Below, in pieces: positions 1 through 59,751 of a stretch of 59,751 nucleotides of DNA. The translations under genes were made by a program, and so were the position numbers. The notes under the pieces are model-generated. The model was not told the origin of the DNA. It saw only the letters and a list, made by a program, of their open reading frames with translations, and ran no database searches. This stretch comes from Labilibacter sediminis (lineage in GTDB: Bacteria > Bacteroidota > Bacteroidia > Bacteroidales > Marinilabiliaceae): the NCBI RefSeq assembly GCF_005877885.1, contig NZ_VCHY01000028.1, forward strand, positions 1 through 59,751, written 5' to 3'. Position 1 is the first letter of the stretch, and each line of letters starts with the position of its first letter.

Positions 1-57
1 CGCTCAGAAAACCTCTATAACAAACTAAATTTCAAATATTTCAAAGAACTTTTTTAG
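1..57 (+). CDS. C-terminal fragment, probably a GNAT N-acetyltransferase
   Basis: The first 57 bases read as an open frame ending in TAG. The encoded tail, SENLYNKLNFKYFKELF, resembles the end of the GNAT acetyltransferase fold (A-x-x-L-Y-x-K-x-G-F-K). The rest lies outside the window. Only 18 codons are visible, so the family assignment is tentative. Confidence 0.45.
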   Translation, partial: RSENLYNKLNFKYFKELF

Positions 58-242
58 ACTTTAATGGGACATTAATGCTCACACTTTTTAAAACGTTTAG
101 GACGCTATTGAAGAAGGAACTAAAATATGAGATTTATAGACTATAAAAACCTTTTTTTTCTGGCCTATTGATCTAATAGAAAATATTTTAGTAGAGGATA
201 TATTTTCTTAAGTATTTGTTCACCGAATCAATTGAAATCAGC

Positions 243-250
243 TATATTTG
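243..250 (+). promoter_or_regulatory. -7 promoter element (TATATTTG) for the BFD-like gene
   Basis: TATATTTG matches the Bacteroidota -7 consensus TAnnTTTG and lies 22 bases before the ATG at 273. A well spaced -33 TTG is not obvious; the nearest is at 216-218. Confidence 0.5.
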
Positions 251-272
251 ATGTCATAAAAATTAGAAAAAG

Positions 273-506
273 ATGCAGGAAGATATTATTTGTTATTGCC
301 GTCAGGTAAGTCGGGAAACTATTGAGAAAGCAATTAAAAATGGTGCAAAATCAATAGAAGATATTCGTTGGAGCACAGAGGCATGCAAAGACAATAAATG
401 TGCAGATAAACACCCTAATGGTAAAGGGTGTGAACATCAGGTAAAGCAAATGATTATAGCACATCATGGCGATATACAAGGGCCTAAGTGTAGCTGTTGT
501 GGTTAA
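273..506 (+). CDS. BFD-like [2Fe-2S]-binding protein
   Basis: This 77-residue protein has a BFD-type Fe-S layout: a Cys-x-Cys pair at residues 7 and 9 (ICYCRQVS) followed by Cys38 and Cys43. More cysteines lie at 53, 73, 75 and 76. BFD-like domains bind a [2Fe-2S] cluster and act in electron transfer, for example to bacterioferritin or in NirB- and NifU-type proteins. It stands alone, with its own -7 element and no partner gene beside it, so the redox partner cannot be inferred. The family assignment is firm; the role is open. Confidence 0.8.
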   Translation: MQEDIICYCRQVSRETIEKAIKNGAKSIEDIRWSTEACKDNKCADKHPNGKGCEHQVKQMIIAHHGDIQGPKCSCCG

Positions 507-518
507 GTTACCCATTTA

Positions 519-535
519 AACCATAAGTTATGGTT
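519..535. repeat. short inverted repeat after the BFD-like gene
   Basis: AACCATAA and TTATGGTT flank a single base, and a T-rich tract follows within about 10 bases. It may be part of the 3' end of the upstream transcript. Confidence 0.4.
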
Positions 536-583
536 AGATTTCTTTTTTTCTATTGAAGGAGCTTTCCAGTTTGTTTATATACG

Positions 584-622
584 ATTTAATGCTATTTAGT
601 AGCTACCTAAATAGCATTAAAT
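584..622. repeat. perfect 16-bp stem, 7-base loop
   Basis: ATTTAATGCTATTTAG (584-599) is the exact reverse complement of 607-622, with loop TAGCTAC. It lies between the BFD-like gene and the convergent LysE gene. A T-tract (TTTTTT) begins about 10 bases downstream on the plus strand, so it could be a terminator, but the stem is very AT-rich. Confidence 0.6.
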
Positions 623-846
623 AAGAATAATTTTTTGTTTATTTACGAGCATTCATACAAGTGATTTTCTCTGGATGGCAGAGGAATATGAGCGTTTGGC
701 TCAATCAGCGTAGACCTTATCAAAAACAATTACTAAACCATGGATTGGTATGTACTTTCAGTACTTGAAATGACAACAACGAAATAGGTCAATCCTGGAT
801 AATTAACCTGCACTTCTTATATTGATTTTGTTACTATAGAAATTGC

Positions 847-1440
847 CTATTTTAATAGGATATCTATGGCTGCAAAGATGAGTCCACCTACCATAATTAA
901 AATAAATATTCTTTTTACGATTTTGTTTTTCAGGTAATGTTTTAATGCAGCTCCAAATAATCCCCAGGAAGAAACCATGGTAAAAGTAAACATAGCTAAA
1001 AGAAGAGCTGATAGTGAAAGATGTATTTTATTTTGCAAGAAGGAATAAAAGAAGGTAGAATATATGGTCATGCCATAAAATATGGCCTTAGGATTTACAA
1101 GCTGTAAAATGGCTCCATCCATGAATTTTGATTTTACGGATTGATCAGCAGTCACATCAACGTTTAGTTTTGACATTTTATAAGCTAAATAAAAAATGTA
1201 AGCTGCTCCGATGTACTTTAGGTAAGCCGCTATTTCAGGAATAAGAGCAGATAAACCAAATGATAATGAGGCGCAAATGAGCATCACAATAAATGTACCC
1301 GTCATTATACCCAATATGTAAGGTACTGTTTTCTTGTAACCTTGGCTCATACAAAACGCCATTGAAGATATATTATTGGGCCCGGGAGTAATGGAGGTTA
1401 CTATGGCAAAGGTTAAGAATGGAACTAGTTCAAATGTCAT
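847..1440 (-). CDS. LysE-family amino acid exporter
   Basis: This 197-residue, highly hydrophobic protein has about six predicted membrane segments and the LysE/RhtB N-terminal signature ITPGPNN near residue 17, followed by a glycine-rich second helix. LysE-type proteins export amino acids or related metabolites across the inner membrane. The length is normal for the family and the substrate cannot be read from the sequence. It lies downstream of the aldo/keto reductase on the same strand, but a terminator hairpin separates them, so it is probably transcribed separately. Confidence 0.85.
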   Translation of the reverse strand: MTFELVPFLTFAIVTSITPGPNNISSMAFCMSQGYKKTVPYILGIMTGTFIVMLICASLSFGLSALIPEIAAYLKYIGAAYIFYLAYKMSKLNVDVTADQSVKSKFMDGAILQLVNPKAIFYGMTIYSTFFYSFLQNKIHLSLSALLLAMFTFTMVSSWGLFGAALKHYLKNKIVKRIFILIMVGGLIFAAIDILLK

Positions 1441-1454
1441 GACAATAAAATATT

Positions 1455-1481
1455 AAAAAACCACCTTGAAGAACAAGGTGG
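1455..1481 (-). terminator. rho-independent terminator of the aldo/keto reductase
   Basis: CCACCTTG (1461-1468) and CAAGGTGG (1474-1481) form an 8-bp stem with loop AAGAA. On the minus strand it is followed by a six-T run (A's at 1455-1460). Confidence 0.8.
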
Positions 1482-1524
1482 CTCATATAAAACTAAATAT
1501 TTACTCCTCAAGTAATGAGTAATT

Positions 1525-2550
1525 TTATTGTGCAATCACACCATCTTCGTCCCAAAGATCTTTCCAGTGCTTAGCACCTTCCCAAAGGAAAACCTGACCT
1601 TTTACTAAACGAGAACCACACTCACAATTCTTAATTGAAGCGAATTCTTCGTCAGTCAATGGATCCTTAAATGATGATTCTAAGTTACTTAAATATTCAA
1701 CTGGATGAACAGAGAAAGGAATAGTAACCTGTCCGTTTTTAATGGCCCATTTGATACAAATTACAGCAGGGTGTACTCCACGAGCTTTAGCGATAGCTTG
1801 AATCTCAGGAGTTTGTATGTCTACTGCGTCACCTTCAGCCACGTCACGCTCAGGACGAGTAGGTGAACCAATTGGCATAAAACCAATAGGCTGAATCTGA
1901 TTTTTCATACAGTAGTCGAATAGCTCTTGCTGTTGGAAACATGGGTGCATTTCCATTTCGTTAACAGCAGGGTAAATTTTCATTTTATCCCAAACAGCAT
2001 CGAATTTAGCGATAGTCATGTTTGAAGTACCAATGTTACGTACTTTGCCTGCTTCGACTAAAGCTTCGCATTGTTTCCAAGTATCCATAAACTCCTCAAC
2101 AGAGAACGGTTTTGAATCTGGATTACGAGAATCTCCATCACAACCAGGTGCATGATAGTTAGGGAATGGCCAATGAATCAAATATAGATCTAAGTAATCT
2201 AACTGTAAATCATCTAATGATTCCTGACAAGCCTTTTCTGTCTCACGGTGACGGTCATTCCAAACTTTACCCGTAATAAAAAGTTCCTCGCGAGTACATA
2301 CGCCTTCGGCAATAACTTCTTTAATTGCCTGACCAATTTGTTTTTCGTTCCCATATACTGCAGCACAATCAATATGACGGTATCCTAAACGGATAGCGTC
2401 TTTTACTGCACTTGCAACTTCCTCATGAGTAAAACGGTCTGAACCAAAAGTTCCTAAACCTACAGTAGGAAGCTTATCTCCTGAACGAAGTACCTTAGCA
2501 GGCACAACTGCAGGATCGATAGCGGTGTATTGTTTTGTTATATCTGACAT
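1525..2550 (-). CDS. aldo/keto reductase
   Basis: This 341-residue protein has the AKR catalytic tetrad: Asp61 and Tyr66 (DCAAVYGNE), Lys95 (GKVWND) and His126 (LIHWPFP). AKRs reduce sugar aldehydes and ketones, or oxidise sugars, with NAD(P)H. It is the last gene of the deoxy-sugar cluster, 93 bases after the cupin gene and followed by a strong terminator. Context suggests it acts on fucose or a breakdown product (aldose to alditol or lactone, or lactaldehyde to propanediol); the substrate is inference. The start at 2550 is followed upstream by an inverted repeat (2551-2567). Confidence 0.88.
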   Translation of the reverse strand: MSDITKQYTAIDPAVVPAKVLRSGDKLPTVGLGTFGSDRFTHEEVASAVKDAIRLGYRHIDCAAVYGNEKQIGQAIKEVIAEGVCTREELFITGKVWNDRHRETEKACQESLDDLQLDYLDLYLIHWPFPNYHAPGCDGDSRNPDSKPFSVEEFMDTWKQCEALVEAGKVRNIGTSNMTIAKFDAVWDKMKIYPAVNEMEMHPCFQQQELFDYCMKNQIQPIGFMPIGSPTRPERDVAEGDAVDIQTPEIQAIAKARGVHPAVICIKWAIKNGQVTIPFSVHPVEYLSNLESSFKDPLTDEEFASIKNCECGSRLVKGQVFLWEGAKHWKDLWDEDGVIAQ

Positions 2551-2567
2551 TTTAATCTTAGATTAAA
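2551..2567. promoter_or_regulatory. inverted repeat at the aldo/keto reductase start, possible operator
   Basis: TTTAATC-TTA-GATTAAA lies directly upstream of the start codon. Its placement matches the palindromes before fucU and the dehydrogenase, although the sequence differs. Confidence 0.4.
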
Positions 2568-2643
2568 GTATAAGAAATAAAATATAAAAACCTTGCATAC
2601 AGCAGTTGATTACGTCTTTATACTTTTTCTTTATACTAAATTA

Positions 2644-3144
2644 TTATAAATCAATTTTAATATAATCTTCTTCCTTTAATTCTTTAACTATACAATCATT
2701 TGCATAAGTTCTTTCCGGAAGGTTAATAAGGATATTGGCAGGTTTATCATTAGGTGTAAAAGGCCCCCAGTGCCATACTCCTGGCTTGATGGTGATTGCT
2801 GTTCCTTTAGGAACAAAGAAAACACGCATTTTATCGAGTGGAATATCGTTTTCGCTAGCTGTAGCTGGAGCAACCTGTAGTAAAATATCATTATCTAAAG
2901 GAAGTACAACTTCGCCGCACCCTGAGTGATATTCTAAAATATCGATAATGTTCTCACGTTTCTCAACTCTACAGCAAGAATAGCTAAAAGAAACATCACC
3001 ACGTACATCTAACTGCAACTGATCGCGAAAAAACTCAACAGGAGGAGTACCTAACTTCTCATCCGTAGGATTAATTAAGTTGGCATATGTTCCAAATGGT
3101 TTATATGCTTCCAACGATAGTTGTTCTACTTTTACTGTTCTCAT
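2644..3144 (-). CDS. ureidoglycolate lyase-like cupin
   Basis: This 166-residue protein resembles the AllA/ureidoglycolate lyase cupin family. It has a beta-rich core, the segment HSGCGEVVLPLDNDILLQVAPA, and the C-terminal GVWHWGPF block that carries the metal-site His in that family. True AllA releases urea from ureidoglycolate, but no purine-breakdown genes lie nearby. Inside a sugar cluster it more likely acts on a 2-keto or hydroxy acid intermediate; that is inference. It lies between the dehydrogenase and the aldo/keto reductase on the same strand. Confidence 0.75.
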   Translation of the reverse strand: MRTVKVEQLSLEAYKPFGTYANLINPTDEKLGTPPVEFFRDQLQLDVRGDVSFSYSCCRVEKRENIIDILEYHSGCGEVVLPLDNDILLQVAPATASENDIPLDKMRVFFVPKGTAITIKPGVWHWGPFTPNDKPANILINLPERTYANDCIVKELKEEDYIKIDL

Positions 3145-3222
3145 GATACTTAGATTAATAGAGATGAGATAAGAGACAGATATGACCTATGCCTCTTACC
3201 TCTTTATCTCTGACTTGGAGTA

Positions 3223-4284
3223 TTATTTAATTTCTTCGTCGTATACTACAGCGATTTTACCACACTTACCGCCATCCATCATAGTATAAGCTTTGTCAGC
3301 ATCTTTTAACTCAAAACGCTTCTCAACTAAGTCTTCTGGGTGAATGTTCCAACGTACTAATAATTCAACTAACTCTTCCATTCTTGAAGAAGAAGTTACC
3401 CATGAACCGTGGATAGTTATTTGGTCGTGAATAATATCTGGAGAAGGGTTGAACTCAACAGTACCACCTTCACCAATCATAACCATATCACCCCATTTAC
3501 GAGTAGCGCGGATAGCTAACTGACGACCGTGCGTGTTACCAGAACAGTCGATTGTTCTTTCGAAACCTTCACCTGAGTGAGTTTCAGCTAATACTTTTTC
3601 TAATGTATCAGGACCAGCAACAAATACTTCGTCAGCTAAACCTAATTTTTTAGCGATATCAGCACGCTCTTGTACAGTATCGACACCAATTAATTTGTTA
3701 GCACCTAAGGCTTTTGCAAGCATTAAAGCAGCTAAACCTACAGGACCTAAACCTACTACTAAAACAGCATCTTTACCTGAGATACCACATTTCTCAATAC
3801 CTTCGTAAACAGTACCGAAACCACAGGCAACTTGTGCACCATCAACATAAGTTAACTCATCAGGTAATAATACACAATCTTTCTCATCAGCAAGGATGTA
3901 TTCAGCCATACCTCCGTCACGTTGCCATCCATAGGCAGCACGAGCTTCGCTAGTACATGAAATCATATAACCTCGACGACAATCGTTACAAACACCACAA
4001 CCCGAGATATGGTAAAGAATGACACGATCACCCTCTTTGAAACGCTTCATGTCAGAACCACACTCTACAATCTGACCACATGGTTCGTGACCAGCAACTT
4101 TGTTTTGGTATGCTTCAGGACCTTTTCCAAGGTGCTCACGGTAAATAGCACGGATGTCACTACCACAAATTGTAGAAGCTTTGGTTTTCACCAATACCTG
4201 ACCTGGACCAGGAGTTGGAACTGGAACTTCTTTCATCTCTACTGTACTGTTACCTGGTAGGTAAGCTGCTAACATTGTTTTCAT
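3223..4284 (-). CDS. zinc-dependent alcohol/polyol dehydrogenase (MDR family)
   Basis: This 353-residue medium-chain dehydrogenase has catalytic zinc ligands Cys40, His66 and Glu67 (AGHEPCG). The structural zinc site is Cys96, Cys99, Cys102 and Cys110. The Rossmann NAD motif VGLGPVG is near residues 177-183. It resembles sorbitol/threonine dehydrogenase-type enzymes that oxidise secondary alcohols with NAD. In this cluster a polyol, fucitol or deoxy-sugar-derived alcohol is the likely substrate; this is not proven. The 187-base gap after fucP holds a stem-loop, and the start codon abuts the shared operator-like block, so it may have its own promoter. Confidence 0.88.
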
Positions 4285-4285
4285 C

Positions 4286-4308
4286 TTTCTAACTTTTAGA
4301 AAATAAGT
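4286..4308. promoter_or_regulatory. shared 23-bp operator/promoter block (copy 1, dehydrogenase)
   Basis: The arms TTTCTAA (4286-4292) and TTAGAAA (4296-4302) are followed by ATAAGT. By eye the block matches the fucU block at 6260-6282 at about 19 of 23 positions and the ROK block at 7519-7541 at about 18 of 23. All three lie just upstream of minus-strand start codons. Likely bound by the cluster ROK regulator (inference). Confidence 0.6.
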
Positions 4309-4385
4309 AAATAAAAAAAATAAATTTATTTGCAGTTAATCTGCTGTTTTATATCGCCTCCCAAAGGAGTTGATTTTATCTCTCG

Positions 4386-4428
4386 TATAGTATAGGCCGG
4401 CTATTTATAACGCGGCCCTCATACTATA
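4386..4428. repeat. stem-loop between fucP and the dehydrogenase gene
   Basis: TATAGTAT (4386-4393) pairs with ATACTATA (4421-4428) and GGCCG (4395-4399) with CGGCC (4413-4417). No T-run follows on the minus strand, so RNA processing or stabilisation is as likely as termination. Confidence 0.5.
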
Positions 4429-4471
4429 AGTATTGCTTTATAATACTTTAATTATTATGATACTATACCCT

Positions 4472-5770
4472 TTAAATTTGTGTTGCTTTAAAGGCTCTGT
4501 ACCCAAAATGGGCAATTACAATAAAACTAATAAATGGTAATATAAATGATATATTTTCGGCTGGATGCCCAAATACTGTACCCATATCTATTATAGTTCC
4601 TTGAATAGGTGGCATTAAAGCTCCACCTACAATTGCCATTACCAAACCCGCTGCTCCTAAGGTTGCATCATGCCCAATGCCTTCTAATGCAATACCATAT
4701 ATGGTAGGGAACATTAACGACATAAATGCCGACGTAGCTACCAGACAGTATAAGCCAGCCATTCCATTTATTATTATAGCACCACCTAATGAAATCATAG
4801 CACCGATGGCAAAGTACATAAGAAGTTTTCGTGAGTTTACATATTTCATTATCATGGTACTAATAAATCTACTACCCAGAAAAATTCCCATAGCAACAAT
4901 ATTATACATTTGCGCAGTTGCCTTGTCAATACCTAATTGACCTGCATATTGTATAATAAATGTCCAACACATAATCTGTGCTGCTACATATGCAATCTGA
5001 GCAATAACTCCATGTCCATAAATCTTATTAGCAACTAGTCTTTTTATGGACTGCCATGGGTGAATTTGATTTTCGTGACCTGAAGACGGCATTTTTGTCA
5101 CCAGAATAATTATAAACATCAAGATAACTACTAACCCAAGAATTACATACGGATTTCTTATTATCATTAAATCGTGCGCTCTATCTAAAGCTTTAGTAGC
5201 TTCATCTAAAGTGGAAAAGTCAATAAGGTTTCCTGCCGCATCAGTATGTTTATCTGAATGAAGCGAAGCTAATACTACCCTTGATGCAACATACATTCCA
5301 AGTAAAGAACCTAGTGGATTAAAAGCTTGTGCCAGATTTAGTCTCCTTGTAGAAGTCTCTTCAGCCCCTAGTGATAAAATAAATGGATTTGCTGTCGTTT
5401 CTAAGAATGCAAGACCAAATGTTAGGATGTACAGTGACACTAAGAAAAATCCAAATACTTGATATTGAGCTGCAGGCCAGAATAAAAGGGCACCTGTAGC
5501 ATACAATGCTAATCCTAATAGAATACCTTTCTTATAACTAAATTTTTGCACAAATAAAGCTGCAGGTATAGCCATGGTAGCATAACCTCCATAAAATGCA
5601 AATTGCACTAATGCAGCTTTTGCTGTTGAAATTTCCATAACAGTCTTAAATGCAGCTACCATTGGATTTGTGATATCATTTGCAAACCCCCAAAGTGCAA
5701 ATAAACTGGTTATGATTATAAATGGTAGTAGATACTTTTTTTCAACTACCTTTGTTGCGACGTTACTCAT
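4472..5770 (-). CDS. fucP: L-fucose:H+ symporter (FucP-type MFS permease)
   Basis: This 432-residue protein has about twelve membrane helices and closely resembles FucP of the FHS subfamily of the major facilitator superfamily. It has the N-terminal ALWGFANDITNPMVAAF region, ETTANPF in helix 4, and the PLGSLLGMYVAS segment. FucP imports L-fucose with protons, and some members carry other sugars such as L-galactose or D-arabinose. It lies 35 bases after fucU, which supports fucose or a close deoxy sugar as substrate. Length is normal. Confidence 0.9.
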   Translation of the reverse strand: MSNVATKVVEKKYLLPFIIITSLFALWGFANDITNPMVAAFKTVMEISTAKAALVQFAFYGGYATMAIPAALFVQKFSYKKGILLGLALYATGALLFWPAAQYQVFGFFLVSLYILTFGLAFLETTANPFILSLGAEETSTRRLNLAQAFNPLGSLLGMYVASRVVLASLHSDKHTDAAGNLIDFSTLDEATKALDRAHDLMIIRNPYVILGLVVILMFIIILVTKMPSSGHENQIHPWQSIKRLVANKIYGHGVIAQIAYVAAQIMCWTFIIQYAGQLGIDKATAQMYNIVAMGIFLGSRFISTMIMKYVNSRKLLMYFAIGAMISLGGAIIINGMAGLYCLVATSAFMSLMFPTIYGIALEGIGHDATLGAAGLVMAIVGGALMPPIQGTIIDMGTVFGHPAENISFILPFISFIVIAHFGYRAFKATQI

Positions 5771-5805
5771 TTTAATAGATTTTTAATTTACTGATAGGGT
5801 AATTA

Positions 5806-6240
5806 TTATATCATTGGTGTAACACCTTTTTTTAGTAAGATATTACCATACTTAGCTGTTTCACCCGTCATTACCACAGCAAAAGCATTTCTAGCTCTAT
5901 CGTAAAAATCAAATCTTTCCATACGTTCGATAGGAGCAACATTCGGGTTTGTTTTATGAATGCTATTTAAATATGCTTTCTCTACGGAAGGATCCAGTTC
6001 ATCACCTTCAACAGCAGCAAGCATTACTAAAGGAGCTGGAACATAATCATCTAATTCATAAAGAGGTAAAATTGCTTCTAATAAATCGGGTATTCTTAAA
6101 CCATCTGCTCTTAATACTCTTTCATTAAACGATTCTCCCGGGAAATGAGCATCTGCTAAAATAATTTCATCTCCATGTCCCATACGGGCTAAAACTTCTA
6201 AAAGTTCAGGACTAATAAGTGGTGATATTCCTTTTAACAT
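5806..6240 (-). CDS. fucU: L-fucose mutarotase FucU
   Basis: This 144-residue RbsD/FucU protein interconverts alpha and beta anomers of L-fucose. It is close to E. coli FucU over its whole length as recalled from memory. Matching blocks include [20 protein letters not shown] (His22, Asp24), DAHFP, and the C-terminal [11 protein letters not shown]; the family Tyr is in FDFYDRA. It lies 54 bases after the ROK regulator and 35 before fucP, forming the core of the cluster. A perfect 16-bp palindrome lies about 20 bases upstream of its start. Confidence 0.93.
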
Positions 6241-6259
6241 TGTATAATTTTTTAGTATC

Positions 6260-6282
6260 TTCTTAACGTTAAGAAAATAAGT
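6260..6282. promoter_or_regulatory. 16-bp perfect palindrome within the shared operator block (copy 2, fucU)
   Basis: TTCTTAACGTTAAGAA (6260-6275) is its own reverse complement and is followed by AATAAGT, as in the other two copies. It lies between the ROK regulator gene and fucU. Confidence 0.65.
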
Positions 6283-6294
6283 ATTTAAATTTTT

Positions 6295-7509
6295 TTAGAC
6301 TCTAAAATTCATTACTTCATGTAAAATTAATGAAGTAGCTCCTTGTACTGCTGCTTCGTTACCTAATTGGCTTTGCAATAATTCAATACGCCTACTTGGC
6401 TGTTGTATTATTTCTCGGTTAAAAACTTGTTTTATTCTATCCGTAAAAAAATTACCCGAATTCATTACACGACCACCTAAAACAATGGCTGCAGGATTAA
6501 ATAAGTTCGCGGTAGAGGCAATGGCAATTCCTAAATAGTCAGCAGCCTGATTAAATATCTGCAATGCAAATTCATCCCCTTCTTTAGCTGCTATAGCGAT
6601 TTTCTCAGTAGATAATTTACTCAATTTATTAAGAGTAGAATTAGGGTATAGGCTCAATTGTTTGGTGGCAATTTCTGTAATACCTCTTCCCGAAGAATAA
6701 CATTCCAGGCAGTCAACTTTACCGCAAGAGCATCTTAAACCACCTGATATTCCACCAATAATCCGATTATGACCAATTTCTCCAGCAATACCATCAAACC
6801 CAAAAAAAGGTTGTCCTTTCATTATTATACCAGAACCAATTCCATAACCTACATTAATAAAAATAAAATCTTTGTGCTTGTCGCCAACTCCATACATCAA
6901 TTCTCCCTGAGCCATAACACGTGATACGTTATCTACTATTATTGGCACTTTGAAATGTTCACTTAGAGGCTTTTTTATATCTATATCTTTCCAATTAAAG
7001 TTAGGCGAGAACTCTACAATGTCATTTCGCTTATTTATAAAGCCGGCTGCCGCAACTCCAATACCGGAAAGTTTATTTATATCAATTTTCGATTTGAAAA
7101 TAAGTTTCTCAATAAGATTAACAACACGTTTTAAATCAGTTTCGAAATCATCTGTTGCATCCGTTCTTACATCTAATTTTGTAAGTGCTTCTCCATTTAG
7201 GTTAGAGAGCACTCCATAAATATGTGTGCGCCCCCAGTCAATACCTATAACATAACCGTTTTCTCCATTAAATTGTACTATTACCGGAGGGCGACCCCCT
7301 TTTGATTCACCTATTCCTACTTGAGAAGCTAGCTTTTCAGTGTTAATTAAACTATCTACAATACGCGTAATCGTTGGCGCACTAAGACCAGTTTCTTTAA
7401 CTATTTCAGCCCTGGATATTTCACCGCTTTCACGGATAAGGTTAAGAACCTTTATCTTGTTTAAACGATTAATATACTCTGCGCTTCCTTTTGGATGTTG
7501 TGAACTCAT
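6295..7509 (-). CDS. ROK-family transcriptional regulator (NagC/XylR type)
   Basis: This 404-residue regulator has a winged helix-turn-helix at about residues 15-75 (SRAEIVKETGLSAPTITRIV) followed by a ROK sugar-kinase-like domain. It has a nucleotide-fold motif GIDWGRTH and the zinc site built from the cysteines of RCSCGKVDCLECY. ROK repressors bind a sugar or sugar phosphate and release palindromic operators. It is the first gene of the fucose-type cluster. The shared 23-bp block lies upstream of its own start, of fucU and of the dehydrogenase, so self-regulation and cluster control are likely. Confidence 0.88.
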   Translation of the reverse strand: MSSQHPKGSAEYINRLNKIKVLNLIRESGEISRAEIVKETGLSAPTITRIVDSLINTEKLASQVGIGESKGGRPPVIVQFNGENGYVIGIDWGRTHIYGVLSNLNGEALTKLDVRTDATDDFETDLKRVVNLIEKLIFKSKIDINKLSGIGVAAAGFINKRNDIVEFSPNFNWKDIDIKKPLSEHFKVPIIVDNVSRVMAQGELMYGVGDKHKDFIFINVGYGIGSGIIMKGQPFFGFDGIAGEIGHNRIIGGISGGLRCSCGKVDCLECYSSGRGITEIATKQLSLYPNSTLNKLSKLSTEKIAIAAKEGDEFALQIFNQAADYLGIAIASTANLFNPAAIVLGGRVMNSGNFFTDRIKQVFNREIIQQPSRRIELLQSQLGNEAAVQGATSLILHEVMNFRV

Positions 7510-7518
7510 ATCAATTAC

Positions 7519-7554
7519 TTTCTAACGGTGTAAAAATAAGTTCAATATTTTGAA
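7519..7554. promoter_or_regulatory. shared operator block (copy 3, ROK gene) plus adjacent inverted repeat
   Basis: TTTCTAAC...AAAATAAGT at 7519-7541 matches the blocks before fucU and the dehydrogenase. It runs into a second inverted repeat, TTCAA-TATT-TTGAA (7541-7554), itself flanked by GTTCA/TGAAC. Candidate autoregulatory operator. Confidence 0.5.
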
Positions 7555-8383
7555 TGAACAAATAAAAACATAAAAAAAATAAAAATACTAATTTATTAAG
7601 AATGATTTTAAATGGCATTAGTATGAATATGTAATCTATAGGAGAGGAGATGACATATATTTTATAATGGGTATGTTGTATTCATTAGGAGCACCATATT
7701 TTTAAATGTAATTAATAACTTTTATAAAAGTCAAATTGCGTTTGAGCGACCAATATGTGACCTATCTCATTTTATGTTGACATATTGATTGATTTTAAGT
7801 GTTTTATAAAATAAGTTCGTGTCCCTTCAGAAAATATAATAGCATGTCTGCTGTCAAGAATCTATTATTAGAAAAGTTTAAGAAAGGAATATTCTTTTTG
7901 GTTATGCCAGAAGGTAAAGGAAGTGTTTGGTAGTAAGTTTGTTGAGTGTGTAAAAGTAAAGCTATATTTAAAAGATATAGACCTTTTGTTCTTGATATTC
8001 CATAAAAATCAAATAAGAAGAATAAGGGAGTATAGCTTTGTAAAGTTTGGAGAATGAATGTATATCCCAAATCATTAATATTCCAATTCTCCAGGTTAAA
8101 ACCAGGTGCTGGCTATAATCACCATATTTCGAATAATCAGTGGTATTTCTTTGAGCACGAATTGTATCTTCATGTCATATTAATGTAATAAGTAAACCTC
8201 GGTGAACAAGATAAATAAAGGTGTAGATATTAAGTTCGACATAAGATCTATAACACATAGGCTGTAACACCCAGTTTGTTATTGAACTTTTTATTGATAC
8301 TTCTGTTTAAATTTTATACTAGTTGAGTTGTAAATATTTATAGGGTTAGTAATGAGTTGATTAATCACTAAAATTACGTTACA
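7555..8383. other. long intergenic region, no supported gene
   Basis: About 830 AT-rich bases separate the ROK regulator and the haem lipoprotein gene, which diverge. An 88-codon minus-strand frame at 7804-8070 has no recognisable family, no signal and no promoter, and is not called. No clear promoter match was found for the lipoprotein gene. Confidence 0.5.
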
Positions 8384-8734
8384 ATGAAAAAGAGTCTCTA
8401 CATATTCCTGTTTTCTTTATTTGCAGTTGCTTGCTCTAGTTCAAGCGATGATGAAATTGTTCCGGATGATAACTCTGCTTATAAAGCAGCAGAAGCCTAT
8501 TATAACAATACCTTAAAATCAGTAATTACAGCAAATTGTACTAGCTGTCATGCAGAGTATCATAGTAAAAGCAATAGCAGCAACTACGGTATAGTAAGCA
8601 ATGCAATAAATAATGCTTCAGGTATGTATAGCCAGGTTAATTCTGGTAATATGCCTAAAAACGCTGCTAAACTTTCCCAGGATGATATCGATAAGTTCAA
8701 AAGTTTTTTGGACTTAGTAAATGAAATTCAATAG
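8384..8734 (+). CDS. c-type haem-binding lipoprotein
   Basis: This 116-residue protein has a lipoprotein signal peptide (lipobox VAC at Cys17, followed by serines and acidic residues) and one CxxCH haem c site in ANCTSCHAEYH. The C-terminal NMPKNAAKLSQDDIDKF resembles the distal Met region of small cytochrome c domains (G-x-MP...LS...I). It should be anchored on the periplasmic side of a membrane and carry electrons. It begins a three-gene set with a DUF5777 beta-barrel and YceI, a combination seen in other Bacteroidota, probably linked to periplasmic electron transfer. Confidence 0.82.
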   Translation: MKKSLYIFLFSLFAVACSSSSDDEIVPDDNSAYKAAEAYYNNTLKSVITANCTSCHAEYHSKSNSSNYGIVSNAINNASGMYSQVNSGNMPKNAAKLSQDDIDKFKSFLDLVNEIQ

Positions 8735-8787
8735 TTTTTTAATAAATATTGAATCATTTTTTTACCGTTATTAAAGTCTTGGATAAT

Positions 8788-9672
8788 ATGCTTTTAGAAC
8801 GTTATATACTTTTTACTTGCTTTTTATTATTAAGTTTTAGTCTGACTTTTGGTCAGCAAGGCAATCTATTAGAGGAGCTAAGCACAAGTAAGAAGAATGT
8901 GACTTCTCAGGATTTATCTCATTTTAAGAGTTCAAGAGTAATTCTGGGGCCTTCAACAATCCAAATTGATTCAAAAGACCTGCAGTTTAGAATTTCACAC
9001 CTATTTGGATCGGTAACTGATGGCATTGAAGAATTGTATGGTTTAGACCAGATATATAATGTTGATATTGCATTGGATTATGGGTTTAAAGATTGGTTAT
9101 CAATTGGATTAGCACGTTCAAGTGATCTTAATAAGACGGTGCAGTCAAATGTTAAATTGACAGTGTTTCAGCAAACATATTCCGGTTCTGATATTTCCTT
9201 ATCCTATCAGGGAGGTTTTAATATTAAGACACGAAAGTATGCCAATGAGATTGAGTTTGTTGATCGTTTAGAATATGTTCATCAATTATTAATGTCACAT
9301 AGGTTTAATAATTGATTAACATTTCAACTTGCTCCCGGTTGGGCTTATTTAAATAGAGTTCCAACAGCTGAGCATCCCAATTCAATTTGGTTTTCAGGTA
9401 TTTCCGGAAGTTATATCTTGTCACCATCTACTTCCATAAATATGGAATATAACTATGTGTTACCTACTTTTGGTAAAGATCTATACGAATTGGCAAAGAA
9501 TGCACTTTCTTTTGGAATTGATATCGAAACCGGGGGGCATGTGTTTCAAATTTTTCTATCCAATGCTACCCGTCTGCAGCCAACAGGTTATGTTGCTCAG
9601 TGGAATAATGATAATTTTTTTGATGGAGAAATCCATTTCGGATTTAGTATAATGAGGTCATTCAGCATGTAA
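8788..9672 (+). pseudogene. DUF5777-type outer-membrane beta-barrel protein, interrupted by an in-frame TGA
   Basis: The frame from ATG 8788 begins with a signal peptide (LERYILFTCFLLLSFSLTFGQ) and is broken by TGA at 9313-9315. The same frame then continues without a shift to TAA... at about 9672. Residues on both sides fit one beta-barrel protein: RISHLFGSV, LDQIYNVDIALDYGF and the LLMSHRFNN before the stop, LTFQLAPGWAYLNRVP after it. An Arg (CGA) codon changed to TGA would explain the break. Upstream in-frame ATG 8749 is less likely because the signal peptide starts at 8788. It lies between the haem lipoprotein and YceI. Family assignment is from memory of DUF5777 patterns. Confidence 0.7.
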
Positions 9673-9741
9673 GTGGAAGTTGGTACTAGTTATATTCTAT
9701 TTTAAACTAATGGTGTCTAAGGTGTTTTAAATTAATGACTT

Positions 9742-10296
9742 ATGAATAGGATTGCAGTAGTTTGCTTCATGTTAACCATGCCATTTTTGCAAAAAATATG
9801 CTTATCACAGGATAAATATAAGGCTGAGGGAGGTTTTATTTCATTTTACTCATCTGCTCCGTTGGAAGATATTTATGCCGAGAATAACAGAGTAAAAAGT
9901 CTCATCGATCTATCTACAAATGAATTAGCATTTATAGTGGAAATTAGTGATTTTAAGTTTAAGAAATCATTGATGCAGACGCATTATAACGAAAAATATA
10001 TGGAATCTCATAAGTTTCCTCAGGCTTCTTTTTCCGGCTTGATCGAATCGTCTTCAGGAATTAAGGAAATGGGGCAACACACAGTAATAGTTAAAGGTGA
10101 TATTGTAATTCATGGGGTTAAGAATACAATTGAAGTAGTTGCAGTGCTATATAACCATGGTGATTCGATTTCAGCAAATTCAAAATTTAACATCAGGTTA
10201 GATGATTTTGATATTAAAATACCAAAATTGTTGATTAAGAATATAGCAGAGGAAGTACTGGTAAAAGTTAGGGTGGATTATAAACTGGTGGAATAA
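9742..10296 (+). CDS. YceI-family periplasmic protein
   Basis: This 184-residue protein has an N-terminal signal peptide and the YceI lipocalin-like beta-barrel pattern: an early AEGGFISFYSSAPLEDIYA strand pair, FKKSLMQTHYNEKYMESHKFP, and IVIHGVKNTIEV. YceI proteins bind long isoprenoid-like lipids and are exported. Third gene of the haem lipoprotein/DUF5777 set, 69 bases after the DUF5777 frame. Length is normal and the domain looks intact. Confidence 0.88.
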   Translation: MNRIAVVCFMLTMPFLQKICLSQDKYKAEGGFISFYSSAPLEDIYAENNRVKSLIDLSTNELAFIVEISDFKFKKSLMQTHYNEKYMESHKFPQASFSGLIESSSGIKEMGQHTVIVKGDIVIHGVKNTIEVVAVLYNHGDSISANSKFNIRLDDFDIKIPKLLIKNIAEEVLVKVRVDYKLVE

Positions 10297-10505
10297 TTTG
10301 ATAATCGTTTTTCATAATTTACCAGTTAATAATGTAATTGTAGTTTTCTCACATACAACTCTTCTTTGTTATCCAATAAGATTGATTTATTCCTCGTTTC
10401 TTGTAACAAACCGGAGTTAATGTTATCAATTTTGTTTTACATGATTCCAAATCAGCAATAAGCAAATGAGGTTTATTAATTACGGACAAAGATTTACCTG
10501 GAACC

Positions 10506-11867
10506 CTAGCTGCCAGTTAATTGCGAAAGCATGGCTTTTTTATGCAATTTCTGAATTCTAAAATGGAAAAGCAGGGCACAAATCCCCAGTCCAACAGGGA
10601 ATCCTAACCAAATTCCTATTTCGTTGAACCCACCTTTAAATGCCGCCCAGTAACTAAACGGAATGGCAATGCCAAAATAGGAGATAAGCGTTAATAATCC
10701 CGGAATGGTAGCATCTGCCATTCCTCTTAATATACTGGAGTATATGATTTGAAAGGCATCGAACAACTGAAAAATGACCAATACAATAATCATTTTGGAA
10801 GCCATGGCAATGACTTCCGCATCATTGGTAAATAATTGTGGCAGCCAGTTTCTTAGCAGAATAAATCCTGATGATATGATAAAAACCATGGCTATAACAA
10901 TTTGTAATGATGCATTGGAGGCTTGTCGCATTAATATGGGTACCTGACGGGCCGAAAACTGACTGATGCGTATGGTAGTACCTGCCCCAATGCCCTGGTA
11001 AAGCATAAAACCAAAGGTAGATAGACTCATAACAATCTGGTGTGCAGCTAGGCCGGTATCGCTGATCCAGCCAATCATTAGGCCGGCCACAATAAAGGCA
11101 GAAGCTTCAGAGAACATATGTAGTCCCATGGGAATACCAAGTTTAACGATATCCTTAACATGGCCAAACGTTTGTGATATGGAGATGTCGGCATTACTTT
11201 TTTGAAGTGGTTTTAAACGACGTATAAACAATATGATGCAGATAGCCATAACTAACCGCGCGGTAAGTGTTGAAATTCCGGCTCCGTTCAATCCCAAAGC
11301 AGGGGCTCCCCAGTTGCCAAATATCAACATATAATTACCTAAAATATTAATAACATTGGCTATTAAGGTTACAGCCATGGCTACCCTGGTGTTTGATAAG
11401 CCTTCTGATAGTTGCTTCCCGCTTAAGAATATCATTAAAGGAATGATGGAAAGGCTGATAATACTAAAAAACGATCTTGAATGGGGTATAATATTTTCGG
11501 GCTGTTGCATATGGGGCATGGACCAATAAAGACCATAGCATGCCAATCCCAACACAATTGCCATTAGTATGTTAGTGATAAAAGCCCCTTTTTTTAATCC
11601 TTTTAAGTTGTTAAAATCGGAGGAACCAAAGGCTTTTCCTGTTAAGGGTGTAATGGCCATTGAAAAGCCCATACCAAAAATTAAGGGTAAGGCAAAAAGG
11701 GTGTTGGCAAAGGCTGCTGCTGCCAATTCTGTTTTACCCAATTGATCAATCATCATATTGTCAACCAAGCCTACGGTTATTTGTCCCACCTGGGCAATAA
11801 TAACCGGCAAAGCAAGTTTTTGTGTTTCCACATAATGCGGACGAAACAATCGCCAATAGCGTTTCAT
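10506..11867 (-). CDS. MATE-family multidrug/metabolite efflux transporter
   Basis: This 453-residue protein has about twelve membrane helices in the two-fold MATE arrangement. Typical parts are ALPVIIAQVGQITVGLVDNM in helix 1 and TPLTGKAFGSSDF after helix 2. The mid-protein block AFIVAGLMIGWISDTGLAAHQI marks the second half. MATE proteins expel cationic compounds in exchange for H+ or Na+. Its start codon lies 13 bases from a 271-bp nested inverted-repeat element, so the promoter or leader must lie within that element. Confidence 0.9.
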   Translation of the reverse strand: MKRYWRLFRPHYVETQKLALPVIIAQVGQITVGLVDNMMIDQLGKTELAAAAFANTLFALPLIFGMGFSMAITPLTGKAFGSSDFNNLKGLKKGAFITNILMAIVLGLACYGLYWSMPHMQQPENIIPHSRSFFSIISLSIIPLMIFLSGKQLSEGLSNTRVAMAVTLIANVINILGNYMLIFGNWGAPALGLNGAGISTLTARLVMAICIILFIRRLKPLQKSNADISISQTFGHVKDIVKLGIPMGLHMFSEASAFIVAGLMIGWISDTGLAAHQIVMSLSTFGFMLYQGIGAGTTIRISQFSARQVPILMRQASNASLQIVIAMVFIISSGFILLRNWLPQLFTNDAEVIAMASKMIIVLVIFQLFDAFQIIYSSILRGMADATIPGLLTLISYFGIAIPFSYWAAFKGGFNEIGIWLGFPVGLGICALLFHFRIQKLHKKAMLSQLTGS

Positions 11868-11880
11868 ACAATAAAAAATT

Positions 11881-12151
11881 AATAACCTGAGTTCGATATA
11901 AAATTATTGGCTCAGACCGCTTATAAACATTTAGTTTCAAGAAATATTTGTGACGACATAGCGGGCTATGATTAGCAAATATGACGCAGAAAATGAATGT
12001 TTATAAGTGGTATCAGTACGCTTTTCATTAAATAATCCATTTACTGCTTTAAATTTTCTCGCCATAATTCACTATGTCTCGAAAATTTACATTGTAAATC
12101 AATCATTTAATGAAATCTGAGCTCTTTAATTTTAATCGAACTTAGGTTAAT
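11881..12151. repeat. 271-bp nested palindromic element (MITE-like or structured leader)
   Basis: Outer arms at 11881-11905 and 12128-12151 share ACCT(g/a)AGTTCGAT in inverted orientation. Inside them GCTCAG (11910-11915) pairs with CTGAGC (12117-12122). The interior holds two further imperfect hairpins: 11916-11930 with 11997-12011 (tip CATAGC-GG-GCTATG), and 12023-12044 with 12094-12115. Together they fold as a stem with two side hairpins. No transposase gene is visible. It ends 13 bases before the MATE start. Confidence 0.6.
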
Positions 12152-12424
12152 AGTTTGTAAAAAAGCCGGGCGAGACCTTGCCCTCTAATACATCTGCAAT
12201 AATCAGGGCTTGCAAAACATTGTTTTGGGCTTCAAGGTGAGAAACTCTGAATATTGGTCGACAATGTAATAGAGTCGCCAAAAGACGGCACAAAAGTAGA
12301 GGTTTATTGTGTTAACTGGCGTTAAAAAAACAGATTTAATATGAAGTGCATTGTATTCATTGATGTTGTGGATTCATTACTTCGGAGGCAGTGGCATATA
12401 GCAGATATAACCGGACATCAATAA
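12152..12424. other. intergenic region with possible gene remnant
   Basis: On the minus strand, roughly 12318 to 12152 reads as an open frame with protein-like content (for example VSHLEAQNNVLQALIIADV) but without a start codon, ending in TAA just inside the palindromic element. A 27-codon plus-strand frame starts at 12341. Neither is recognised. The region lies between the palindromic element and the repeated terminator block, and could be the debris of an insertion. Confidence 0.35.
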
Positions 12425-12547
12425 AAAGAAAATATTGAATAATGCCTGACTTATTGATATAAGTTGGCGTTTTATATTTATGATAGATTGATACTTTTAT
12501 AAAAAGGGGGGTAACAATAACTCCCGATCTAATTTAGCCCGGGAGTT
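12425..12547. terminator. double-hairpin block (copy 1), terminator of the ATP-grasp operon
   Basis: Hairpin 1 (12441-12471, AATGCC with GGCGTT) and hairpin 2 (AACTCCCG 12519-12526 with CGGGAGTT 12540-12547) occur in the same order and similar spacing at 17874-17998. The first 43 bases differ at only 2 positions. Hairpin 2 lies just after the minus-strand stop codon at 12571. Confidence 0.65.
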
Positions 12548-12570
12548 ATAAATTTATTCTTGAAGAGTAA

Positions 12571-14715
12571 TTAATTCTTTAATACCAGGGCAAGAAGTAA
12601 AGCTCTTTCAATTAAGCTGTGTCTGATAATTCTTTCGTTATCAGAAGGCAAATATTCGCCAACAGGACCAAGGCCATCAATGATTGGCATATCTTTATTG
12701 ATATGGCAAATATCAGCAGAGCTCCAGCGGTGTTCCTCTGTAATACGCACATCAATTTTTTTTGCTAACTCACAAATGCTGTTGTAAAATTGTTTTGATT
12801 TGGTTGAAACAGACATTGCTGGCCTTTTTAAACCACCTTCAATTTTTACCTGGTATATTTTACTTCGTTTTTGTGCAGCCAAAATTTTCTTAATTTTTTT
12901 CTCTATTTCGTCGAGTACTTCCGGAGAGTTATATCTAATACTAATACCGGCAGAACCATAAGCAGTCATCTTAAATATATTGCTCTTAAACTCTATATTA
13001 TAGGGTGCGATGATATTTTGGCTGTCATTATGAGATATATCGGTTATGGAAGCCAGGGTCTTATTAAAATTCATGGCGGTAGCTGAAACATGCTCCGGAT
13101 TGTCCTTTTTAATCAATTTTGTTTCCAGGCGATACAGGGCAGATCCGGAGCGAGATAAAATAAGTCCACCGCTTTTTGAAGAACCGCTTAATGATATAAC
13201 AGCTTTAGCTTTCTCTGTCTTTTGTTGAATAATTGACTTTGAATATCTTCCATCAATAGTAGAGTCTGTTACCAAAAGGATTCCAATATTTAGTTTTCTG
13301 ATGCTTCTCGAAAACTTTAATGCCTGAAGTGCTGAAATTAATATGGCAATACCTCCTTTATTTTCCCAGATACCTGTGCCTTCAAGGTATTGCTCCTGCT
13401 CATTATAATTCTCGTGTTGTGCAAGTTTAATACGATTATCCAATGGTTGAATGATTAAATAATCTACATCTCTGTTGAATGAGTTAGAAAAGTAAAGAAT
13501 ATTACCCACCTCAAGTTGTGGATAAACTTCCTGTGTAAACCCTAATTGACTTAGTTCTGCACTTATTAACCCGGAGCAATAATTAACTCCTTCCACATTT
13601 CTAACATAGGTATCAGTATCCACTAATTGTTTTAAAAATTTCTCAGTACGCTGCTGCCTTGTTTTAATAAAAGTCCGCATACGAGCTACAGGATTGGTTT
13701 TGGCAACAGGTTTTGCTGTTTCTGATTGAGGCAGGGTATTGGTAAAATAACGTACAGAGGCCACATCCAGCATCTTATTAACGAGGGCTTCAAAGTTATA
13801 TCCGGCAACTTTAGCAGCAGTTGGATAAGAGCCCGATTCTCCCAGACTTGCCATTGAGTTAATTTCCAGTAAGTATATATTATCGTCTTCATCCAACCTG
13901 ATATCAACACGGGCAAAATCTCGTAGATTTAATGCTTTAAAAGCTTCAATACTAATTCTTTGCATTTTTGCTGTCAATTCATCTGAGATATGTGCAGGGC
14001 AAACTTTCTTTTTAGGTTTATGTTGTTTATCGTCTACGGTTTGAATGGCATCAGGATCACCCTCTAAATCAATTTCAAGTACAGGAAATGATTCAACCTG
14101 TGAGTTGCCTATTAATCCTACACAAAACTCTCTGCCGCGAATAAATTGTTCCACTAAGGCTTGTTGCCCGAATTCTGCAACAATAAAATGAACAGCTTCT
14201 CTTAAATCCTCCTGGTTATAAACCACCTTTAACCCGAATGAAACACTTTCCATTTTAGGTTTTACAATCACAGGAAATTTAACCGATGACATGTCTTCAT
14301 CATGACTGTTAAATACCCAAAAATCGGGAGTTGGCAGTCCGTTGTTTTTCCAGATGATTTTGGTAAGCACTTTATCCAGCGCAAGTGCATGGCCTGATGG
14401 GGATGAACCTACATAAGGCAATCCAAGCATTTCAAGCATACTGGGGATGTGGGTATAGCGAGATTCCCCCTGGATACCATATGCCATATTAAATATCATA
14501 CCCATTTGCTCCCCTTCGTTCACCCTGGGCATAAAATTTTCCAGACGTTCAATAATTTGCTTATTGCCATCTAATATAGCCACGTTATGGCCGGCTTTTT
14601 CAAGACTTTCCGCTACTTTTTTAACAGTTAGTTCATTGTAGAACTCCTTGTTTTGCATACCAAAAGTGTTAATAACACCACTGATATCCTTGTTGTAAAT
14701 TAAAGCAACTTTCAT
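12571..14715 (-). CDS. D-Ala-D-Ala ligase-like ATP-grasp fused to an M20-like pseudopeptidase domain
   Basis: This 714-residue protein has two parts. Residues 1 to about 315 match the Ddl ATP-grasp fold (KVALIYNKD start, GLPYVGSSPSGHALALDK, EQFIRGREFCVGL, LLEINSMASLG). Residues from about 345 on match M20/CPG2 peptidases, with a good C-terminal IIDGLGPVGEYLPSDNE. By eye the metal ligands are mostly replaced: His to Gln (IIQPLDN), Asp to Glu (GIWENKGG), Glu-Glu to Ser-Thr (VTDSTID) and the last His to Pro. The ligase part should join a carboxylate to an amine; the second domain may only bind peptides. Last gene of an operon with MscS and an amidotransferase. Confidence 0.82.
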   Translation of the reverse strand: MKVALIYNKDISGVINTFGMQNKEFYNELTVKKVAESLEKAGHNVAILDGNKQIIERLENFMPRVNEGEQMGMIFNMAYGIQGESRYTHIPSMLEMLGLPYVGSSPSGHALALDKVLTKIIWKNNGLPTPDFWVFNSHDEDMSSVKFPVIVKPKMESVSFGLKVVYNQEDLREAVHFIVAEFGQQALVEQFIRGREFCVGLIGNSQVESFPVLEIDLEGDPDAIQTVDDKQHKPKKKVCPAHISDELTAKMQRISIEAFKALNLRDFARVDIRLDEDDNIYLLEINSMASLGESGSYPTAAKVAGYNFEALVNKMLDVASVRYFTNTLPQSETAKPVAKTNPVARMRTFIKTRQQRTEKFLKQLVDTDTYVRNVEGVNYCSGLISAELSQLGFTQEVYPQLEVGNILYFSNSFNRDVDYLIIQPLDNRIKLAQHENYNEQEQYLEGTGIWENKGGIAILISALQALKFSRSIRKLNIGILLVTDSTIDGRYSKSIIQQKTEKAKAVISLSGSSKSGGLILSRSGSALYRLETKLIKKDNPEHVSATAMNFNKTLASITDISHNDSQNIIAPYNIEFKSNIFKMTAYGSAGISIRYNSPEVLDEIEKKIKKILAAQKRSKIYQVKIEGGLKRPAMSVSTKSKQFYNSICELAKKIDVRITEEHRWSSADICHINKDMPIIDGLGPVGEYLPSDNERIIRHSLIERALLLALVLKN

Positions 14716-14749
14716 TTAGTTTTCTAATAAAAAAAATCTGTGTTAATTA

Positions 14750-15571
14750 CTATTTTTGAATTATGGTTCTGTGAGGATAAGGTATTTCAACCCCCTCTCT
14801 ATCAAATCGTTTTTTTACTGACTCATTCATATCACAGTTTAAAACAAATGCATCATCATTGTTTTTTGCCCATATGTAGGCACGAATGGTAACTGAATAT
14901 TCACCAAGGCGAATGACACGGATAATAACAATCGGCTTGCCTTCCTTTTTTTCATCTTCAGATCGATTATCATAAACCAAAGGGTGTTTGACAGCTTCTT
15001 CATAAATTATCTGCTTTGCTAAATCAATATCAGATTCGTAGCTAATATTGAATTCAACAAATTTCTTAACCTTTTCTTCAATGATATTACTGTTGACAAT
15101 AGTTTCTTCGCTGATGATAGAATTAGGAATGATAATCCTCCTGTTCTCGTAATTTCGGATGATGGTATGACGTAAAGTAATTTCTTCAACCACACCTTTA
15201 TTTATATTACCTATTTCAATTATATCAGTTACCCTAAAAGGTCGAAACAGCAAAATGAAAATACCACTAATGATATTGCTGAAAGCTTTTTGAGATGCAA
15301 AACCAATAATGGCTGCCAAAACTCCGGCCCCGGCAAAAAGTGCCTTACTTACTGTTTTTAGGGATGGTGTAATATAAAATACTGCAATTAATCCTGCGGT
15401 ATATATGATAAAGGTTATAGAGTTTTTTAGAAACGAAAAATTTGTTGGGTCTACATTAACCTTAAATGATTTCCTTTTAATAAATAGTCCCATTAGTTTT
15501 CTGATAACAAATGAAACTAGGTATACAGAAACAATAATAATTGAAACCTTAAGCCAATATTGCCATTCCAT
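14750..15571 (-). CDS. MscS-type mechanosensitive ion channel
   Basis: This 273-residue protein has three N-terminal membrane helices. The pore-lining helix has the MscS pattern of alternating Gly and Ala (AGAGVLAAIIGFASQKAFSN), followed by the FRPFRVTDIIEI beta-domain and a cytoplasmic alpha/beta domain. MscS channels release solutes on osmotic downshock. The start is one base after the stop of the amidotransferase gene and the stop is 34 bases before the ATP-grasp gene, so the three are almost certainly co-transcribed. It may serve a specific role with these enzymes rather than general osmoprotection (inference). Confidence 0.9.
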   Translation of the reverse strand: MEWQYWLKVSIIIVSVYLVSFVIRKLMGLFIKRKSFKVNVDPTNFSFLKNSITFIIYTAGLIAVFYITPSLKTVSKALFAGAGVLAAIIGFASQKAFSNIISGIFILLFRPFRVTDIIEIGNINKGVVEEITLRHTIIRNYENRRIIIPNSIISEETIVNSNIIEEKVKKFVEFNISYESDIDLAKQIIYEEAVKHPLVYDNRSEDEKKEGKPIVIIRVIRLGEYSVTIRAYIWAKNNDDAFVLNCDMNESVKKRFDREGVEIPYPHRTIIQK

Positions 15572-15572
15572 T

Positions 15573-16148
15573 TTAAATGATATTACAAATTTTTAAAAAA
15601 TTCTTAACCATCAACATACCGTCTGCTCCAGATACTTCCGGATGTGATTGAAATCCGTAGATAGGTTTCTCTTTATGTTTTATGATTTCGTAGGTACAAG
15701 TTTCAGATGTTGCCAGGTTTTCAAATTCAGCCGGTAATTCTGCTACATAAAAAGCATGCCGTTTTAGTAGTGAAATTTCTGTTTTATTAAGCCCTTTAAA
15801 GATTGGATCCTCTGGCTTTATAACGGTAATAGTTTCTTTTTTACCGTTGTATTCAGCTAGTTTTTTTATGCGCCCCCGGTAGTTTACCGCAATAATTTCA
15901 TGCCCTAAGCAAAAGCCTAGTACCGGCACATCGAAATTCATTAATGCTACAAAGTTAGATGTGAGATTTAAGGGTTCATATGGATTCCCTTTGCCTCCGG
16001 ATAAGATGATTCCCTTTATCTCAGTTTTGGCTGATAAGGTTATAGGCTGATTATGGTCGAAAAATACATAATCAAAATCCTGCTCTGAAAGAAATTGCCT
16101 CTTGAATTTCTTAATAAAAGCACTTTGGTTATCAATGACTAACAACAT
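15573..16148 (-). CDS. class I glutamine amidotransferase-like protein (GMP synthase GATase type)
   Basis: This 191-residue protein is a stand-alone class I GATase domain resembling GuaA's N-terminal part. It has the catalytic nucleophile Cys in LGFCLGHE and the His-Glu pair in FQSHPEVSG, plus the early ILSGGKGNP glycine strip. Such domains release ammonia from glutamine for a partner enzyme or hydrolyse gamma-glutamyl bonds. No synthetase half is fused. As the first gene of the operon with MscS and an ATP-grasp ligase, it could feed ammonia to, or trim products of, that ligase (inference). Confidence 0.85.
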   Translation of the reverse strand: MLLVIDNQSAFIKKFKRQFLSEQDFDYVFFDHNQPITLSAKTEIKGIILSGGKGNPYEPLNLTSNFVALMNFDVPVLGFCLGHEIIAVNYRGRIKKLAEYNGKKETITVIKPEDPIFKGLNKTEISLLKRHAFYVAELPAEFENLATSETCTYEIIKHKEKPIYGFQSHPEVSGADGMLMVKNFLKICNII

Positions 16149-16548
16149 CTCGCAAAATACACGCCACAGCTAGAATAACAATAAAAATATCGTCTGTAAT
16201 ATACGGCAAAAATAAATACAAAGTGAAGTGCATTTATTAAATGTTAAGGAAATTGTTGACACTTCTATTTCTTGCTAAATAGAGTTAGTTTGTTCATATA
16301 GATATCATATTTTCATAAGCACGCAAGGTGTATAAGTAAGAGCAGGTGACATAGTGTATATCAAGTTTTGGTAGTTCGTGTAAAATTATAATCTGACAGG
16401 TAGGAGTCATGTAATCTGCCACGAGTTCCTACTAAATAATATGTTTCCTTTCCTGTTGTCCTCGTAAAACATTAACCTTCATTTGTATAATTCAAATGGA
16501 GGTTTTTTTATAATCTGAATCGTCCCTAAATAAAGTAAAAAACATTCT
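16149..16548. other. intergenic region with a terminator but no visible gene
   Basis: No open frame of note. It holds a strong plus-strand terminator (16474-16509) with no recognised plus-strand gene before it, and an inverted repeat GTAGGA (16400-16405)/TCCTAC (16427-16432). A small untranslated RNA is possible. Confidence 0.4.
16474..16509 (+). terminator. rho-independent terminator without an obvious upstream gene
   Basis: AACCTTCATTTG (16474-16485) pairs with CAAATGGAGGTT (16493-16504), 11 of 12 Watson-Crick, loop TATAATT, then a T-run to 16509. Confidence 0.75.
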
Positions 16549-16774
16549 GGTAGGCCTATTATATGATCTGGTAGGTTTGGTAACCATGTTGGTAGCTTCT
16601 TCTGCCACATCGGTAGCTTTGATTACCTATTCGGTAGGTTTGCTAACCTATCTGGTAGGTTTATCAACCGCTTCGGTAGGTTCAAAATCCTCTCTGGTAG
16701 ATTTAGTTACCCCTCTGGTAGCTATTTTTACCTCTCTGGTAGCTTCTATAACCAGTCTGGTAGCTTTAAAAACC
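16549..16774. repeat. eleven-unit tandem array with exact 21-bp phasing (GGTAG...ACC)
   Basis: GGTAG starts at 16549, 16570, 16591, 16612, 16633, 16654, 16675, 16696, 16717, 16738 and 16759, always 21 bases apart. Units read roughly GGTAGSTTTnnTnACC plus a 5-base spacer. Ten of eleven have CC at positions 15-16 and eight have ACC, so most units are GGT/ACC inverted repeats. Spacers and middles vary, so selection or copying keeps the ends and the period. Two helical turns per unit place all sites on one DNA face. Confidence 0.9.
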
Positions 16775-17185
16775 AAATATATAAGCCATATAGAGAGGTG
16801 TTTAAAATGTTGAGACTGAATAATTAATGGAGCAGGAGTTTATTGGCAGGGTAGAGGCTGGTAGTTAAGCTGTTTAGTAACTATATTGAAAATATACAAA
16901 GATATTGACAATGTATTTGCAGGTGTTTATATGTTTTAATGTGCTATATCAAATTATATTGGCATAAAAATTAAACATATAAGAGTGTTGTATATCAGTG
17001 AAATGTCTGCTTTGTGTGTTTTATAGGATGGAGTGATGATTTTAAGATAATAAGTAATGAATATTATTGATATATGAAAATAATTAATATTTTTATGGTT
17101 AATATATTCGATAGTATTAGAATATTGTAATGATCATACGATCGAGCGTATTTATTTTATTAATCATCATTTAATCCTAATTAAA
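16775..17185. other. intergenic leader between the phased array and the unknown gene
   Basis: About 410 very AT-rich bases with no convincing gene. A small inverted repeat, ATACG/CGTAT, sits at about 17127-17142. No clear TAnnTTTG promoter was found. Confidence 0.4.
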
Positions 17186-17869
17186 ATGACATCAATTTTT
17201 AATTTTTCCATTCCAGAACTATGTCAAAGAAGCGATAAGCTTATTATTTCGTACAAAAGAGACGAAGAAAACTTTAAAGACTATGGTTACAATGGCGAAA
17301 CCATTGGCAACATAGAAATCCAAACCGAAACCTTAAAACAATTTCCATCGGATGATTATTATGGAGGTCTGCAAAAAAAAGCAACCGACGATAAAAATCA
17401 GTTACGAGCTATTTTAGAAACAAACATCAGTGATTTAAGAAGTAGAGCTAAGTTGGCAATTGGTGCTAAGTCGGTAGATTATAGTTTATTTAAGTTTAGT
17501 AAACTGGCCACCTTAACCGATAATGAGTTGGTACAGTATGCCTTGCATGTGGTAAAAATAGCCCAACCTCGATTAAGAGTGCTTGGCAATCGCATGGTAA
17601 CACAGGAAAGCCTGGATGTCATACTCAGTGATCGTAATAAGTTTGATGATGCCATCGATATACAGGCCTCAGCTATTTCGGATCGTCGCGAAAAAAAGCT
17701 TGAGCGCACACAACTGGCCAATCAATTGTATCAGCAAATTAGTGAGCTTAGCGAAGTAGGTAAACTGATTTGGAAAGATAAGAACGAAGCTTTTTATACT
17801 GATTATGTGATTTATGGTTCAGCAAAAGCCATTGTTGAGCAAGTGGAAGAAATAGAAGAGGAGATCTAA
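17186..17869 (+). CDS. hypothetical protein, mostly helical
   Basis: I do not recognise this 227-residue protein. It has no signal peptide or membrane segment, is rich in charged residues, looks largely alpha-helical, and ends in an acidic tail (EQVEEIEEEI). Several stretches such as AQPRLRVLGNRMVTQESLDVI and SAISDRREKKLERTQLANQL look like packed helices. It is preceded, about 410 bases upstream, by the 21-bp phased array, and followed 20 bases later by the double-hairpin terminator block duplicated near 12.45 kb. It stands alone on the plus strand between minus-strand genes, a setting that fits an accessory gene. Function unknown. Confidence 0.75.
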   Translation: MTSIFNFSIPELCQRSDKLIISYKRDEENFKDYGYNGETIGNIEIQTETLKQFPSDDYYGGLQKKATDDKNQLRAILETNISDLRSRAKLAIGAKSVDYSLFKFSKLATLTDNELVQYALHVVKIAQPRLRVLGNRMVTQESLDVILSDRNKFDDAIDIQASAISDRREKKLERTQLANQLYQQISELSEVGKLIWKDKNEAFYTDYVIYGSAKAIVEQVEEIEEEI

Positions 17870-17873
17870 TAAT

Positions 17874-17998
17874 AAAGAAAACATTGAATAATGCCTGACT
17901 TATTGATTTAAGTTGGGCATTTTATTTTTTTGATAGTTGGTATTTCTACAATAAGACTTAAACAAAAACTCCCGATTACGCCAGTAGTCGGGAGTTTT
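17874..17998. terminator. double-hairpin block (copy 2), bidirectional terminators
   Basis: Hairpin 1 (AATGCC 17890-17895 with GGCATT 17916-17921, inner ACTTA/TAAGT) is followed by a T-rich run and terminates the unknown gene on the plus strand. Hairpin 2 (17965-17975 with 17988-17998, AAAACTCCCGA/TCGGGAGTTTT) is bidirectional and serves the S9 peptidase gene. The block matches 12425-12547. Confidence 0.75.
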
Positions 17999-18022
17999 TT
18001 ATAATGCCAATTCGGAGTTGAA

Positions 18023-20113
18023 TCACTTCAAATAAGTATCCAGCCATCTGAAAAATTCTCTTTGCCACAATATTCCGTTATGGCACGATAACACCCAGTG
18101 GTTTTCTTCGGGGAAATACAGGAAACGAGCAGGAATACCACGCATTTTGGCCACATTAAAAGCTCCCATACCTTGTGTATAAGGAATCCTGAAATCTTTA
18201 GCCCCATGAATGACTAACATGGGCGTATCCCAGTTTTTAACAAAGTTGTGTGGTGAGTTGGCATAACTTCGCATAGCTGTTGCATTATCTTTATCCCAGT
18301 AATTACCTTTTAAATCCCAGTTTACAAAAAACGATTCTTCGGTAGTACTATACATCTGGTCGAAGTTAAAAATTCCGCAGTGCGAAATAAAAGCTTTAAA
18401 TCGTTTGTTGTGGTTTCCGGCCAGCCAATACACCGAATATCCACCATAGCTGGCACCCACTGCACCCAGTTTTGTTTCATCCACAAAAGGCTCCTGAGCT
18501 ATTGCATCAATGGCCGACAGGTAATCTTTCATGTTCTGACCACCATAATCACCACTAATTTGCTCATTCCATTCCTGTCCAAAGCCCGGTAAACCTCTTC
18601 GGTTAGGGGCCACCACAATATAATCCCTGGCGGCCATCATCTGAAAATTCCAGCGAACACTCCAAAACTGACTCACCATACTTTGTGGTCCACCCTGGCA
18701 GTAGAGGAGGACAGGGTATTTCTTATTTTTATCGAAGTTTGGAGGATATATTACCCAAACCAGCATTTCTTTGTTATCGGTGGTTTTAATCCAACGCTTT
18801 TCCACTTCTCCCATTTTTATCTGATTCAGAAGAGGTTCGTTTACCTTAGAAATATTGGTGCCATGGCCGTTTTTCGTATTCACACGAATAATTTCGGTGG
18901 GGTGTTTCATACTTGTTTGGGTGGCAATAAGGGCATTGTTGGGCACAGTGACTGAATTGTAATTGTGGATGCCATCAGTAATTTGTGTGATGTTGTTATT
19001 ACCTAAGTTAAGACTGTAAATTTCTTTTGAACCTTTGTGTTCGCTGGTAAAATAAATCTTCTGATTGTCATTACTCCATGCTAAACTGTGTACATTCTGG
19101 TCAAATTTGCTGGTGTAATCCCTTTTGTTTTTTGAGGATATGTCCATAATAAACAGACGGTTTTTATCTGATTCGTAACCATCGCGTTCCATGCTTTGCC
19201 AGGCCAGTTGTGTACCATCAGGAGAAAAAACGGGATCAATGTCATAGCCCATCATCCCCTCAGTGAGGTTTTTAGTTTCTTTACTGGCTATATCGTACAA
19301 GTAAATATCGCTATTGGTAGAAAAAGCAGATTCTTTTCCTGTTTTCTTTTTACAGGTATAGGCAATCTGCTTACCATCCGGAGAAAAGGTAATTTGTTCC
19401 ATACCGCCAAAAGGTTTTAATGGCGAATGAAAGCGTTCCCCGGTCATAATATCGGTGGCTTGACCAGTGGTTTTGCCGTTAGCATAATTAATATAAAAGA
19501 TATGAGAGTAGGTGTAATCTACCCAACGATCCCAATGACGGTACATTAAATCATCCTCAATGCGTGCGTTGGCAAATTTTAAATCCGGATATAAATCCTG
19601 AACAGTTTTATCGAGTTTAACACTCTTTGAAAACGCAATCTTGTTCATGGGAGGCGCATATTTATACCCCTCAATACCTCCTTTAATATGCGTTACTTGT
19701 TGCTTTTGACTACCATCGGTATTCATCTCCCAAAGTTGTACATCACCAGAAATAGAGGATAGGTATGTGATTTTGATTCCATCAGGACGCCAGTTTACTT
19801 CAAACTCATTTTCTCCGGTTGAAGTTATTTGTGTGAATTCTCCACCAGCCACAGGCATAGTGTAAATGTCGGAATAGGTTTTATTTTCTTCAATCTTTGT
19901 GTAGGCAACAGTAAATAAAACGGTTTCTCCATTGGGAGATACAGAAACATTACCAACACGACCAAATGACCAAAGTGTTTCAGGTGTTAAAACCGGACTA
20001 TCAACAATGAATTCGCGATTGGTAAAGCTCTCTTTGTTTTTATTGTTTTTTGCAGGTACACAGGCGCCAATAATGGCAAGCAAAACAGCAGAAAATAAAA
20101 CTGGTTTCATCAT
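18023..20113 (-). CDS. S9-family prolyl oligopeptidase-like lipoprotein peptidase
   Basis: This 696-residue protein has a lipoprotein signal (lipobox IGAC, Cys18), an N-terminal beta-propeller with WD40-like TolB repeats (FSPDGKQIAYTCKK, FSPDGTQLAWQS) and a C-terminal alpha/beta hydrolase. The nucleophile lies in GASYGGYS (about residue 553), with the Asp in GAKDFRIP and His in EENHWV. It fits dipeptidyl/acylaminoacyl peptidases of family S9, which cut short peptides in the periplasm of Bacteroidota. It is a single gene, with a terminator shared with the unknown gene. Confidence 0.9.
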   Translation of the reverse strand: MMKPVLFSAVLLAIIGACVPAKNNKNKESFTNREFIVDSPVLTPETLWSFGRVGNVSVSPNGETVLFTVAYTKIEENKTYSDIYTMPVAGGEFTQITSTGENEFEVNWRPDGIKITYLSSISGDVQLWEMNTDGSQKQQVTHIKGGIEGYKYAPPMNKIAFSKSVKLDKTVQDLYPDLKFANARIEDDLMYRHWDRWVDYTYSHIFYINYANGKTTGQATDIMTGERFHSPLKPFGGMEQITFSPDGKQIAYTCKKKTGKESAFSTNSDIYLYDIASKETKNLTEGMMGYDIDPVFSPDGTQLAWQSMERDGYESDKNRLFIMDISSKNKRDYTSKFDQNVHSLAWSNDNQKIYFTSEHKGSKEIYSLNLGNNNITQITDGIHNYNSVTVPNNALIATQTSMKHPTEIIRVNTKNGHGTNISKVNEPLLNQIKMGEVEKRWIKTTDNKEMLVWVIYPPNFDKNKKYPVLLYCQGGPQSMVSQFWSVRWNFQMMAARDYIVVAPNRRGLPGFGQEWNEQISGDYGGQNMKDYLSAIDAIAQEPFVDETKLGAVGASYGGYSVYWLAGNHNKRFKAFISHCGIFNFDQMYSTTEESFFVNWDLKGNYWDKDNATAMRSYANSPHNFVKNWDTPMLVIHGAKDFRIPYTQGMGAFNVAKMRGIPARFLYFPEENHWVLSCHNGILWQREFFRWLDTYLK

Positions 20114-20329
20114 AAGTAATTTCAGTTTGAAAGTAAATGTGTTCTTTTATCAGGGGGGCAAAGGTATAGGAAGAGATTTATATAAATATTGAGTTTTGTT
20201 TGGTTAGGGTGAAATTGTTCTAAGAACGGTTCCTTATTGGCATGTTTGTTATAAGGAACTGTTCTGTAAAAAATATGAAATTGAGAATGAAGGGTTTGGA
20301 ATTCAAACGAATTCATGGTTTGTCTTAAC

Positions 20330-20530
20330 AGACGGGTCTCTCTTTTCTTGATAAAAGAGAGTCAAAATCAAGAGCAATGAAACCCTTCATCCCGCACCAG
20401 TACCCAATTGGCTTCGCCAATCTTTGATTCCGGCCAACACACAACATCCTCAAGTGCCCCCTTGAATCCTTCTCGCATCCCCCGACCCGGATCATTACTC
20501 CGGCCTACGCTGTAAATATTTGAAAGGGCA
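20330..20530. repeat. GC-richer intergenic island, possible interspersed repeat
   Basis: TCTCTTTT-CTTGAT-AAAAGAGA (20338-20359) begins a stretch of clearly higher GC. It shares TGTGTTGGCCGG (minus strand) with the island at the right end of the window (59570-59581). No supported gene. Confidence 0.45.
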
Positions 20531-20612
20531 ATCTGTTATTTTGTAAATTAAAGTATTCCAAAGGCTGCCATTTTAATTTTTTAAACGCTTTTGCTCAATG
20601 CATGAAATTCCC

Positions 20613-20704
20613 AACCACGAACGTGGTTAAACATGATTAACCTTGGATGGAATCCGGGGGATATAGAAATATGATCTTTGAATCCTGAAGGGATTCAATA
20701 TTTT
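20613..20704. repeat. hairpin pair resembling a Bacteroidota interspersed repeat
   Basis: AACCACG-AA-CGTGGTT (20613-20628) and TTGAATCC-TGAAG-GGATTCAA (20678-20698), the latter followed by TATTTTTT. The layout resembles scattered non-coding repeats I have seen in this phylum; that comparison is from memory. The rest of 20114-20812 shows no gene. Confidence 0.45.
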
Positions 20705-20816
20705 TTACAAGTGTTTGCTTTTTTGGCCAAACTCGAAATTATTTCCTTAAAATGAGGTTTTAACCCTTAATTTATTCTGCTACAGATTAAGACTATAATT
20801 TCTGAAATGAATGTTT

Positions 20817-20824
20817 TATATTTG
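20817..20824 (+). promoter_or_regulatory. -7 promoter element for pgi (TATATTTG)
   Basis: Exact TAnnTTTG match 66 bases before the pgi ATG. The -33 element is weak. Confidence 0.55.
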
Positions 20825-20853
20825 CACTTTCTTTAAAATAAGGAAGAGATTAA

Positions 20854-22536
<1,683 letters not shown>

Positions 22537-22560
22537 TCGTATTGATTTAATGATATAAAG

Positions 22561-22593
22561 AGGGGGTTTCTATTTATTTAGAAACCCCCTTTT
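22561..22593 (+). terminator. rho-independent terminator of pgi
   Basis: AGGGGGTTTCT (22561-22571) and AGAAACCCCCT (22580-22590) form a perfect 11-bp stem followed by TTT. Confidence 0.85.
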
Positions 22594-22601
22594 GCTTTTA
22601 T

Positions 22602-22770
22602 CCCACAATATGCATTAGAAAATCTATTACACATTGAAATTCCTTCAAAACAAGTCACTTCGTTACTTCACCTCAACTCACCAGAACGATGCTATGCCTC
22701 GTTTCGGTAAAGTCTTGTTTTATTGCACTTTCAATCCTCATGACGAAGTTCTAATACATAATGCGGGTTT
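22602..22770. repeat. interspersed element with inverted ends, copy A
   Basis: About 170 bases related to copies at 41839-42030, 49278-49449 and 56364-56536. It runs from ATATGCATTAGAAAATCTATT to TTCTAATACATAATGCGGGTT. Same orientation as copy C, opposite to B and D. It follows the pgi terminator directly. Confidence 0.8.
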
Positions 22771-22829
22771 ATAGTAATTCAGTGCTGACGAAATGAAGTC
22801 AGGTGTGGACGAAGGGCCACTGAAAATCA

Positions 22830-23801
22830 CTAGATATAAACTTCTAATAATTTAGCTGATTCATTGGTTTGTAATACCACATCTTTAATGGCAGCCGGAA
22901 TTAATAAAGCTTCCATTTCATTTAAAGAGGTATCTACACCATTTGCAGAAACACTGCATGAACCACCTACATTCATGATAATTACAAATGAATCTAAAGC
23001 ATTATAGTCTTTTTCTACTTCGCCGTTAAGCTCAATAATATTGGTAGTAAAATATTGACATTCGGCAAGGTTAACACTTTCATTGGCTTTTAATGCATAA
23101 TCAACTTTTCCTGATTCGTTATCAGAAAAGTTCATGGCATCCATGGCCAGTTCATGATGTAATTCACGAGGATTACCAAGTTTATCCTTACGGTCGAAAT
23201 CGTAAATTCTATATGTTATATCCGATGTTTGCTGAATCTCTGCAATTAAGTTACCGCTACCAATGGAATGAACCTTACCAGCCGGGATAAAGAAGGTGTC
23301 GCCTTCGTTGGTAGAGTGTTGCTCCATCAACTCCATTAACTGTTTATTTTGGTGCATTTGTTCAAATTCGGCAGCATCAGTTTTCTTGGAAAAGCCGGAT
23401 ATTAAAGAAGCTTTGTCTTCTGTGTCAATAACGTACCACATCTCGGTTTTACCGAAAGAATCGTGCTTTATTTTGGCCTGCTCATCATTCGGGTGTACCT
23501 GAATTGATAAGTCATCGTTGGCATCTATATACTTAATTAACAACGGAAATTTGTTGCCAAACTGTTCAAATACTTTTTTGCCAATTAACTCTTCTTTGTA
23601 CTGATCGATAAGTTCGGCTAAGTTTTTGCCTTTTAATGCTCCGTCTGCAACTATAGACAGATCGTTTGCTAACCCTGAAACGGCAAAGTTTTCACCAATC
23701 TTAGCATCACTATCAACCTCAATATTTAATTTTTGAGGTATTTTTTGTCCACCCCAAAGCATTTCTTTAAGGATTGGATTAAATTTTAATGGGTATAACA
23801 T
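22830..23801 (-). CDS. manA: mannose-6-phosphate isomerase, class I
   Basis: This 323-residue cupin enzyme interconverts mannose-6-phosphate and fructose-6-phosphate. The zinc site is visible as Gln-x-His in SIQVHPNDEQA, Glu in KTEMWYVID and His in PAGKVHSIGSG; LKEMLWGGQKI is the usual N-terminal block. Length fits the short Firmicutes/Bacteroidota form. It starts 20 bases after the ROK kinase gene and is surely in its operon, under the LacI-type regulator upstream. It ends close to interspersed element A. Confidence 0.92.
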   Translation of the reverse strand: MLYPLKFNPILKEMLWGGQKIPQKLNIEVDSDAKIGENFAVSGLANDLSIVADGALKGKNLAELIDQYKEELIGKKVFEQFGNKFPLLIKYIDANDDLSIQVHPNDEQAKIKHDSFGKTEMWYVIDTEDKASLISGFSKKTDAAEFEQMHQNKQLMELMEQHSTNEGDTFFIPAGKVHSIGSGNLIAEIQQTSDITYRIYDFDRKDKLGNPRELHHELAMDAMNFSDNESGKVDYALKANESVNLAECQYFTTNIIELNGEVEKDYNALDSFVIIMNVGGSCSVSANGVDTSLNEMEALLIPAAIKDVVLQTNESAKLLEVYI

Positions 23802-23821
23802 TTTACTATTGAATTTATAAT

Positions 23822-24916
23822 TTACTTCTTATCTAACATGTTCAGGGCATAGGCGTAGGCTCCCATTGCTATGGCATCACTGGCATCCAGTTTACTTGTA
23901 GCAATGGCTACTTTTTGCTCCGGATCATAACTTTTTGTTTTTTCACTAAACGGGATGTTAATGGTTTTGGCCCCTGAAGTATAAAATGTATCTTTTTCAT
24001 CTTCATTGTCTAAAAGATAAGCACCATGCACCAGCCTGTTTTGCTTGTTTTCAAAAGTTCCTCTTAAAACGGACATAACTTCAGGCATATATAGCGAACT
24101 GGCACCGGTTAATCCACCACCAATAACTACAATACCATCAAATAGGTTAATAAGGTTGGCCACTGCATCTCCAAGGTGAGTACCAAATGTTTTAAAAGCT
24201 TGTAATGCAGCCTCTTTATCTCCTTTTGCTTTTTCTGTGGCAATATCAAAAATGTCTTTTGGCATTAAAGCACCGTTTTTCTCAGAAGCCAGTTCGTTGT
24301 ATATGTTAATGATGGCTCTTGTACTTACACCTTCTTCAGCGTTTTTATCCGGAGAAATGGTATTACCAATATTCCACACTTCAGCAGCTATGCTGTTGTC
24401 GCCTGTTATTAAAGTACCGTCATGAACTAAACCGGCACCAAATCCAGTACCTAATGTAAGTCCGATTAGGTTTTTGTATTGTTTTGATATCCCTTTTGCT
24501 GTAAGCGTTTTATTTATCTCGGGTAAAATGCCACCTAAAGCTTCACCATAGGCATATAAATCACCGTCGTTTTGAATATATACCGGAATTTCAAAATATT
24601 CCTGAAGCATATCGCCTAAAGCAACACCTCCTCTAAAACCGGAAAGGTTAGCCAGGTCTCCTATTATTCCATTAGGATAATCTGCAGGTCCTGGGAAGGC
24701 AAAACTAATAGCTACCGGCTTAGCATCCAGATTACTGATTACCTTTTCAAATCCATTAATAATGGTTTTTAAACATTTGGGGAGGTCATGTCCAAACGAT
24801 GGTGTTTTTATGGATTCGGTTACACTTCTCCCTTTTTGAATAGCATTAAATACAAAATTGGTTCCTCCTGCATCCAGGGTTAATACTAATCTGTCATCCG
24901 AAAAAATATCTTTCAT
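23822..24916 (-). CDS. ROK-family sugar kinase (probable glucokinase/fructokinase)
   Basis: This 364-residue protein has the ROK ATP motif LTLDAGGTNFVFN near the N-terminus. It also has NDGDLYAYGEA with the catalytic Asp, and GLTLGTGFGAGLV. It has no helix-turn-helix and so is a kinase, phosphorylating glucose, fructose or mannose with ATP. The usual ROK zinc motif (CxCGxxGCxE) is absent; the segment there reads AEVWNIGNTISPDK. Paired with manA 20 bases downstream. A TAAACCGGTTTA palindrome lies in the 80 bases between it and the LacI gene. Confidence 0.85.
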   Translation of the reverse strand: MKDIFSDDRLVLTLDAGGTNFVFNAIQKGRSVTESIKTPSFGHDLPKCLKTIINGFEKVISNLDAKPVAISFAFPGPADYPNGIIGDLANLSGFRGGVALGDMLQEYFEIPVYIQNDGDLYAYGEALGGILPEINKTLTAKGISKQYKNLIGLTLGTGFGAGLVHDGTLITGDNSIAAEVWNIGNTISPDKNAEEGVSTRAIINIYNELASEKNGALMPKDIFDIATEKAKGDKEAALQAFKTFGTHLGDAVANLINLFDGIVVIGGGLTGASSLYMPEVMSVLRGTFENKQNRLVHGAYLLDNEDEKDTFYTSGAKTINIPFSEKTKSYDPEQKVAIATSKLDASDAIAMGAYAYALNMLDKK

Positions 24917-24966
24917 TGCAATTAAATATTTTGTGATATGTGTGTTACTTGTTTTTATTTATTTAA

Positions 24967-24978
24967 TAAACCGGTTTA
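24967..24978. promoter_or_regulatory. LacI-type operator before the kinase/manA operon
   Basis: TAAACCGGTTTA is a perfect 12-bp palindrome with a central CCGG, 51 bases upstream of the kinase start. A related half-site TAAATCGGT follows at 24980-24988. Confidence 0.65.
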
Positions 24979-24996
24979 GTAAATCGGTAAAAAATA

Positions 24997-25995
24997 TTAT
25001 CGGTTAATAATTGTTGTTTTAAGCTGAATGCCCTCTGACTCTTCCGAATCATCAATTTGTTTACAGAGCATATTTATACAGTGTTTTGCAATTTCATTAT
25101 TCGGTTGTAATGCCGAAACTACTTTCGGTTTCGAATAGTCAAATAAATCCAGGTTGTCAAAGCTGGCAAAAAGTAATTTATCTGTTTGCTCAGGATAATA
25201 ATTGTTAATGGCCCATATTCCATTGGCAGCAAGCACATTGTTTAAAAATAATATGGCTGTAGCAGGATTTTCCATTTGCAACAGATGTTCCAGTGCTTGT
25301 TTTATACTTTCTTTTTTATGGCTTAAATCAATATCAACGATCAACTCACTGTCCAGTTCAATACCTTCATTTTCCAATGTATTTTTATAACCGGATATGC
25401 GTTGTTTAATGTTAGGTAAATAGGAGCTAAGTGATATCAAACCAATGCGTTTGTGACCTTTATTAATAAGTAACTGTGTTAACTGGCTTGATGATTCAGA
25501 ATTATTAATGTCTACGTATAAATTTTGTTGTTCCAGAAAAACCCGGTCAAAATAAACTGTAGGCAGATTACCGCTGCTCGTTTGTTTTATTTCCGATGCA
25601 TTTGGAGAAGCAGAAGCCAATATAACTCCGTCAATTTGCCTGGCTTTAAGTTCATTTAGTATTTTACGTTCCTTTTTTATGTCTTCACCAGTACTGGCTA
25701 CCATTACAGAATATCCTTTTTCCTCGGCATATTGTTCAATATAACGGGCAATTTTACCATAAAAGGGGTTGGAAATATCAGGAACGACAAAGCCAATAGT
25801 GTAAGATTTTCCCATACTTAAGCTACGCGCCACGTAATTGGCCTGATAGTTATGGGATTTGGCAATACCAATAATCTTTTCCTGGGTTTTTAAACTGATG
25901 TTTTTTTCATCACCGCGTCCATTAAGTACAAAGGATACGGTTGTTTTTGAAACGCCTGCTAATTCTGCTATTTTATTTATTGATATTTTGGCCAT
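24997..25995 (-). CDS. LacI-family transcriptional regulator
   Basis: This 332-residue protein has the LacI N-terminal helix-turn-helix (INKIAELAGVSKTTVSFVLNG, split by the family hinge at about residues 45-60: YQANYVARSLSMGK). A periplasmic-binding-like ligand domain follows (IGFVVPDISNPFYGKIARYI). It represses sugar genes and is released by a sugar or sugar-phosphate ligand. It lies upstream of the kinase and manA on the same strand. Palindromic operators lie both before it (overlapping its own promoter) and before the kinase, indicating self-control and control of the operon. Confidence 0.92.
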   Translation of the reverse strand: MAKISINKIAELAGVSKTTVSFVLNGRGDEKNISLKTQEKIIGIAKSHNYQANYVARSLSMGKSYTIGFVVPDISNPFYGKIARYIEQYAEEKGYSVMVASTGEDIKKERKILNELKARQIDGVILASASPNASEIKQTSSGNLPTVYFDRVFLEQQNLYVDINNSESSSQLTQLLINKGHKRIGLISLSSYLPNIKQRISGYKNTLENEGIELDSELIVDIDLSHKKESIKQALEHLLQMENPATAILFLNNVLAANGIWAINNYYPEQTDKLLFASFDNLDLFDYSKPKVVSALQPNNEIAKHCINMLCKQIDDSEESEGIQLKTTIINR

Positions 25996-25999
25996 ACTA

Positions 26000-26043
26000 G
26001 CTAAATCGGTTTAGCAAAGGTATAAAATTTATTGATTTTTCAA
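26000..26043 (-). promoter_or_regulatory. promoter and overlapping operator of the LacI-family gene
   Basis: On the minus strand TACCTTTG (26015-26022) is a -7 match and TTG (26041-26043) a -33 match, 18 bases apart. GCTAAATCGGTTTAGC (26000-26015), palindromic except at its centre, overlaps the -7 edge, as expected for a repressor site. Confidence 0.7.
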
Positions 26044-26196
26044 CGTTTTTTAATCGATACAGTTTTTTTTGATTTGTGCCATACATGAATAAAGTAGTTT
26101 TATATAGTGGTGTATATCAGAGGTGGGTGTTTGGGAAGTTAGTAGGGGGAATTTAATTTAAATCGTAAGTATTGTTCATAAAACTGTAAAGTGGTT

Positions 26197-26226
26197 TTGT
26201 CATTGTGTTGGTGCATTGTATATTTG
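26197..26226 (+). promoter_or_regulatory. promoter of the TonB-dependent receptor gene
   Basis: TTTTG ending at 26199, 19-base spacer, TATATTTG at 26219-26226. The start at 26249 is therefore preferred to the in-frame ATG at 26216, which lies upstream of the -7 element. Confidence 0.7.
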
Positions 26227-26248
26227 GGCACATTTCACACAAAAAATA

Positions 26249-28684
26249 ATGAACCTGAACTATATCTCTCTATGCTCTAGTCGAGCCGTATTAAAGTTAC
26301 TATCTATTTTTTTTGGTCTTCTGGTGCCTGTTTGTTTAAGCGCCCAGGAAACAGGATCAATAAAAGGTTTTTTAGTTGATTATGGTGACAATCAAACAGT
26401 TCCTTTTGCCAATGTTTCAATAGAGGAAAGTGAAAGTGGGGCTTTGGTCACGGGATGTACAAGTGACATTGCTGGTGCTTTTATTATGCCATCGGTGAGT
26501 GCAGGTACGTATGTGCTTCGCATTTCTTATTTGGGCTATCAGCCATTTTCGCAGGCTAATGTTGTAGTGGTGCCAGGAGAAGTAACTGATTTGGGTACAA
26601 TATCATTGGTACCTCATTTAACAGAGATTGAAGAAGTAAATGTTGTCGCAGAACGCCCGATGATAGAGCAGGGTGTGGGAAAAACGACACTAAATATTAG
26701 CGACAATATGGGAGCAGCAGGCGAGAGTGCATTAACGCTTCTTGAGTTTTTGCCTTCTGCATCGACAGATGAAGAAAATAATGTGCTGTTGCGGGGATCT
26801 GCTGCTACGATAATGATTGATGGTGTAGAAACAGATATGGCTAATGCACTAGAAGCCATACCAATTTCACTAATCGATAAGATGGAGGTTATCACAAACC
26901 CTTCAGCCAAATATTCATCTCAAAATGGAGCAGGAATTATAAATATTGTGCTGAAGAAGGGAAAGCAAAAGGGAGCCAATGGTAAAATAAATGCCGGAAT
27001 TGGTACTCCTAATAAGTATCAGGGAGGTGGAAATATCATGTTAAAATGGAATAAATGGACCTCTATCACGAATGCAAATATTAACCGTTATACCGACGAT
27101 CAGGATACGTGGAGTAAAAGAATTACTGTATCGAAAATGGATACAAATTTTTTGAATAGTATTGGTAATACCCATAGGATATATAAAAATGCTACTTTTC
27201 GGCAGGGGTTTAAGTTTCAGATAGATAAAAAGACATCAATAAGGTTGGATGCAAATTTTAGAACTGGCAAAACAGATTATAATGGCAAGAGTGAATCTAA
27301 AAAATATACAAATGACCAATCCTTAAAGAGTCATAATGAGAATACCACCAATGGGACATCCGAATATGATTATTGGAATACGACATTAAATTTCAAAAAA
27401 GAATACAGTAGCACGACTAATTTAGGGATTGTTGTAAAGCATGAGAATCAAAATAATCAACAACCATACCTGCGCGAGATTTATCATTATGATATTACGA
27501 GTGGAGATCAAAAAAAGAACTATAGCGATCAAACCAGAACAAACCCTGAAGACATTAAGAGTAATAGGTTGCAGGTTGATTTTGAGCATGGCTTAAATAA
27601 AAATTATAAGTTGGAAACCGGTATGTTGGTTTTGCAACGCAATTCAAAAGCTACCAATGATTTAGTCAAGAGAAAGTATCTGTATATTGAAGAAGATGAC
27701 ACATATGATGTAGAAATTGATAGTTCTCAGGTGTATCAGTTTGAGATTGATGAAGTGATGCCGTCAGCTTATGCTTTGCTTTCGATGGAAAAAAATAATT
27801 GGTTTATTACGGGAGGATTAAGATATGAATACGCGTATATTAATTCGCAATCACCTGACAGGGATGTTCAGGTTAGTAATGATTACCATAACGTACTTCC
27901 ATCATTACAGGTATCTAAACCAATAAACAAAAAGCTTACATTGGGTTTTTCCGCTACGATGCGCACTAAAATGCCTAAATTTAAGCAGTTGAGTCCTGTA
28001 GCTGTATACAACGGTTTGTATTCAAAAAGTGTAGGTAATCCTAACCTGCGTCCCGAAAAGATTTCTAATATTGAATTCACGGTGCAGAGGGTATTTAAAA
28101 AGCATACCATTAATTCTTCGCTTTTTTATAAGAATCAAAAGGATATGATAGCCCGCCATCAACATATAGAAGTAGAGGATGGAAATGAAATAACAGTTCG
28201 CCAGTATAAAAATATTGGAGAGGTGAATCAGCTTGGGCTTGAGCTAAATATAAATAGTCGTTTACCAAAGAGTATAAAGGTAAAATCTAATTTACTGGCT
28301 TTGGGGCAACAAATTCATAATACCTATAAAGGAGATGTAGTAGATGTGAATGATTTTTATTTCTCCGGAAGAGTTACTGCAACCCAGACTTTTTGGAAAG
28401 ATTTTAGGTGGCAATTAACAACCATATATAAATCGCCGATAAAAAATATATCAGGTGAATATTATGAGGTATTTTATATGAATGCAGGCTTAAATAAATC
28501 TTTGCTTAAGAAAAAGGGGATGCTTAGTTTAAGAGTGGATGATGTTTTTAATACGCTGGAAAAAGAAGGTATTAATAATTTATCGCAGGATCATATTCAG
28601 CATTCATATCAAAAACGTATTTCTCAAAAAGTACTACTTTCTTTCAGTTACCGATTTAATACCATTGCGTCAAAAAAGAAATAG
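26249..28684 (+). CDS. TonB-dependent receptor-like outer-membrane protein
   Basis: This 811-residue protein has a signal peptide (LLSIFFGLLVPVCLSAQ) and a carboxypeptidase-regulatory-like beta domain (about 35-115, GTYVLRISYLGYQPF). The plug domain is about 120-220 (VLLRGSAATIMIDGVETDM, NPSAKYSSQNGAGIINIVLKK), followed by a large C-terminal beta-barrel. It resembles the OMP beta-barrel family 3 receptors of Bacteroidota. No SusD partner lies next to it, so the substrate is unknown; peptides, siderophores or metals are all possible. Start chosen from the promoter. Confidence 0.88.
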   Translation: MNLNYISLCSSRAVLKLLSIFFGLLVPVCLSAQETGSIKGFLVDYGDNQTVPFANVSIEESESGALVTGCTSDIAGAFIMPSVSAGTYVLRISYLGYQPFSQANVVVVPGEVTDLGTISLVPHLTEIEEVNVVAERPMIEQGVGKTTLNISDNMGAAGESALTLLEFLPSASTDEENNVLLRGSAATIMIDGVETDMANALEAIPISLIDKMEVITNPSAKYSSQNGAGIINIVLKKGKQKGANGKINAGIGTPNKYQGGGNIMLKWNKWTSITNANINRYTDDQDTWSKRITVSKMDTNFLNSIGNTHRIYKNATFRQGFKFQIDKKTSIRLDANFRTGKTDYNGKSESKKYTNDQSLKSHNENTTNGTSEYDYWNTTLNFKKEYSSTTNLGIVVKHENQNNQQPYLREIYHYDITSGDQKKNYSDQTRTNPEDIKSNRLQVDFEHGLNKNYKLETGMLVLQRNSKATNDLVKRKYLYIEEDDTYDVEIDSSQVYQFEIDEVMPSAYALLSMEKNNWFITGGLRYEYAYINSQSPDRDVQVSNDYHNVLPSLQVSKPINKKLTLGFSATMRTKMPKFKQLSPVAVYNGLYSKSVGNPNLRPEKISNIEFTVQRVFKKHTINSSLFYKNQKDMIARHQHIEVEDGNEITVRQYKNIGEVNQLGLELNINSRLPKSIKVKSNLLALGQQIHNTYKGDVVDVNDFYFSGRVTATQTFWKDFRWQLTTIYKSPIKNISGEYYEVFYMNAGLNKSLLKKKGMLSLRVDDVFNTLEKEGINNLSQDHIQHSYQKRISQKVLLSFSYRFNTIASKKK

Positions 28685-28834
28685 AATGTTCGTATACAAT
28701 TTACTTAATGTTCGAGATGTCTCTCTTGTATTCTATGAATATATCGTTAAGTTTGTTGACGTCTTCCTGTATTGGTCTTGGGAGGATGGAGAGACTTAAT
28801 TTTTAATATTTATTTCAAACCTAAACTTAATAAG

Positions 28835-29437
28835 ATGGCTAGAATTAAGATTGTAGTATTGGTGTTGTTTGCGTTTTCCTTAAAAGCATACTCACAGGAC
28901 TATATGGATGTTATTGCAGAAAAAGCATGTGAATGTTTAAGTAACATTCCTGATACACTGGATGAAGATCGGTTTAATCTGGAACTTGGTCTTTGTATGA
29001 TAGAGGCGGCAACACCATATAAAAAGCAATTGAAAAAGGATTATAAAATTGACATGGCTAAGATTGATACCCAGGGAGAGGAATTGGGTAGAATCATTGG
29101 TATGAAGATAGCAGTTGTGTGTCCGGATGCATTGCTTAAACTTGTGAATAAAGTAGGTGTTACGGAAGAGGAAGAAATAACTAAAAATTGTTTTGTGGGT
29201 GAAGTAACCAGTATTCAGGAATCACAATTTATTGTTTTTAGTGTTAAGAATGAAGAAGGAAGGTTAACTAAGTTTTATTGGTTAACATTTGTGGATTCTG
29301 ATATTGAGATGACCTCAAGTTATCAATCGTTGAAGAACGAAAAAGTAAGTATTGATTTTGTGGAGCAGGAGTTTTTTGATTCTCGAATAGGGGAGTATCG
29401 TACTTTTAATATCATTCAAAAATTAGAGCAGTTGTAG
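28835..29437 (+). CDS. exported protein of unknown function
   Basis: This 200-residue protein starts with a clear signal peptide (ARIKIVVLVLFAFSLKAYSQ). The mature part opens with DYMDVIAEKACECLSNIPD and has further Cys in LGLCMIEAA and VVCPDALLK, so periplasmic disulfides or a metal site are possible. The second half looks beta-rich, with alternating strands (CFVGEVTSIQESQFIVFSV). Start ATG 28835 is preferred to an upstream in-frame ATG at 28772 because the signal peptide begins here. I do not recognise a named family. It stands alone before a shared terminator. Confidence 0.75.
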   Translation: MARIKIVVLVLFAFSLKAYSQDYMDVIAEKACECLSNIPDTLDEDRFNLELGLCMIEAATPYKKQLKKDYKIDMAKIDTQGEELGRIIGMKIAVVCPDALLKLVNKVGVTEEEEITKNCFVGEVTSIQESQFIVFSVKNEEGRLTKFYWLTFVDSDIEMTSSYQSLKNEKVSIDFVEQEFFDSRIGEYRTFNIIQKLEQL

Positions 29438-29496
29438 ATATTGAGCGGTATGAGTCTGGAAATTTATGTATAACACAGGTTGTTAGATTATATCAG

Positions 29497-29536
29497 AAAA
29501 CAGGGAAAAAATTCATCGTAATTCTTTCCCTGTTTT
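29497..29536. terminator. bidirectional terminator between the exported protein and ABC-F genes
   Basis: AAAACAGGGAAA (29497-29508) pairs with TTTCCCTGTTTT (29525-29536); T-runs lie on both strands. Confidence 0.8.
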
Positions 29537-29539
29537 TTA

Positions 29540-31177
29540 TTAATTAAGTTTTTCAAGTTCGTTTAAGTGTAGCATCTTTTTCATGCTCAAAAAACTTTTA
29601 ATATCCCCGAGGTGTTCTTTAACTTTTTTGTTTCCAAATTCATAAACCTTATCGGCAAGTCCATCTAAAAAGTCGCGATCATGCGATACAAGAATTAAAG
29701 TTCCATCGTAATCATTTAAAGCACTTTTTAATACATCCTTAGTTTTCATATCCAGATGATTTGTTGGCTCATCCAATATTAAAAGGTTAACAGGTTCCAG
29801 TAGTAGTTTAATCATGGCTAGCCTGGTTCGTTCACCACCTGATAGTACTTTTACCTTTTTTGTTGTATTGTCGCCGCTAAACATAAATGCACCTAATAAA
29901 TCTTTTACCTTTGTTCGTGCATCTCCTTTGGCTACTTCGTCAATTGTTTCAAAAATAGTCAGGTTTTCATCAAGCAGTGATGCCTGGTTTTGGGCAAAAT
30001 AACCTATCATGGTATTGTGGCCAAGGTTAAGCTCTCCATTGTAATCAATTTCATTCATGATGGCCTTCACCATGGTTGATTTTCCCTCACCATTTTTTCC
30101 CACAAAAGCAACTTTTTCACCTCGTTCTATAGTCATGGCAGCTTCACTAAATACCAAATGGTCGTCATAGCTTTTTTCTACCTCTGTTAAAATTAAAGGA
30201 TAGCTTCCTGAGCGTGGTGCCGGAGGGAATTTTAAGCGCAAAGCAGAGGTGTCTTCTTCGTCAATCTCTACAATCTCAAGCTTTTCCAGCATTTTTACGC
30301 GCGATTGAACCTGAAGAGTCTTAGAGTATGTACCTTTAAATCTCTCAATAAAAGCCTGGTTATCAGCAATCATTTTTTGCTGTTCGTTGTAAGCTTTTTG
30401 TTGTTGCTCTCTTCTTTCTTGTCGTAATACCAAATAGTTCGAATAGGTAACCTTATAGTCGTAAATACGCCCCATGGTTACCTCAATAGTTCTATTGGTA
30501 ATGTTATCCACAAAGGCTCTGTCGTGTGAGATTACCATCACTGCTTTCCCGCAATTAATTAAAAACTCTTCGAGCCATTGAATAGATTCCATATCTAAAT
30601 GGTTGGTTGGCTCATCAAGTAATATTAAATCGGGCTTTTGCAATAATATTTTAGCAAGCTCAATGCGCATACGCCATCCACCACTAAAATTGCTGGTAGG
30701 CTGATTAAAGTCAGACCTGGTAAAGCCTAAGCCAAGTAGTACCAGTTCAATATCTGCATCAAAATTGGTTTCTTCTATGCTGTAAAATTTTTCACTTACA
30801 GCGGATACTTCTTCAATAAGTTTAAAATACTCTTCCGATTCGTAATCAGTTCTGGAAGCAAGCTGGGCGTTTAAATCTTCAATCTGCTTTTGCATTTCGT
30901 GAATATGTGCAAAGGCCTGAGAAGCTTCTTCAAATACAGTACGATTGTCTTCCGTCATTAAATGTTGAGGAAGATAAGCCACCACTTTATCATTAGGTAC
31001 GGTAACTTTACCTTTACTGGCTTCACGAACACCAGCTATTATTTTTAAAAGGGTCGATTTGCCTGCCCCGTTCTTTCCCATAAGTGCAATACGATCCTTT
31101 TCATTAATAACAAAGGAAATGTTTTTAAAAAGGGTGGATGCACCAAACTCAACTGTTAATCCGTCAATCGAAATCAT
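29540..31177 (-). CDS. ABC-F family ATP-binding protein (ribosome-associated type)
   Basis: This 545-residue protein has two ABC ATPase domains and no membrane part. Walker A motifs are GKNGAGKST and GKNGEGKST; the signatures are FSGGWRMRIELAK and LSGGERTRLAM, each followed by LLDEPTNHLDM-type Walker B. The linker between domains is long and charged, as in EttA/Uup/YbiT translation factors that act at the ribosomal E site. A -7 element (31200-31207) lies just upstream of Met at 31177, so this start is preferred to an in-frame ATG 29 codons earlier. Confidence 0.9.
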   Translation of the reverse strand: MISIDGLTVEFGASTLFKNISFVINEKDRIALMGKNGAGKSTLLKIIAGVREASKGKVTVPNDKVVAYLPQHLMTEDNRTVFEEASQAFAHIHEMQKQIEDLNAQLASRTDYESEEYFKLIEEVSAVSEKFYSIEETNFDADIELVLLGLGFTRSDFNQPTSNFSGGWRMRIELAKILLQKPDLILLDEPTNHLDMESIQWLEEFLINCGKAVMVISHDRAFVDNITNRTIEVTMGRIYDYKVTYSNYLVLRQERREQQQKAYNEQQKMIADNQAFIERFKGTYSKTLQVQSRVKMLEKLEIVEIDEEDTSALRLKFPPAPRSGSYPLILTEVEKSYDDHLVFSEAAMTIERGEKVAFVGKNGEGKSTMVKAIMNEIDYNGELNLGHNTMIGYFAQNQASLLDENLTIFETIDEVAKGDARTKVKDLLGAFMFSGDNTTKKVKVLSGGERTRLAMIKLLLEPVNLLILDEPTNHLDMKTKDVLKSALNDYDGTLILVSHDRDFLDGLADKVYEFGNKKVKEHLGDIKSFLSMKKMLHLNELEKLN

Positions 31178-31199
31178 CTTAATAAAATATTTTGAGGCG

Positions 31200-31207
31200 C
31201 AAAGATA
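31200..31207 (-). promoter_or_regulatory. -7 promoter element for the ABC-F gene
   Basis: On the minus strand TATCTTTG matches TAnnTTTG, 22 bases from the chosen start. The -33 element is not clear. Confidence 0.5.
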
Positions 31208-31455
31208 GGATTTTAGATCAAAGATTAAATCAGGTTCGGACTGCCTTTTTTCTTTCAATGACATATCCTGTTTCAGTATTGATTGCAGTCATAAAAGGGT
31301 TGAACGGAGAGTGAACTAATAACAAACTTTTCAACTTCATATTGCCCTTAAGGTAGAATGGTTTGTTTAAGGATTAAGGTAGGGGTAATGCATGTGATAT
31401 GTGTTTTATAAGTAAAGAGGTTGTATAAGAATTAGTGTTAAATATGTGTAATATG

Positions 31456-31487
31456 AAAAGAGGGAGTGTAACGATACTCCCTTTTTT
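31456..31487. terminator. terminator of sfsA
   Basis: GGGAGT (31462-31467) pairs with ACTCCC (31476-31481), extended by A/T pairs; T-run on both strands. It follows the minus-strand sfsA stop. Confidence 0.75.
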
Positions 31488-31520
31488 ATCAGTTCACCGT
31501 ATGCTTGTAAAAAGTCTCTT

Positions 31521-32213
31521 TTATAATTCAAATGGAATTTCTTTTAGCAGTTCAATGCCGGTTGGCTTTACATCTGCTATGTATGGGATAATTTCAACTC
31601 CATTTTTATAAGCTTCCTTTAGGCCTTGAGCATAGTCCGGATCAATATCTTTGGCTGCACCAAAAACCTTAATGTCTTGTCGCTGTATAACATAAAACAT
31701 CATGGCTCTCATGCCTGCTTTTTTTACTTCAATTAATGTTTTTAGATGTTTTAAGCCCCTTGTGGTTTTGGCATCCGGGAATAATGCATTGTCACCAACT
31801 TTCATGGTTACATTTTTAACCTCAATAAAACATTTTTCGGTGTTGTTTTCGGCAAACACATCAAATCGGCTATCCTCAAATTTCACCTCTCTTTTTACAT
31901 TTGTGTACATGTTTAGCTGAGGTATTTGTTTGGCAACAATTGCATCATATACCAGTCGGTTGGGAATCATGGTATTGATGCCAATCCAATGTTGATTAAT
32001 ATAAATCATTTCCCAGGTAAACTTTGTTTTCCTTTTGGGATCAGTTGTAGGTGATAGATATACGGAAGCTCCTTCTTCAATACAGCTTTTCATGCTTCCA
32101 GAGTTGGTGCAGTGTGCAACAACAATACTTCCGTCTTCTAACTCCACATCCGTTAAAAAGCGCTTGTATCTTTTTATTAATTTGCCGGCAATAAGTTTGT
32201 TCTTAAATTGCAT
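31521..32213 (-). CDS. sfsA: SfsA family DNA/RNA-binding nuclease-like protein
   Basis: This 230-residue protein matches SfsA throughout. It has the N-terminal OB-like part (RYKRFLTDVELEDGSIVVAHC, TNSGSM) and a C-terminal nuclease-like fold with SRFDVF, CFIEVKNVTM, FPDAKTTRGLKHL. E. coli SfsA was named for sugar fermentation stimulation and later described as a DNA-binding or nuclease protein. The start Met is taken at 32213 (MQFKNKLIAGKL), because the six preceding codons do not fit the family. Confidence 0.9.
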   Translation of the reverse strand: MQFKNKLIAGKLIKRYKRFLTDVELEDGSIVVAHCTNSGSMKSCIEEGASVYLSPTTDPKRKTKFTWEMIYINQHWIGINTMIPNRLVYDAIVAKQIPQLNMYTNVKREVKFEDSRFDVFAENNTEKCFIEVKNVTMKVGDNALFPDAKTTRGLKHLKTLIEVKKAGMRAMMFYVIQRQDIKVFGAAKDIDPDYAQGLKEAYKNGVEIIPYIADVKPTGIELLKEIPFEL

Positions 32214-32414
32214 ATAATTTGTTTTTACCAAAAGTTGGTAAAAGTAATGACAACTGTTTTTAATAAAGAAAAACTTTTACATATTTTTGTCAATAAAAGG
32301 AGTACAGTGTTGATGAATAGTGTTATCTGCGAGCTCAATATAGAAAATTACAAGAAGCAGAAGAAGCTATTATTGTATTTCAGAAGAAAGAAATAACTAG
32401 ATATTGTTCAGAAA

Positions 32415-33146
32415 ATGAGAATGATTTTGAAGTTCTTTTACCAGATTTATAAATGGTTAATTTTTATTCCTGTATTTGCTGTAGCGAGTGTGGTTTTTTC
32501 AATTGGAGCGGCATTGTTTGCAGTAGTTGTATCACCAAGAGCGGGCAGTATGAGTGGTGTAATGTGGGCAAAAACAGTTGCTTTGTTTACTCCTATGCGC
32601 GTGTTGGTGTCAGGTAGAGAAAATATTAATAAGGATCAATCATACGTGATTGTTGCTAACCATCAAAGTGCATATGATATTTTTGCATTATATGGTTTTT
32701 TAGGAATTGATTTTAGATGGATAATGAAAAAGGAGCTAAGGCATGCCTTTGGGATTGGTCCGGCCAGTGCAAAGGTTGGCCATATTTTTATTGACAGGTC
32801 ATCGCCTAAAGCAGCATTAGAATCTATAAAAGAGGCCAAGGAAAAACTTGTAAACGGTACTTCTGTAGTTATATTTCCTGAAGGAACAAGAAGTGGAAGC
32901 AATACAATAAAGAGGTTTAAAAGAGGGGCATTTAAAATAGCCGAGGAGCTTGATTTACCTATTTTACCGGTTACCATTGTAGATACCCACAGGGTGTACG
33001 GCGGAGGTAAGTTTAATGTAAAACCGGGAAAGGCTAAGTTAATTATTAATAAGCCAATAGAAACAATTCACTTTAAAGGTGATTTGAATTATTTAATGGA
33101 TAAAACCAGAGAAGCGTTAATTGAACCTATAAAAGAGTATAATTAA
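32415..33146 (+). CDS. plsC: 1-acyl-sn-glycerol-3-phosphate acyltransferase
   Basis: This 243-residue membrane enzyme has an N-terminal hydrophobic helix and the acyltransferase blocks NHQSAYD (HX4D catalytic motif), FIDRSSP, and FPEGTRS (glycerophosphate binding). It adds the second acyl chain in phosphatidic acid synthesis at the inner membrane. Length is normal. It converges with the pseudouridine synthase gene, with only four bases between stop codons. Start could be the ATG two codons later (MILKFF). Confidence 0.92.
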   Translation: MRMILKFFYQIYKWLIFIPVFAVASVVFSIGAALFAVVVSPRAGSMSGVMWAKTVALFTPMRVLVSGRENINKDQSYVIVANHQSAYDIFALYGFLGIDFRWIMKKELRHAFGIGPASAKVGHIFIDRSSPKAALESIKEAKEKLVNGTSVVIFPEGTRSGSNTIKRFKRGAFKIAEELDLPILPVTIVDTHRVYGGGKFNVKPGKAKLIINKPIETIHFKGDLNYLMDKTREALIEPIKEYN

Positions 33147-33150
33147 CAGG

Positions 33151-34848
33151 TTAGAAATCAGGTTTTACTTTTATCTTCATTTTCTTGCCTGTTACAGGAT
33201 GGGTAAACTCCAGAAATTCAGCATGAAGATGAAGTCTGTTTTTCATTGTGCCATATAAATCATCACCTACAATAGGGGTGTTTAACCCCTGAGCATGAGC
33301 GGAATGTACCCTTAGTTGATGAGTTCTGCCTGTAAGCGGGAAGAATTGAACTCTGGTTTGATCATCACTTCTTTCAATTACTTTCCATCTGGTTTGTGCC
33401 GGCTTTCCATGTTCGTAACAAACAAGTTGTCGCGGTCTGTCGTCCAGGTCAACACGAAGAGGCAAGTCAATAAGTCCTTCATCTTCCTTAATAGTTCCAT
33501 CTAATACGGCGATGTATCTTTTATTTACAGTTCTGTTAATAAACTGACTCTGTAAAACTTTATGAGCTTCCTTGTTTTTGGCAATGAGCAATAATCCGGA
33601 AGTCGACATGTCCAAACGGTGCACCAGAAGAGGTCCGGTGGCATTAGGGTATTTTTCTTTAATTCGTGAGTAAACAGAGTCATCGGTTTGTTTGCCGGGA
33701 ACAGATAGGAATTCAGTTGGTTTGTTTACCAGTAAAATATCTTCATCTTCAAATACAACTTTTAATTCATGGTCATCTATTGTTGGTGCCTGTATGGGGT
33801 TATCATCAACAAGCATGCCTTTTAACATATGTCCGAGTATAGGTTCGCATTTACCTCTGCAGGCAGGATAAAAGTTGCCATGCGTTCTTATTTCTGATTT
33901 TGGAGATTGCCCCCACCAGAACTCGGCCATGGCTATGGGTTTTAGATTGTGCTGAAAAGCATATTGCAACAGCTTTGGAGCTGCACAGTCACCGGCACCG
34001 GCGGGAGGTATTTTTTGTGATGTATCTTTAAATATGTCGTTTAGTCCCTTGGTCTGAAGATCTATATTTAAAAACTGGTATTGGTTAAATAACTTTTGCT
34101 GTAATAGTCCGGAGCGTAGTTTTCGTTCTTCCTTTAAATTTTCAATTTCATAGGCGAATTTATCTACACATTTTTGGCTATTTCCCAGTAGCTCTTTCCA
34201 ATGTTTTTTTAGCTGTTTAAAGTCGTACTGATGCTTTAAGCTTTCCTGCTTAAGCACTTCTTCTAGTTCATTAAAAACAGAGGGATCTAATTTGTCTTTG
34301 GCCTGATTTCGTTTATCTTTTCTTTGCTGTTTTTCAAGCTTCATAAAAAGTTTAAAGTCTGCCAGTTCTTTTTCCGAATCTTTTATTTGTTGTTGATAAG
34401 TGTTTTTAGCAAGTAAATAATCATCAGCTTTTTTAAGGGCCTTAATTCTATGGTTTATTTCGCTAATGTTGTTCTCTTCTATTTTAAAAAAACCATCTTT
34501 ATTTAAAAGGTCGTAAATGGGCGGAACAAAGCCGGGAAGGTGATTTGTGCCGGCAAGTTTTCCGCTAAACGCCGATAGGTATCCAATTTCGCCGGTAGTT
34601 TTTTGAACAACCAGTACGCCAAACATTTTTCCAATATTACTTCCTTCAACATAGTGAACTATCCCAAAATCATGTTCCCAATCTTTCTGATTTAATAAAT
34701 GATTTTGTAGTTCTTTAGCAGCAATAAGTGATAAAGGATGCGGCTTGTAATAAAAAGGGAAGGTGAATTTTTGTGGTAAACTAATCGAATCAATGGATTC
34801 GCGGAATGCGGTAAAGCAATCTTCAGGCATTATATTATGATGGCTCAT
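33151..34848 (-). CDS. RluA-family pseudouridine synthase with long N-terminal extension
   Basis: This 565-residue protein carries a C-terminal RluA catalytic domain (about 355-560) with the HRLDMSTSGLLL motif including the catalytic Asp. It ends with the PLTGRTHQLRVH block. The N-terminal 350 residues include a charged, probably coiled-coil stretch (about 145-265) and PAGAGDCAAPKLLQYAF, so the protein is nearly twice as long as typical RluA or RluD. Such extended forms occur in Bacteroidota and some Vibrio. The rRNA or tRNA target cannot be read from the sequence. Confidence 0.88.
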   Translation of the reverse strand: MSHHNIMPEDCFTAFRESIDSISLPQKFTFPFYYKPHPLSLIAAKELQNHLLNQKDWEHDFGIVHYVEGSNIGKMFGVLVVQKTTGEIGYLSAFSGKLAGTNHLPGFVPPIYDLLNKDGFFKIEENNISEINHRIKALKKADDYLLAKNTYQQQIKDSEKELADFKLFMKLEKQQRKDKRNQAKDKLDPSVFNELEEVLKQESLKHQYDFKQLKKHWKELLGNSQKCVDKFAYEIENLKEERKLRSGLLQQKLFNQYQFLNIDLQTKGLNDIFKDTSQKIPPAGAGDCAAPKLLQYAFQHNLKPIAMAEFWWGQSPKSEIRTHGNFYPACRGKCEPILGHMLKGMLVDDNPIQAPTIDDHELKVVFEDEDILLVNKPTEFLSVPGKQTDDSVYSRIKEKYPNATGPLLVHRLDMSTSGLLLIAKNKEAHKVLQSQFINRTVNKRYIAVLDGTIKEDEGLIDLPLRVDLDDRPRQLVCYEHGKPAQTRWKVIERSDDQTRVQFFPLTGRTHQLRVHSAHAQGLNTPIVGDDLYGTMKNRLHLHAEFLEFTHPVTGKKMKIKVKPDF

Positions 34849-34999
34849 TAATTTTAATCGGCAATTTTAATCTGAAACAGGAGAACAAAAGTACAAAGCT
34901 TTCTGTTAATATGGCAATTGTTTTGGCATTTATGTGTTTTGTAATGTTCGCATTTTTGACCTATCTTAAAAAATATTGTTACACTTAAATTTTTAAGGT

Positions 35000-35218
35000 A
35001 TGAGGAAATTAATATATGGACATATTGTAGAGATTGAAATGTATAAGGATTTACTTGAAAAATCGGGTATAGAATGCTTTGTGAAGAATGAATTTGAAGA
35101 AGCATCTCATGCAGGTTTTGGTTCGGGTTTACCGGGTAATGCCGATCTTTTTGTTGATGAACAGGATTTAGTTTCAGCAGAAAAAATTGTAAAGGAGTAT
35201 AAAGAATCAGGTGATTGA
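35000..35218 (+). CDS. DUF2007 domain protein
   Basis: This 72-residue protein fits the DUF2007 'putative signal transducing protein' family: YGHIVEIEMYKDLLEKSGIECFV, then a glycine-rich loop and LFVDEQDLVSAEKIVKEY. Cytoplasmic, function unknown. The TGA stop overlaps the ATG of the next gene by one base (TGATG), so the two are translationally coupled. Confidence 0.8.
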   Translation: MRKLIYGHIVEIEMYKDLLEKSGIECFVKNEFEEASHAGFGSGLPGNADLFVDEQDLVSAEKIVKEYKESGD

Positions 35219-35601
35219 TGAAAAAAGTTGTTTTGCTGTTTGGGGCATCGTACGGATTGTTGTCGGTAGTTCTTGGAGCTTTTGGAGCCCATGCATTAAA
35301 GAAAATCTTAACCCCGGAAGTTTTAAAAAGTTTTGAAACCGGTGTTAAATACCAGATGTATCATGCTTTGGTTATGCTGGTGATTGGCTTTTATTTTTCG
35401 TTTACAGTCAAAACGGAAGTATATATGGCGATGACTTTTATTTTAGGTACATTTTTATTTTCGTTTAGTATTTACTTGTTGGCATTTAATAGTTTGTGGG
35501 GATATAATATGCGGTTTGTTGGGCTGGTTACTCCATTGGGAGGAATGCTGTTAATAATGGGTTGGATTCTACTTCTTTTGAATGTTTATCGGAAGTTTTA
35601 A
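35218..35601 (+). CDS. DUF423 family inner-membrane protein (YgdD type)
   Basis: This 127-residue protein has four membrane segments and the DUF423 signature GAFGAHALKKIL near the N-terminus, followed by TGVKYQMYHALVML. Found widely; function unknown. The start is the ATG overlapping the DUF2007 stop. A TTG one codon earlier is less likely. Confidence 0.88.
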   Translation: MKKVVLLFGASYGLLSVVLGAFGAHALKKILTPEVLKSFETGVKYQMYHALVMLVIGFYFSFTVKTEVYMAMTFILGTFLFSFSIYLLAFNSLWGYNMRFVGLVTPLGGMLLIMGWILLLLNVYRKF

Positions 35602-35691
35602 GTTCTTTAATTTATTTTGACAGAGGGTTGTTTCATACTCTGTTGTTTGAGCCAAGGTTTAGCTATAGGTAGGTTGCATAACCAAAAACAA

Positions 35692-35729
35692 AAACCAATA
35701 AATACCAGAATCTCCGGTTTTATTGGTTT
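35692..35729. terminator. terminator after the M56 gene (and after DUF423)
   Basis: AAACCAATAAA (35692-35702) pairs with TTTATTGGTTT (35719-35729). Poly-A on the left gives a T-run for the minus strand. Confidence 0.65.
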
Positions 35730-35756
35730 AAGATTATTTTTTCTTTTAAATAGAGA

Positions 35757-37610
35757 TTAATCGTTATCTTCCATCTCTTGTTTTAATTCTTTTTTCAATT
35801 GTTTCATTTCTTTCTTTAGTTGCTTCATTTCTTTTTTAAGCTGATCTTTTTCCGCATCCAGTATCTCTTTCTCTTTGGCGATTTCCAGATGGGCTTTTTT
35901 CATTTCAGCATTTACCATAGAGTCAATATTTAGGTTTTCAAGTTCTTCATCAGCCAGTTTTATAGCTACTTCTGCAGCTTCAAGCGAGTTTTCAACAAGA
36001 ACTTCAATATCTAAATTTTCAAGAACGTCAGCAGCAATTTCAAGCCCGGTTTGTGCAGAGTGTAAAGAAGCGTCTGATATGTCGATATTGATTTTTAGAC
36101 TATCGAGTTTCTCTTTGTTGGCTTCCATATGGTATTTTATAGCCTCTTGAGCTTCCTTTAGTTCAAGCTGAATATCGTATGAAAGCGAATCCATGTCAAT
36201 TTCATTAAAAGCAGCTGAAATTTCTATATCCGCCTCATTTAAAGCTTCATTGGCTTCTTGTAATGATTTTTCAATAACAACGTCAAAGTTGATTTCTTTC
36301 AGGGCAGAATTTATTTCCTCAATAATTTCTACCGATAAAGCGGCATTTTTTTCAGATAAAGCAATTTCCACTGCTTGTTCTATTTCTTTTGAAAGAGGTT
36401 CAATTTCCGCAACTTTTTCGATGTTTTTAGACACTTCCTGAACAATACTGTCGCGATCGACTTTTTTAAGTACTTTTATGGCAGGTGGAGGAGTTGGTGT
36501 ACCTACAGTTGTATTAGTTGTAGTTTTTCCTGTATTTTGAGTATAGTCGGTATTAAATTGGTTTCCCAGAGAAAATGAAACCAAAAATATGCTGCTTATT
36601 ATAATGAAAGCAGCAATAAGTCCTTCTGTTATATTTGTTTTCATAGCTCTTTGTTTTTGTATGCGTTTAATTCTTTCCAGTAAGCTTCCTTTTTTTCTTG
36701 CAAAAGCCATGGATAAATTCTCTTGCTGAAAGCTAAATATATGGGCTTGGGTAAGTGCTTTGGCATAAGTAACCTGGTCGCCGGTTAAGTTAATGGCAAT
36801 GTCATCGCAACTATGCTCTCTTTCAATTCTTATATGTTTAGAAATTGCCCAAACTGCCGGATGATAGAAAAATAATATTTCAATAATAGATTGAATGATA
36901 TTAAAGAGGTAATCGTGTCGTACAATGTGAGCCAGTTCATGGGCAATAATGGCCTCTATCTCTTTTTCAGATAAACCGGAAAATGCCTTTACGGGGAATA
37001 GGATGATTGGTTTTAAATAACCCAATGTTAGAGGAGTTGTGGTATGTGGCGATTTGTAGGCCTTTACTTTGTGTCTAATATTTAAGCGATCTGCAAAAGA
37101 GAGTAGCGTGTTCATCCACTTTTCCTCAAAAGGAAGTAGTTGAAGTCCTCTAAGTCGCCTGTTGTATGCCAGTCCACCTATTAAGCGCACACTAAACAAG
37201 CCAATACCTACCAGCCAAATCGATAAGAATATGGGAAAGTGTCTTTGAAACCAGGCACGCACTCTGACGTTACGAAAGTCTATGGCATTTACAACAGCAT
37301 TGTTAGAGGTTTCCGTTTGGTACGAGGCTGTTTTAAAATAGGATGGATTATTAAGTAAAGTTGTTTTTAAAGTTTGTTTTTCTACTGCATAACCATACGC
37401 CTTAATAAATGTTGAAGCTGACCAGCCCAATAAAACAATCAGTGCGGTAAATGAAATAAAGTATCTTACCTGAGCACTGTATTTATGCAATAGAGCCAGT
37501 AAAATTAGCAAGCTTAATAAAACCACAATACCTTGCCAAATAGCATGTACAATTGTCCAGCCAAGTGCTTCTGTTATTTCCGGAGAAAAAATACTTTGAA
37601 TCGTATTCAT
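35757..37610 (-). CDS. M56-family (BlaR1-type) membrane metallopeptidase with long coiled-coil tail
   Basis: This 617-residue protein has several N-terminal membrane helices and a BlaR1-type peptidase with the zinc motif IIAHELAHIVRHDY (HExxH) and REHSCDDIA. A further helix is near residue 330. BlaR1 homologues sense a signal and cleave the BlaI repressor. Residues from about 385 on form an unusually long, Glu/Lys-rich tail ending in MKQLKKEMKQLKKELKQ, which looks like coiled coil; it replaces the penicillin-sensor domain. It starts three bases after the BlaI gene, so one operon. Confidence 0.9.
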   Translation of the reverse strand: MNTIQSIFSPEITEALGWTIVHAIWQGIVVLLSLLILLALLHKYSAQVRYFISFTALIVLLGWSASTFIKAYGYAVEKQTLKTTLLNNPSYFKTASYQTETSNNAVVNAIDFRNVRVRAWFQRHFPIFLSIWLVGIGLFSVRLIGGLAYNRRLRGLQLLPFEEKWMNTLLSFADRLNIRHKVKAYKSPHTTTPLTLGYLKPIILFPVKAFSGLSEKEIEAIIAHELAHIVRHDYLFNIIQSIIEILFFYHPAVWAISKHIRIEREHSCDDIAINLTGDQVTYAKALTQAHIFSFQQENLSMAFARKKGSLLERIKRIQKQRAMKTNITEGLIAAFIIISSIFLVSFSLGNQFNTDYTQNTGKTTTNTTVGTPTPPPAIKVLKKVDRDSIVQEVSKNIEKVAEIEPLSKEIEQAVEIALSEKNAALSVEIIEEINSALKEINFDVVIEKSLQEANEALNEADIEISAAFNEIDMDSLSYDIQLELKEAQEAIKYHMEANKEKLDSLKINIDISDASLHSAQTGLEIAADVLENLDIEVLVENSLEAAEVAIKLADEELENLNIDSMVNAEMKKAHLEIAKEKEILDAEKDQLKKEMKQLKKEMKQLKKELKQEMEDND

Positions 37611-37613
37611 AAC

Positions 37614-37997
37614 TTATGATTTAGGGTTCTTTTCCATTCGTTCAATGATTTCTTTTATCTCATTCAGCTCTTCTTTTGTGGTGTTTTTATTACCCAAAAG
37701 TTGCATTACTAAAGAAGCTGCAGATCCTCCAAAGGTCGATTCTACGAAACGATCGAGTAACCTGCCGCGCGTTTCTTCTTTTTTATGATTGCTAAAATAA
37801 AGATGACTTTTTCCTTTTGGCGTTCTCTTTAGAAGACCTTTAGTAGTCATTTTTTGCATAATTTTTAGCGTAGTGGTATATCCAACAACTTTATTTTGGC
37901 ATACGATTTCGTGAATCTCTCTTACAGTAAGAGGTTCCTTATCCCATAGAATGTTTAAAATTTCTAATTCTGCTAATGTAGGTGACTTTGTTTCCAT
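37614..37997 (-). CDS. BlaI/MecI/CopY-family repressor
   Basis: This 127-residue winged-helix repressor begins METKSPTLAELEILNILW and has the typical LTVREIHEIV and TTLKIMQKMTTKGLLKR recognition region. It is cleaved by an M56 peptidase, here encoded three bases downstream. Two TACGAC-N4-GTCGTA operators lie on both sides of the -7 promoter element upstream. The transcription start implied by the promoter lies near 38018, so Met at 37997 is chosen over an in-frame ATG at 38027. Confidence 0.92.
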   Translation of the reverse strand: METKSPTLAELEILNILWDKEPLTVREIHEIVCQNKVVGYTTTLKIMQKMTTKGLLKRTPKGKSHLYFSNHKKEETRGRLLDRFVESTFGGSAASLVMQLLGNKNTTKEELNEIKEIIERMEKNPKS

Positions 37998-38008
37998 ATG
38001 ATCTTTAT

Positions 38009-38056
38009 TACGACTCTTGTCGTACAAAGATATACGACTTTTGTCGTAATAGCAAA
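38009..38056 (-). promoter_or_regulatory. blaI promoter with two BlaI operators
   Basis: TACGACTCTTGTCGTA (38009-38024) and TACGACTTTTGTCGTA (38033-38048) are 24 bases apart. On the minus strand TATCTTTG (38025-38032) is the -7 element between them and TTTG (38053-38056) the -33, spaced about 20. The layout is a textbook autorepressed BlaI promoter. Confidence 0.88.
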
Positions 38057-38267
38057 TTTTAGTTTAATAATTCCTTGTATGTGTTTGTGTATAAGGAAAC
38101 TGTTGTTTTTATATATGGGTGATAACAATATTAGACTGGCATTAGAGGTTGTTTTGTTCATAGTAAAGGTATTTTGAATTTTTTTTAAGAAAAAATCGTT
38201 TTCTCCGCAAACGGTTGAAATAAGGTAAAGTAGTCGTAAGTTGGTGAAGAGTAGGTGTGTAGCGGTT

Positions 38268-38296
38268 TTGAGGACGTTTTGTAATTACTATCTTTG
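38268..38296 (+). promoter_or_regulatory. promoter of the GH13 amylase gene
   Basis: TTTTG ending at 38270, 18-base spacer, TATCTTTG at 38289-38296. The translation start is therefore taken at 38325. Confidence 0.7.
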
Positions 38297-38324
38297 GTCA
38301 AATAGAACACAAAAAAATATACCT

Positions 38325-39986
38325 ATGATTAAAAAATTACTACCACTTGTGCTTGTTGTTTTATTAGCAGGATGTGTTAATAAAGAACAGACAAAATCAG
38401 TAGAAAAGGCTCCTTTTGTTTGGGAGAATGCCAATGTTTATTTCTTGTTAACCGATCGTTTTAATAATGGTGATATCTCCAATGATGTAAATTTTGAACG
38501 TACCAATGAAACAGGGGTGTTAAGAGGCTTTATGGGAGGAGATTTTAGAGGAATAATAGAAAAGATAAACGATGGTTACTTTTCTGATTTAGGGGTTAAT
38601 GCATTATGGTTTTCACCTATTGCCGAGCAAATTCATGGAGATGTAGATGAAGGAACCGGTAATACTTATGGTTATCATGGATATTGGGCAAAAGACTGGA
38701 CCAGTATTGATCCAAACTGGGGTACTGAAGAAGAGTTTGCAGAACTTGTTGATGCAGCTCACAAAAAAGGTATTAGGGTGATTATGGATGTGGTGATAAA
38801 CCATACAGGCCCTGTAACAGATAAAGATCCTGTATACGGAAATGATTGGGTACGTACATCGCCTAAATGTATGTATGATACATATGAGTCAACGGTTACC
38901 TGTACCTTAGTAGAGAATTTGCCTGACGTTAAAACGGAAAGTAATAACGAAGTAGCTTTACCTGAGGTGTTAATTGAAAAGTGGCAAAATGAAGGGCGCT
39001 TAGAGCAGGAAATGGAATCTTTAAATGCTTTTTTTGCAGAAACAGGCTATCCCAAAGCACCCCGATTCTATATCATGAAATGGTTAACTGATTTTGTTAG
39101 AAAGTATGGAATTGATGGTTATAGAATAGACACAGCTAAGCATACCGAAGAATCTATTTGGGGAGAATTGTACAAGGAAGCCGTAAAAGCTTTTGCAGAA
39201 TGGAAAATGGCTAATCCCGAAAAGGTGATGGATGACAATGAGTTTTATACCGTAGGAGAGGTTTATAATTACGGTGTTTCTTCGGGTAGATCTTTTGATA
39301 ATGGAGGAGTTGATGTTGATTATTATGCACACGGTATGGATGCTTTAATCAATTTTGAACTAAAAGTGGATGCTACTAAAGATTACGAATTTATTTTTTC
39401 AAAGTATTCAGATATTTTGCAGTCGGAGCTTAAAGGCAAGACTATAGTGAATTACCTGACTTCGCATGATGATGGACAGCCATTTGATAAAGAAAGAAAG
39501 ATGGCGTATAAAGCAGCTAATTCGCTTTTGCTTTGTCCAGGAGCTTCTCAGATTTATTATGGTGATGAAATAAATCGGAATTTAGTGGTTGATGGTACTG
39601 TTGGAGATGCAACTTTACGTTCGTTTATGAATTGGGAAGATGTGGAGACAAATAAAATTGTTAATGGTGTTGGTTCTTTGGAACTTTTACAACACTACCA
39701 AAAATTAGGACAGTTCCGTCAGCATAATCCATCAGTTGGAGCAGGTGTGCATACGCAAATATCTGCAGAACCATATGTGTTCAAACGAGAGTGGAGTAAA
39801 GGGGATTATAGTAATAAAGTGGTTGTTGGCCTTGATTTACCCAAAGGAGAAAAAACAATTTCTGTAGGAGATGTATTTAAAGATGGTACAGAGCTAAAAG
39901 ATTATTACTCAGGAATAACTGTAAAAGTTAAAAAGGGATCTGTTGTTATTGATTCGGAATTTGACATTGTTTTGCTATCCTTGTAA
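38325..39986 (+). CDS. GH13 alpha-amylase family lipoprotein
   Basis: This 553-residue protein has a lipoprotein signal (lipobox LAGC) and one GH13 TIM barrel. Conserved regions are MDVVINHTG (region I), GIDGYRIDTAKH with the nucleophile Asp (II), VGEVYNYG with the acid Glu (III) and LTSHDDGQP with the third Asp (IV). An all-beta C-terminal domain follows. It should hydrolyse starch, glycogen or maltodextrins in the periplasm or at the cell surface. No SusC/D pair lies beside it. The start follows the promoter; a longer frame from 38241 would begin before it. Confidence 0.92.
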   Translation: MIKKLLPLVLVVLLAGCVNKEQTKSVEKAPFVWENANVYFLLTDRFNNGDISNDVNFERTNETGVLRGFMGGDFRGIIEKINDGYFSDLGVNALWFSPIAEQIHGDVDEGTGNTYGYHGYWAKDWTSIDPNWGTEEEFAELVDAAHKKGIRVIMDVVINHTGPVTDKDPVYGNDWVRTSPKCMYDTYESTVTCTLVENLPDVKTESNNEVALPEVLIEKWQNEGRLEQEMESLNAFFAETGYPKAPRFYIMKWLTDFVRKYGIDGYRIDTAKHTEESIWGELYKEAVKAFAEWKMANPEKVMDDNEFYTVGEVYNYGVSSGRSFDNGGVDVDYYAHGMDALINFELKVDATKDYEFIFSKYSDILQSELKGKTIVNYLTSHDDGQPFDKERKMAYKAANSLLLCPGASQIYYGDEINRNLVVDGTVGDATLRSFMNWEDVETNKIVNGVGSLELLQHYQKLGQFRQHNPSVGAGVHTQISAEPYVFKREWSKGDYSNKVVVGLDLPKGEKTISVGDVFKDGTELKDYYSGITVKVKKGSVVIDSEFDIVLLSL

Positions 39987-40008
39987 ATATTAAAATATTA
40001 AGTCATAA

Positions 40009-40042
40009 AAAAAGGGTATCCGATGATTTGGATACCCTTTGT
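40009..40042. terminator. bidirectional terminator between amylase and OMP genes
   Basis: AAAGGGTATCC (40011-40021) and GGATACCCTTT (40030-40040), loop GATGATTT, with A-run before and T's after. Confidence 0.85.
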
Positions 40043-40060
40043 GTTTTATATGAAAGTGGA

Positions 40061-40648
40061 TTATTTTTTTCCACCACCAATTTCAAATCCTAATTTTATT
40101 GACAGATAGTTTTTATTGTCAAAATCCTCAAATCCAGTATCTACTCCTGTGATAACGTTGTACTCAAGAGCAGCTCTAAAGTGTCCCATAAGTAAACCAA
40201 CTCTTGGAGCAAAACCAAATTTTGAACCAAAATCGAATGATTCTTCTACCGCAAAGTCTTCAGCAAAAGGATCAACTTCAACATCAAAATCAACAGATCC
40301 TAAAGAGTAGATACCAACACCTAAACCAGCGAAAGGACGAACTTTGTTCTCAGTGAAATAATAGTCTCCAGTTAATTGGTAGCTTCCAATGGCAGAAATA
40401 CTTACATTGTCAAAGTCGCTAGAAGCTCCCATGACTGCCCATTCCATTTTTAAACCAACGGCAATGTTATTGGTTACATTGTATTTAGGTTCTAAGTAAA
40501 AACCGGCACCAGCTCCGGCAGCTTCACCTGCAGGAATTGCATATAATCCACCAACATCAACTTTAAATGCTTTGTAATCGCTGCTTTGCGCGAATGAGTT
40601 AGACATAGTAGCAAGAGCTACAACTAGGATCAATAAAATTTTTTTCAT
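40061..40648 (-). CDS. small outer-membrane beta-barrel protein
   Basis: This 195-residue protein starts with a signal peptide (KKILLILVVALATMSNSFAQ) and continues in short alternating strands with many aromatic/glycine turns (GLKMEWAVMGASS, FAPRVGLLMGHFRAALEYN). It ends near a terminal strand (SIKLGFEIGGGKK). It resembles OmpW/OprF-like eight-stranded outer-membrane proteins of Bacteroidota ('outer membrane beta-barrel protein'). Function unknown. About 100 bases upstream lies CTAAATCGGTTTA, identical to the LacI-type half-operator near 26 kb. Confidence 0.8.
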   Translation of the reverse strand: MKKILLILVVALATMSNSFAQSSDYKAFKVDVGGLYAIPAGEAAGAGAGFYLEPKYNVTNNIAVGLKMEWAVMGASSDFDNVSISAIGSYQLTGDYYFTENKVRPFAGLGVGIYSLGSVDFDVEVDPFAEDFAVEESFDFGSKFGFAPRVGLLMGHFRAALEYNVITGVDTGFEDFDNKNYLSIKLGFEIGGGKK

Positions 40649-40745
40649 AATCAATTTGTTAAATTTTAATTAAATAATAATTAGTTATAATAATAAAATT
40701 ATTAAGCAAACAGTATTTGTTTCTGTTTTGCCAATACATTTTTTT

Positions 40746-40767
40746 CTAAATCGGTTTATAGCCGATT
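40746..40767. promoter_or_regulatory. possible LacI-type operator before the OMP gene
   Basis: CTAAATCGGTTTA (40746-40758) is identical to 26001-26013 in the LacI-gene operator, and AATCGG/CCGATT forms an inverted repeat to 40767. It lies about 98-120 bases upstream of the OMP start on the minus strand. Confidence 0.45.
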
Positions 40768-40920
40768 ATGAAGGAAAGTACGCTGGTTTAACAGAATGGT
40801 TACGAATGATGTTAAAATATTATTTTATTTTAAATAGTTAAGAGAAGATTATGTTGGTGTGTTAATTGTAATTATTTGTTTTATAAGTGATTTTAGAGTT
40901 TTAAAATAAACGATAAATTG

Positions 40921-40955
40921 TTTAAAAAAATCAGCCATTAGCTGATTTTTTTAAA
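40921..40955. terminator. terminator of the superoxide dismutase gene
   Basis: A 15-bp stem (40921-40935 with 40941-40955; core AATCAGC/GCTGATT) with loop CATTA and T-runs on both strands. The remaining part of the 40649-40976 gap holds the possible operator above and nothing else seen. Confidence 0.8.
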
Positions 40956-40976
40956 CTTTAAAGCGTGTAAAAGTAA

Positions 40977-41696
40977 TTATTGATTATTTAAAGCTACCTC
41001 ATATCTTTGATTTACCTCTTTCCAATTAATAATATTCCAAAATGAATCAATGTATTCAGTTCTTTTATTTTGGTATTTTAGATAATAGGCATGTTCCCAT
41101 ACGTCAAACGCAATTAACGGAATTCCTTGTATATCTTCACCCGGCATTAAAGGATTGTTTTGATTGGCTGTATTTCCAACAGATAAGTTGCCATTGCGTG
41201 AAATAACAAGCCATGCCCAACCACTGCCAAATTGTGTTTTCGCTTCATGGTTGAATGCAGCTTTAAAGTCATTTAAAGAACCAAAAGTGTCCGTTATTGC
41301 ATTAAGCAATTTAGTGCCCGGTTCTCCACCATCAGGGCTTAAATTTTTCCAGAAAAGCGAATGATTGTAATAACCACCACCATTGTTTCTCACTCCTTCG
41401 TCATATTTATCAATATTTTTAAAGATATCTTCTATGGGCATGTTCTCAAGTGCTGAACCTTTAATGGCAGCCATAAACTTTTTATAGTATCCTTTATGGT
41501 GTTTGCTATAATGAAGTTCCATAGTTTCTGCATCAATATAAGGTTCCAAAGCTGAAAACGCATAAGGTAGTTCATCAAACAAATGTCCTTTAAAAACTTG
41601 CGTAGAGTTTTTGGTTTTGCAGTTGGTAAGTCCCGGTGCAACAAAGGCGGACAGCATTGATACCCCGGCTATAGTTATAAATTTTCGTCGTTCCAT
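40977..41696 (-). CDS. exported Fe/Mn superoxide dismutase
   Basis: This 239-residue protein is an iron/manganese superoxide dismutase with metal ligands His (ELHYSKHHKGY), His (YNHSLFW), and Asp and His (FDVWEHAYYLKY). Unusually it carries an N-terminal export signal: MERRKFITIAGVSML has a twin arginine followed by a hydrophobic stretch, and a Cys lies at about residue 25. So it probably leaves the cytoplasm by the Tat route with its metal already bound, and guards the periplasm from superoxide. Start Met 41696 is chosen over one three codons earlier because it begins the Tat signal. Confidence 0.9.
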   Translation of the reverse strand: MERRKFITIAGVSMLSAFVAPGLTNCKTKNSTQVFKGHLFDELPYAFSALEPYIDAETMELHYSKHHKGYYKKFMAAIKGSALENMPIEDIFKNIDKYDEGVRNNGGGYYNHSLFWKNLSPDGGEPGTKLLNAITDTFGSLNDFKAAFNHEAKTQFGSGWAWLVISRNGNLSVGNTANQNNPLMPGEDIQGIPLIAFDVWEHAYYLKYQNKRTEYIDSFWNIINWKEVNQRYEVALNNQ

Positions 41697-41838
41697 AAAT
41701 TTCAATTTAACAATACGAAAACGGATTGCATTGAAAATAGTTCATTTCAATGGCGGCTTAATTATTGATTATAGCCGCTATTCTTTACATTAAAAGATGT
41801 TATTAAATCTTTATACCTAGTATCTTAGGGCATCAATT

Positions 41839-42030
41839 AAACCCGGATTATGTATTAGAACTTCGTCATTAACATTGAATGCACAACCTGCCAGCCGGCA
41901 GGCTGGTAAAGCAAGGCTTTACTGAAACGAGGCATAGCATCGCTCTGGTGAGTTGAAGTGAAGCAACAAAGTGTCTTGTTTTGAAGTGATTTCAATGTGT
42001 AATAGATTTTCTAATGCATATTTCGGGTTA
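41839..42030. repeat. interspersed element with inverted ends, copy B
   Basis: It starts AACCCGGATTATGTATTAG and ends near TTCTAATGCATATTTCGGGTT. Closest to copy D. It differs by an insert around 41890-41915 that includes CCTGCCAGCCGGCAGG. It ends 20 bases before the PD40 gene. Confidence 0.8.
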
Positions 42031-42049
42031 AAACCTATTGAACTGTCTG

Positions 42050-43612
42050 ATGAAAAAGATTTTATTAATCATATTTGTATGTTGTACTTGTTTCATGGTG
42101 GATTGTTTGGCACAAGGAAGTCGCAAAACAGGGGATGATTATTATAAGGTGGGAACATATGACAGAGCTATAAAAAGTTTTAAGCGAGAGTTGAAAAAGA
42201 AACCTGAAGATTTAAAACTTCATGAAAAAATTGCAATCTCTTATCTTAATTCAAATATAGATAGATCACTGGCTATTCCTCATATAGAAAAAATATTGGA
42301 AAAAGAGCTCAGCTTAGAGTGGGTATTAAATTATGGAATAGCTTTGTTTTATGGAATGCATTTGGAGGAAGCCTTAAATGAGTTTGAGTGGGTGATGAAT
42401 AACAGTTCTGAACAGGATTATGAATATGGAATTGCTAAAGAATATATAAATTGGATTGCCAATGCCAGGCTTTATATAAAGGAACCGTTGAATGTTGAAT
42501 TTATTAACCTGGGATCACATATCAATACCAATAAAAGTGAGTTGAATCCTTTTATTTCTGTTTCAGAGGAAATGCTGGTTTATTCCAGCAATAAACGTTA
42601 TCATTCAAATCCGGGTATAAATTATCACAATGTCTGTGTAAGTATCCGTGATGGACAAAAATGGAATAAAGGAAAAACAATAGGGAGCTATATTAATACA
42701 GGTTACGACGAAATGGTGGCAGGTTTGTCGCCGGATGGTAGTTCATTATTTGTATTTCACAATAGAGAAGGAGATGAACAAGTGGCATACACCGAGTATA
42801 AAGGGAATTATCGTTTTTCAATCCTGCAAAATTATGGCAATTCCATTAATCGAAAAGGTGGCGAATATGGTGTGTGGTTATCTCAATCAAAGGATACCAT
42901 AATTTACGCTGCTGAAAATATTAAAGGTGATACAGATATCTTTTACTCTTTAAAATTACCAAATGGAGAGTATGGTGAATCACGTATGTTGAAAGGAAAT
43001 ATTAATTCCGATAAAGAAGAGAATTTCCCGGTTTTAACAAACGGAGGAAAGCGCTTGTATTTTTCATCTAACAATAGTCAGTCCATGGGGGGGTATGATT
43101 TGTTTTATTCCGATTGGGATGAAGAAAACAAAGAATGGAGTGTACCTGTAAATATGGGTTATCCAATTAATGATACATATGACAATTATACGATCAGTTT
43201 AACAGATGATTTGCGATATGGTTATGTTTCGGCAGTGCGACCGGAAGGTTTTGGTGAACGGGATATATACAAGGTGATATTTAAAAAGGAAGATCCGTCG
43301 CACCTTATTTTTAAATGTCATGTATTTTTTGATTCGGATACCGGACTGGTAAAACCTGCTTATGTGATAAATGCCACTCTAAAAGATGTGGAAAGTCAGA
43401 AGGTTATAGGAGAGTATAAATCTAATTTAGATTCTGCTAATTTTGTGATGGCTTTGCAACCCGGGAAATATATACTTCAGCTATTTAACCAAAATACTCT
43501 CTTATATAATGATTCTGTAAAGGTTGAGGAAATGTTATACAATCATTTCCCAAAACCATTAGAATTGGTGATTCCAATGAAAAGGCCAGGGTTGGATATT
43601 AAAAAGAAGTGA
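42050..43612 (+). CDS. TPR/PD40 beta-propeller protein, exported
   Basis: This 520-residue protein has a signal peptide ending in CLAQ, then TPR-like helices (about 25-125: YYKVGTYDRAIKSFKREL). Next come PD40/WD40-like propeller repeats (MVAGLSPDGSSLFVFH, ENFPVLTNGGKRLYFSS, GYDLFYSDW) and a C-terminal beta domain. Similar Bacteroidota proteins often also carry an OmpA domain; here it is absent, so peptidoglycan anchoring is not predicted. Related proteins occur in PorE-like type IX secretion parts, but the missing OmpA domain makes that uncertain. Start is the second Met (42050). Confidence 0.82.
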   Translation: MKKILLIIFVCCTCFMVDCLAQGSRKTGDDYYKVGTYDRAIKSFKRELKKKPEDLKLHEKIAISYLNSNIDRSLAIPHIEKILEKELSLEWVLNYGIALFYGMHLEEALNEFEWVMNNSSEQDYEYGIAKEYINWIANARLYIKEPLNVEFINLGSHINTNKSELNPFISVSEEMLVYSSNKRYHSNPGINYHNVCVSIRDGQKWNKGKTIGSYINTGYDEMVAGLSPDGSSLFVFHNREGDEQVAYTEYKGNYRFSILQNYGNSINRKGGEYGVWLSQSKDTIIYAAENIKGDTDIFYSLKLPNGEYGESRMLKGNINSDKEENFPVLTNGGKRLYFSSNNSQSMGGYDLFYSDWDEENKEWSVPVNMGYPINDTYDNYTISLTDDLRYGYVSAVRPEGFGERDIYKVIFKKEDPSHLIFKCHVFFDSDTGLVKPAYVINATLKDVESQKVIGEYKSNLDSANFVMALQPGKYILQLFNQNTLLYNDSVKVEEMLYNHFPKPLELVIPMKRPGLDIKKK

Positions 43613-43825
43613 TAGTAATTATTTGCTTTTAATTTGGTTGATTAAAACTTTCTGTGGGGCCTTTTTTTAGCAAAAAACGTTATGTTTGTGATTCCTCTCA
43701 AAAATGAGATTGAAATCAAGGGAATAGCCTTTGGTTTGAGGATAAAGTATTAATAAAAGAATGATGATTTTGTGGAATACTGGCAAAAAGTCTTATGGAT
43801 TCCACTTTCAAATAACAGTTTACTC

Positions 43826-44593
43826 ATGAAACTTAAATTAAAGAACCCAATAGTTTTTTTCGATTTAGAAACCACAGGAATTAATGTATCGGCAGATAGA
43901 ATTGTTGAGCTTGCCGCCATTAAAATAAACCTTGATGGTTCTGAAGAAACTTTAAAGTATCGAATCAATCCGGAAATGCATATACCTAAAAAAACTTCTG
44001 AAATTCATGGGATATATGATGAGGATGTAAAGGATTCGCCTACTTTTAAAGAAGTGGCAAAAAAACTGGCTAAGTTTATTGAAGGATGTGATTTAGGTGG
44101 ATATAATTCAAATAAGTTTGATATTCCTTTACTGGCAGAAGAATTTATTAGGGCAGGAGTGGATATTGATATGAAAAAAAGAAAGTTTGTGGATGTACAA
44201 ACTATTTTTCATAAAAAGGAAAAAAGAACTTTAGAGGCTGCCTATAAATTTTACTGCGATAAAGAATTAGAGGATGCTCATAGTGCTGAAGCTGATACTC
44301 GTGCAACATATGAGGTTCTATTGGGGCAATTAGAGAAGTATCCTGACCTGAAAAATGACATCGATTATCTTGCTGAATTTTCATCTTACAATAAGCATGC
44401 TGATTTTGCAGGTCGTTTAGTTTATGATGAAGATGGCGATGAGTGTATTAATTTTGGTAAATATAAGGGACGTAAGGTAAAAGATATTCTGGATAGTGAT
44501 CCTGGATATTATGGTTGGATTATGCAGGGAGACTTTCCATTATACACAAAAAAGGTTTTTACGAATATTAAGCTACGTAACTTTAATCGTTAA
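43826..44593 (+). CDS. DEDDh 3'-5' exonuclease with ExoX-like C-terminus
   Basis: This 255-residue protein has a DnaQ-type exonuclease domain (about 5-180) with FFDLETTG (Exo I, Asp and Glu), YNSNKFDIPLLAEE (Exo II) and HSAEADTRATYEVL (Exo III, His and Asp). The C-terminal 60 residues (FGKYKGRKVKDILDSDPGYY) match the small domain found in ExoX-type proteins. It should degrade DNA or RNA ends 3' to 5' in repair or processing. Start Met 43826 is chosen because the exonuclease domain begins just after it; the preceding 18 codons do not fit. Confidence 0.88.
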   Translation: MKLKLKNPIVFFDLETTGINVSADRIVELAAIKINLDGSEETLKYRINPEMHIPKKTSEIHGIYDEDVKDSPTFKEVAKKLAKFIEGCDLGGYNSNKFDIPLLAEEFIRAGVDIDMKKRKFVDVQTIFHKKEKRTLEAAYKFYCDKELEDAHSAEADTRATYEVLLGQLEKYPDLKNDIDYLAEFSSYNKHADFAGRLVYDEDGDECINFGKYKGRKVKDILDSDPGYYGWIMQGDFPLYTKKVFTNIKLRNFNR

Positions 44594-44646
44594 AACATTG
44601 TTAGCCTTCGATTTTATCATTAAAGAAATGTAGCCATGAAACAAGA

Positions 44647-44697
44647 ATGATGTAAAATAATTATTAAACACACACGACAATGATTATTTTACATCAT
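44647..44697. repeat. perfect 15-bp inverted repeat with 21-base spacer
   Basis: ATGATGTAAAATAAT (44647-44661) and ATTATTTTACATCAT (44683-44697), 40 bases before the FAH-family gene. Could be an operator or RNA hairpin. Confidence 0.6.
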
Positions 44698-44736
44698 GCG
44701 GTTCCATCTGACAATTGAAAATTAAATTATAAACAG

Positions 44737-45351
44737 ATGAAAATAATTTGTATTGGTCGAAATTACGCTAAGCATGCAGCCGAACTTAAAAATGAAGTTC
44801 CTGATGAACCTGTCATATTTTTAAAACCTGATACAGCTCTATTAAGAAATAATCAGCCTTTTTTTGTACCCGATTTTGCCGATGAGTTTCATTACGAAAC
44901 AGAATTGGTGATTAAGATTAATCGTCTGGGAAAAAATATATTGCCACAATTTGCACATAGGTACTATGATAAAATAGGGATGGGAATTGATTTTACTGCG
45001 AGAGACCTGCAATCAAAATTAAAAGAAAAGGGCTTGCCGTGGGAGCGAGCAAAAGCATTTGACAGTTCCGCTGCCATCTCTAAAAACTTTGTGGCCAAAA
45101 GCAAAGTTAAGGATATACAAAATATTGAGTTTAAGCTATTGGTTAATGGTGAGGAACGTCAACATGGTTATACAGGGGATATGCTTTTTAAGGTTGACGA
45201 AATCATTGCTTATGTGTCACAATTCTTTACGCTGAAAATAGGTGATTTAATTTATACGGGTACACCGGCAGGAGTAGGACCAGTTAAAATAGGAGATAGG
45301 TTTGAAGTGTTTTTACAAGATGAAAAGATGATGGACTTTTTGATTAAATAG
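44737..45351 (+). CDS. fumarylacetoacetate hydrolase family protein
   Basis: This 204-residue protein is a short FAH-family enzyme with IGRNYAKHAAEL at the start and FLKPDTALL. The metal site is Glu-x-Glu in HYETELVIKI with the Asp of GIDFTARDLQ; a conserved TGTPAGVGP loop follows. Members cleave beta-diketones or act as oxaloacetate decarboxylase/tautomerase or acylpyruvase; substrate not determined. The stop overlaps by eight bases with the convergent Tag gene. The 15-bp inverted repeat upstream suggests regulation. Confidence 0.88.
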   Translation: MKIICIGRNYAKHAAELKNEVPDEPVIFLKPDTALLRNNQPFFVPDFADEFHYETELVIKINRLGKNILPQFAHRYYDKIGMGIDFTARDLQSKLKEKGLPWERAKAFDSSAAISKNFVAKSKVKDIQNIEFKLLVNGEERQHGYTGDMLFKVDEIIAYVSQFFTLKIGDLIYTGTPAGVGPVKIGDRFEVFLQDEKMMDFLIK

Positions 45352-45934
45352 TCTCTTTATATTCATTTTGTACTTCTTTGTGGCGTTTACACGAAATTAC
45401 GTGATCATTTACCATTCCTGTTGCTTGCATAAAGGCATAGCAAATGGTTGGGCCAACAAATTTAAACCCTCGCTTTTTTAAATCTTTACTCATTGATTCA
45501 GCAATAGGGGTTAGTGCTGGTATTTCATTTAATGAATTAAATTGATTTACTATGGGTTTGTGATTAACAAACTGCCATATGTAGGAGTTAAACGAACCAA
45601 ATTCACTTATAATTTTACAGAAAGCTTTGGCATTGCCAATGGCAGCTTTAATTTTAAGCTTATTGCGGATAATTTTTTCGTTTTGTTGTAGTTCCAGTTC
45701 TTTCGAACTGGAATATTCAGCAACAACCCTCCAATCAAAATCATCAAAGGCCACTCTAAAATGTTCCCTTTTATTTAGTATTATACTCCATGAAAGACCT
45801 GCCTGAAAACCTTCGAGTGATAAAAACTCAAACAGTTTTTGGTCATCATGTATAGGAACACCCCATTCAGAATCATGATATTCTTGCATTAGCTGTGAGG
45901 AGGTGCTCCAGCCACATTCGTTATTGTTTTCCAT
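45344..45934 (-). CDS. tag: DNA-3-methyladenine glycosylase I
   Basis: This 196-residue enzyme removes 3-methyladenine from DNA in base excision repair. It shows the Tag pattern YHDSEWGVP, FEFLSLEGFQAGLSW, AFDDFD, and the C-terminal GMVNDHVISCKRH. The zinc-binding residues Cys7, His20 and the C-terminal His and Cys are all present. Convergent, overlapping the FAH-family gene end by eight bases. Confidence 0.95.
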   Translation of the reverse strand: MENNNECGWSTSSQLMQEYHDSEWGVPIHDDQKLFEFLSLEGFQAGLSWSIILNKREHFRVAFDDFDWRVVAEYSSSKELELQQNEKIIRNKLKIKAAIGNAKAFCKIISEFGSFNSYIWQFVNHKPIVNQFNSLNEIPALTPIAESMSKDLKKRGFKFVGPTICYAFMQATGMVNDHVISCKRHKEVQNEYKETI

Positions 45935-45985
45935 ATCAAATTACAAGAGCTTGCTTCTTAATAAGGTCATTTGCGGGTTAAATAA

Positions 45986-46198
45986 TTAATCTTCAAAATC
46001 ATCTAATTTTTCATCAAAATCATTCAAATAATTATTCAAGTTCAGCTCGTCAAAATCATCTTCAAGGTTGTCGTAAATAGAAATTTTATTTTTTGATTTT
46101 CCGTTGTTTGATTTAACAGGACGCAACCCGTTTCTTTCATCAGGTCCATTAGAAGTTGAGCGTTTGCTCTTCTTGTAAATACTTTGTTTTGATTTCAT
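45986..46198 (-). CDS. small charge-segregated protein, unknown function
   Basis: This 70-residue protein (Met at 46198) has a Lys/Arg/Ser-rich first half (KSKQSIYKKSKRSTSNG) and a Asp/Glu/Asn/Leu-rich second half (NLEDDFDELNLNNYLNDF). It is predicted to be disordered. It resembles in layout the 69-residue protein at 46586-46795, 390 bases upstream on the same strand. Start at 46222 (eight more codons) is possible. No named family recognised. Confidence 0.6.
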   Translation of the reverse strand: MKSKQSIYKKSKRSTSNGPDERNGLRPVKSNNGKSKNKISIYDNLEDDFDELNLNNYLNDFDEKLDDFED

Positions 46199-46222
46199 AA
46201 TAATTAAGTCACTAAATTTCAC

Positions 46223-46585
46223 TGTTCACCTTTAGTTTGTTTTATAGGCCAGGTGTTGAGCCATGATTTATAGTTAAAAGTGCAATTTTTAGAAAACCGA
46301 ATTGGTATAAAATGATATGTTGAAAATAGTAAAAAATAAAATATGTAGATGAAATTACATCTTATAAATAAGATAAATTTTCTATGTTTTTTTTAGTCTG
46401 TAAAGTTGATATTGTTGCCGGTCTTTTTTATGAGAGTAAAGACCATAAAAGTTTATTACTCGAATTCAAGCAGTTGAATTCGAGTATGTAGTTTAATTGT
46501 AGTTAGTTTTTGCGATAAACAGATCGCCATTTAAACGTAATATTCTCCAGTGTTGTTGTGAGAATAGTTAACAAATGAGATGTGA
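46223..46585. other. intergenic region with strong stem-loop
   Basis: TACTCGAATTCAA (46457-46469) and TTGAATTCGAGTA (46474-46486) form a perfect 13-bp stem with loop GCAG. No other feature was seen in the rest. Confidence 0.65.
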
Positions 46586-46795
46586 TTAATATAAATCTTC
46601 TTCATCAAAATAATAATCATCATCCAATCCATGAAAACCTTCTCCCAATACTTCCCCGAAATCATCAGCTAATTCTTCCTGGATCTTAGACGTTTTTGAG
46701 CGATTTACCATGTTAGGTCTTTTCCCTTTTTTCTCTTCAAAATCTTCGTATGAAGTTACATTTGGCTTCGATGTTTTTGCTTTTTTTGTTTTCAT
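46586..46795 (-). CDS. small charge-segregated protein, unknown function
   Basis: This 69-residue protein starts with Lys-rich KTKKAKTSKPN and ends in a strongly acidic, aromatic tail (GLDDDYYFDEEDLY). Same overall design as the protein at 45986-46198. Upstream is an unusually good Shine-Dalgarno (AAGGAGGA on the minus strand, 46803-46810, 7-base spacer), rare in Bacteroidota, which supports translation. No named family recognised. Confidence 0.65.
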   Translation of the reverse strand: MKTKKAKTSKPNVTSYEDFEEKKGKRPNMVNRSKTSKIQEELADDFGEVLGEGFHGLDDDYYFDEEDLY

Positions 46796-46802
46796 AACAA
46801 AG

Positions 46803-46810
46803 TCCTCCTT
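46803..46810 (-). promoter_or_regulatory. strong Shine-Dalgarno (AAGGAGGA)
   Basis: It lies seven bases before the ATG at 46795. Most genes in this window lack such a site, so this decides the start and suggests high or special translation. Confidence 0.6.
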
Positions 46811-46943
46811 AACCTTATGAATACTCTAATTGTTTACGATCTCAAAATATAAATTTTATAATTATTAATACTTGATAAACTGCTTTTAAGTTGCCTTTTT
46901 TTTATGATTTTTATCAACAACTTTCTACTATAAAAATACGACT

Positions 46944-48341
46944 TTATACGGTTTTTACCACATAAAGTTGACCCGATGTATAGCGTGTAATTTTAACTTT
47001 TTCGCCTTTGTCAATCATTCCAACCTCTGCTACTGCATCATAACTTTCGTTGTTAATAATCACCTTACCCGAAGGTCGCAGGGTGGTTTGTGCTATGGCA
47101 ATGGAACCTACCAATTCGTTTAATTCAGAGTCAACGCTTATGTAACCTAGGTTGGTGTCTTGTGTTGTTTGTAGTGCCACATTGGAAAGCGGACCAGAGG
47201 TAAACATTTTCTGACTTAAAGGTATGGCTACGATAAATGATATAAATGTTCCGGCAGAAACAATGATCAGTGCCATGAATAGTTCTTTTGCAGGAACATT
47301 AGAAAAATCAAAAACGACATTGTCAACCAGGCTGAGTGTAAGTCCGGTAAAAACCAATATAATCCCTGAAACGCCGGTTATGCCAAAACCAGGAACTACA
47401 AAAATTTCCAGTGCTATTAATATTACGCCTAAAATAAAAATCACAATTTCCCAATTGGCAGCTAGGCCGTCAATATAGAGAGGTGCAAAATAAAGAATGG
47501 CTGCAATAGCTGAAGCTAACAAAGGGAAGCCAATTCCGGGGGACTGTAATTCAAAATACAAACCTCCAATGATTATTAATATTAAGATGCCATGAAAAAC
47601 AGGATTGGTTAAAAATCCTTTTAGTCCACTGTAAAAGGAAGGTTTATATTGTATTATTTGATATTCGTTAAATCCTAATTCTTCAATTACATCACTAATG
47701 CTTTCGGCTTTACCATCACAGAAACCATGCTCTATGGCTTCAAGTGTTGTAAAGGTCAATATTTTTCCGGTATCAATAATTCCGGCAATATATATGCTTT
47801 CATCAACCATTGCTTCAGCAATATGAGGATCTCTTTTCCAAACTAAAGTGGTGTCAGTACCATTAATAATAGTGTCTTTACCGTGAGCTTCAGCTGTTGC
47901 TCTGATGGTAGAACGCATGTAACTTTGGTATTTATCTGGCATTTTTTCACCTGACTGGTTTACCACAGTGGCAGCTCCAATATTTGCTCCGGGACGCATA
48001 TATATCTTATCGCAAGCTATGGATATTAAAGCACCTGCAGAAGCAGCGTTGTTATCAATAAACACGTGCACAGGTATTGTGCTGTTTAATATCTTAGTAC
48101 GGATAGAGTCGGCAAAAACAACTTGTCCTCCATAGGTATTTAAATGCAGAAGAATAACATCTGCATTCATTACATAGGCTTCTTCAAAGGCATTTTGTGT
48201 ATGAATCCACGATGTGCTTCCAATTTCTCGTTTAATATCAAATTTATAAATAAGCGATTGCGTGCTTAAGGAATCAGACTGGCTAAAACCAAACTGTGTG
48301 GTTAATAGTATAATGAATAGGATTAAACTTCTTGCGATCAT
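46944..48341 (-). CDS. NfeD-type membrane-bound serine protease
   Basis: This 465-residue protein has a signal peptide and a ClpP-like Ser/Lys protease domain (about 30-215). It has DNNAASAGALISIA with the Ser, and PDKYQSYMRS with the Lys. About five membrane helices follow (235-370), then a C-terminal OB-fold NfeD domain (GYISVDSELNELVGSIAIA). Long NfeD proteins (as in Pyrococcus 1510-N) cleave hydrophobic stretches of membrane proteins such as stomatin; no stomatin/flotillin gene lies beside it in the window. Length is typical. Confidence 0.9.
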   Translation of the reverse strand: MIARSLILFIILLTTQFGFSQSDSLSTQSLIYKFDIKREIGSTSWIHTQNAFEEAYVMNADVILLHLNTYGGQVVFADSIRTKILNSTIPVHVFIDNNAASAGALISIACDKIYMRPGANIGAATVVNQSGEKMPDKYQSYMRSTIRATAEAHGKDTIINGTDTTLVWKRDPHIAEAMVDESIYIAGIIDTGKILTFTTLEAIEHGFCDGKAESISDVIEELGFNEYQIIQYKPSFYSGLKGFLTNPVFHGILILIIIGGLYFELQSPGIGFPLLASAIAAILYFAPLYIDGLAANWEIVIFILGVILIALEIFVVPGFGITGVSGIILVFTGLTLSLVDNVVFDFSNVPAKELFMALIIVSAGTFISFIVAIPLSQKMFTSGPLSNVALQTTQDTNLGYISVDSELNELVGSIAIAQTTLRPSGKVIINNESYDAVAEVGMIDKGEKVKITRYTSGQLYVVKTV

Positions 48342-48416
48342 ATGATTATTGATTAGTTTGTTTGATTATAAAATTAACGAATTACACATAAATCAAAGGA
48401 TAATATCTTTATTATT

Positions 48417-49208
48417 TTATTGAATCTGTTGTTGTTTCTGCACCAAAGCTTCGCTAGTGGCTATGGTTGCTGCAGTAAGAGAGATGATAGAAATAAATCC
48501 GGATATTAAAACGCCAATGAAAGGGATGAGTAAAACCAATGAAAATACGGATCCATTGCCAATGGCCAGTCCTTTATTGGTTTTAACGAATGCTACACTT
48601 TCCGATATATTCATTTGCTTTCTTTCCAGTGAATAATCTATAAAAGAGAAACCGTAAAAATACGCCGATATAAAAAAGAGCGTAATGCTGGTAAATAAGC
48701 CTACAACAGGAATAAAACTGATAATAAATAGTACCAGGGTTAGTAAGAGTTCTATTCCTAAATTTCTAAGTGCTAAACGAACACCTCTCCAAATATCTTT
48801 TATAAACTGATTAAAATTAAATGGATATTCTTTTCCTGTAAGGATGGTTTCTATTTTTTCGGATAAGAAAGCAAAAACCGGAGATAAGAGTATGATAATT
48901 ATATATCCCCCTATGTATGCAAATAAGATGACAAAAAGCATTCGTATGACAAAGTGCATAAAAAAATGAATCACTGAGCTAAGAAATCCGGAACCCCAAA
49001 ATTGCCAGGTGTCCATATCTATCCAATCTGTTACGTATACAAAGCATTTCGTACTGAGAGAAACGGTGGATGCATAACCAAGACTAAATAGTATAATGTT
49101 TAAAGCCAGAGGGAATAGGAAATACCACATTAAGTGGTGCTTTTTAAGAAAATTATATGCTCGTGAATAGCTTTTAATACCTAGTGAAAATCCTTTTCTA
49201 AACGTCAT
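48417..49208 (-). CDS. EI24/CysZ-like membrane protein
   Basis: This 263-residue protein has about four to six membrane segments and the EI24 pattern: KSYSRAYNFLKKHHLMWYF, LLSPVFAFLSEKIE, WRGVRLALRNLGIELLLTL, FSFIDYSLERK. CysZ of this family transports sulfate; more distant EI24 members are not characterised. No cysteine or sulfate genes lie nearby, so the substrate is open. Confidence 0.82.
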   Translation of the reverse strand: MTFRKGFSLGIKSYSRAYNFLKKHHLMWYFLFPLALNIILFSLGYASTVSLSTKCFVYVTDWIDMDTWQFWGSGFLSSVIHFFMHFVIRMLFVILFAYIGGYIIIILLSPVFAFLSEKIETILTGKEYPFNFNQFIKDIWRGVRLALRNLGIELLLTLVLFIISFIPVVGLFTSITLFFISAYFYGFSFIDYSLERKQMNISESVAFVKTNKGLAIGNGSVFSLVLLIPFIGVLISGFISIISLTAATIATSEALVQKQQQIQ

Positions 49209-49277
49209 TTAACGGGTTTTTGTTGAGATACAAAAATATCAAAGATTTTAAGTTGTCAAAACATGTTACTTATGTTT

Positions 49278-49449
49278 TAACCCGGAATATGGATTAGCTA
49301 ATCTATTACACATTGAAACTACTTTAAAACAAATCGTTTTACTCACTTGCTTCAACTCATCGTAGCGGTGCTATGTCTCGTTTCAGCAAGTGTTTGTTTT
49401 ATTGCATTTTCAATGTTCATAACGAAGACCTAATGCATATCCGGGTTTA
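49278..49449. repeat. interspersed element with inverted ends, copy C
   Basis: It begins AACCCGGAATATGGATTAG and ends CTAATGCATATCCGGGTTT, in the same orientation as copy A. The rest of the gap 49209-49795 is AT-rich and contains only the purB promoter. Confidence 0.8.
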
Positions 49450-49763
49450 AATAAAGAGTATAGCTTAAGAATCTTTATTAGCAGCAGTAGAATGTTTTAG
49501 TATGATCAAAATGAAGATCATGCTATATAGAGCTAAGTAGCATTAAAAATAGGCTAAGGATTTAACTTTTCGAGGGGATGAATTTAGTTCTGTATTAGTC
49601 GTGTAATGAATATTAATTACAGTTTGGAATTATTAAATTTTAAGAAAAAAGTTTTTAGGATTGTGTATCGGTGGTGTAAGTGTTTGATTAATAGGTGTTC
49701 GTGTATGGATTTTTAGTTTAGAATCAAGAGGTCAGTTATGTGTATAAATATTTAAAAAAATGC

Positions 49764-49771
49764 TAATTTTG
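49764..49771 (+). promoter_or_regulatory. -7 promoter element for purB (TAATTTTG)
   Basis: Exact TAnnTTTG match 24 bases before the ATG at 49796. -33 is unclear. Confidence 0.55.
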
Positions 49772-49795
49772 CAGCATTAAAAAATTTAAAGATTA

Positions 49796-51142
49796 ATGAT
49801 GGATATACAGTTACTAACGGCAATTTCACCAGTCGACGGAAGATATAGAAATAAAGTAGATGGTTTGGCACTTTATTTTTCGGAATATGCATTGATTAGA
49901 TATAGGGTATTGGTTGAAATAGAATACTTTATAACGCTTTGTGAGCAGCCTTTACCTCAATTAGCTGATTTTGATAAAGGCCTTTACGAAGAATTAAGAA
50001 AAATATATAAAGAATTTCAGTTGGAAGATGCTGAAAGAATCAAAGAGATTGAAAGTGTAACAAATCATGATGTTAAGGCTGTAGAGTATTTCATCAAAGA
50101 AAAATTTGACGTTCTAAAACTTGAGAAGTATAAAGAGTTTATTCACTTCGGATTAACTTCACAGGATATTAATAATACAGCTATACCGTATTCATTGCGT
50201 GATGCGGTTAATGACATGTATTATCCTTTACTTGAAGAGATGATTACCCAGATTGATGCTTTGGCTGAAGATTGGAAAGAAGTATCAATGCTTGCAAAAA
50301 CACATGGACAACCAGCTTCTCCTACACGTTTGGGTAAAGAGATGAAGGTGTTTGTTGAGCGTTTAAAAACTCAGTTGTCGTTATTAAAAGGAGTTCCTTG
50401 CTCGGCTAAGTTTGGTGGTGCTACAGGTAACTTTAATGCGCATAAAGTTGCATATCCTGAGATTAACTGGATTGAGTTTGGAAATCATTTCGTAAATGAT
50501 GTATTAAAGTTAGACAGAGAGCAGTATACAACTCAAATCTCTAACTACGATAACCTTGGGGCTATCTTTGATAACCTAAAACGTATCAATACCATCATGT
50601 TAGATTTATCCAGAGATTTCTGGACGTACATTATGATGGAATACTTCAAGCAAAAAATTAAGAAGGGTGAGGTAGGTTCAAGTGCCATGCCACATAAGGT
50701 AAACCCGATTGATTTTGAAAATGCAGAAGGAAACCTGGGGATTGCCAATTCTATTTTAGAGCACCTATCTGCTAAGTTGCCAGTTTCAAGGTTACAACGT
50801 GATTTAACAGACTCAACAGTGTTAAGAAATATTGGTGTACCTTTAGCACATACAGTAATTGCCATTAAATCTATACAAAAAGGTTTAGGTAAATTGTTGC
50901 TTAACAAAGATGCCATTGAAAAAGATCTGGAGGATAACTGGGCCGTTGTAGCTGAAGCTATTCAAACTATTTTACGTCGTGAGGCTTATCCAAACCCTTA
51001 TGAAGCATTAAAGGCCTTAACCAGAACCAATGAAGGAATCAATGCCAAAAGTATTGCCGAATTTATTACAACATTAGATGTATCTGAGGAGATCAAAGAT
51101 GAACTTCGTTCTATTTCTCCACAGTCTTATACTGGAATGTAA
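49796..51142 (+). CDS. purB: adenylosuccinate lyase
   Basis: This 448-residue protein belongs to the fumarase/aspartase superfamily and matches PurB. It has AISPVDGRYR at the start, TNHDVKAVEYF, HFGLTSQDINNTA and KTHGQPASPT with the active-site His. The flexible loop reads GSSAMPHKVNPIDFENAEGN. It splits adenylosuccinate to AMP and SAICAR to AICAR in purine synthesis. The start Met could be either of two adjacent ATG codons. Length is normal. Confidence 0.97.
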   Translation: MMDIQLLTAISPVDGRYRNKVDGLALYFSEYALIRYRVLVEIEYFITLCEQPLPQLADFDKGLYEELRKIYKEFQLEDAERIKEIESVTNHDVKAVEYFIKEKFDVLKLEKYKEFIHFGLTSQDINNTAIPYSLRDAVNDMYYPLLEEMITQIDALAEDWKEVSMLAKTHGQPASPTRLGKEMKVFVERLKTQLSLLKGVPCSAKFGGATGNFNAHKVAYPEINWIEFGNHFVNDVLKLDREQYTTQISNYDNLGAIFDNLKRINTIMLDLSRDFWTYIMMEYFKQKIKKGEVGSSAMPHKVNPIDFENAEGNLGIANSILEHLSAKLPVSRLQRDLTDSTVLRNIGVPLAHTVIAIKSIQKGLGKLLLNKDAIEKDLEDNWAVVAEAIQTILRREAYPNPYEALKALTRTNEGINAKSIAEFITTLDVSEEIKDELRSISPQSYTGM

Positions 51143-51230
51143 GCATTTCAGTACAATTTTTTTTGAAGTCAGCATGCATAAAGTTACTTTAGCGGCTGAC
51201 TTTTTTTATTGCTAGATATTTGATATTATA

Positions 51231-53051
51231 ATGAAAGATTTTTTTCAGATTTTAAAACGCTTTGTTCCTCCATATAAACATAAACTAATATTAAGTGTAG
51301 TTTTTAATATTTTGCATGCCATATTTACCGGCGTAGCTATGTTGTTTATGATTCCTGTTTTGGAGGTTCTGTTTGAAACGACTAAGGAAGTAAATCATTT
51401 ATTACCCTGGGAGCTATCAAAGGAAGCCTTGCAAAATAATTTGTATTACTATGTTACTTTGGTAAAGTATAAGTATGGTGTAACTGTTGTGATGCCTTTT
51501 ATTGGAATGTTGATGTTAGTAGCAACTTTTTTTAAGGTTGGTTTTGCCTTTTTGGCTTCGTATCAAATGGTAGGTATTCGAAATGGGGTAGTTAGAGATA
51601 TCAGGACTAAAATATTTAACAAGTTAATGGCATTACCGCTTTCTTTTTATTCCGATGAAAGAAAGGGTGATGTGATGGCTCGGGCAACAGGAGATGTGAC
51701 TGAGGTTGAAAACTCAATTATGTCATCCATAGATATGGTATTAAAGAATCCAATCATAATTCTTGTGTCTATTGGATTTATGTTAGCAATAAGTTACAAA
51801 CTCACTATTTTTGTTTTTATCATGCTTCCTTTGGCAGGATGGATTATTGGTAAAACAGGAAAATCATTGAAAACAAAATCTCGTATTTCTCAATCTCAAA
51901 TGGGAGATATTTTGGGAATTATTGAAGAGTCGGTAGGAGGATTACGGATAATTAAAGCCTTTAATGCAGAGAAGAAGATGACCAAGCGATTTGGAGCTAA
52001 GACCGAAGATTATCGTAAGGTGATGAATAAGATTAGAAGAAGGTACGTGATGGCCCATCCTTTAAGTGAGTTTTTAGGAACGGTGGTAATGATTGTCTTG
52101 GTTTGGTACGGCGCTATACTAACCAATTCAGAAGGTAGTACATTGAAAGGGGCTACTTTTATTGCTTATATTGGAATCTTTTATCAAATTATTAATCCGG
52201 CAAAGGCATTTACCACTGCTTACTTTAGTATTCAGAAGGGTTTGGCTGCCATGGAGCGTATTGATAAAATATTGCTGGCCGATAATAAAATATTAGAGCA
52301 GGACGGAGCCAAAGAAGTAAAGCAGTTTAACCATTCTATAGAGTACAAGAATGTGAGTTTTGGTTACAATGACCACAAAGTACTTAAAAATGTTTCCTTA
52401 ACTATAGAAAAAGGAAAAATGGTTGCCTTGGTTGGTCAATCCGGGTCAGGAAAAACAACTTTTGTTGATTTGTTACCACGTTTTCATGATATACAGGAAG
52501 GAAGTATTGCCATTGATGGTACAGATATCCGAGATATTAAAGTACATGACTTGCGTGGAGTGATGGGTAACGTAAATCAGGAAGCCATTCTTTTTAATGA
52601 TACTTTTTTCAATAACATTGCATTTGGTGTAGAAGATGCCACGCAAGAGCAGGTGGAGAATGCTGCTAAAGTTGCCAATGCACATGAGTTTATTGTGGCA
52701 ACGGAAAATGGTTACGATACTTTGGTAGGAGATAGAGGAGGTAAATTATCCGGAGGTCAGCGTCAAAGAATAAGCATTGCTCGTGCTGTCCTTAAAAATC
52801 CTGATATTTTAATACTCGATGAGGCTACTTCAGCTTTAGATACGGAATCAGAAAAATTGGTACAAGAGGCACTTGAAAACTTGATGAGCTCAAGAACCTC
52901 TGTGGTGATTGCGCACAGACTTTCAACGGTTAGAAATGCAGATTTAATTTGTGTATTTAACGAGGGTGAAATAGTGGAGCAAGGTAATCATAACGAATTG
53001 TTAGCCAAAGGAGGTACTTATAGTAAGTTACATGAACTTCAGGTGAGATAG
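51231..53051 (+). CDS. MsbA-like ABC exporter (fused permease/ATPase)
   Basis: This 606-residue protein has an N-terminal six-helix exporter membrane domain and a C-terminal ATPase. The ATPase has VGQSGSGKTTFVDLLPR (Walker A), LSGGQRQRISIARA (signature), ILDEATSALD (Walker B) and a switch His in VIAHRLSTV. The ALPLSFYSDERKGDVMAR block and overall length fit lipid A/multidrug flippases such as MsbA. It is 88 bases after purB and ends in a terminator. Substrate unproven. Confidence 0.9.
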   Translation: MKDFFQILKRFVPPYKHKLILSVVFNILHAIFTGVAMLFMIPVLEVLFETTKEVNHLLPWELSKEALQNNLYYYVTLVKYKYGVTVVMPFIGMLMLVATFFKVGFAFLASYQMVGIRNGVVRDIRTKIFNKLMALPLSFYSDERKGDVMARATGDVTEVENSIMSSIDMVLKNPIIILVSIGFMLAISYKLTIFVFIMLPLAGWIIGKTGKSLKTKSRISQSQMGDILGIIEESVGGLRIIKAFNAEKKMTKRFGAKTEDYRKVMNKIRRRYVMAHPLSEFLGTVVMIVLVWYGAILTNSEGSTLKGATFIAYIGIFYQIINPAKAFTTAYFSIQKGLAAMERIDKILLADNKILEQDGAKEVKQFNHSIEYKNVSFGYNDHKVLKNVSLTIEKGKMVALVGQSGSGKTTFVDLLPRFHDIQEGSIAIDGTDIRDIKVHDLRGVMGNVNQEAILFNDTFFNNIAFGVEDATQEQVENAAKVANAHEFIVATENGYDTLVGDRGGKLSGGQRQRISIARAVLKNPDILILDEATSALDTESEKLVQEALENLMSSRTSVVIAHRLSTVRNADLICVFNEGEIVEQGNHNELLAKGGTYSKLHELQVR

Positions 53052-53072
53052 TTTTAAAAAACATATTGATTG

Positions 53073-53097
53073 AAAAGCCTCCGTTAGGGGGCTTTTT
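53073..53097 (+). terminator. terminator of the ABC exporter gene
   Basis: AAAAGCCTCC (53073-53082) pairs with GGGGGCTTTT (53087-53096, one T-G pair) and is followed by T's. Confidence 0.75.
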
Positions 53098-53112
53098 TCT
53101 GAAAGTCTCAAA

Positions 53113-53141
53113 CTTTTCCAAAGTTTTGAACTTTGGAAAAG
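53113..53141. repeat. perfect 13-bp hairpin (related copy at 59299-59331)
   Basis: CTTTTCCAAAGTT (53113-53125) and AACTTTGGAAAAG (53129-53141) around TTG. The hairpin at 59299-59331 shares CTTTTCC/GGAAAAG. Confidence 0.65.
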
Positions 53142-53184
53142 GTATTTTCATACCTGTTGGTGTTTCCTTAATTCATGAAAGTTT

Positions 53185-53604
53185 TTATGAAGGATCAGCA
53201 GTTTTCTGCATTAATATTTCCGGACGTTTTATAAGTTCAAAACCAAATTTTTCATATAACCCATGTGCATCATCGGTAGCTAAACCCCATCGTTTAATTG
53301 TTTGTAGTTGATCGTGATTTGTAATAGCCGTCATTAGTAACTTGCCAAGTCCCTTGCCTCTGTGCTCCTTTAATATAAATACATCCAGTATCCAGGCAAA
53401 TACAGCACAATCGGTTACTACTCGTGCAAACCCCACTTGTATGTTGTTGGAGTATACTCCAAAGCATAAAGAATTTTTTATAGATGTTTTTACGGTTTCT
53501 AAAGTTCTGTTATTGGCCCAATATGAATCATTCACTAAAAAATGATGAATCAGCGGTATGTCTAGTTTTTGCTTGTCTGTAGAAATGGAATAGTCAGAAT
53601 TCAT
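53185..53604 (-). CDS. GNAT-family N-acetyltransferase
   Basis: This 139-residue protein has the GNAT fold with VFILKEHRGKGLGKLLMTAI, the R/Q-x-x-G-x-G/A acetyl-CoA loop (RGKGLG), followed by AHGLYEKFGFEL. It transfers acetyl from acetyl-CoA to an amine; substrate unknown. 21 bases separate its gene from that of the LolC/E-type permease on the same strand. Confidence 0.9.
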   Translation of the reverse strand: MNSDYSISTDKQKLDIPLIHHFLVNDSYWANNRTLETVKTSIKNSLCFGVYSNNIQVGFARVVTDCAVFAWILDVFILKEHRGKGLGKLLMTAITNHDQLQTIKRWGLATDDAHGLYEKFGFELIKRPEILMQKTADPS

Positions 53605-53625
53605 GGTTAAGGATAAGGTTGGATA

Positions 53626-54870
53626 TTAGTCAAAACGTATGGCTTCAACAGGTGTAATTTTAGTTACCAGATACGAAGGACCTATCATCATAATGTATGA
53701 AATAATAATGGTAGCAATATTTAAATAAAGCAGATGTAAGGGGTTTAAATAAATAGGTACAGTATCTAAATAGTAATTTGTTGGATCAAGGGTAATTAAA
53801 CCAAAGTGCTTTTGTAAAAGGCATATCCCAATGCCAACTATGTTACCAATAATAATTCCCTTGGTGATAATGAATGAAGCCAGGTAAAGAAATACTTTTC
53901 TGATGTTCCAGTTTTGCTTACCCAAGGCTTTAAGAATACCAATCATTGCCGTACGTTCGAGTATGATAATTAGTAAGCCGGAAATCATATTAAAGCCTGC
54001 CACCAGCACAATTAATATCAGAATAATGGCCACGTTCATATCGAGTAAATCAAGCCAGCCAAATATTTGTGGTTGTTGCTGGGCAATAGTTGTAGTGCGT
54101 AGCATACCACCATCGGGCGAAATTCGTGAAGCTGCCAAAATATCAATCTCCCTGCCTATAGGCATCATCTGGTCAAATTCATCCAACATTATTTCGTATC
54201 CGGTAATCTGGTTGTCTTCCCAGTTGTTGAGTTTTATAATTTGTCGGATATCAACAAACAAAAACAATTTATCGAATTCGGGAAGGTGAGAATCGTATAT
54301 GGCTGAAATTCGAAAATTTCGCGCGCGTATTTTATCCTGAAAAAAATACATAGGTACTTTATCGCCCACCTTTAGTTTTAACAGCTTGGCCAGGGAGGTG
54401 GAAATAATAATGTCGTTTGAAGTTTTTGGGCCGGAGATATCCGGTTTTTCTCCTTCTACCATGATGGTGTTGAAGTAATCCCAGTTAAAATCTTTGCCGA
54501 TACCTTTTAAAACCACTCCCTGAATGCTTTCTTTTGTTTTTACTAACCCTGGTTTGGTGGCAAATTCCTGTACTTTCGATACGCCTTCCATTTCTTTTAG
54601 TTGGGTAACAAAAATGGAGTCTTGCTGAATGGGGTTGGTTTCAAAGGAAGAGTTGTAATCGTAGTTCATCACCTGTATGTGCGATCCAAAACCAACTATC
54701 TTATTTCTGATCTCTCGTTTAAAACCTGTACCTATCGATAAGGAAAGAATCATCACTACTATCCCCAGAACAATACCCAAGGTGGCAACGGTGATGATAG
54801 GGCCGGCAAGCTTTTTCCCGGTAACTTCTCCTTTTCTAATTTTATTGGCTATGTAAAGATTTAAATTCAA
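53626..54870 (-). CDS. FtsX/LolC-E family ABC transporter permease
   Basis: This 414-residue protein has one N-terminal helix, a periplasmic domain (about 45-265) and three C-terminal helices with the FtsX-type ALGKQNWNIRKVFLYLASFI. It resembles lipoprotein-releasing LolC/LolE. No matching ATPase gene is in this stretch, so the LolD partner would be encoded elsewhere. The N-terminal YIANKIRKGEVTGKKLAGPI fits Bacteroidota LolE-like proteins. Confidence 0.85.
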   Translation of the reverse strand: MNLNLYIANKIRKGEVTGKKLAGPIITVATLGIVLGIVVMILSLSIGTGFKREIRNKIVGFGSHIQVMNYDYNSSFETNPIQQDSIFVTQLKEMEGVSKVQEFATKPGLVKTKESIQGVVLKGIGKDFNWDYFNTIMVEGEKPDISGPKTSNDIIISTSLAKLLKLKVGDKVPMYFFQDKIRARNFRISAIYDSHLPEFDKLFLFVDIRQIIKLNNWEDNQITGYEIMLDEFDQMMPIGREIDILAASRISPDGGMLRTTTIAQQQPQIFGWLDLLDMNVAIILILIVLVAGFNMISGLLIIILERTAMIGILKALGKQNWNIRKVFLYLASFIITKGIIIGNIVGIGICLLQKHFGLITLDPTNYYLDTVPIYLNPLHLLYLNIATIIISYIMMIGPSYLVTKITPVEAIRFD

Positions 54871-54987
54871 AGCGTAAAGAATATGGTATAGTAATAAATA
54901 AAAACGCCCTAAAGATAATGAATACCTTAATAGGGCGTTGATAATAATATCGTTTTTAGCAAAGTGAGCTAATAGTATCTCTTGTCA

Positions 54988-56187
54988 TTAAATCAGCCTT
55001 CCCGGATAAGCCTCTAAAGCTTTTTCAAGAATAACCAGGGCTTTCTTTAAATCAGTTTGATTCAGGACATAGGCAATTCTAACCTCGTCATTGCCCAGGT
55101 ATCGACTACTATAAAAACCAGATCCGGGAGCCATCATTAGTGTTTGATTATCGTATGAGAAATCCCTCAAAATCCACTGGCAAAAATCATCAGAATCTTT
55201 CACCGGTAATTTAGCCATGGTATAAAATGCACCTTTAGGCTTCATTGATTTTACGCCCGGAATTTTATTTAAGCCTTCAACCAAAATATTTCGTCTCTCG
55301 TAATATTCCTTATGAACCGAATCGGTATATTCTTGTGATGCATCGATGGATGCGCAAGCGGCAATTTGTCCAAGTAAAGGCGGACTTAAGCGAGCCTGTG
55401 CAAATTTCATGGCTGAGTCAATCACTTCTTTATTGCGACTAACCAAAGTGCCAATTCTAATTCCACACTCGCTGTATCGCTTACTTACAGAATCAATTAA
55501 CACTACATTATTTTCTAAACCTTCCAGATTTAAAGCAGAAAAATGCTTGCAATCATCGTAACAAAACTCTCTGTAAACTTCATCTGATAGAAGGTAAAGG
55601 TCGTGTTCCAGTACAATGTCGCGAAGGTGGTTTAGCTCTTCTGTTGAATACAAGTAACCCGTTGGATTATTGGGGTTGCAAATAAAAATACCTTTTGTTT
55701 TTGTGGTGATAAGCTTTTCAAACTCCGCCATAGGAGGTAAAGCAAATCCATCTTCAAAACTCGATGTAATGGGTTTTATATTAATACCTGCAGCAGTGGC
55801 AATGCCGCTATAGTTGGCATAAAACGGTTCCGGTATAATTATTTCATCTCCAGGATTGAAGCAGCAGAAGAAAGCAAACATAAAGGCTTCAGATCCTCCT
55901 GTTGTTACCATTATCTCTTCCTGGTCTACATCAATATCAAATCTTTTATAGTACTGAGTAAGTTTCCTTCTATATTCAGGCATCCCGGCCGAATGACTGT
56001 ATTCCAACACTGTTCTGTCAATGTTTTTAATTGCTTCAAGCGCAACTGCAGGGGTCTGAATATCAGGTTGACCAATATTCAGGTGTATTATATCCACACC
56101 CCGGGCTTTTGCTTCCTCGGCAATAGGAACCAGTTTACGAATGGGAGAAGAGGGCATATCATTACCTCTTATTGAAATAGATGGCAT
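54988..56187 (-). CDS. class I PLP-dependent aminotransferase
   Basis: This 399-residue enzyme has the aspartate-aminotransferase fold I pattern. IIHLNIGQPD and FICNPNNPTGYL (Asn-Pro-x-Gly) are present, as are LLSDEVYREF with the Asp that binds pyridine N, SVSKRYSECGIRIG with the PLP Lys, and the C-terminal RIAYVLN. The substrate is an amino acid/2-oxo acid pair, likely aspartate or an aromatic acid. The start Met is at 56187; an ATG ten codons upstream is less likely. Confidence 0.9.
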   Translation of the reverse strand: MPSISIRGNDMPSSPIRKLVPIAEEAKARGVDIIHLNIGQPDIQTPAVALEAIKNIDRTVLEYSHSAGMPEYRRKLTQYYKRFDIDVDQEEIMVTTGGSEAFMFAFFCCFNPGDEIIIPEPFYANYSGIATAAGINIKPITSSFEDGFALPPMAEFEKLITTKTKGIFICNPNNPTGYLYSTEELNHLRDIVLEHDLYLLSDEVYREFCYDDCKHFSALNLEGLENNVVLIDSVSKRYSECGIRIGTLVSRNKEVIDSAMKFAQARLSPPLLGQIAACASIDASQEYTDSVHKEYYERRNILVEGLNKIPGVKSMKPKGAFYTMAKLPVKDSDDFCQWILRDFSYDNQTLMMAPGSGFYSSRYLGNDEVRIAYVLNQTDLKKALVILEKALEAYPGRLI

Positions 56188-56363
56188 ATATTGAATACTT
56201 TTTTGATTAGATGGCAAAAATACCTAAACCCTGCCATTTATCAGCTTTTTTTTTGTTTTATTTCTCAAAATGATATTAAATAGGTGAACAAAACGTTAAA
56301 AATGAAATGACATCGGGAGAATTGAAGCAATTATTTTAGTTTTAACCTACGAATATTGAATTT

Positions 56364-56536
56364 TAACCCGGATTATGTATTAGAACTTCGTCATGAACAT
56401 TGAATGCACAATAATAACAAGGCTTTACTGAAACGAGGCATAGCATCGCTCTGGTGAGTTGAAGTGAAGCAACAAAGTGTCTTGATTTGAAGTGATTTCA
56501 ATGTGTAATAGATTTTCTAATGCATATTGCGGGTTT
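56364..56536. repeat. interspersed element with inverted ends, copy D
   Basis: AACCCGGATTATGTATTAG to CTAATGCATATTGCGGGTT. It is nearly identical to copy B without its central insert, and lies upstream of the DUF5686 gene. Confidence 0.8.
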
Positions 56537-56664
56537 AACCTGTGCACTTATAGCTGTGGTATTGCCATTGCGATGAGCGCCGAACCCAATTAATGATGAC
56601 CTATTTTATCGCTTTTCGCTTCGTAATGCTTATTAGCAGAATAACCTGTTTTTCTCTAAAAAAA

Positions 56665-59280
56665 ATGAGCTTATGGATATTGTTTATTTTTATTTGCACG
56701 AGCCATGCAGCAGATGCGCAAAAACTTCAGGGAAAAGTGACTTCATTGGATGGTGAATCCATACCATTTGCATCTATTTATATTAAGGAATTAACTACAG
56801 GTACTACCACAAATTTAGATGGTGAGTATTCTATTCAGTTTACCCCGGGAACCTATCATGTTTTTTTTCAGGCCCTCGGCTTTAGTCGAATTGAAGAGGT
56901 TGTGGTGATCAAGGATAAGGATATTATCAAAAATATTGTACTTAAGCCTCAGGACTATAAGATAAAGGAGGTGAGGGTGTATTCCGGAAAGGAAGATCCG
57001 GCATATGCCATCATGCGTAAGTCCATTAGTCTGGCTCCTTATTTTTTACGCCAGGTAAAACATTTTAAGGCCAATGTGTATTTAAAGGGCGGGCTTGATA
57101 TGAAGAAAGTTCCCCGTCTGTTTCGCAAGCAATTAAAAGAAGAAGGGATTGAACAGGGACAAACCTATGTGGCTGAATCTGTGAATGAAATAAAGTTTGA
57201 TGCACCAAATAAGTATGAGCATACGCAGATATCGAAGCAATCGACCATACCCGATGACAGTGAAACTGATGTGATGCAGTTTATCAACTACAGTTTTTAC
57301 GATTCGGACGATGAGTTGGCCATATCACCCTTATCGCGCAAAGCATTTTCTTTTTATAGGTTCAGGTACGAAGGTTTTTTTCAGCAGGGGGAGTTTTATG
57401 TGAATAAAATTAAAGTGACGCCCAAACGTAAAAATCAAAAGCTGTTTGAAGGATATATTTTTATTGTAGACCAGTTGTGGAATATTCATTCGGTAGATTT
57501 AATGAACGAACAGTTCTTTGGTAAAATCCGTGTTAAACAAGTGCAGGAGCCTGTAAAGGGAAAGGCCTGGTTGCCTGTTAGTCATATGTTTGATGTAGAT
57601 GTAAAGGTGATGGGGTTTAAGTTAACGGCGAATTACGGAGGATCGGTAAAATATAGTGTGGTTGAGCTAGATGAAGACTTACCTGTTCCTGCATCTTTGA
57701 AAAAGGCTTATTTCGATCAGGAACAGGAAGTATTGGAGGAAGAGAAACTGAACCTTACCAAAAACCAGCAAAAAATAGAGGATCTCTTAAAGAAGGATGA
57801 TTTAAATACCCGTGAAATGCTGAAGCTGTCGCGTTTAATGGAGAAAGAGAATGAGGAAAGGGAACATAAGGGTAAGGGCCTGGAGTTAGAAAATTTCGGA
57901 AGCAATTATAAGGTGGTGAAGGACACGGTGAAAAGAGATTCTGTTGATTGGGATAAAATGCGTTCTATTCCGTTGTCGAAAAAAGAGTTACAAAGTTTGC
58001 AGGTTAAGGATTCCCTGGAGTTGGTCAGGGCACAAGCAAAGAATGATACCACAAAAACGAAAAAGGAGAAAACAGCATTTCAAAAAAAGTTGGGTCATCT
58101 TTTATATGGCAGGAAATATTATGTAGGAGATTCTACATTAACCATCAGGCATGATGGGCTGGCAGGGATGAATGCAGCAGGTTTTAATGCGGTTGATGGT
58201 TGGACATATCAGCAAAGTTTTGAGTTAATAAAACGAATAGATTCCGTGCATCGGGTTAGTGTTAAGCCAGCGTTGAAGTATGCCTTTAACAGAAAACAGT
58301 TTTTATGGAAGGTACATAGTAATTATACTTTTTTACCACTGAAACGCGGTTTGGTTGGTTTTAATGTAGGACAGTGGAGCAACAATTTTAATGAACTTAC
58401 AGGAGTTTCGCCATTTATAAATTCCATATCATCGCTCTTCTTTAAAGATAATTATATGCGCCTGTATCAGGATAATTACCTTAAGGCAGGACTAAGTTTT
58501 GATATTGCCAACGGCCTGCGTTTTAGGGGGAGAGTAGCTTATCACGCATATGACAGACTGGAAAACAGTACCAATTATTCATGGGGATATCCGAGTATTG
58601 ATTACAAGCCTAACAATGATTTATACCATCACCCCGATGCTGCTTTTGATAGTCGCAAGAGTTTTGATGTGTTGGCTTCTTTAAGTTATACGCCCAAACA
58701 CTATTATCGAATTGTAAAGGGGAAAAAAAGAATGGTTCATTCCGATTATCCTACTTTTGCTTTTGAGTATAGGGCTGCTTACGACGGGGTGCTGGAGTCC
58801 GAATCGAGTTTTGAAATGATGGAGTTGTCGGTAAATCAGGATTTGGAGTGGAGTTACATGTACGGGCTCGATTATGAATTTAAAGCAGGTTATTATTTTA
58901 GTCAGTCCGACATGCATTTTTCGCAGTATTCACATATGAATACCAGTCAGATACCCATCTCGTTTAAAAATTGGAAAAACAACTTTAATCTCTTAAACGA
59001 TTACGAGTATAGCACCAATGAGTGGTATCTCGAAGGTCACGTAGCTTTTTCTACACCTTATCTGATGTTTAAATACTTGCCGTTTTTACAAGATAAACTC
59101 TGGAATGAGAATTTGTACCTGCACCATTTAACACAGCCCTATTTTAAAAACTATAACGAAATAGGTTATGGCATAAGCCAGATTTTTTTAATGATGAATG
59201 TGGGTGTTTTTGCCGGCTTTGAGGATTTTGAATTTGCCCGATGGGGCGCCAGATTAAGCTTTAAGTTTGATTTTGAATAA
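56665..59280 (+). CDS. DUF5686 family outer-membrane protein with carboxypeptidase-regulatory-like domain
   Basis: This 871-residue protein has a signal peptide (SLWILFIFICTSHAADAQ) and an N-terminal carboxypeptidase-regulatory-like domain (about 20-100: GEYSIQFTPGTYHVFFQALG). A long DUF5686 region follows, with a charged segment around 360-470 and beta-barrel-like strands to the C-terminus (WGARLSFKFDFE, ending in Phe-x-Phe). Probably an outer-membrane barrel of Bacteroidota; function unknown. Start Met at 56665 is preferred to an in-frame ATG 24 codons earlier because the signal peptide begins here. Confidence 0.85.
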   Translation: MSLWILFIFICTSHAADAQKLQGKVTSLDGESIPFASIYIKELTTGTTTNLDGEYSIQFTPGTYHVFFQALGFSRIEEVVVIKDKDIIKNIVLKPQDYKIKEVRVYSGKEDPAYAIMRKSISLAPYFLRQVKHFKANVYLKGGLDMKKVPRLFRKQLKEEGIEQGQTYVAESVNEIKFDAPNKYEHTQISKQSTIPDDSETDVMQFINYSFYDSDDELAISPLSRKAFSFYRFRYEGFFQQGEFYVNKIKVTPKRKNQKLFEGYIFIVDQLWNIHSVDLMNEQFFGKIRVKQVQEPVKGKAWLPVSHMFDVDVKVMGFKLTANYGGSVKYSVVELDEDLPVPASLKKAYFDQEQEVLEEEKLNLTKNQQKIEDLLKKDDLNTREMLKLSRLMEKENEEREHKGKGLELENFGSNYKVVKDTVKRDSVDWDKMRSIPLSKKELQSLQVKDSLELVRAQAKNDTTKTKKEKTAFQKKLGHLLYGRKYYVGDSTLTIRHDGLAGMNAAGFNAVDGWTYQQSFELIKRIDSVHRVSVKPALKYAFNRKQFLWKVHSNYTFLPLKRGLVGFNVGQWSNNFNELTGVSPFINSISSLFFKDNYMRLYQDNYLKAGLSFDIANGLRFRGRVAYHAYDRLENSTNYSWGYPSIDYKPNNDLYHHPDAAFDSRKSFDVLASLSYTPKHYYRIVKGKKRMVHSDYPTFAFEYRAAYDGVLESESSFEMMELSVNQDLEWSYMYGLDYEFKAGYYFSQSDMHFSQYSHMNTSQIPISFKNWKNNFNLLNDYEYSTNEWYLEGHVAFSTPYLMFKYLPFLQDKLWNENLYLHHLTQPYFKNYNEIGYGISQIFLMMNVGVFAGFEDFEFARWGARLSFKFDFE

Positions 59281-59298
59281 TGATATTACTATAAAACA

Positions 59299-59331
59299 AC
59301 CTTTTCCAAAAAAATAAACTTCGGAAAAGGT
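59299..59331. repeat. hairpin related to 53113-53141
   Basis: ACCTTTTCC (59299-59307) pairs with GGAAAAGGT (59323-59331). Lies just after the DUF5686 gene. Confidence 0.6.
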
Positions 59332-59357
59332 AAAGTTGATTACTGTTAGGTTCTAAA

Positions 59358-59408
59358 AAAAAAAACCGTTTTGCGTAAGTTTTTATCCTTTGCAAAACGG
59401 TTTTTTTT
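59358..59408 (+). terminator. strong terminator after the DUF5686 gene
   Basis: A's then ACCGTTTTGC (to 59374) pair with GCAAAACGGT (from 59392), 17-base loop, followed by a T-run to 59408. Confidence 0.85.
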
Positions 59409-59751
59409 ATGGTCAGTATTGTACTACTTCACGATTATTTCTACCTGCTCTAAGTTTTGATGATCGCTACCAACATAAAAGAGTTTTAACCCGGATTCCT
59501 AAGACTTTTTGAAAAGTAAAACCGAGTAGCTAACTATTTCAAGTATTTTAGTTCTATCTCGATAAAAATGTGTGTTGGCCGGTTCAATTGGGCCGGGCCG
59601 GTAATAGCGCGACGCAGTTGAATGCGGGTGAATAAGGGATGTGTGATGGCAATAGATTCAACTAGGAGGTGGGCTGAAGGATGAATTGAACTTGATTTTT
59701 TTGCCTGCCTGACGGAAGGCAGGTTTCTTTTTGATCAAGCAAAAAGAAAGC
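59409..59751. other. GC-richer intergenic tail with palindromic repeats
   Basis: No gene is visible. It contains TGTGTTGGCCGG (59570-59581), also in the island near 20.4 kb, CCTGCCT (59704-59710) with AGGCAGG (59717-59723), and TTTCTTTTTGATCAAG...AAAAAGAAAG (59725 to the end), a palindromic motif common between genes in this phylum (from memory). The element may continue past the window. Confidence 0.5.

Follow-up and report, generated by a model that had tools for sequence, protein, structure and literature searches.

Iteron and centromere-like arrays are made up of direct repeats that recur at about two helical turns, lie in phase upstream of one gene and carry a repeat sequence specific to each system. 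Within the Bacteroidota the closest described intergenic array among the literature found, going by the parts of the source available, is BrickBuilt, a minisatellite MITE of Porphyromonas gingivalis with 23-bp units, a leader and tail, and terminal inverted repeats (PMC4596501). No description of a locus made up of a 21-bp array and a gene was found in the literature searched, subscription literature and preprints being outside its scope. The locus described here lies on a contig of Labilibacter sediminis, and the whole of the analysed stretch, 59,751 nucleotides in length, is referred to as the window. An array of 21-bp units is followed by a gene, and because this pairing recurs in many relatives with different repeats it appears to be an undescribed two-part system and not a chance repeat.

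The array is situated in a 1-kb intergenic region between two divergent genes, that of a class-I glutamine amidotransferase (15573-16148, minus strand) and the plus-strand gene with which the array is paired (Table 1). An earlier note on this DNA had described GGTAG as recurring every 21 bases without a phase slip, and it is found at the same place in 11/11 units between 16549 and 16779; the CC that was said to stand at a fixed place occupies unit positions 15-16 in ten of the eleven, and the form GGT-N10-ACC, ascribed to most units, is complete in 8/11. The picture of an in-phase array, with a step of two helical turns, upstream of an uncharacterised gene is borne out. The mean pairwise identity of the units is 0.62, or 0.50 outside GGTAG, and TRF also assigns the array a period of 21. 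No Rfam family reached its gathering score anywhere in the window. Terminator-like sites are concentrated in this region, with five between 16140 and 18030 compared with 1.0 (sd 0.9) in shuffled sequences. The hairpin at 16474-16504 lies 45 bp 5' of the array on the plus strand with no plus-strand gene recognised before it, and a small RNA may lie upstream. When the spacer was compared with the region upstream of a 77%-identical paralog, no match exceeded 31 bases (E 0.08 or higher), except for 54 bp where the gene begins. Periodicity of 21 bp is also visible at 35739-35891 of the window, at the C-terminal end of a 617-aa minus-strand open frame, where it is presumably coding.

Table 1. Positions of the array, the linked gene and the neighbouring features in the window.
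Feature	Position	Strand	Description
Terminator-like hairpin (intrinsic type), strong	16474..16504	+	12 pairs, T-rich tail; immediately before the array
Array of eleven 21-bp units	16549..16779	+	GGTAG-N8-[AGT]CC-N5; no phase slip; 10/10 core-to-core distances are multiples of 21
Non-coding spacer between array and gene, 406 bp	16780..17185	.	No plus-strand terminator-like site inside
Gene for a 227-aa acidic protein, pI 5.0	17186..17869	+	Alignment A2; distant relationship to NCBIfam PQLLE (NF052641)
Terminator-like hairpin directly 3' of the gene	17890..17921	+	13 pairs, then a T tail

The same 77%-identical paralog (C1:428390) has a 21-bp array of its own at a similar distance but with a different unit (CTAGATGG...), and the array of a relative in the same genus is built from a third unit type (TTGGG...). 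Across the order, an upstream array with a period of 21 (or 42) was found at 31/47 distinct loci for which 600 bp or more of upstream sequence was available, counted among the matches listed (up to 30 per search), and was not detected at the other 16. By comparison, two other gene families, sampled in genomes of the genus, had arrays in 0/50 of their flanks (Fisher 7e-14), these flanks omitting the locus that holds the window array (L249). Among consecutive tiles of 1.5 kb taken from two genomes of this genus, 1/512 had an array (Fisher 6e-38); contig G045:C29 was truncated in this set at 170 kb, ahead of a known array, and without the truncation the count is 2/532. The same threshold being reached by so few tiles, the window array is not a chance occurrence. 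The least favourable control, 15/239 tiles, was drawn from contigs of G035 and G070 that had been chosen for holding GGTAG arrays, and even against this the order loci stand out (Fisher 9e-19). Leaving aside the window and the two loci of the initial discovery gives 28/44 (Fisher 1e-34 against the tiles), and in a sample of the phylum reaching other classes 14/24 loci carried an array (Fisher 1e-9 in comparison with the 15/239 tiles). The association between array and gene is thus strong and far beyond chance even against the less favourable controls. With 15/30 loci of the PQLLE family discussed below added to the order and phylum counts, the idea in the earlier note that the same gene family might follow such arrays elsewhere holds well.

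Several details define these counts. The 47 loci are 48 rows, 32 with an array, less one duplicate with an array (L321 equals L286). Four loci with less than 600 bp upstream (L305, L308, L316 and L326) lie outside the count, L294 was replaced by a longer copy (L334), and L335, with 561 bp upstream and an array z of 5.9, is outside the list. Runs of N in L311 from the order and in L341 and L353 from the phylum sample led to these being scored as having no array. At 31 linked loci besides that of the window, the profile match of the gene lies between 106 and 708 bp from the array end, with a median of 319. Within the flanks examined, no other neighbouring gene is common to as many as three of 29 loci, the larger clusters of neighbours being the gene itself and frames within the arrays. 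The linked gene is absent within the flanks of five glutamine amidotransferase (GATase) loci of relatives, at 80% identity or above, where synteny is too short to define an insertion.

The statistics on the arrays themselves come from 35 gene-linked arrays, of which 33 have at least six units and 30 at least seven (L243, L329, L314, L317 and L327 being dropped); two of the 30, L095 and L041, are linked to remote homologs of the gene. Each array has approximately 4-16 direct 21-bp units. The mean identity between positions is 0.58, 0.61, 0.57 and 0.56 at lags of 21, 42, 63 and 84, compared with 0.28 at lags of 20 and 22, and in the 30 arrays 250/261 core steps are exact multiples of 21. Calling arrays by lag 21 or 42 favours those that are in phase, though the core scan itself is free of phase. 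The units within an array are far from identical, with a median identity of 0.64 and a range of 0.45-0.80. Two alternating unit types, visible as a 42-bp step, are seen in L041, L303, L306 and L324; such an alternation is not claimed for the window because the 42-bp score covers a longer stretch. A weaker signal at 10.5 bp is present in the power of CT (z 4.2), A (3.2) and T (2.3) and in the identity at lags of 10 and 11 (z 2.5), with none for G, C or AT. On the strand of the gene, the pyrimidine fraction is 0.58 over 34 arrays, their flanks having 0.52 and 0.50.

A degenerate core, approximately CTTnnGTA followed by a T-rich run, is common to the 30 arrays, scoring 1.45 compared with 1.07 (sd 0.035) in dinucleotide shuffles. 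Arrays held out in turn matched the common core with a median p of 0.10, and 39% of 90 such tests fell below 0.05. With orientation left free, the polarity relative to the gene was the same in 26/30 arrays. The core and the polarity are confined to the family of the window gene within the order. In 14 of the 15 PQLLE arrays (L378 omitted) the core reached p<0.05 in 0/14, and the polarity was the same in 3/14 and opposite in 11/14; in 13 of the 14 phylum arrays from other classes (L354 omitted) the corresponding figures were 1/13, 2/13 and 11/13. Common descent of the arrays could be an alternative source of the common core. An inverted unit lies just beyond one end of the array in 8/30 cases (z of at least 4.0), the window not being among them. 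Similarity between arrays was not significantly correlated with similarity between the linked proteins (Mantel rho 0.12, p 0.12, n=15), and the closest pair of paralogs, 76-77% identical, have quite different array units.

Neither the 227-aa protein nor its family matched any Pfam entry, toxin or other, above the cut-off, and the window protein had no match to a DNA-binding family. No relatives of the family were found among the sequences of the PDB, plasmids (72,556 records), phages or viral contigs, and a single-sequence structure model of the window protein had a pLDDT of 39 and was unusable. PADLOC gave no match for three of four proteins and, for the fourth, a weak match to a 2TM effector (E 0.0022). 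By profile search, the gene family is present in 18/71 genomes of the GTDB family, 24/295 of the order and 15/395 of the phylum. The family is linked to NF052641, 'PQLLE family protein', which 13/20 members match with E of 0.01 or lower, the best at 1.3e-8. The window protein scores 17.5 bits (E 0.0026), below the curated cut-off of 80 bits, and no member of its family was shown above that cut-off, so that on profile scores the two families are related only distantly. PQLLE genes are present in 49/71 genomes of the GTDB family and, among the matches listed, 15/30 of their loci have a 21-bp array upstream. Since PQLLE genes also carry arrays, the array belongs to a wider superfamily. The literature searched, within the same scope as above, contained no mention of "PQLLE". 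In a second genome of the genus, G045, the linked gene is present as fragments only, its C-terminal part being found in three places (L244, L246 and L248), and the genome keeps three GGTAG arrays. An open frame resembling a tyrosine recombinase, named by eye, lies beside one family member (L270:673-1377, minus strand).

GGTAG, which the earlier note proposed to look for in related genomes, is not what is conserved, most of the gene-linked arrays displayed having other units. In the genomes of the GTDB family the periodic GGTAG pattern matched 9/71, while the same pattern read backwards matched 31/71, mostly once or twice each, and the same layout with GAGTG or GTAGG matched 7/71 and 14/71, respectively. 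The last two are unclean controls, as GTAGG overlaps GGTAG and most of the GAGTG matches in G070 are its GGTAG arrays. Because the pattern itself imposed both motif and period, this search is no proof that GGTAG is conserved. A genome-wide scan for GGTAG gave at least 117 stretches from many phyla, which were not counted, many being microsatellites or lying inside long open frames. When sampled contigs of four genomes were instead scanned for any short period, many intergenic period-21 arrays with unrelated units were found, together with periods of 22, 23 and 14. Period 7/14 arrays (L072 in G000:C1, L092 in G035:C110 and L115 in G045:C29) represent another frequent short period in these genomes. 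A period-23 intergenic array at G035:C277:69161-69553 (L081) has the unit GACTGGTAGTGAGTGTCACACTC, in which GGTAG is followed by a palindrome in a REP-like manner, and a 22-bp array at G035:C110:7116-7271 (L087) is composed of AGATGCGCATCT-like palindromes. Two 21-bp GGTAG arrays made of GGTAGCTTCTGAGCTAACCGC and GGTAGGTTCTGAACTAACCAC, units that closely resemble that of the window array, are found in a metagenome-assembled genome labelled as another phylum (Treponema MAG Pcl387_bin137; L215 and L220), and profile search found no gene of the window family at these loci. Contig G070:C277 is identical to JAITVO010000233.1, from a MAG labelled Cytophagaceae bacterium TD116_bin49.

Arrays of the window type also occur on their own. 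The genome of L. sediminis has two further GGTAG arrays, at C45:33691-33839 and C34:831-1021, that are 79% and 73% identical to the window array over the matched part, and neither adjoins a gene of the family. All three share the ending GGTAGCTyTAAAAACCAAAT, their flanking genes are unrelated and homology ends approximately 20 bp past the array. The three GGTAG arrays of G045 keep a common order of units among one another and have a similar tail at the end. Block-wise duplication of whole arrays has therefore taken place. Among 23 non-coding period-21 arrays, from stretches mostly picked for their arrays, three are followed by a gene of the family or a remote homolog of it and one has such a gene on the other side; for the remaining 19 the family profile, in a search that did not take in PQLLE, recognised no adjoining gene. 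G000, G035 and G070 contain gene-less arrays of the same unit type as a gene-linked array. In G070 the 21-bp array of a remote homolog follows the gene, at a distance of 52 bp, instead of preceding it (L097:547-1263 in C349). A solitary array may serve the protein as an additional site, or be left over from a gene since lost or from earlier mobility.

The explanation that we consider best, with a probability of roughly 0.5, is that the array forms the cis part of a two-part locus and acts as a helically phased, iteron-like platform of double-stranded DNA for the linked protein. Such a locus would be laid out as exact 21-bp units, a spacer of 0.1-0.7 kb and a gene of the 17186-17869 family, each unit being one putative binding site repeated every two helical turns. 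By analogy with iteron- and centromere-binding proteins, the linked protein, as such or as an oligomer, would cooperatively occupy one face of the helix, and the nucleoprotein patch so formed would probably regulate the gene itself and mark the chromosome, with the gene-less arrays on C34 and C45 as additional sites for that protein. A step held at 21 bp while the sequence varies freely, together with the 10.5-bp signal, fits double-stranded DNA that is read in helical phase and, as the earlier note had proposed, we infer that a filament or a regulator binds at the array. The direct observations behind the platform are the association with the gene, a period that stays fixed while the unit sequence is free, the lack of general coding and, in the gene family within the order, the core and its polarity. 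Against it we count the acidic character of the protein and its lack of a match to a DNA-binding family, the failure of the core and polarity in PQLLE and the other classes, the arrays without a recognised gene (19/23), the loci without a detected array (16/47) and the lack of a significant correlation between array and protein similarity.

Among the alternatives, it is unlikely, if still to be taken seriously, that the array is transcribed and its repeat RNA binds the linked protein or holds it in check, in the manner of type III antitoxin RNAs. This would suit an array that lies upstream of one gene, repeats that are private to every paralog and the consistent strand asymmetry within the window gene family, and the window array does fold well (z -4.4 against dinucleotide shuffles, -2.55 by column permutation). 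However, the string of RNA hairpins suggested in the earlier note fails as a general explanation, as 33 arrays fold not clearly better than their column-permuted versions (mean z -0.38 for one strand and -0.43 for the other) and only two of the 33 fall below -2. An RNA would have no need of a strict 21-bp phase or a 10.5-bp signal, the interval between array and gene in the window lacks a plus-strand terminator-like site, PQLLE arrays tend to the opposite polarity and no toxin in Pfam was matched above the cut-off. Somewhat less probable again is a relationship like that of RAYT transposases and REPs, in which the gene mobilises the array, or did so in the past, the linked array being the home copy and the solitary arrays non-autonomous. 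The window-type arrays at unrelated sites on C34 and C45 could be read in this way, as could the resemblance of C110:73148 in G035 to C277:102584, and of C75, C277 and C349 in G070 to C227, a remote gene homolog following the array at both C277:102584 and C227; the kept unit order of the G045 copies and the recurrence of GTAG-like cores are in the same vein. The linked protein is, however, not a Y1 transposase, GTAG is not general, the homology between the copies in the L. sediminis genome stops approximately 20 bp past the array, and a non-systematic look saw neither terminal repeats nor target duplications. The RAYT/REP idea was rejected for the L. sediminis genome, where none of six Y1_Tnp loci has GGTAG or a 21-bp array in the flanks examined.

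That the array is a neutral intergenic minisatellite lying near the gene by chance seems to us improbable. Some of the genomes are rich in intergenic arrays with many types of unit, as the 15/239 tiles of the chosen contigs illustrate, most arrays are without a window-family gene and BrickBuilt is a described precedent, on the part of PMC4596501 available; nevertheless an association so far beyond chance strongly disfavours this explanation, as do the near absence of phase changes in spite of a median unit divergence of 36% and the conserved core columns and polarity. Least credible of all is that the arrays code for heptad-repeat peptides, 21 bp being seven codons. Some frames are open and hydrophilic, a reverse-strand frame in G045 being an example; the window array has one open forward frame, with 78 aa counted from an internal TTG, and there are 1.61 open frames per array compared with 1.14 in column permutations. 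Against this, the frame with fewest stops was unusual relative to its own permutations in 0/33 arrays, the lowest fraction being 0.31, and the best antisense frame of the window array has two stops. As a general explanation heptad coding, and with it the seven-residue repeat of the earlier note, is refuted by stops in all six frames of nine of the 33 linked arrays (L286, L329, L278, L300, L301, L303, L314, L322 and L325).

Extending the platform reading beyond the window family is more tentative, and we would put it at somewhat less than an even chance. PQLLE and the window family might together form a superfamily that represents an undescribed, phylum-wide class of element, many of its genes having a private upstream 21-bp satellite, its proteins acting as a phase-reading polymer and the solitary arrays serving as chromosomal addresses. 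As the unit sequence turns over freely and the period is invariant, the proteins may polymerise on the DNA with a repeat of two turns and read phase more than sequence. If this is true, bacteria would have a counterpart to satellite DNA and the protein bound to it. In a phylum as well sequenced as this one, a two-part locus that recurs offers a first mechanistic handle on a superfamily without known function, and a period that never varies, combined with free sequence, is a signature by which the reading of DNA phase by a protein can be tested directly. The linked locus also accounts for some intergenic 21-bp minisatellites, though not for most of those in the sampled contigs.

Set beside the described systems, the locus shares features with several of them. 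Units that abut and diverge in a graded way set it apart from CRISPR, with its identical repeats and unique spacers. Type III toxin-antitoxin systems (ToxIN, CptIN), from the parts of the sources available, likewise have short repeats in tandem ahead of a single protein gene, from which the present arrays differ in their period of exactly 21 bp, their many units and the lack of a general RNA fold; the linked protein is also not recognisable as a ToxN-type endoribonuclease, having no Pfam match above the cut-off. GTAG-tagged REPs and their RAYTs, going by the parts of PMC3733652 and PMC6006769 available, are similar in having a GTAG-like tag, dispersed repeats and one linked gene. Unlike in these, the linked protein here has no match to PF01797, the six PF01797 matches of the L. 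sediminis genome have no 21-bp array in their flanks, the 33 arrays show no general palindromic hairpin and GTAG occurs in only some arrays. With BrickBuilt the array has in common intergenic head-to-tail repeats without spacers, units of about 20 bp and several dispersed copies in a member of the Bacteroidota (PMC4596501, in the part available), the three copies in the L. sediminis genome lying at unrelated intergenic sites. The window unit is, however, 21 bp, the BrickBuilt terminal repeat was not found near the window array, and the available part of PMC4596501 reports no linked gene family. The PQLLE genes of NF052641 resemble the window gene in carrying 21-bp arrays and differ in the tendency of these to the opposite polarity. 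From iteron and centromere systems the locus is distinguished by 21-bp arrays that are multi-copy in genomes, by a spacer of 0.1-0.7 kb and by a linked protein with no match to a Rep or Par family in Pfam and none among plasmids; what it has in common with iterons are direct repeats, held in constant helical phase, upstream of a gene.
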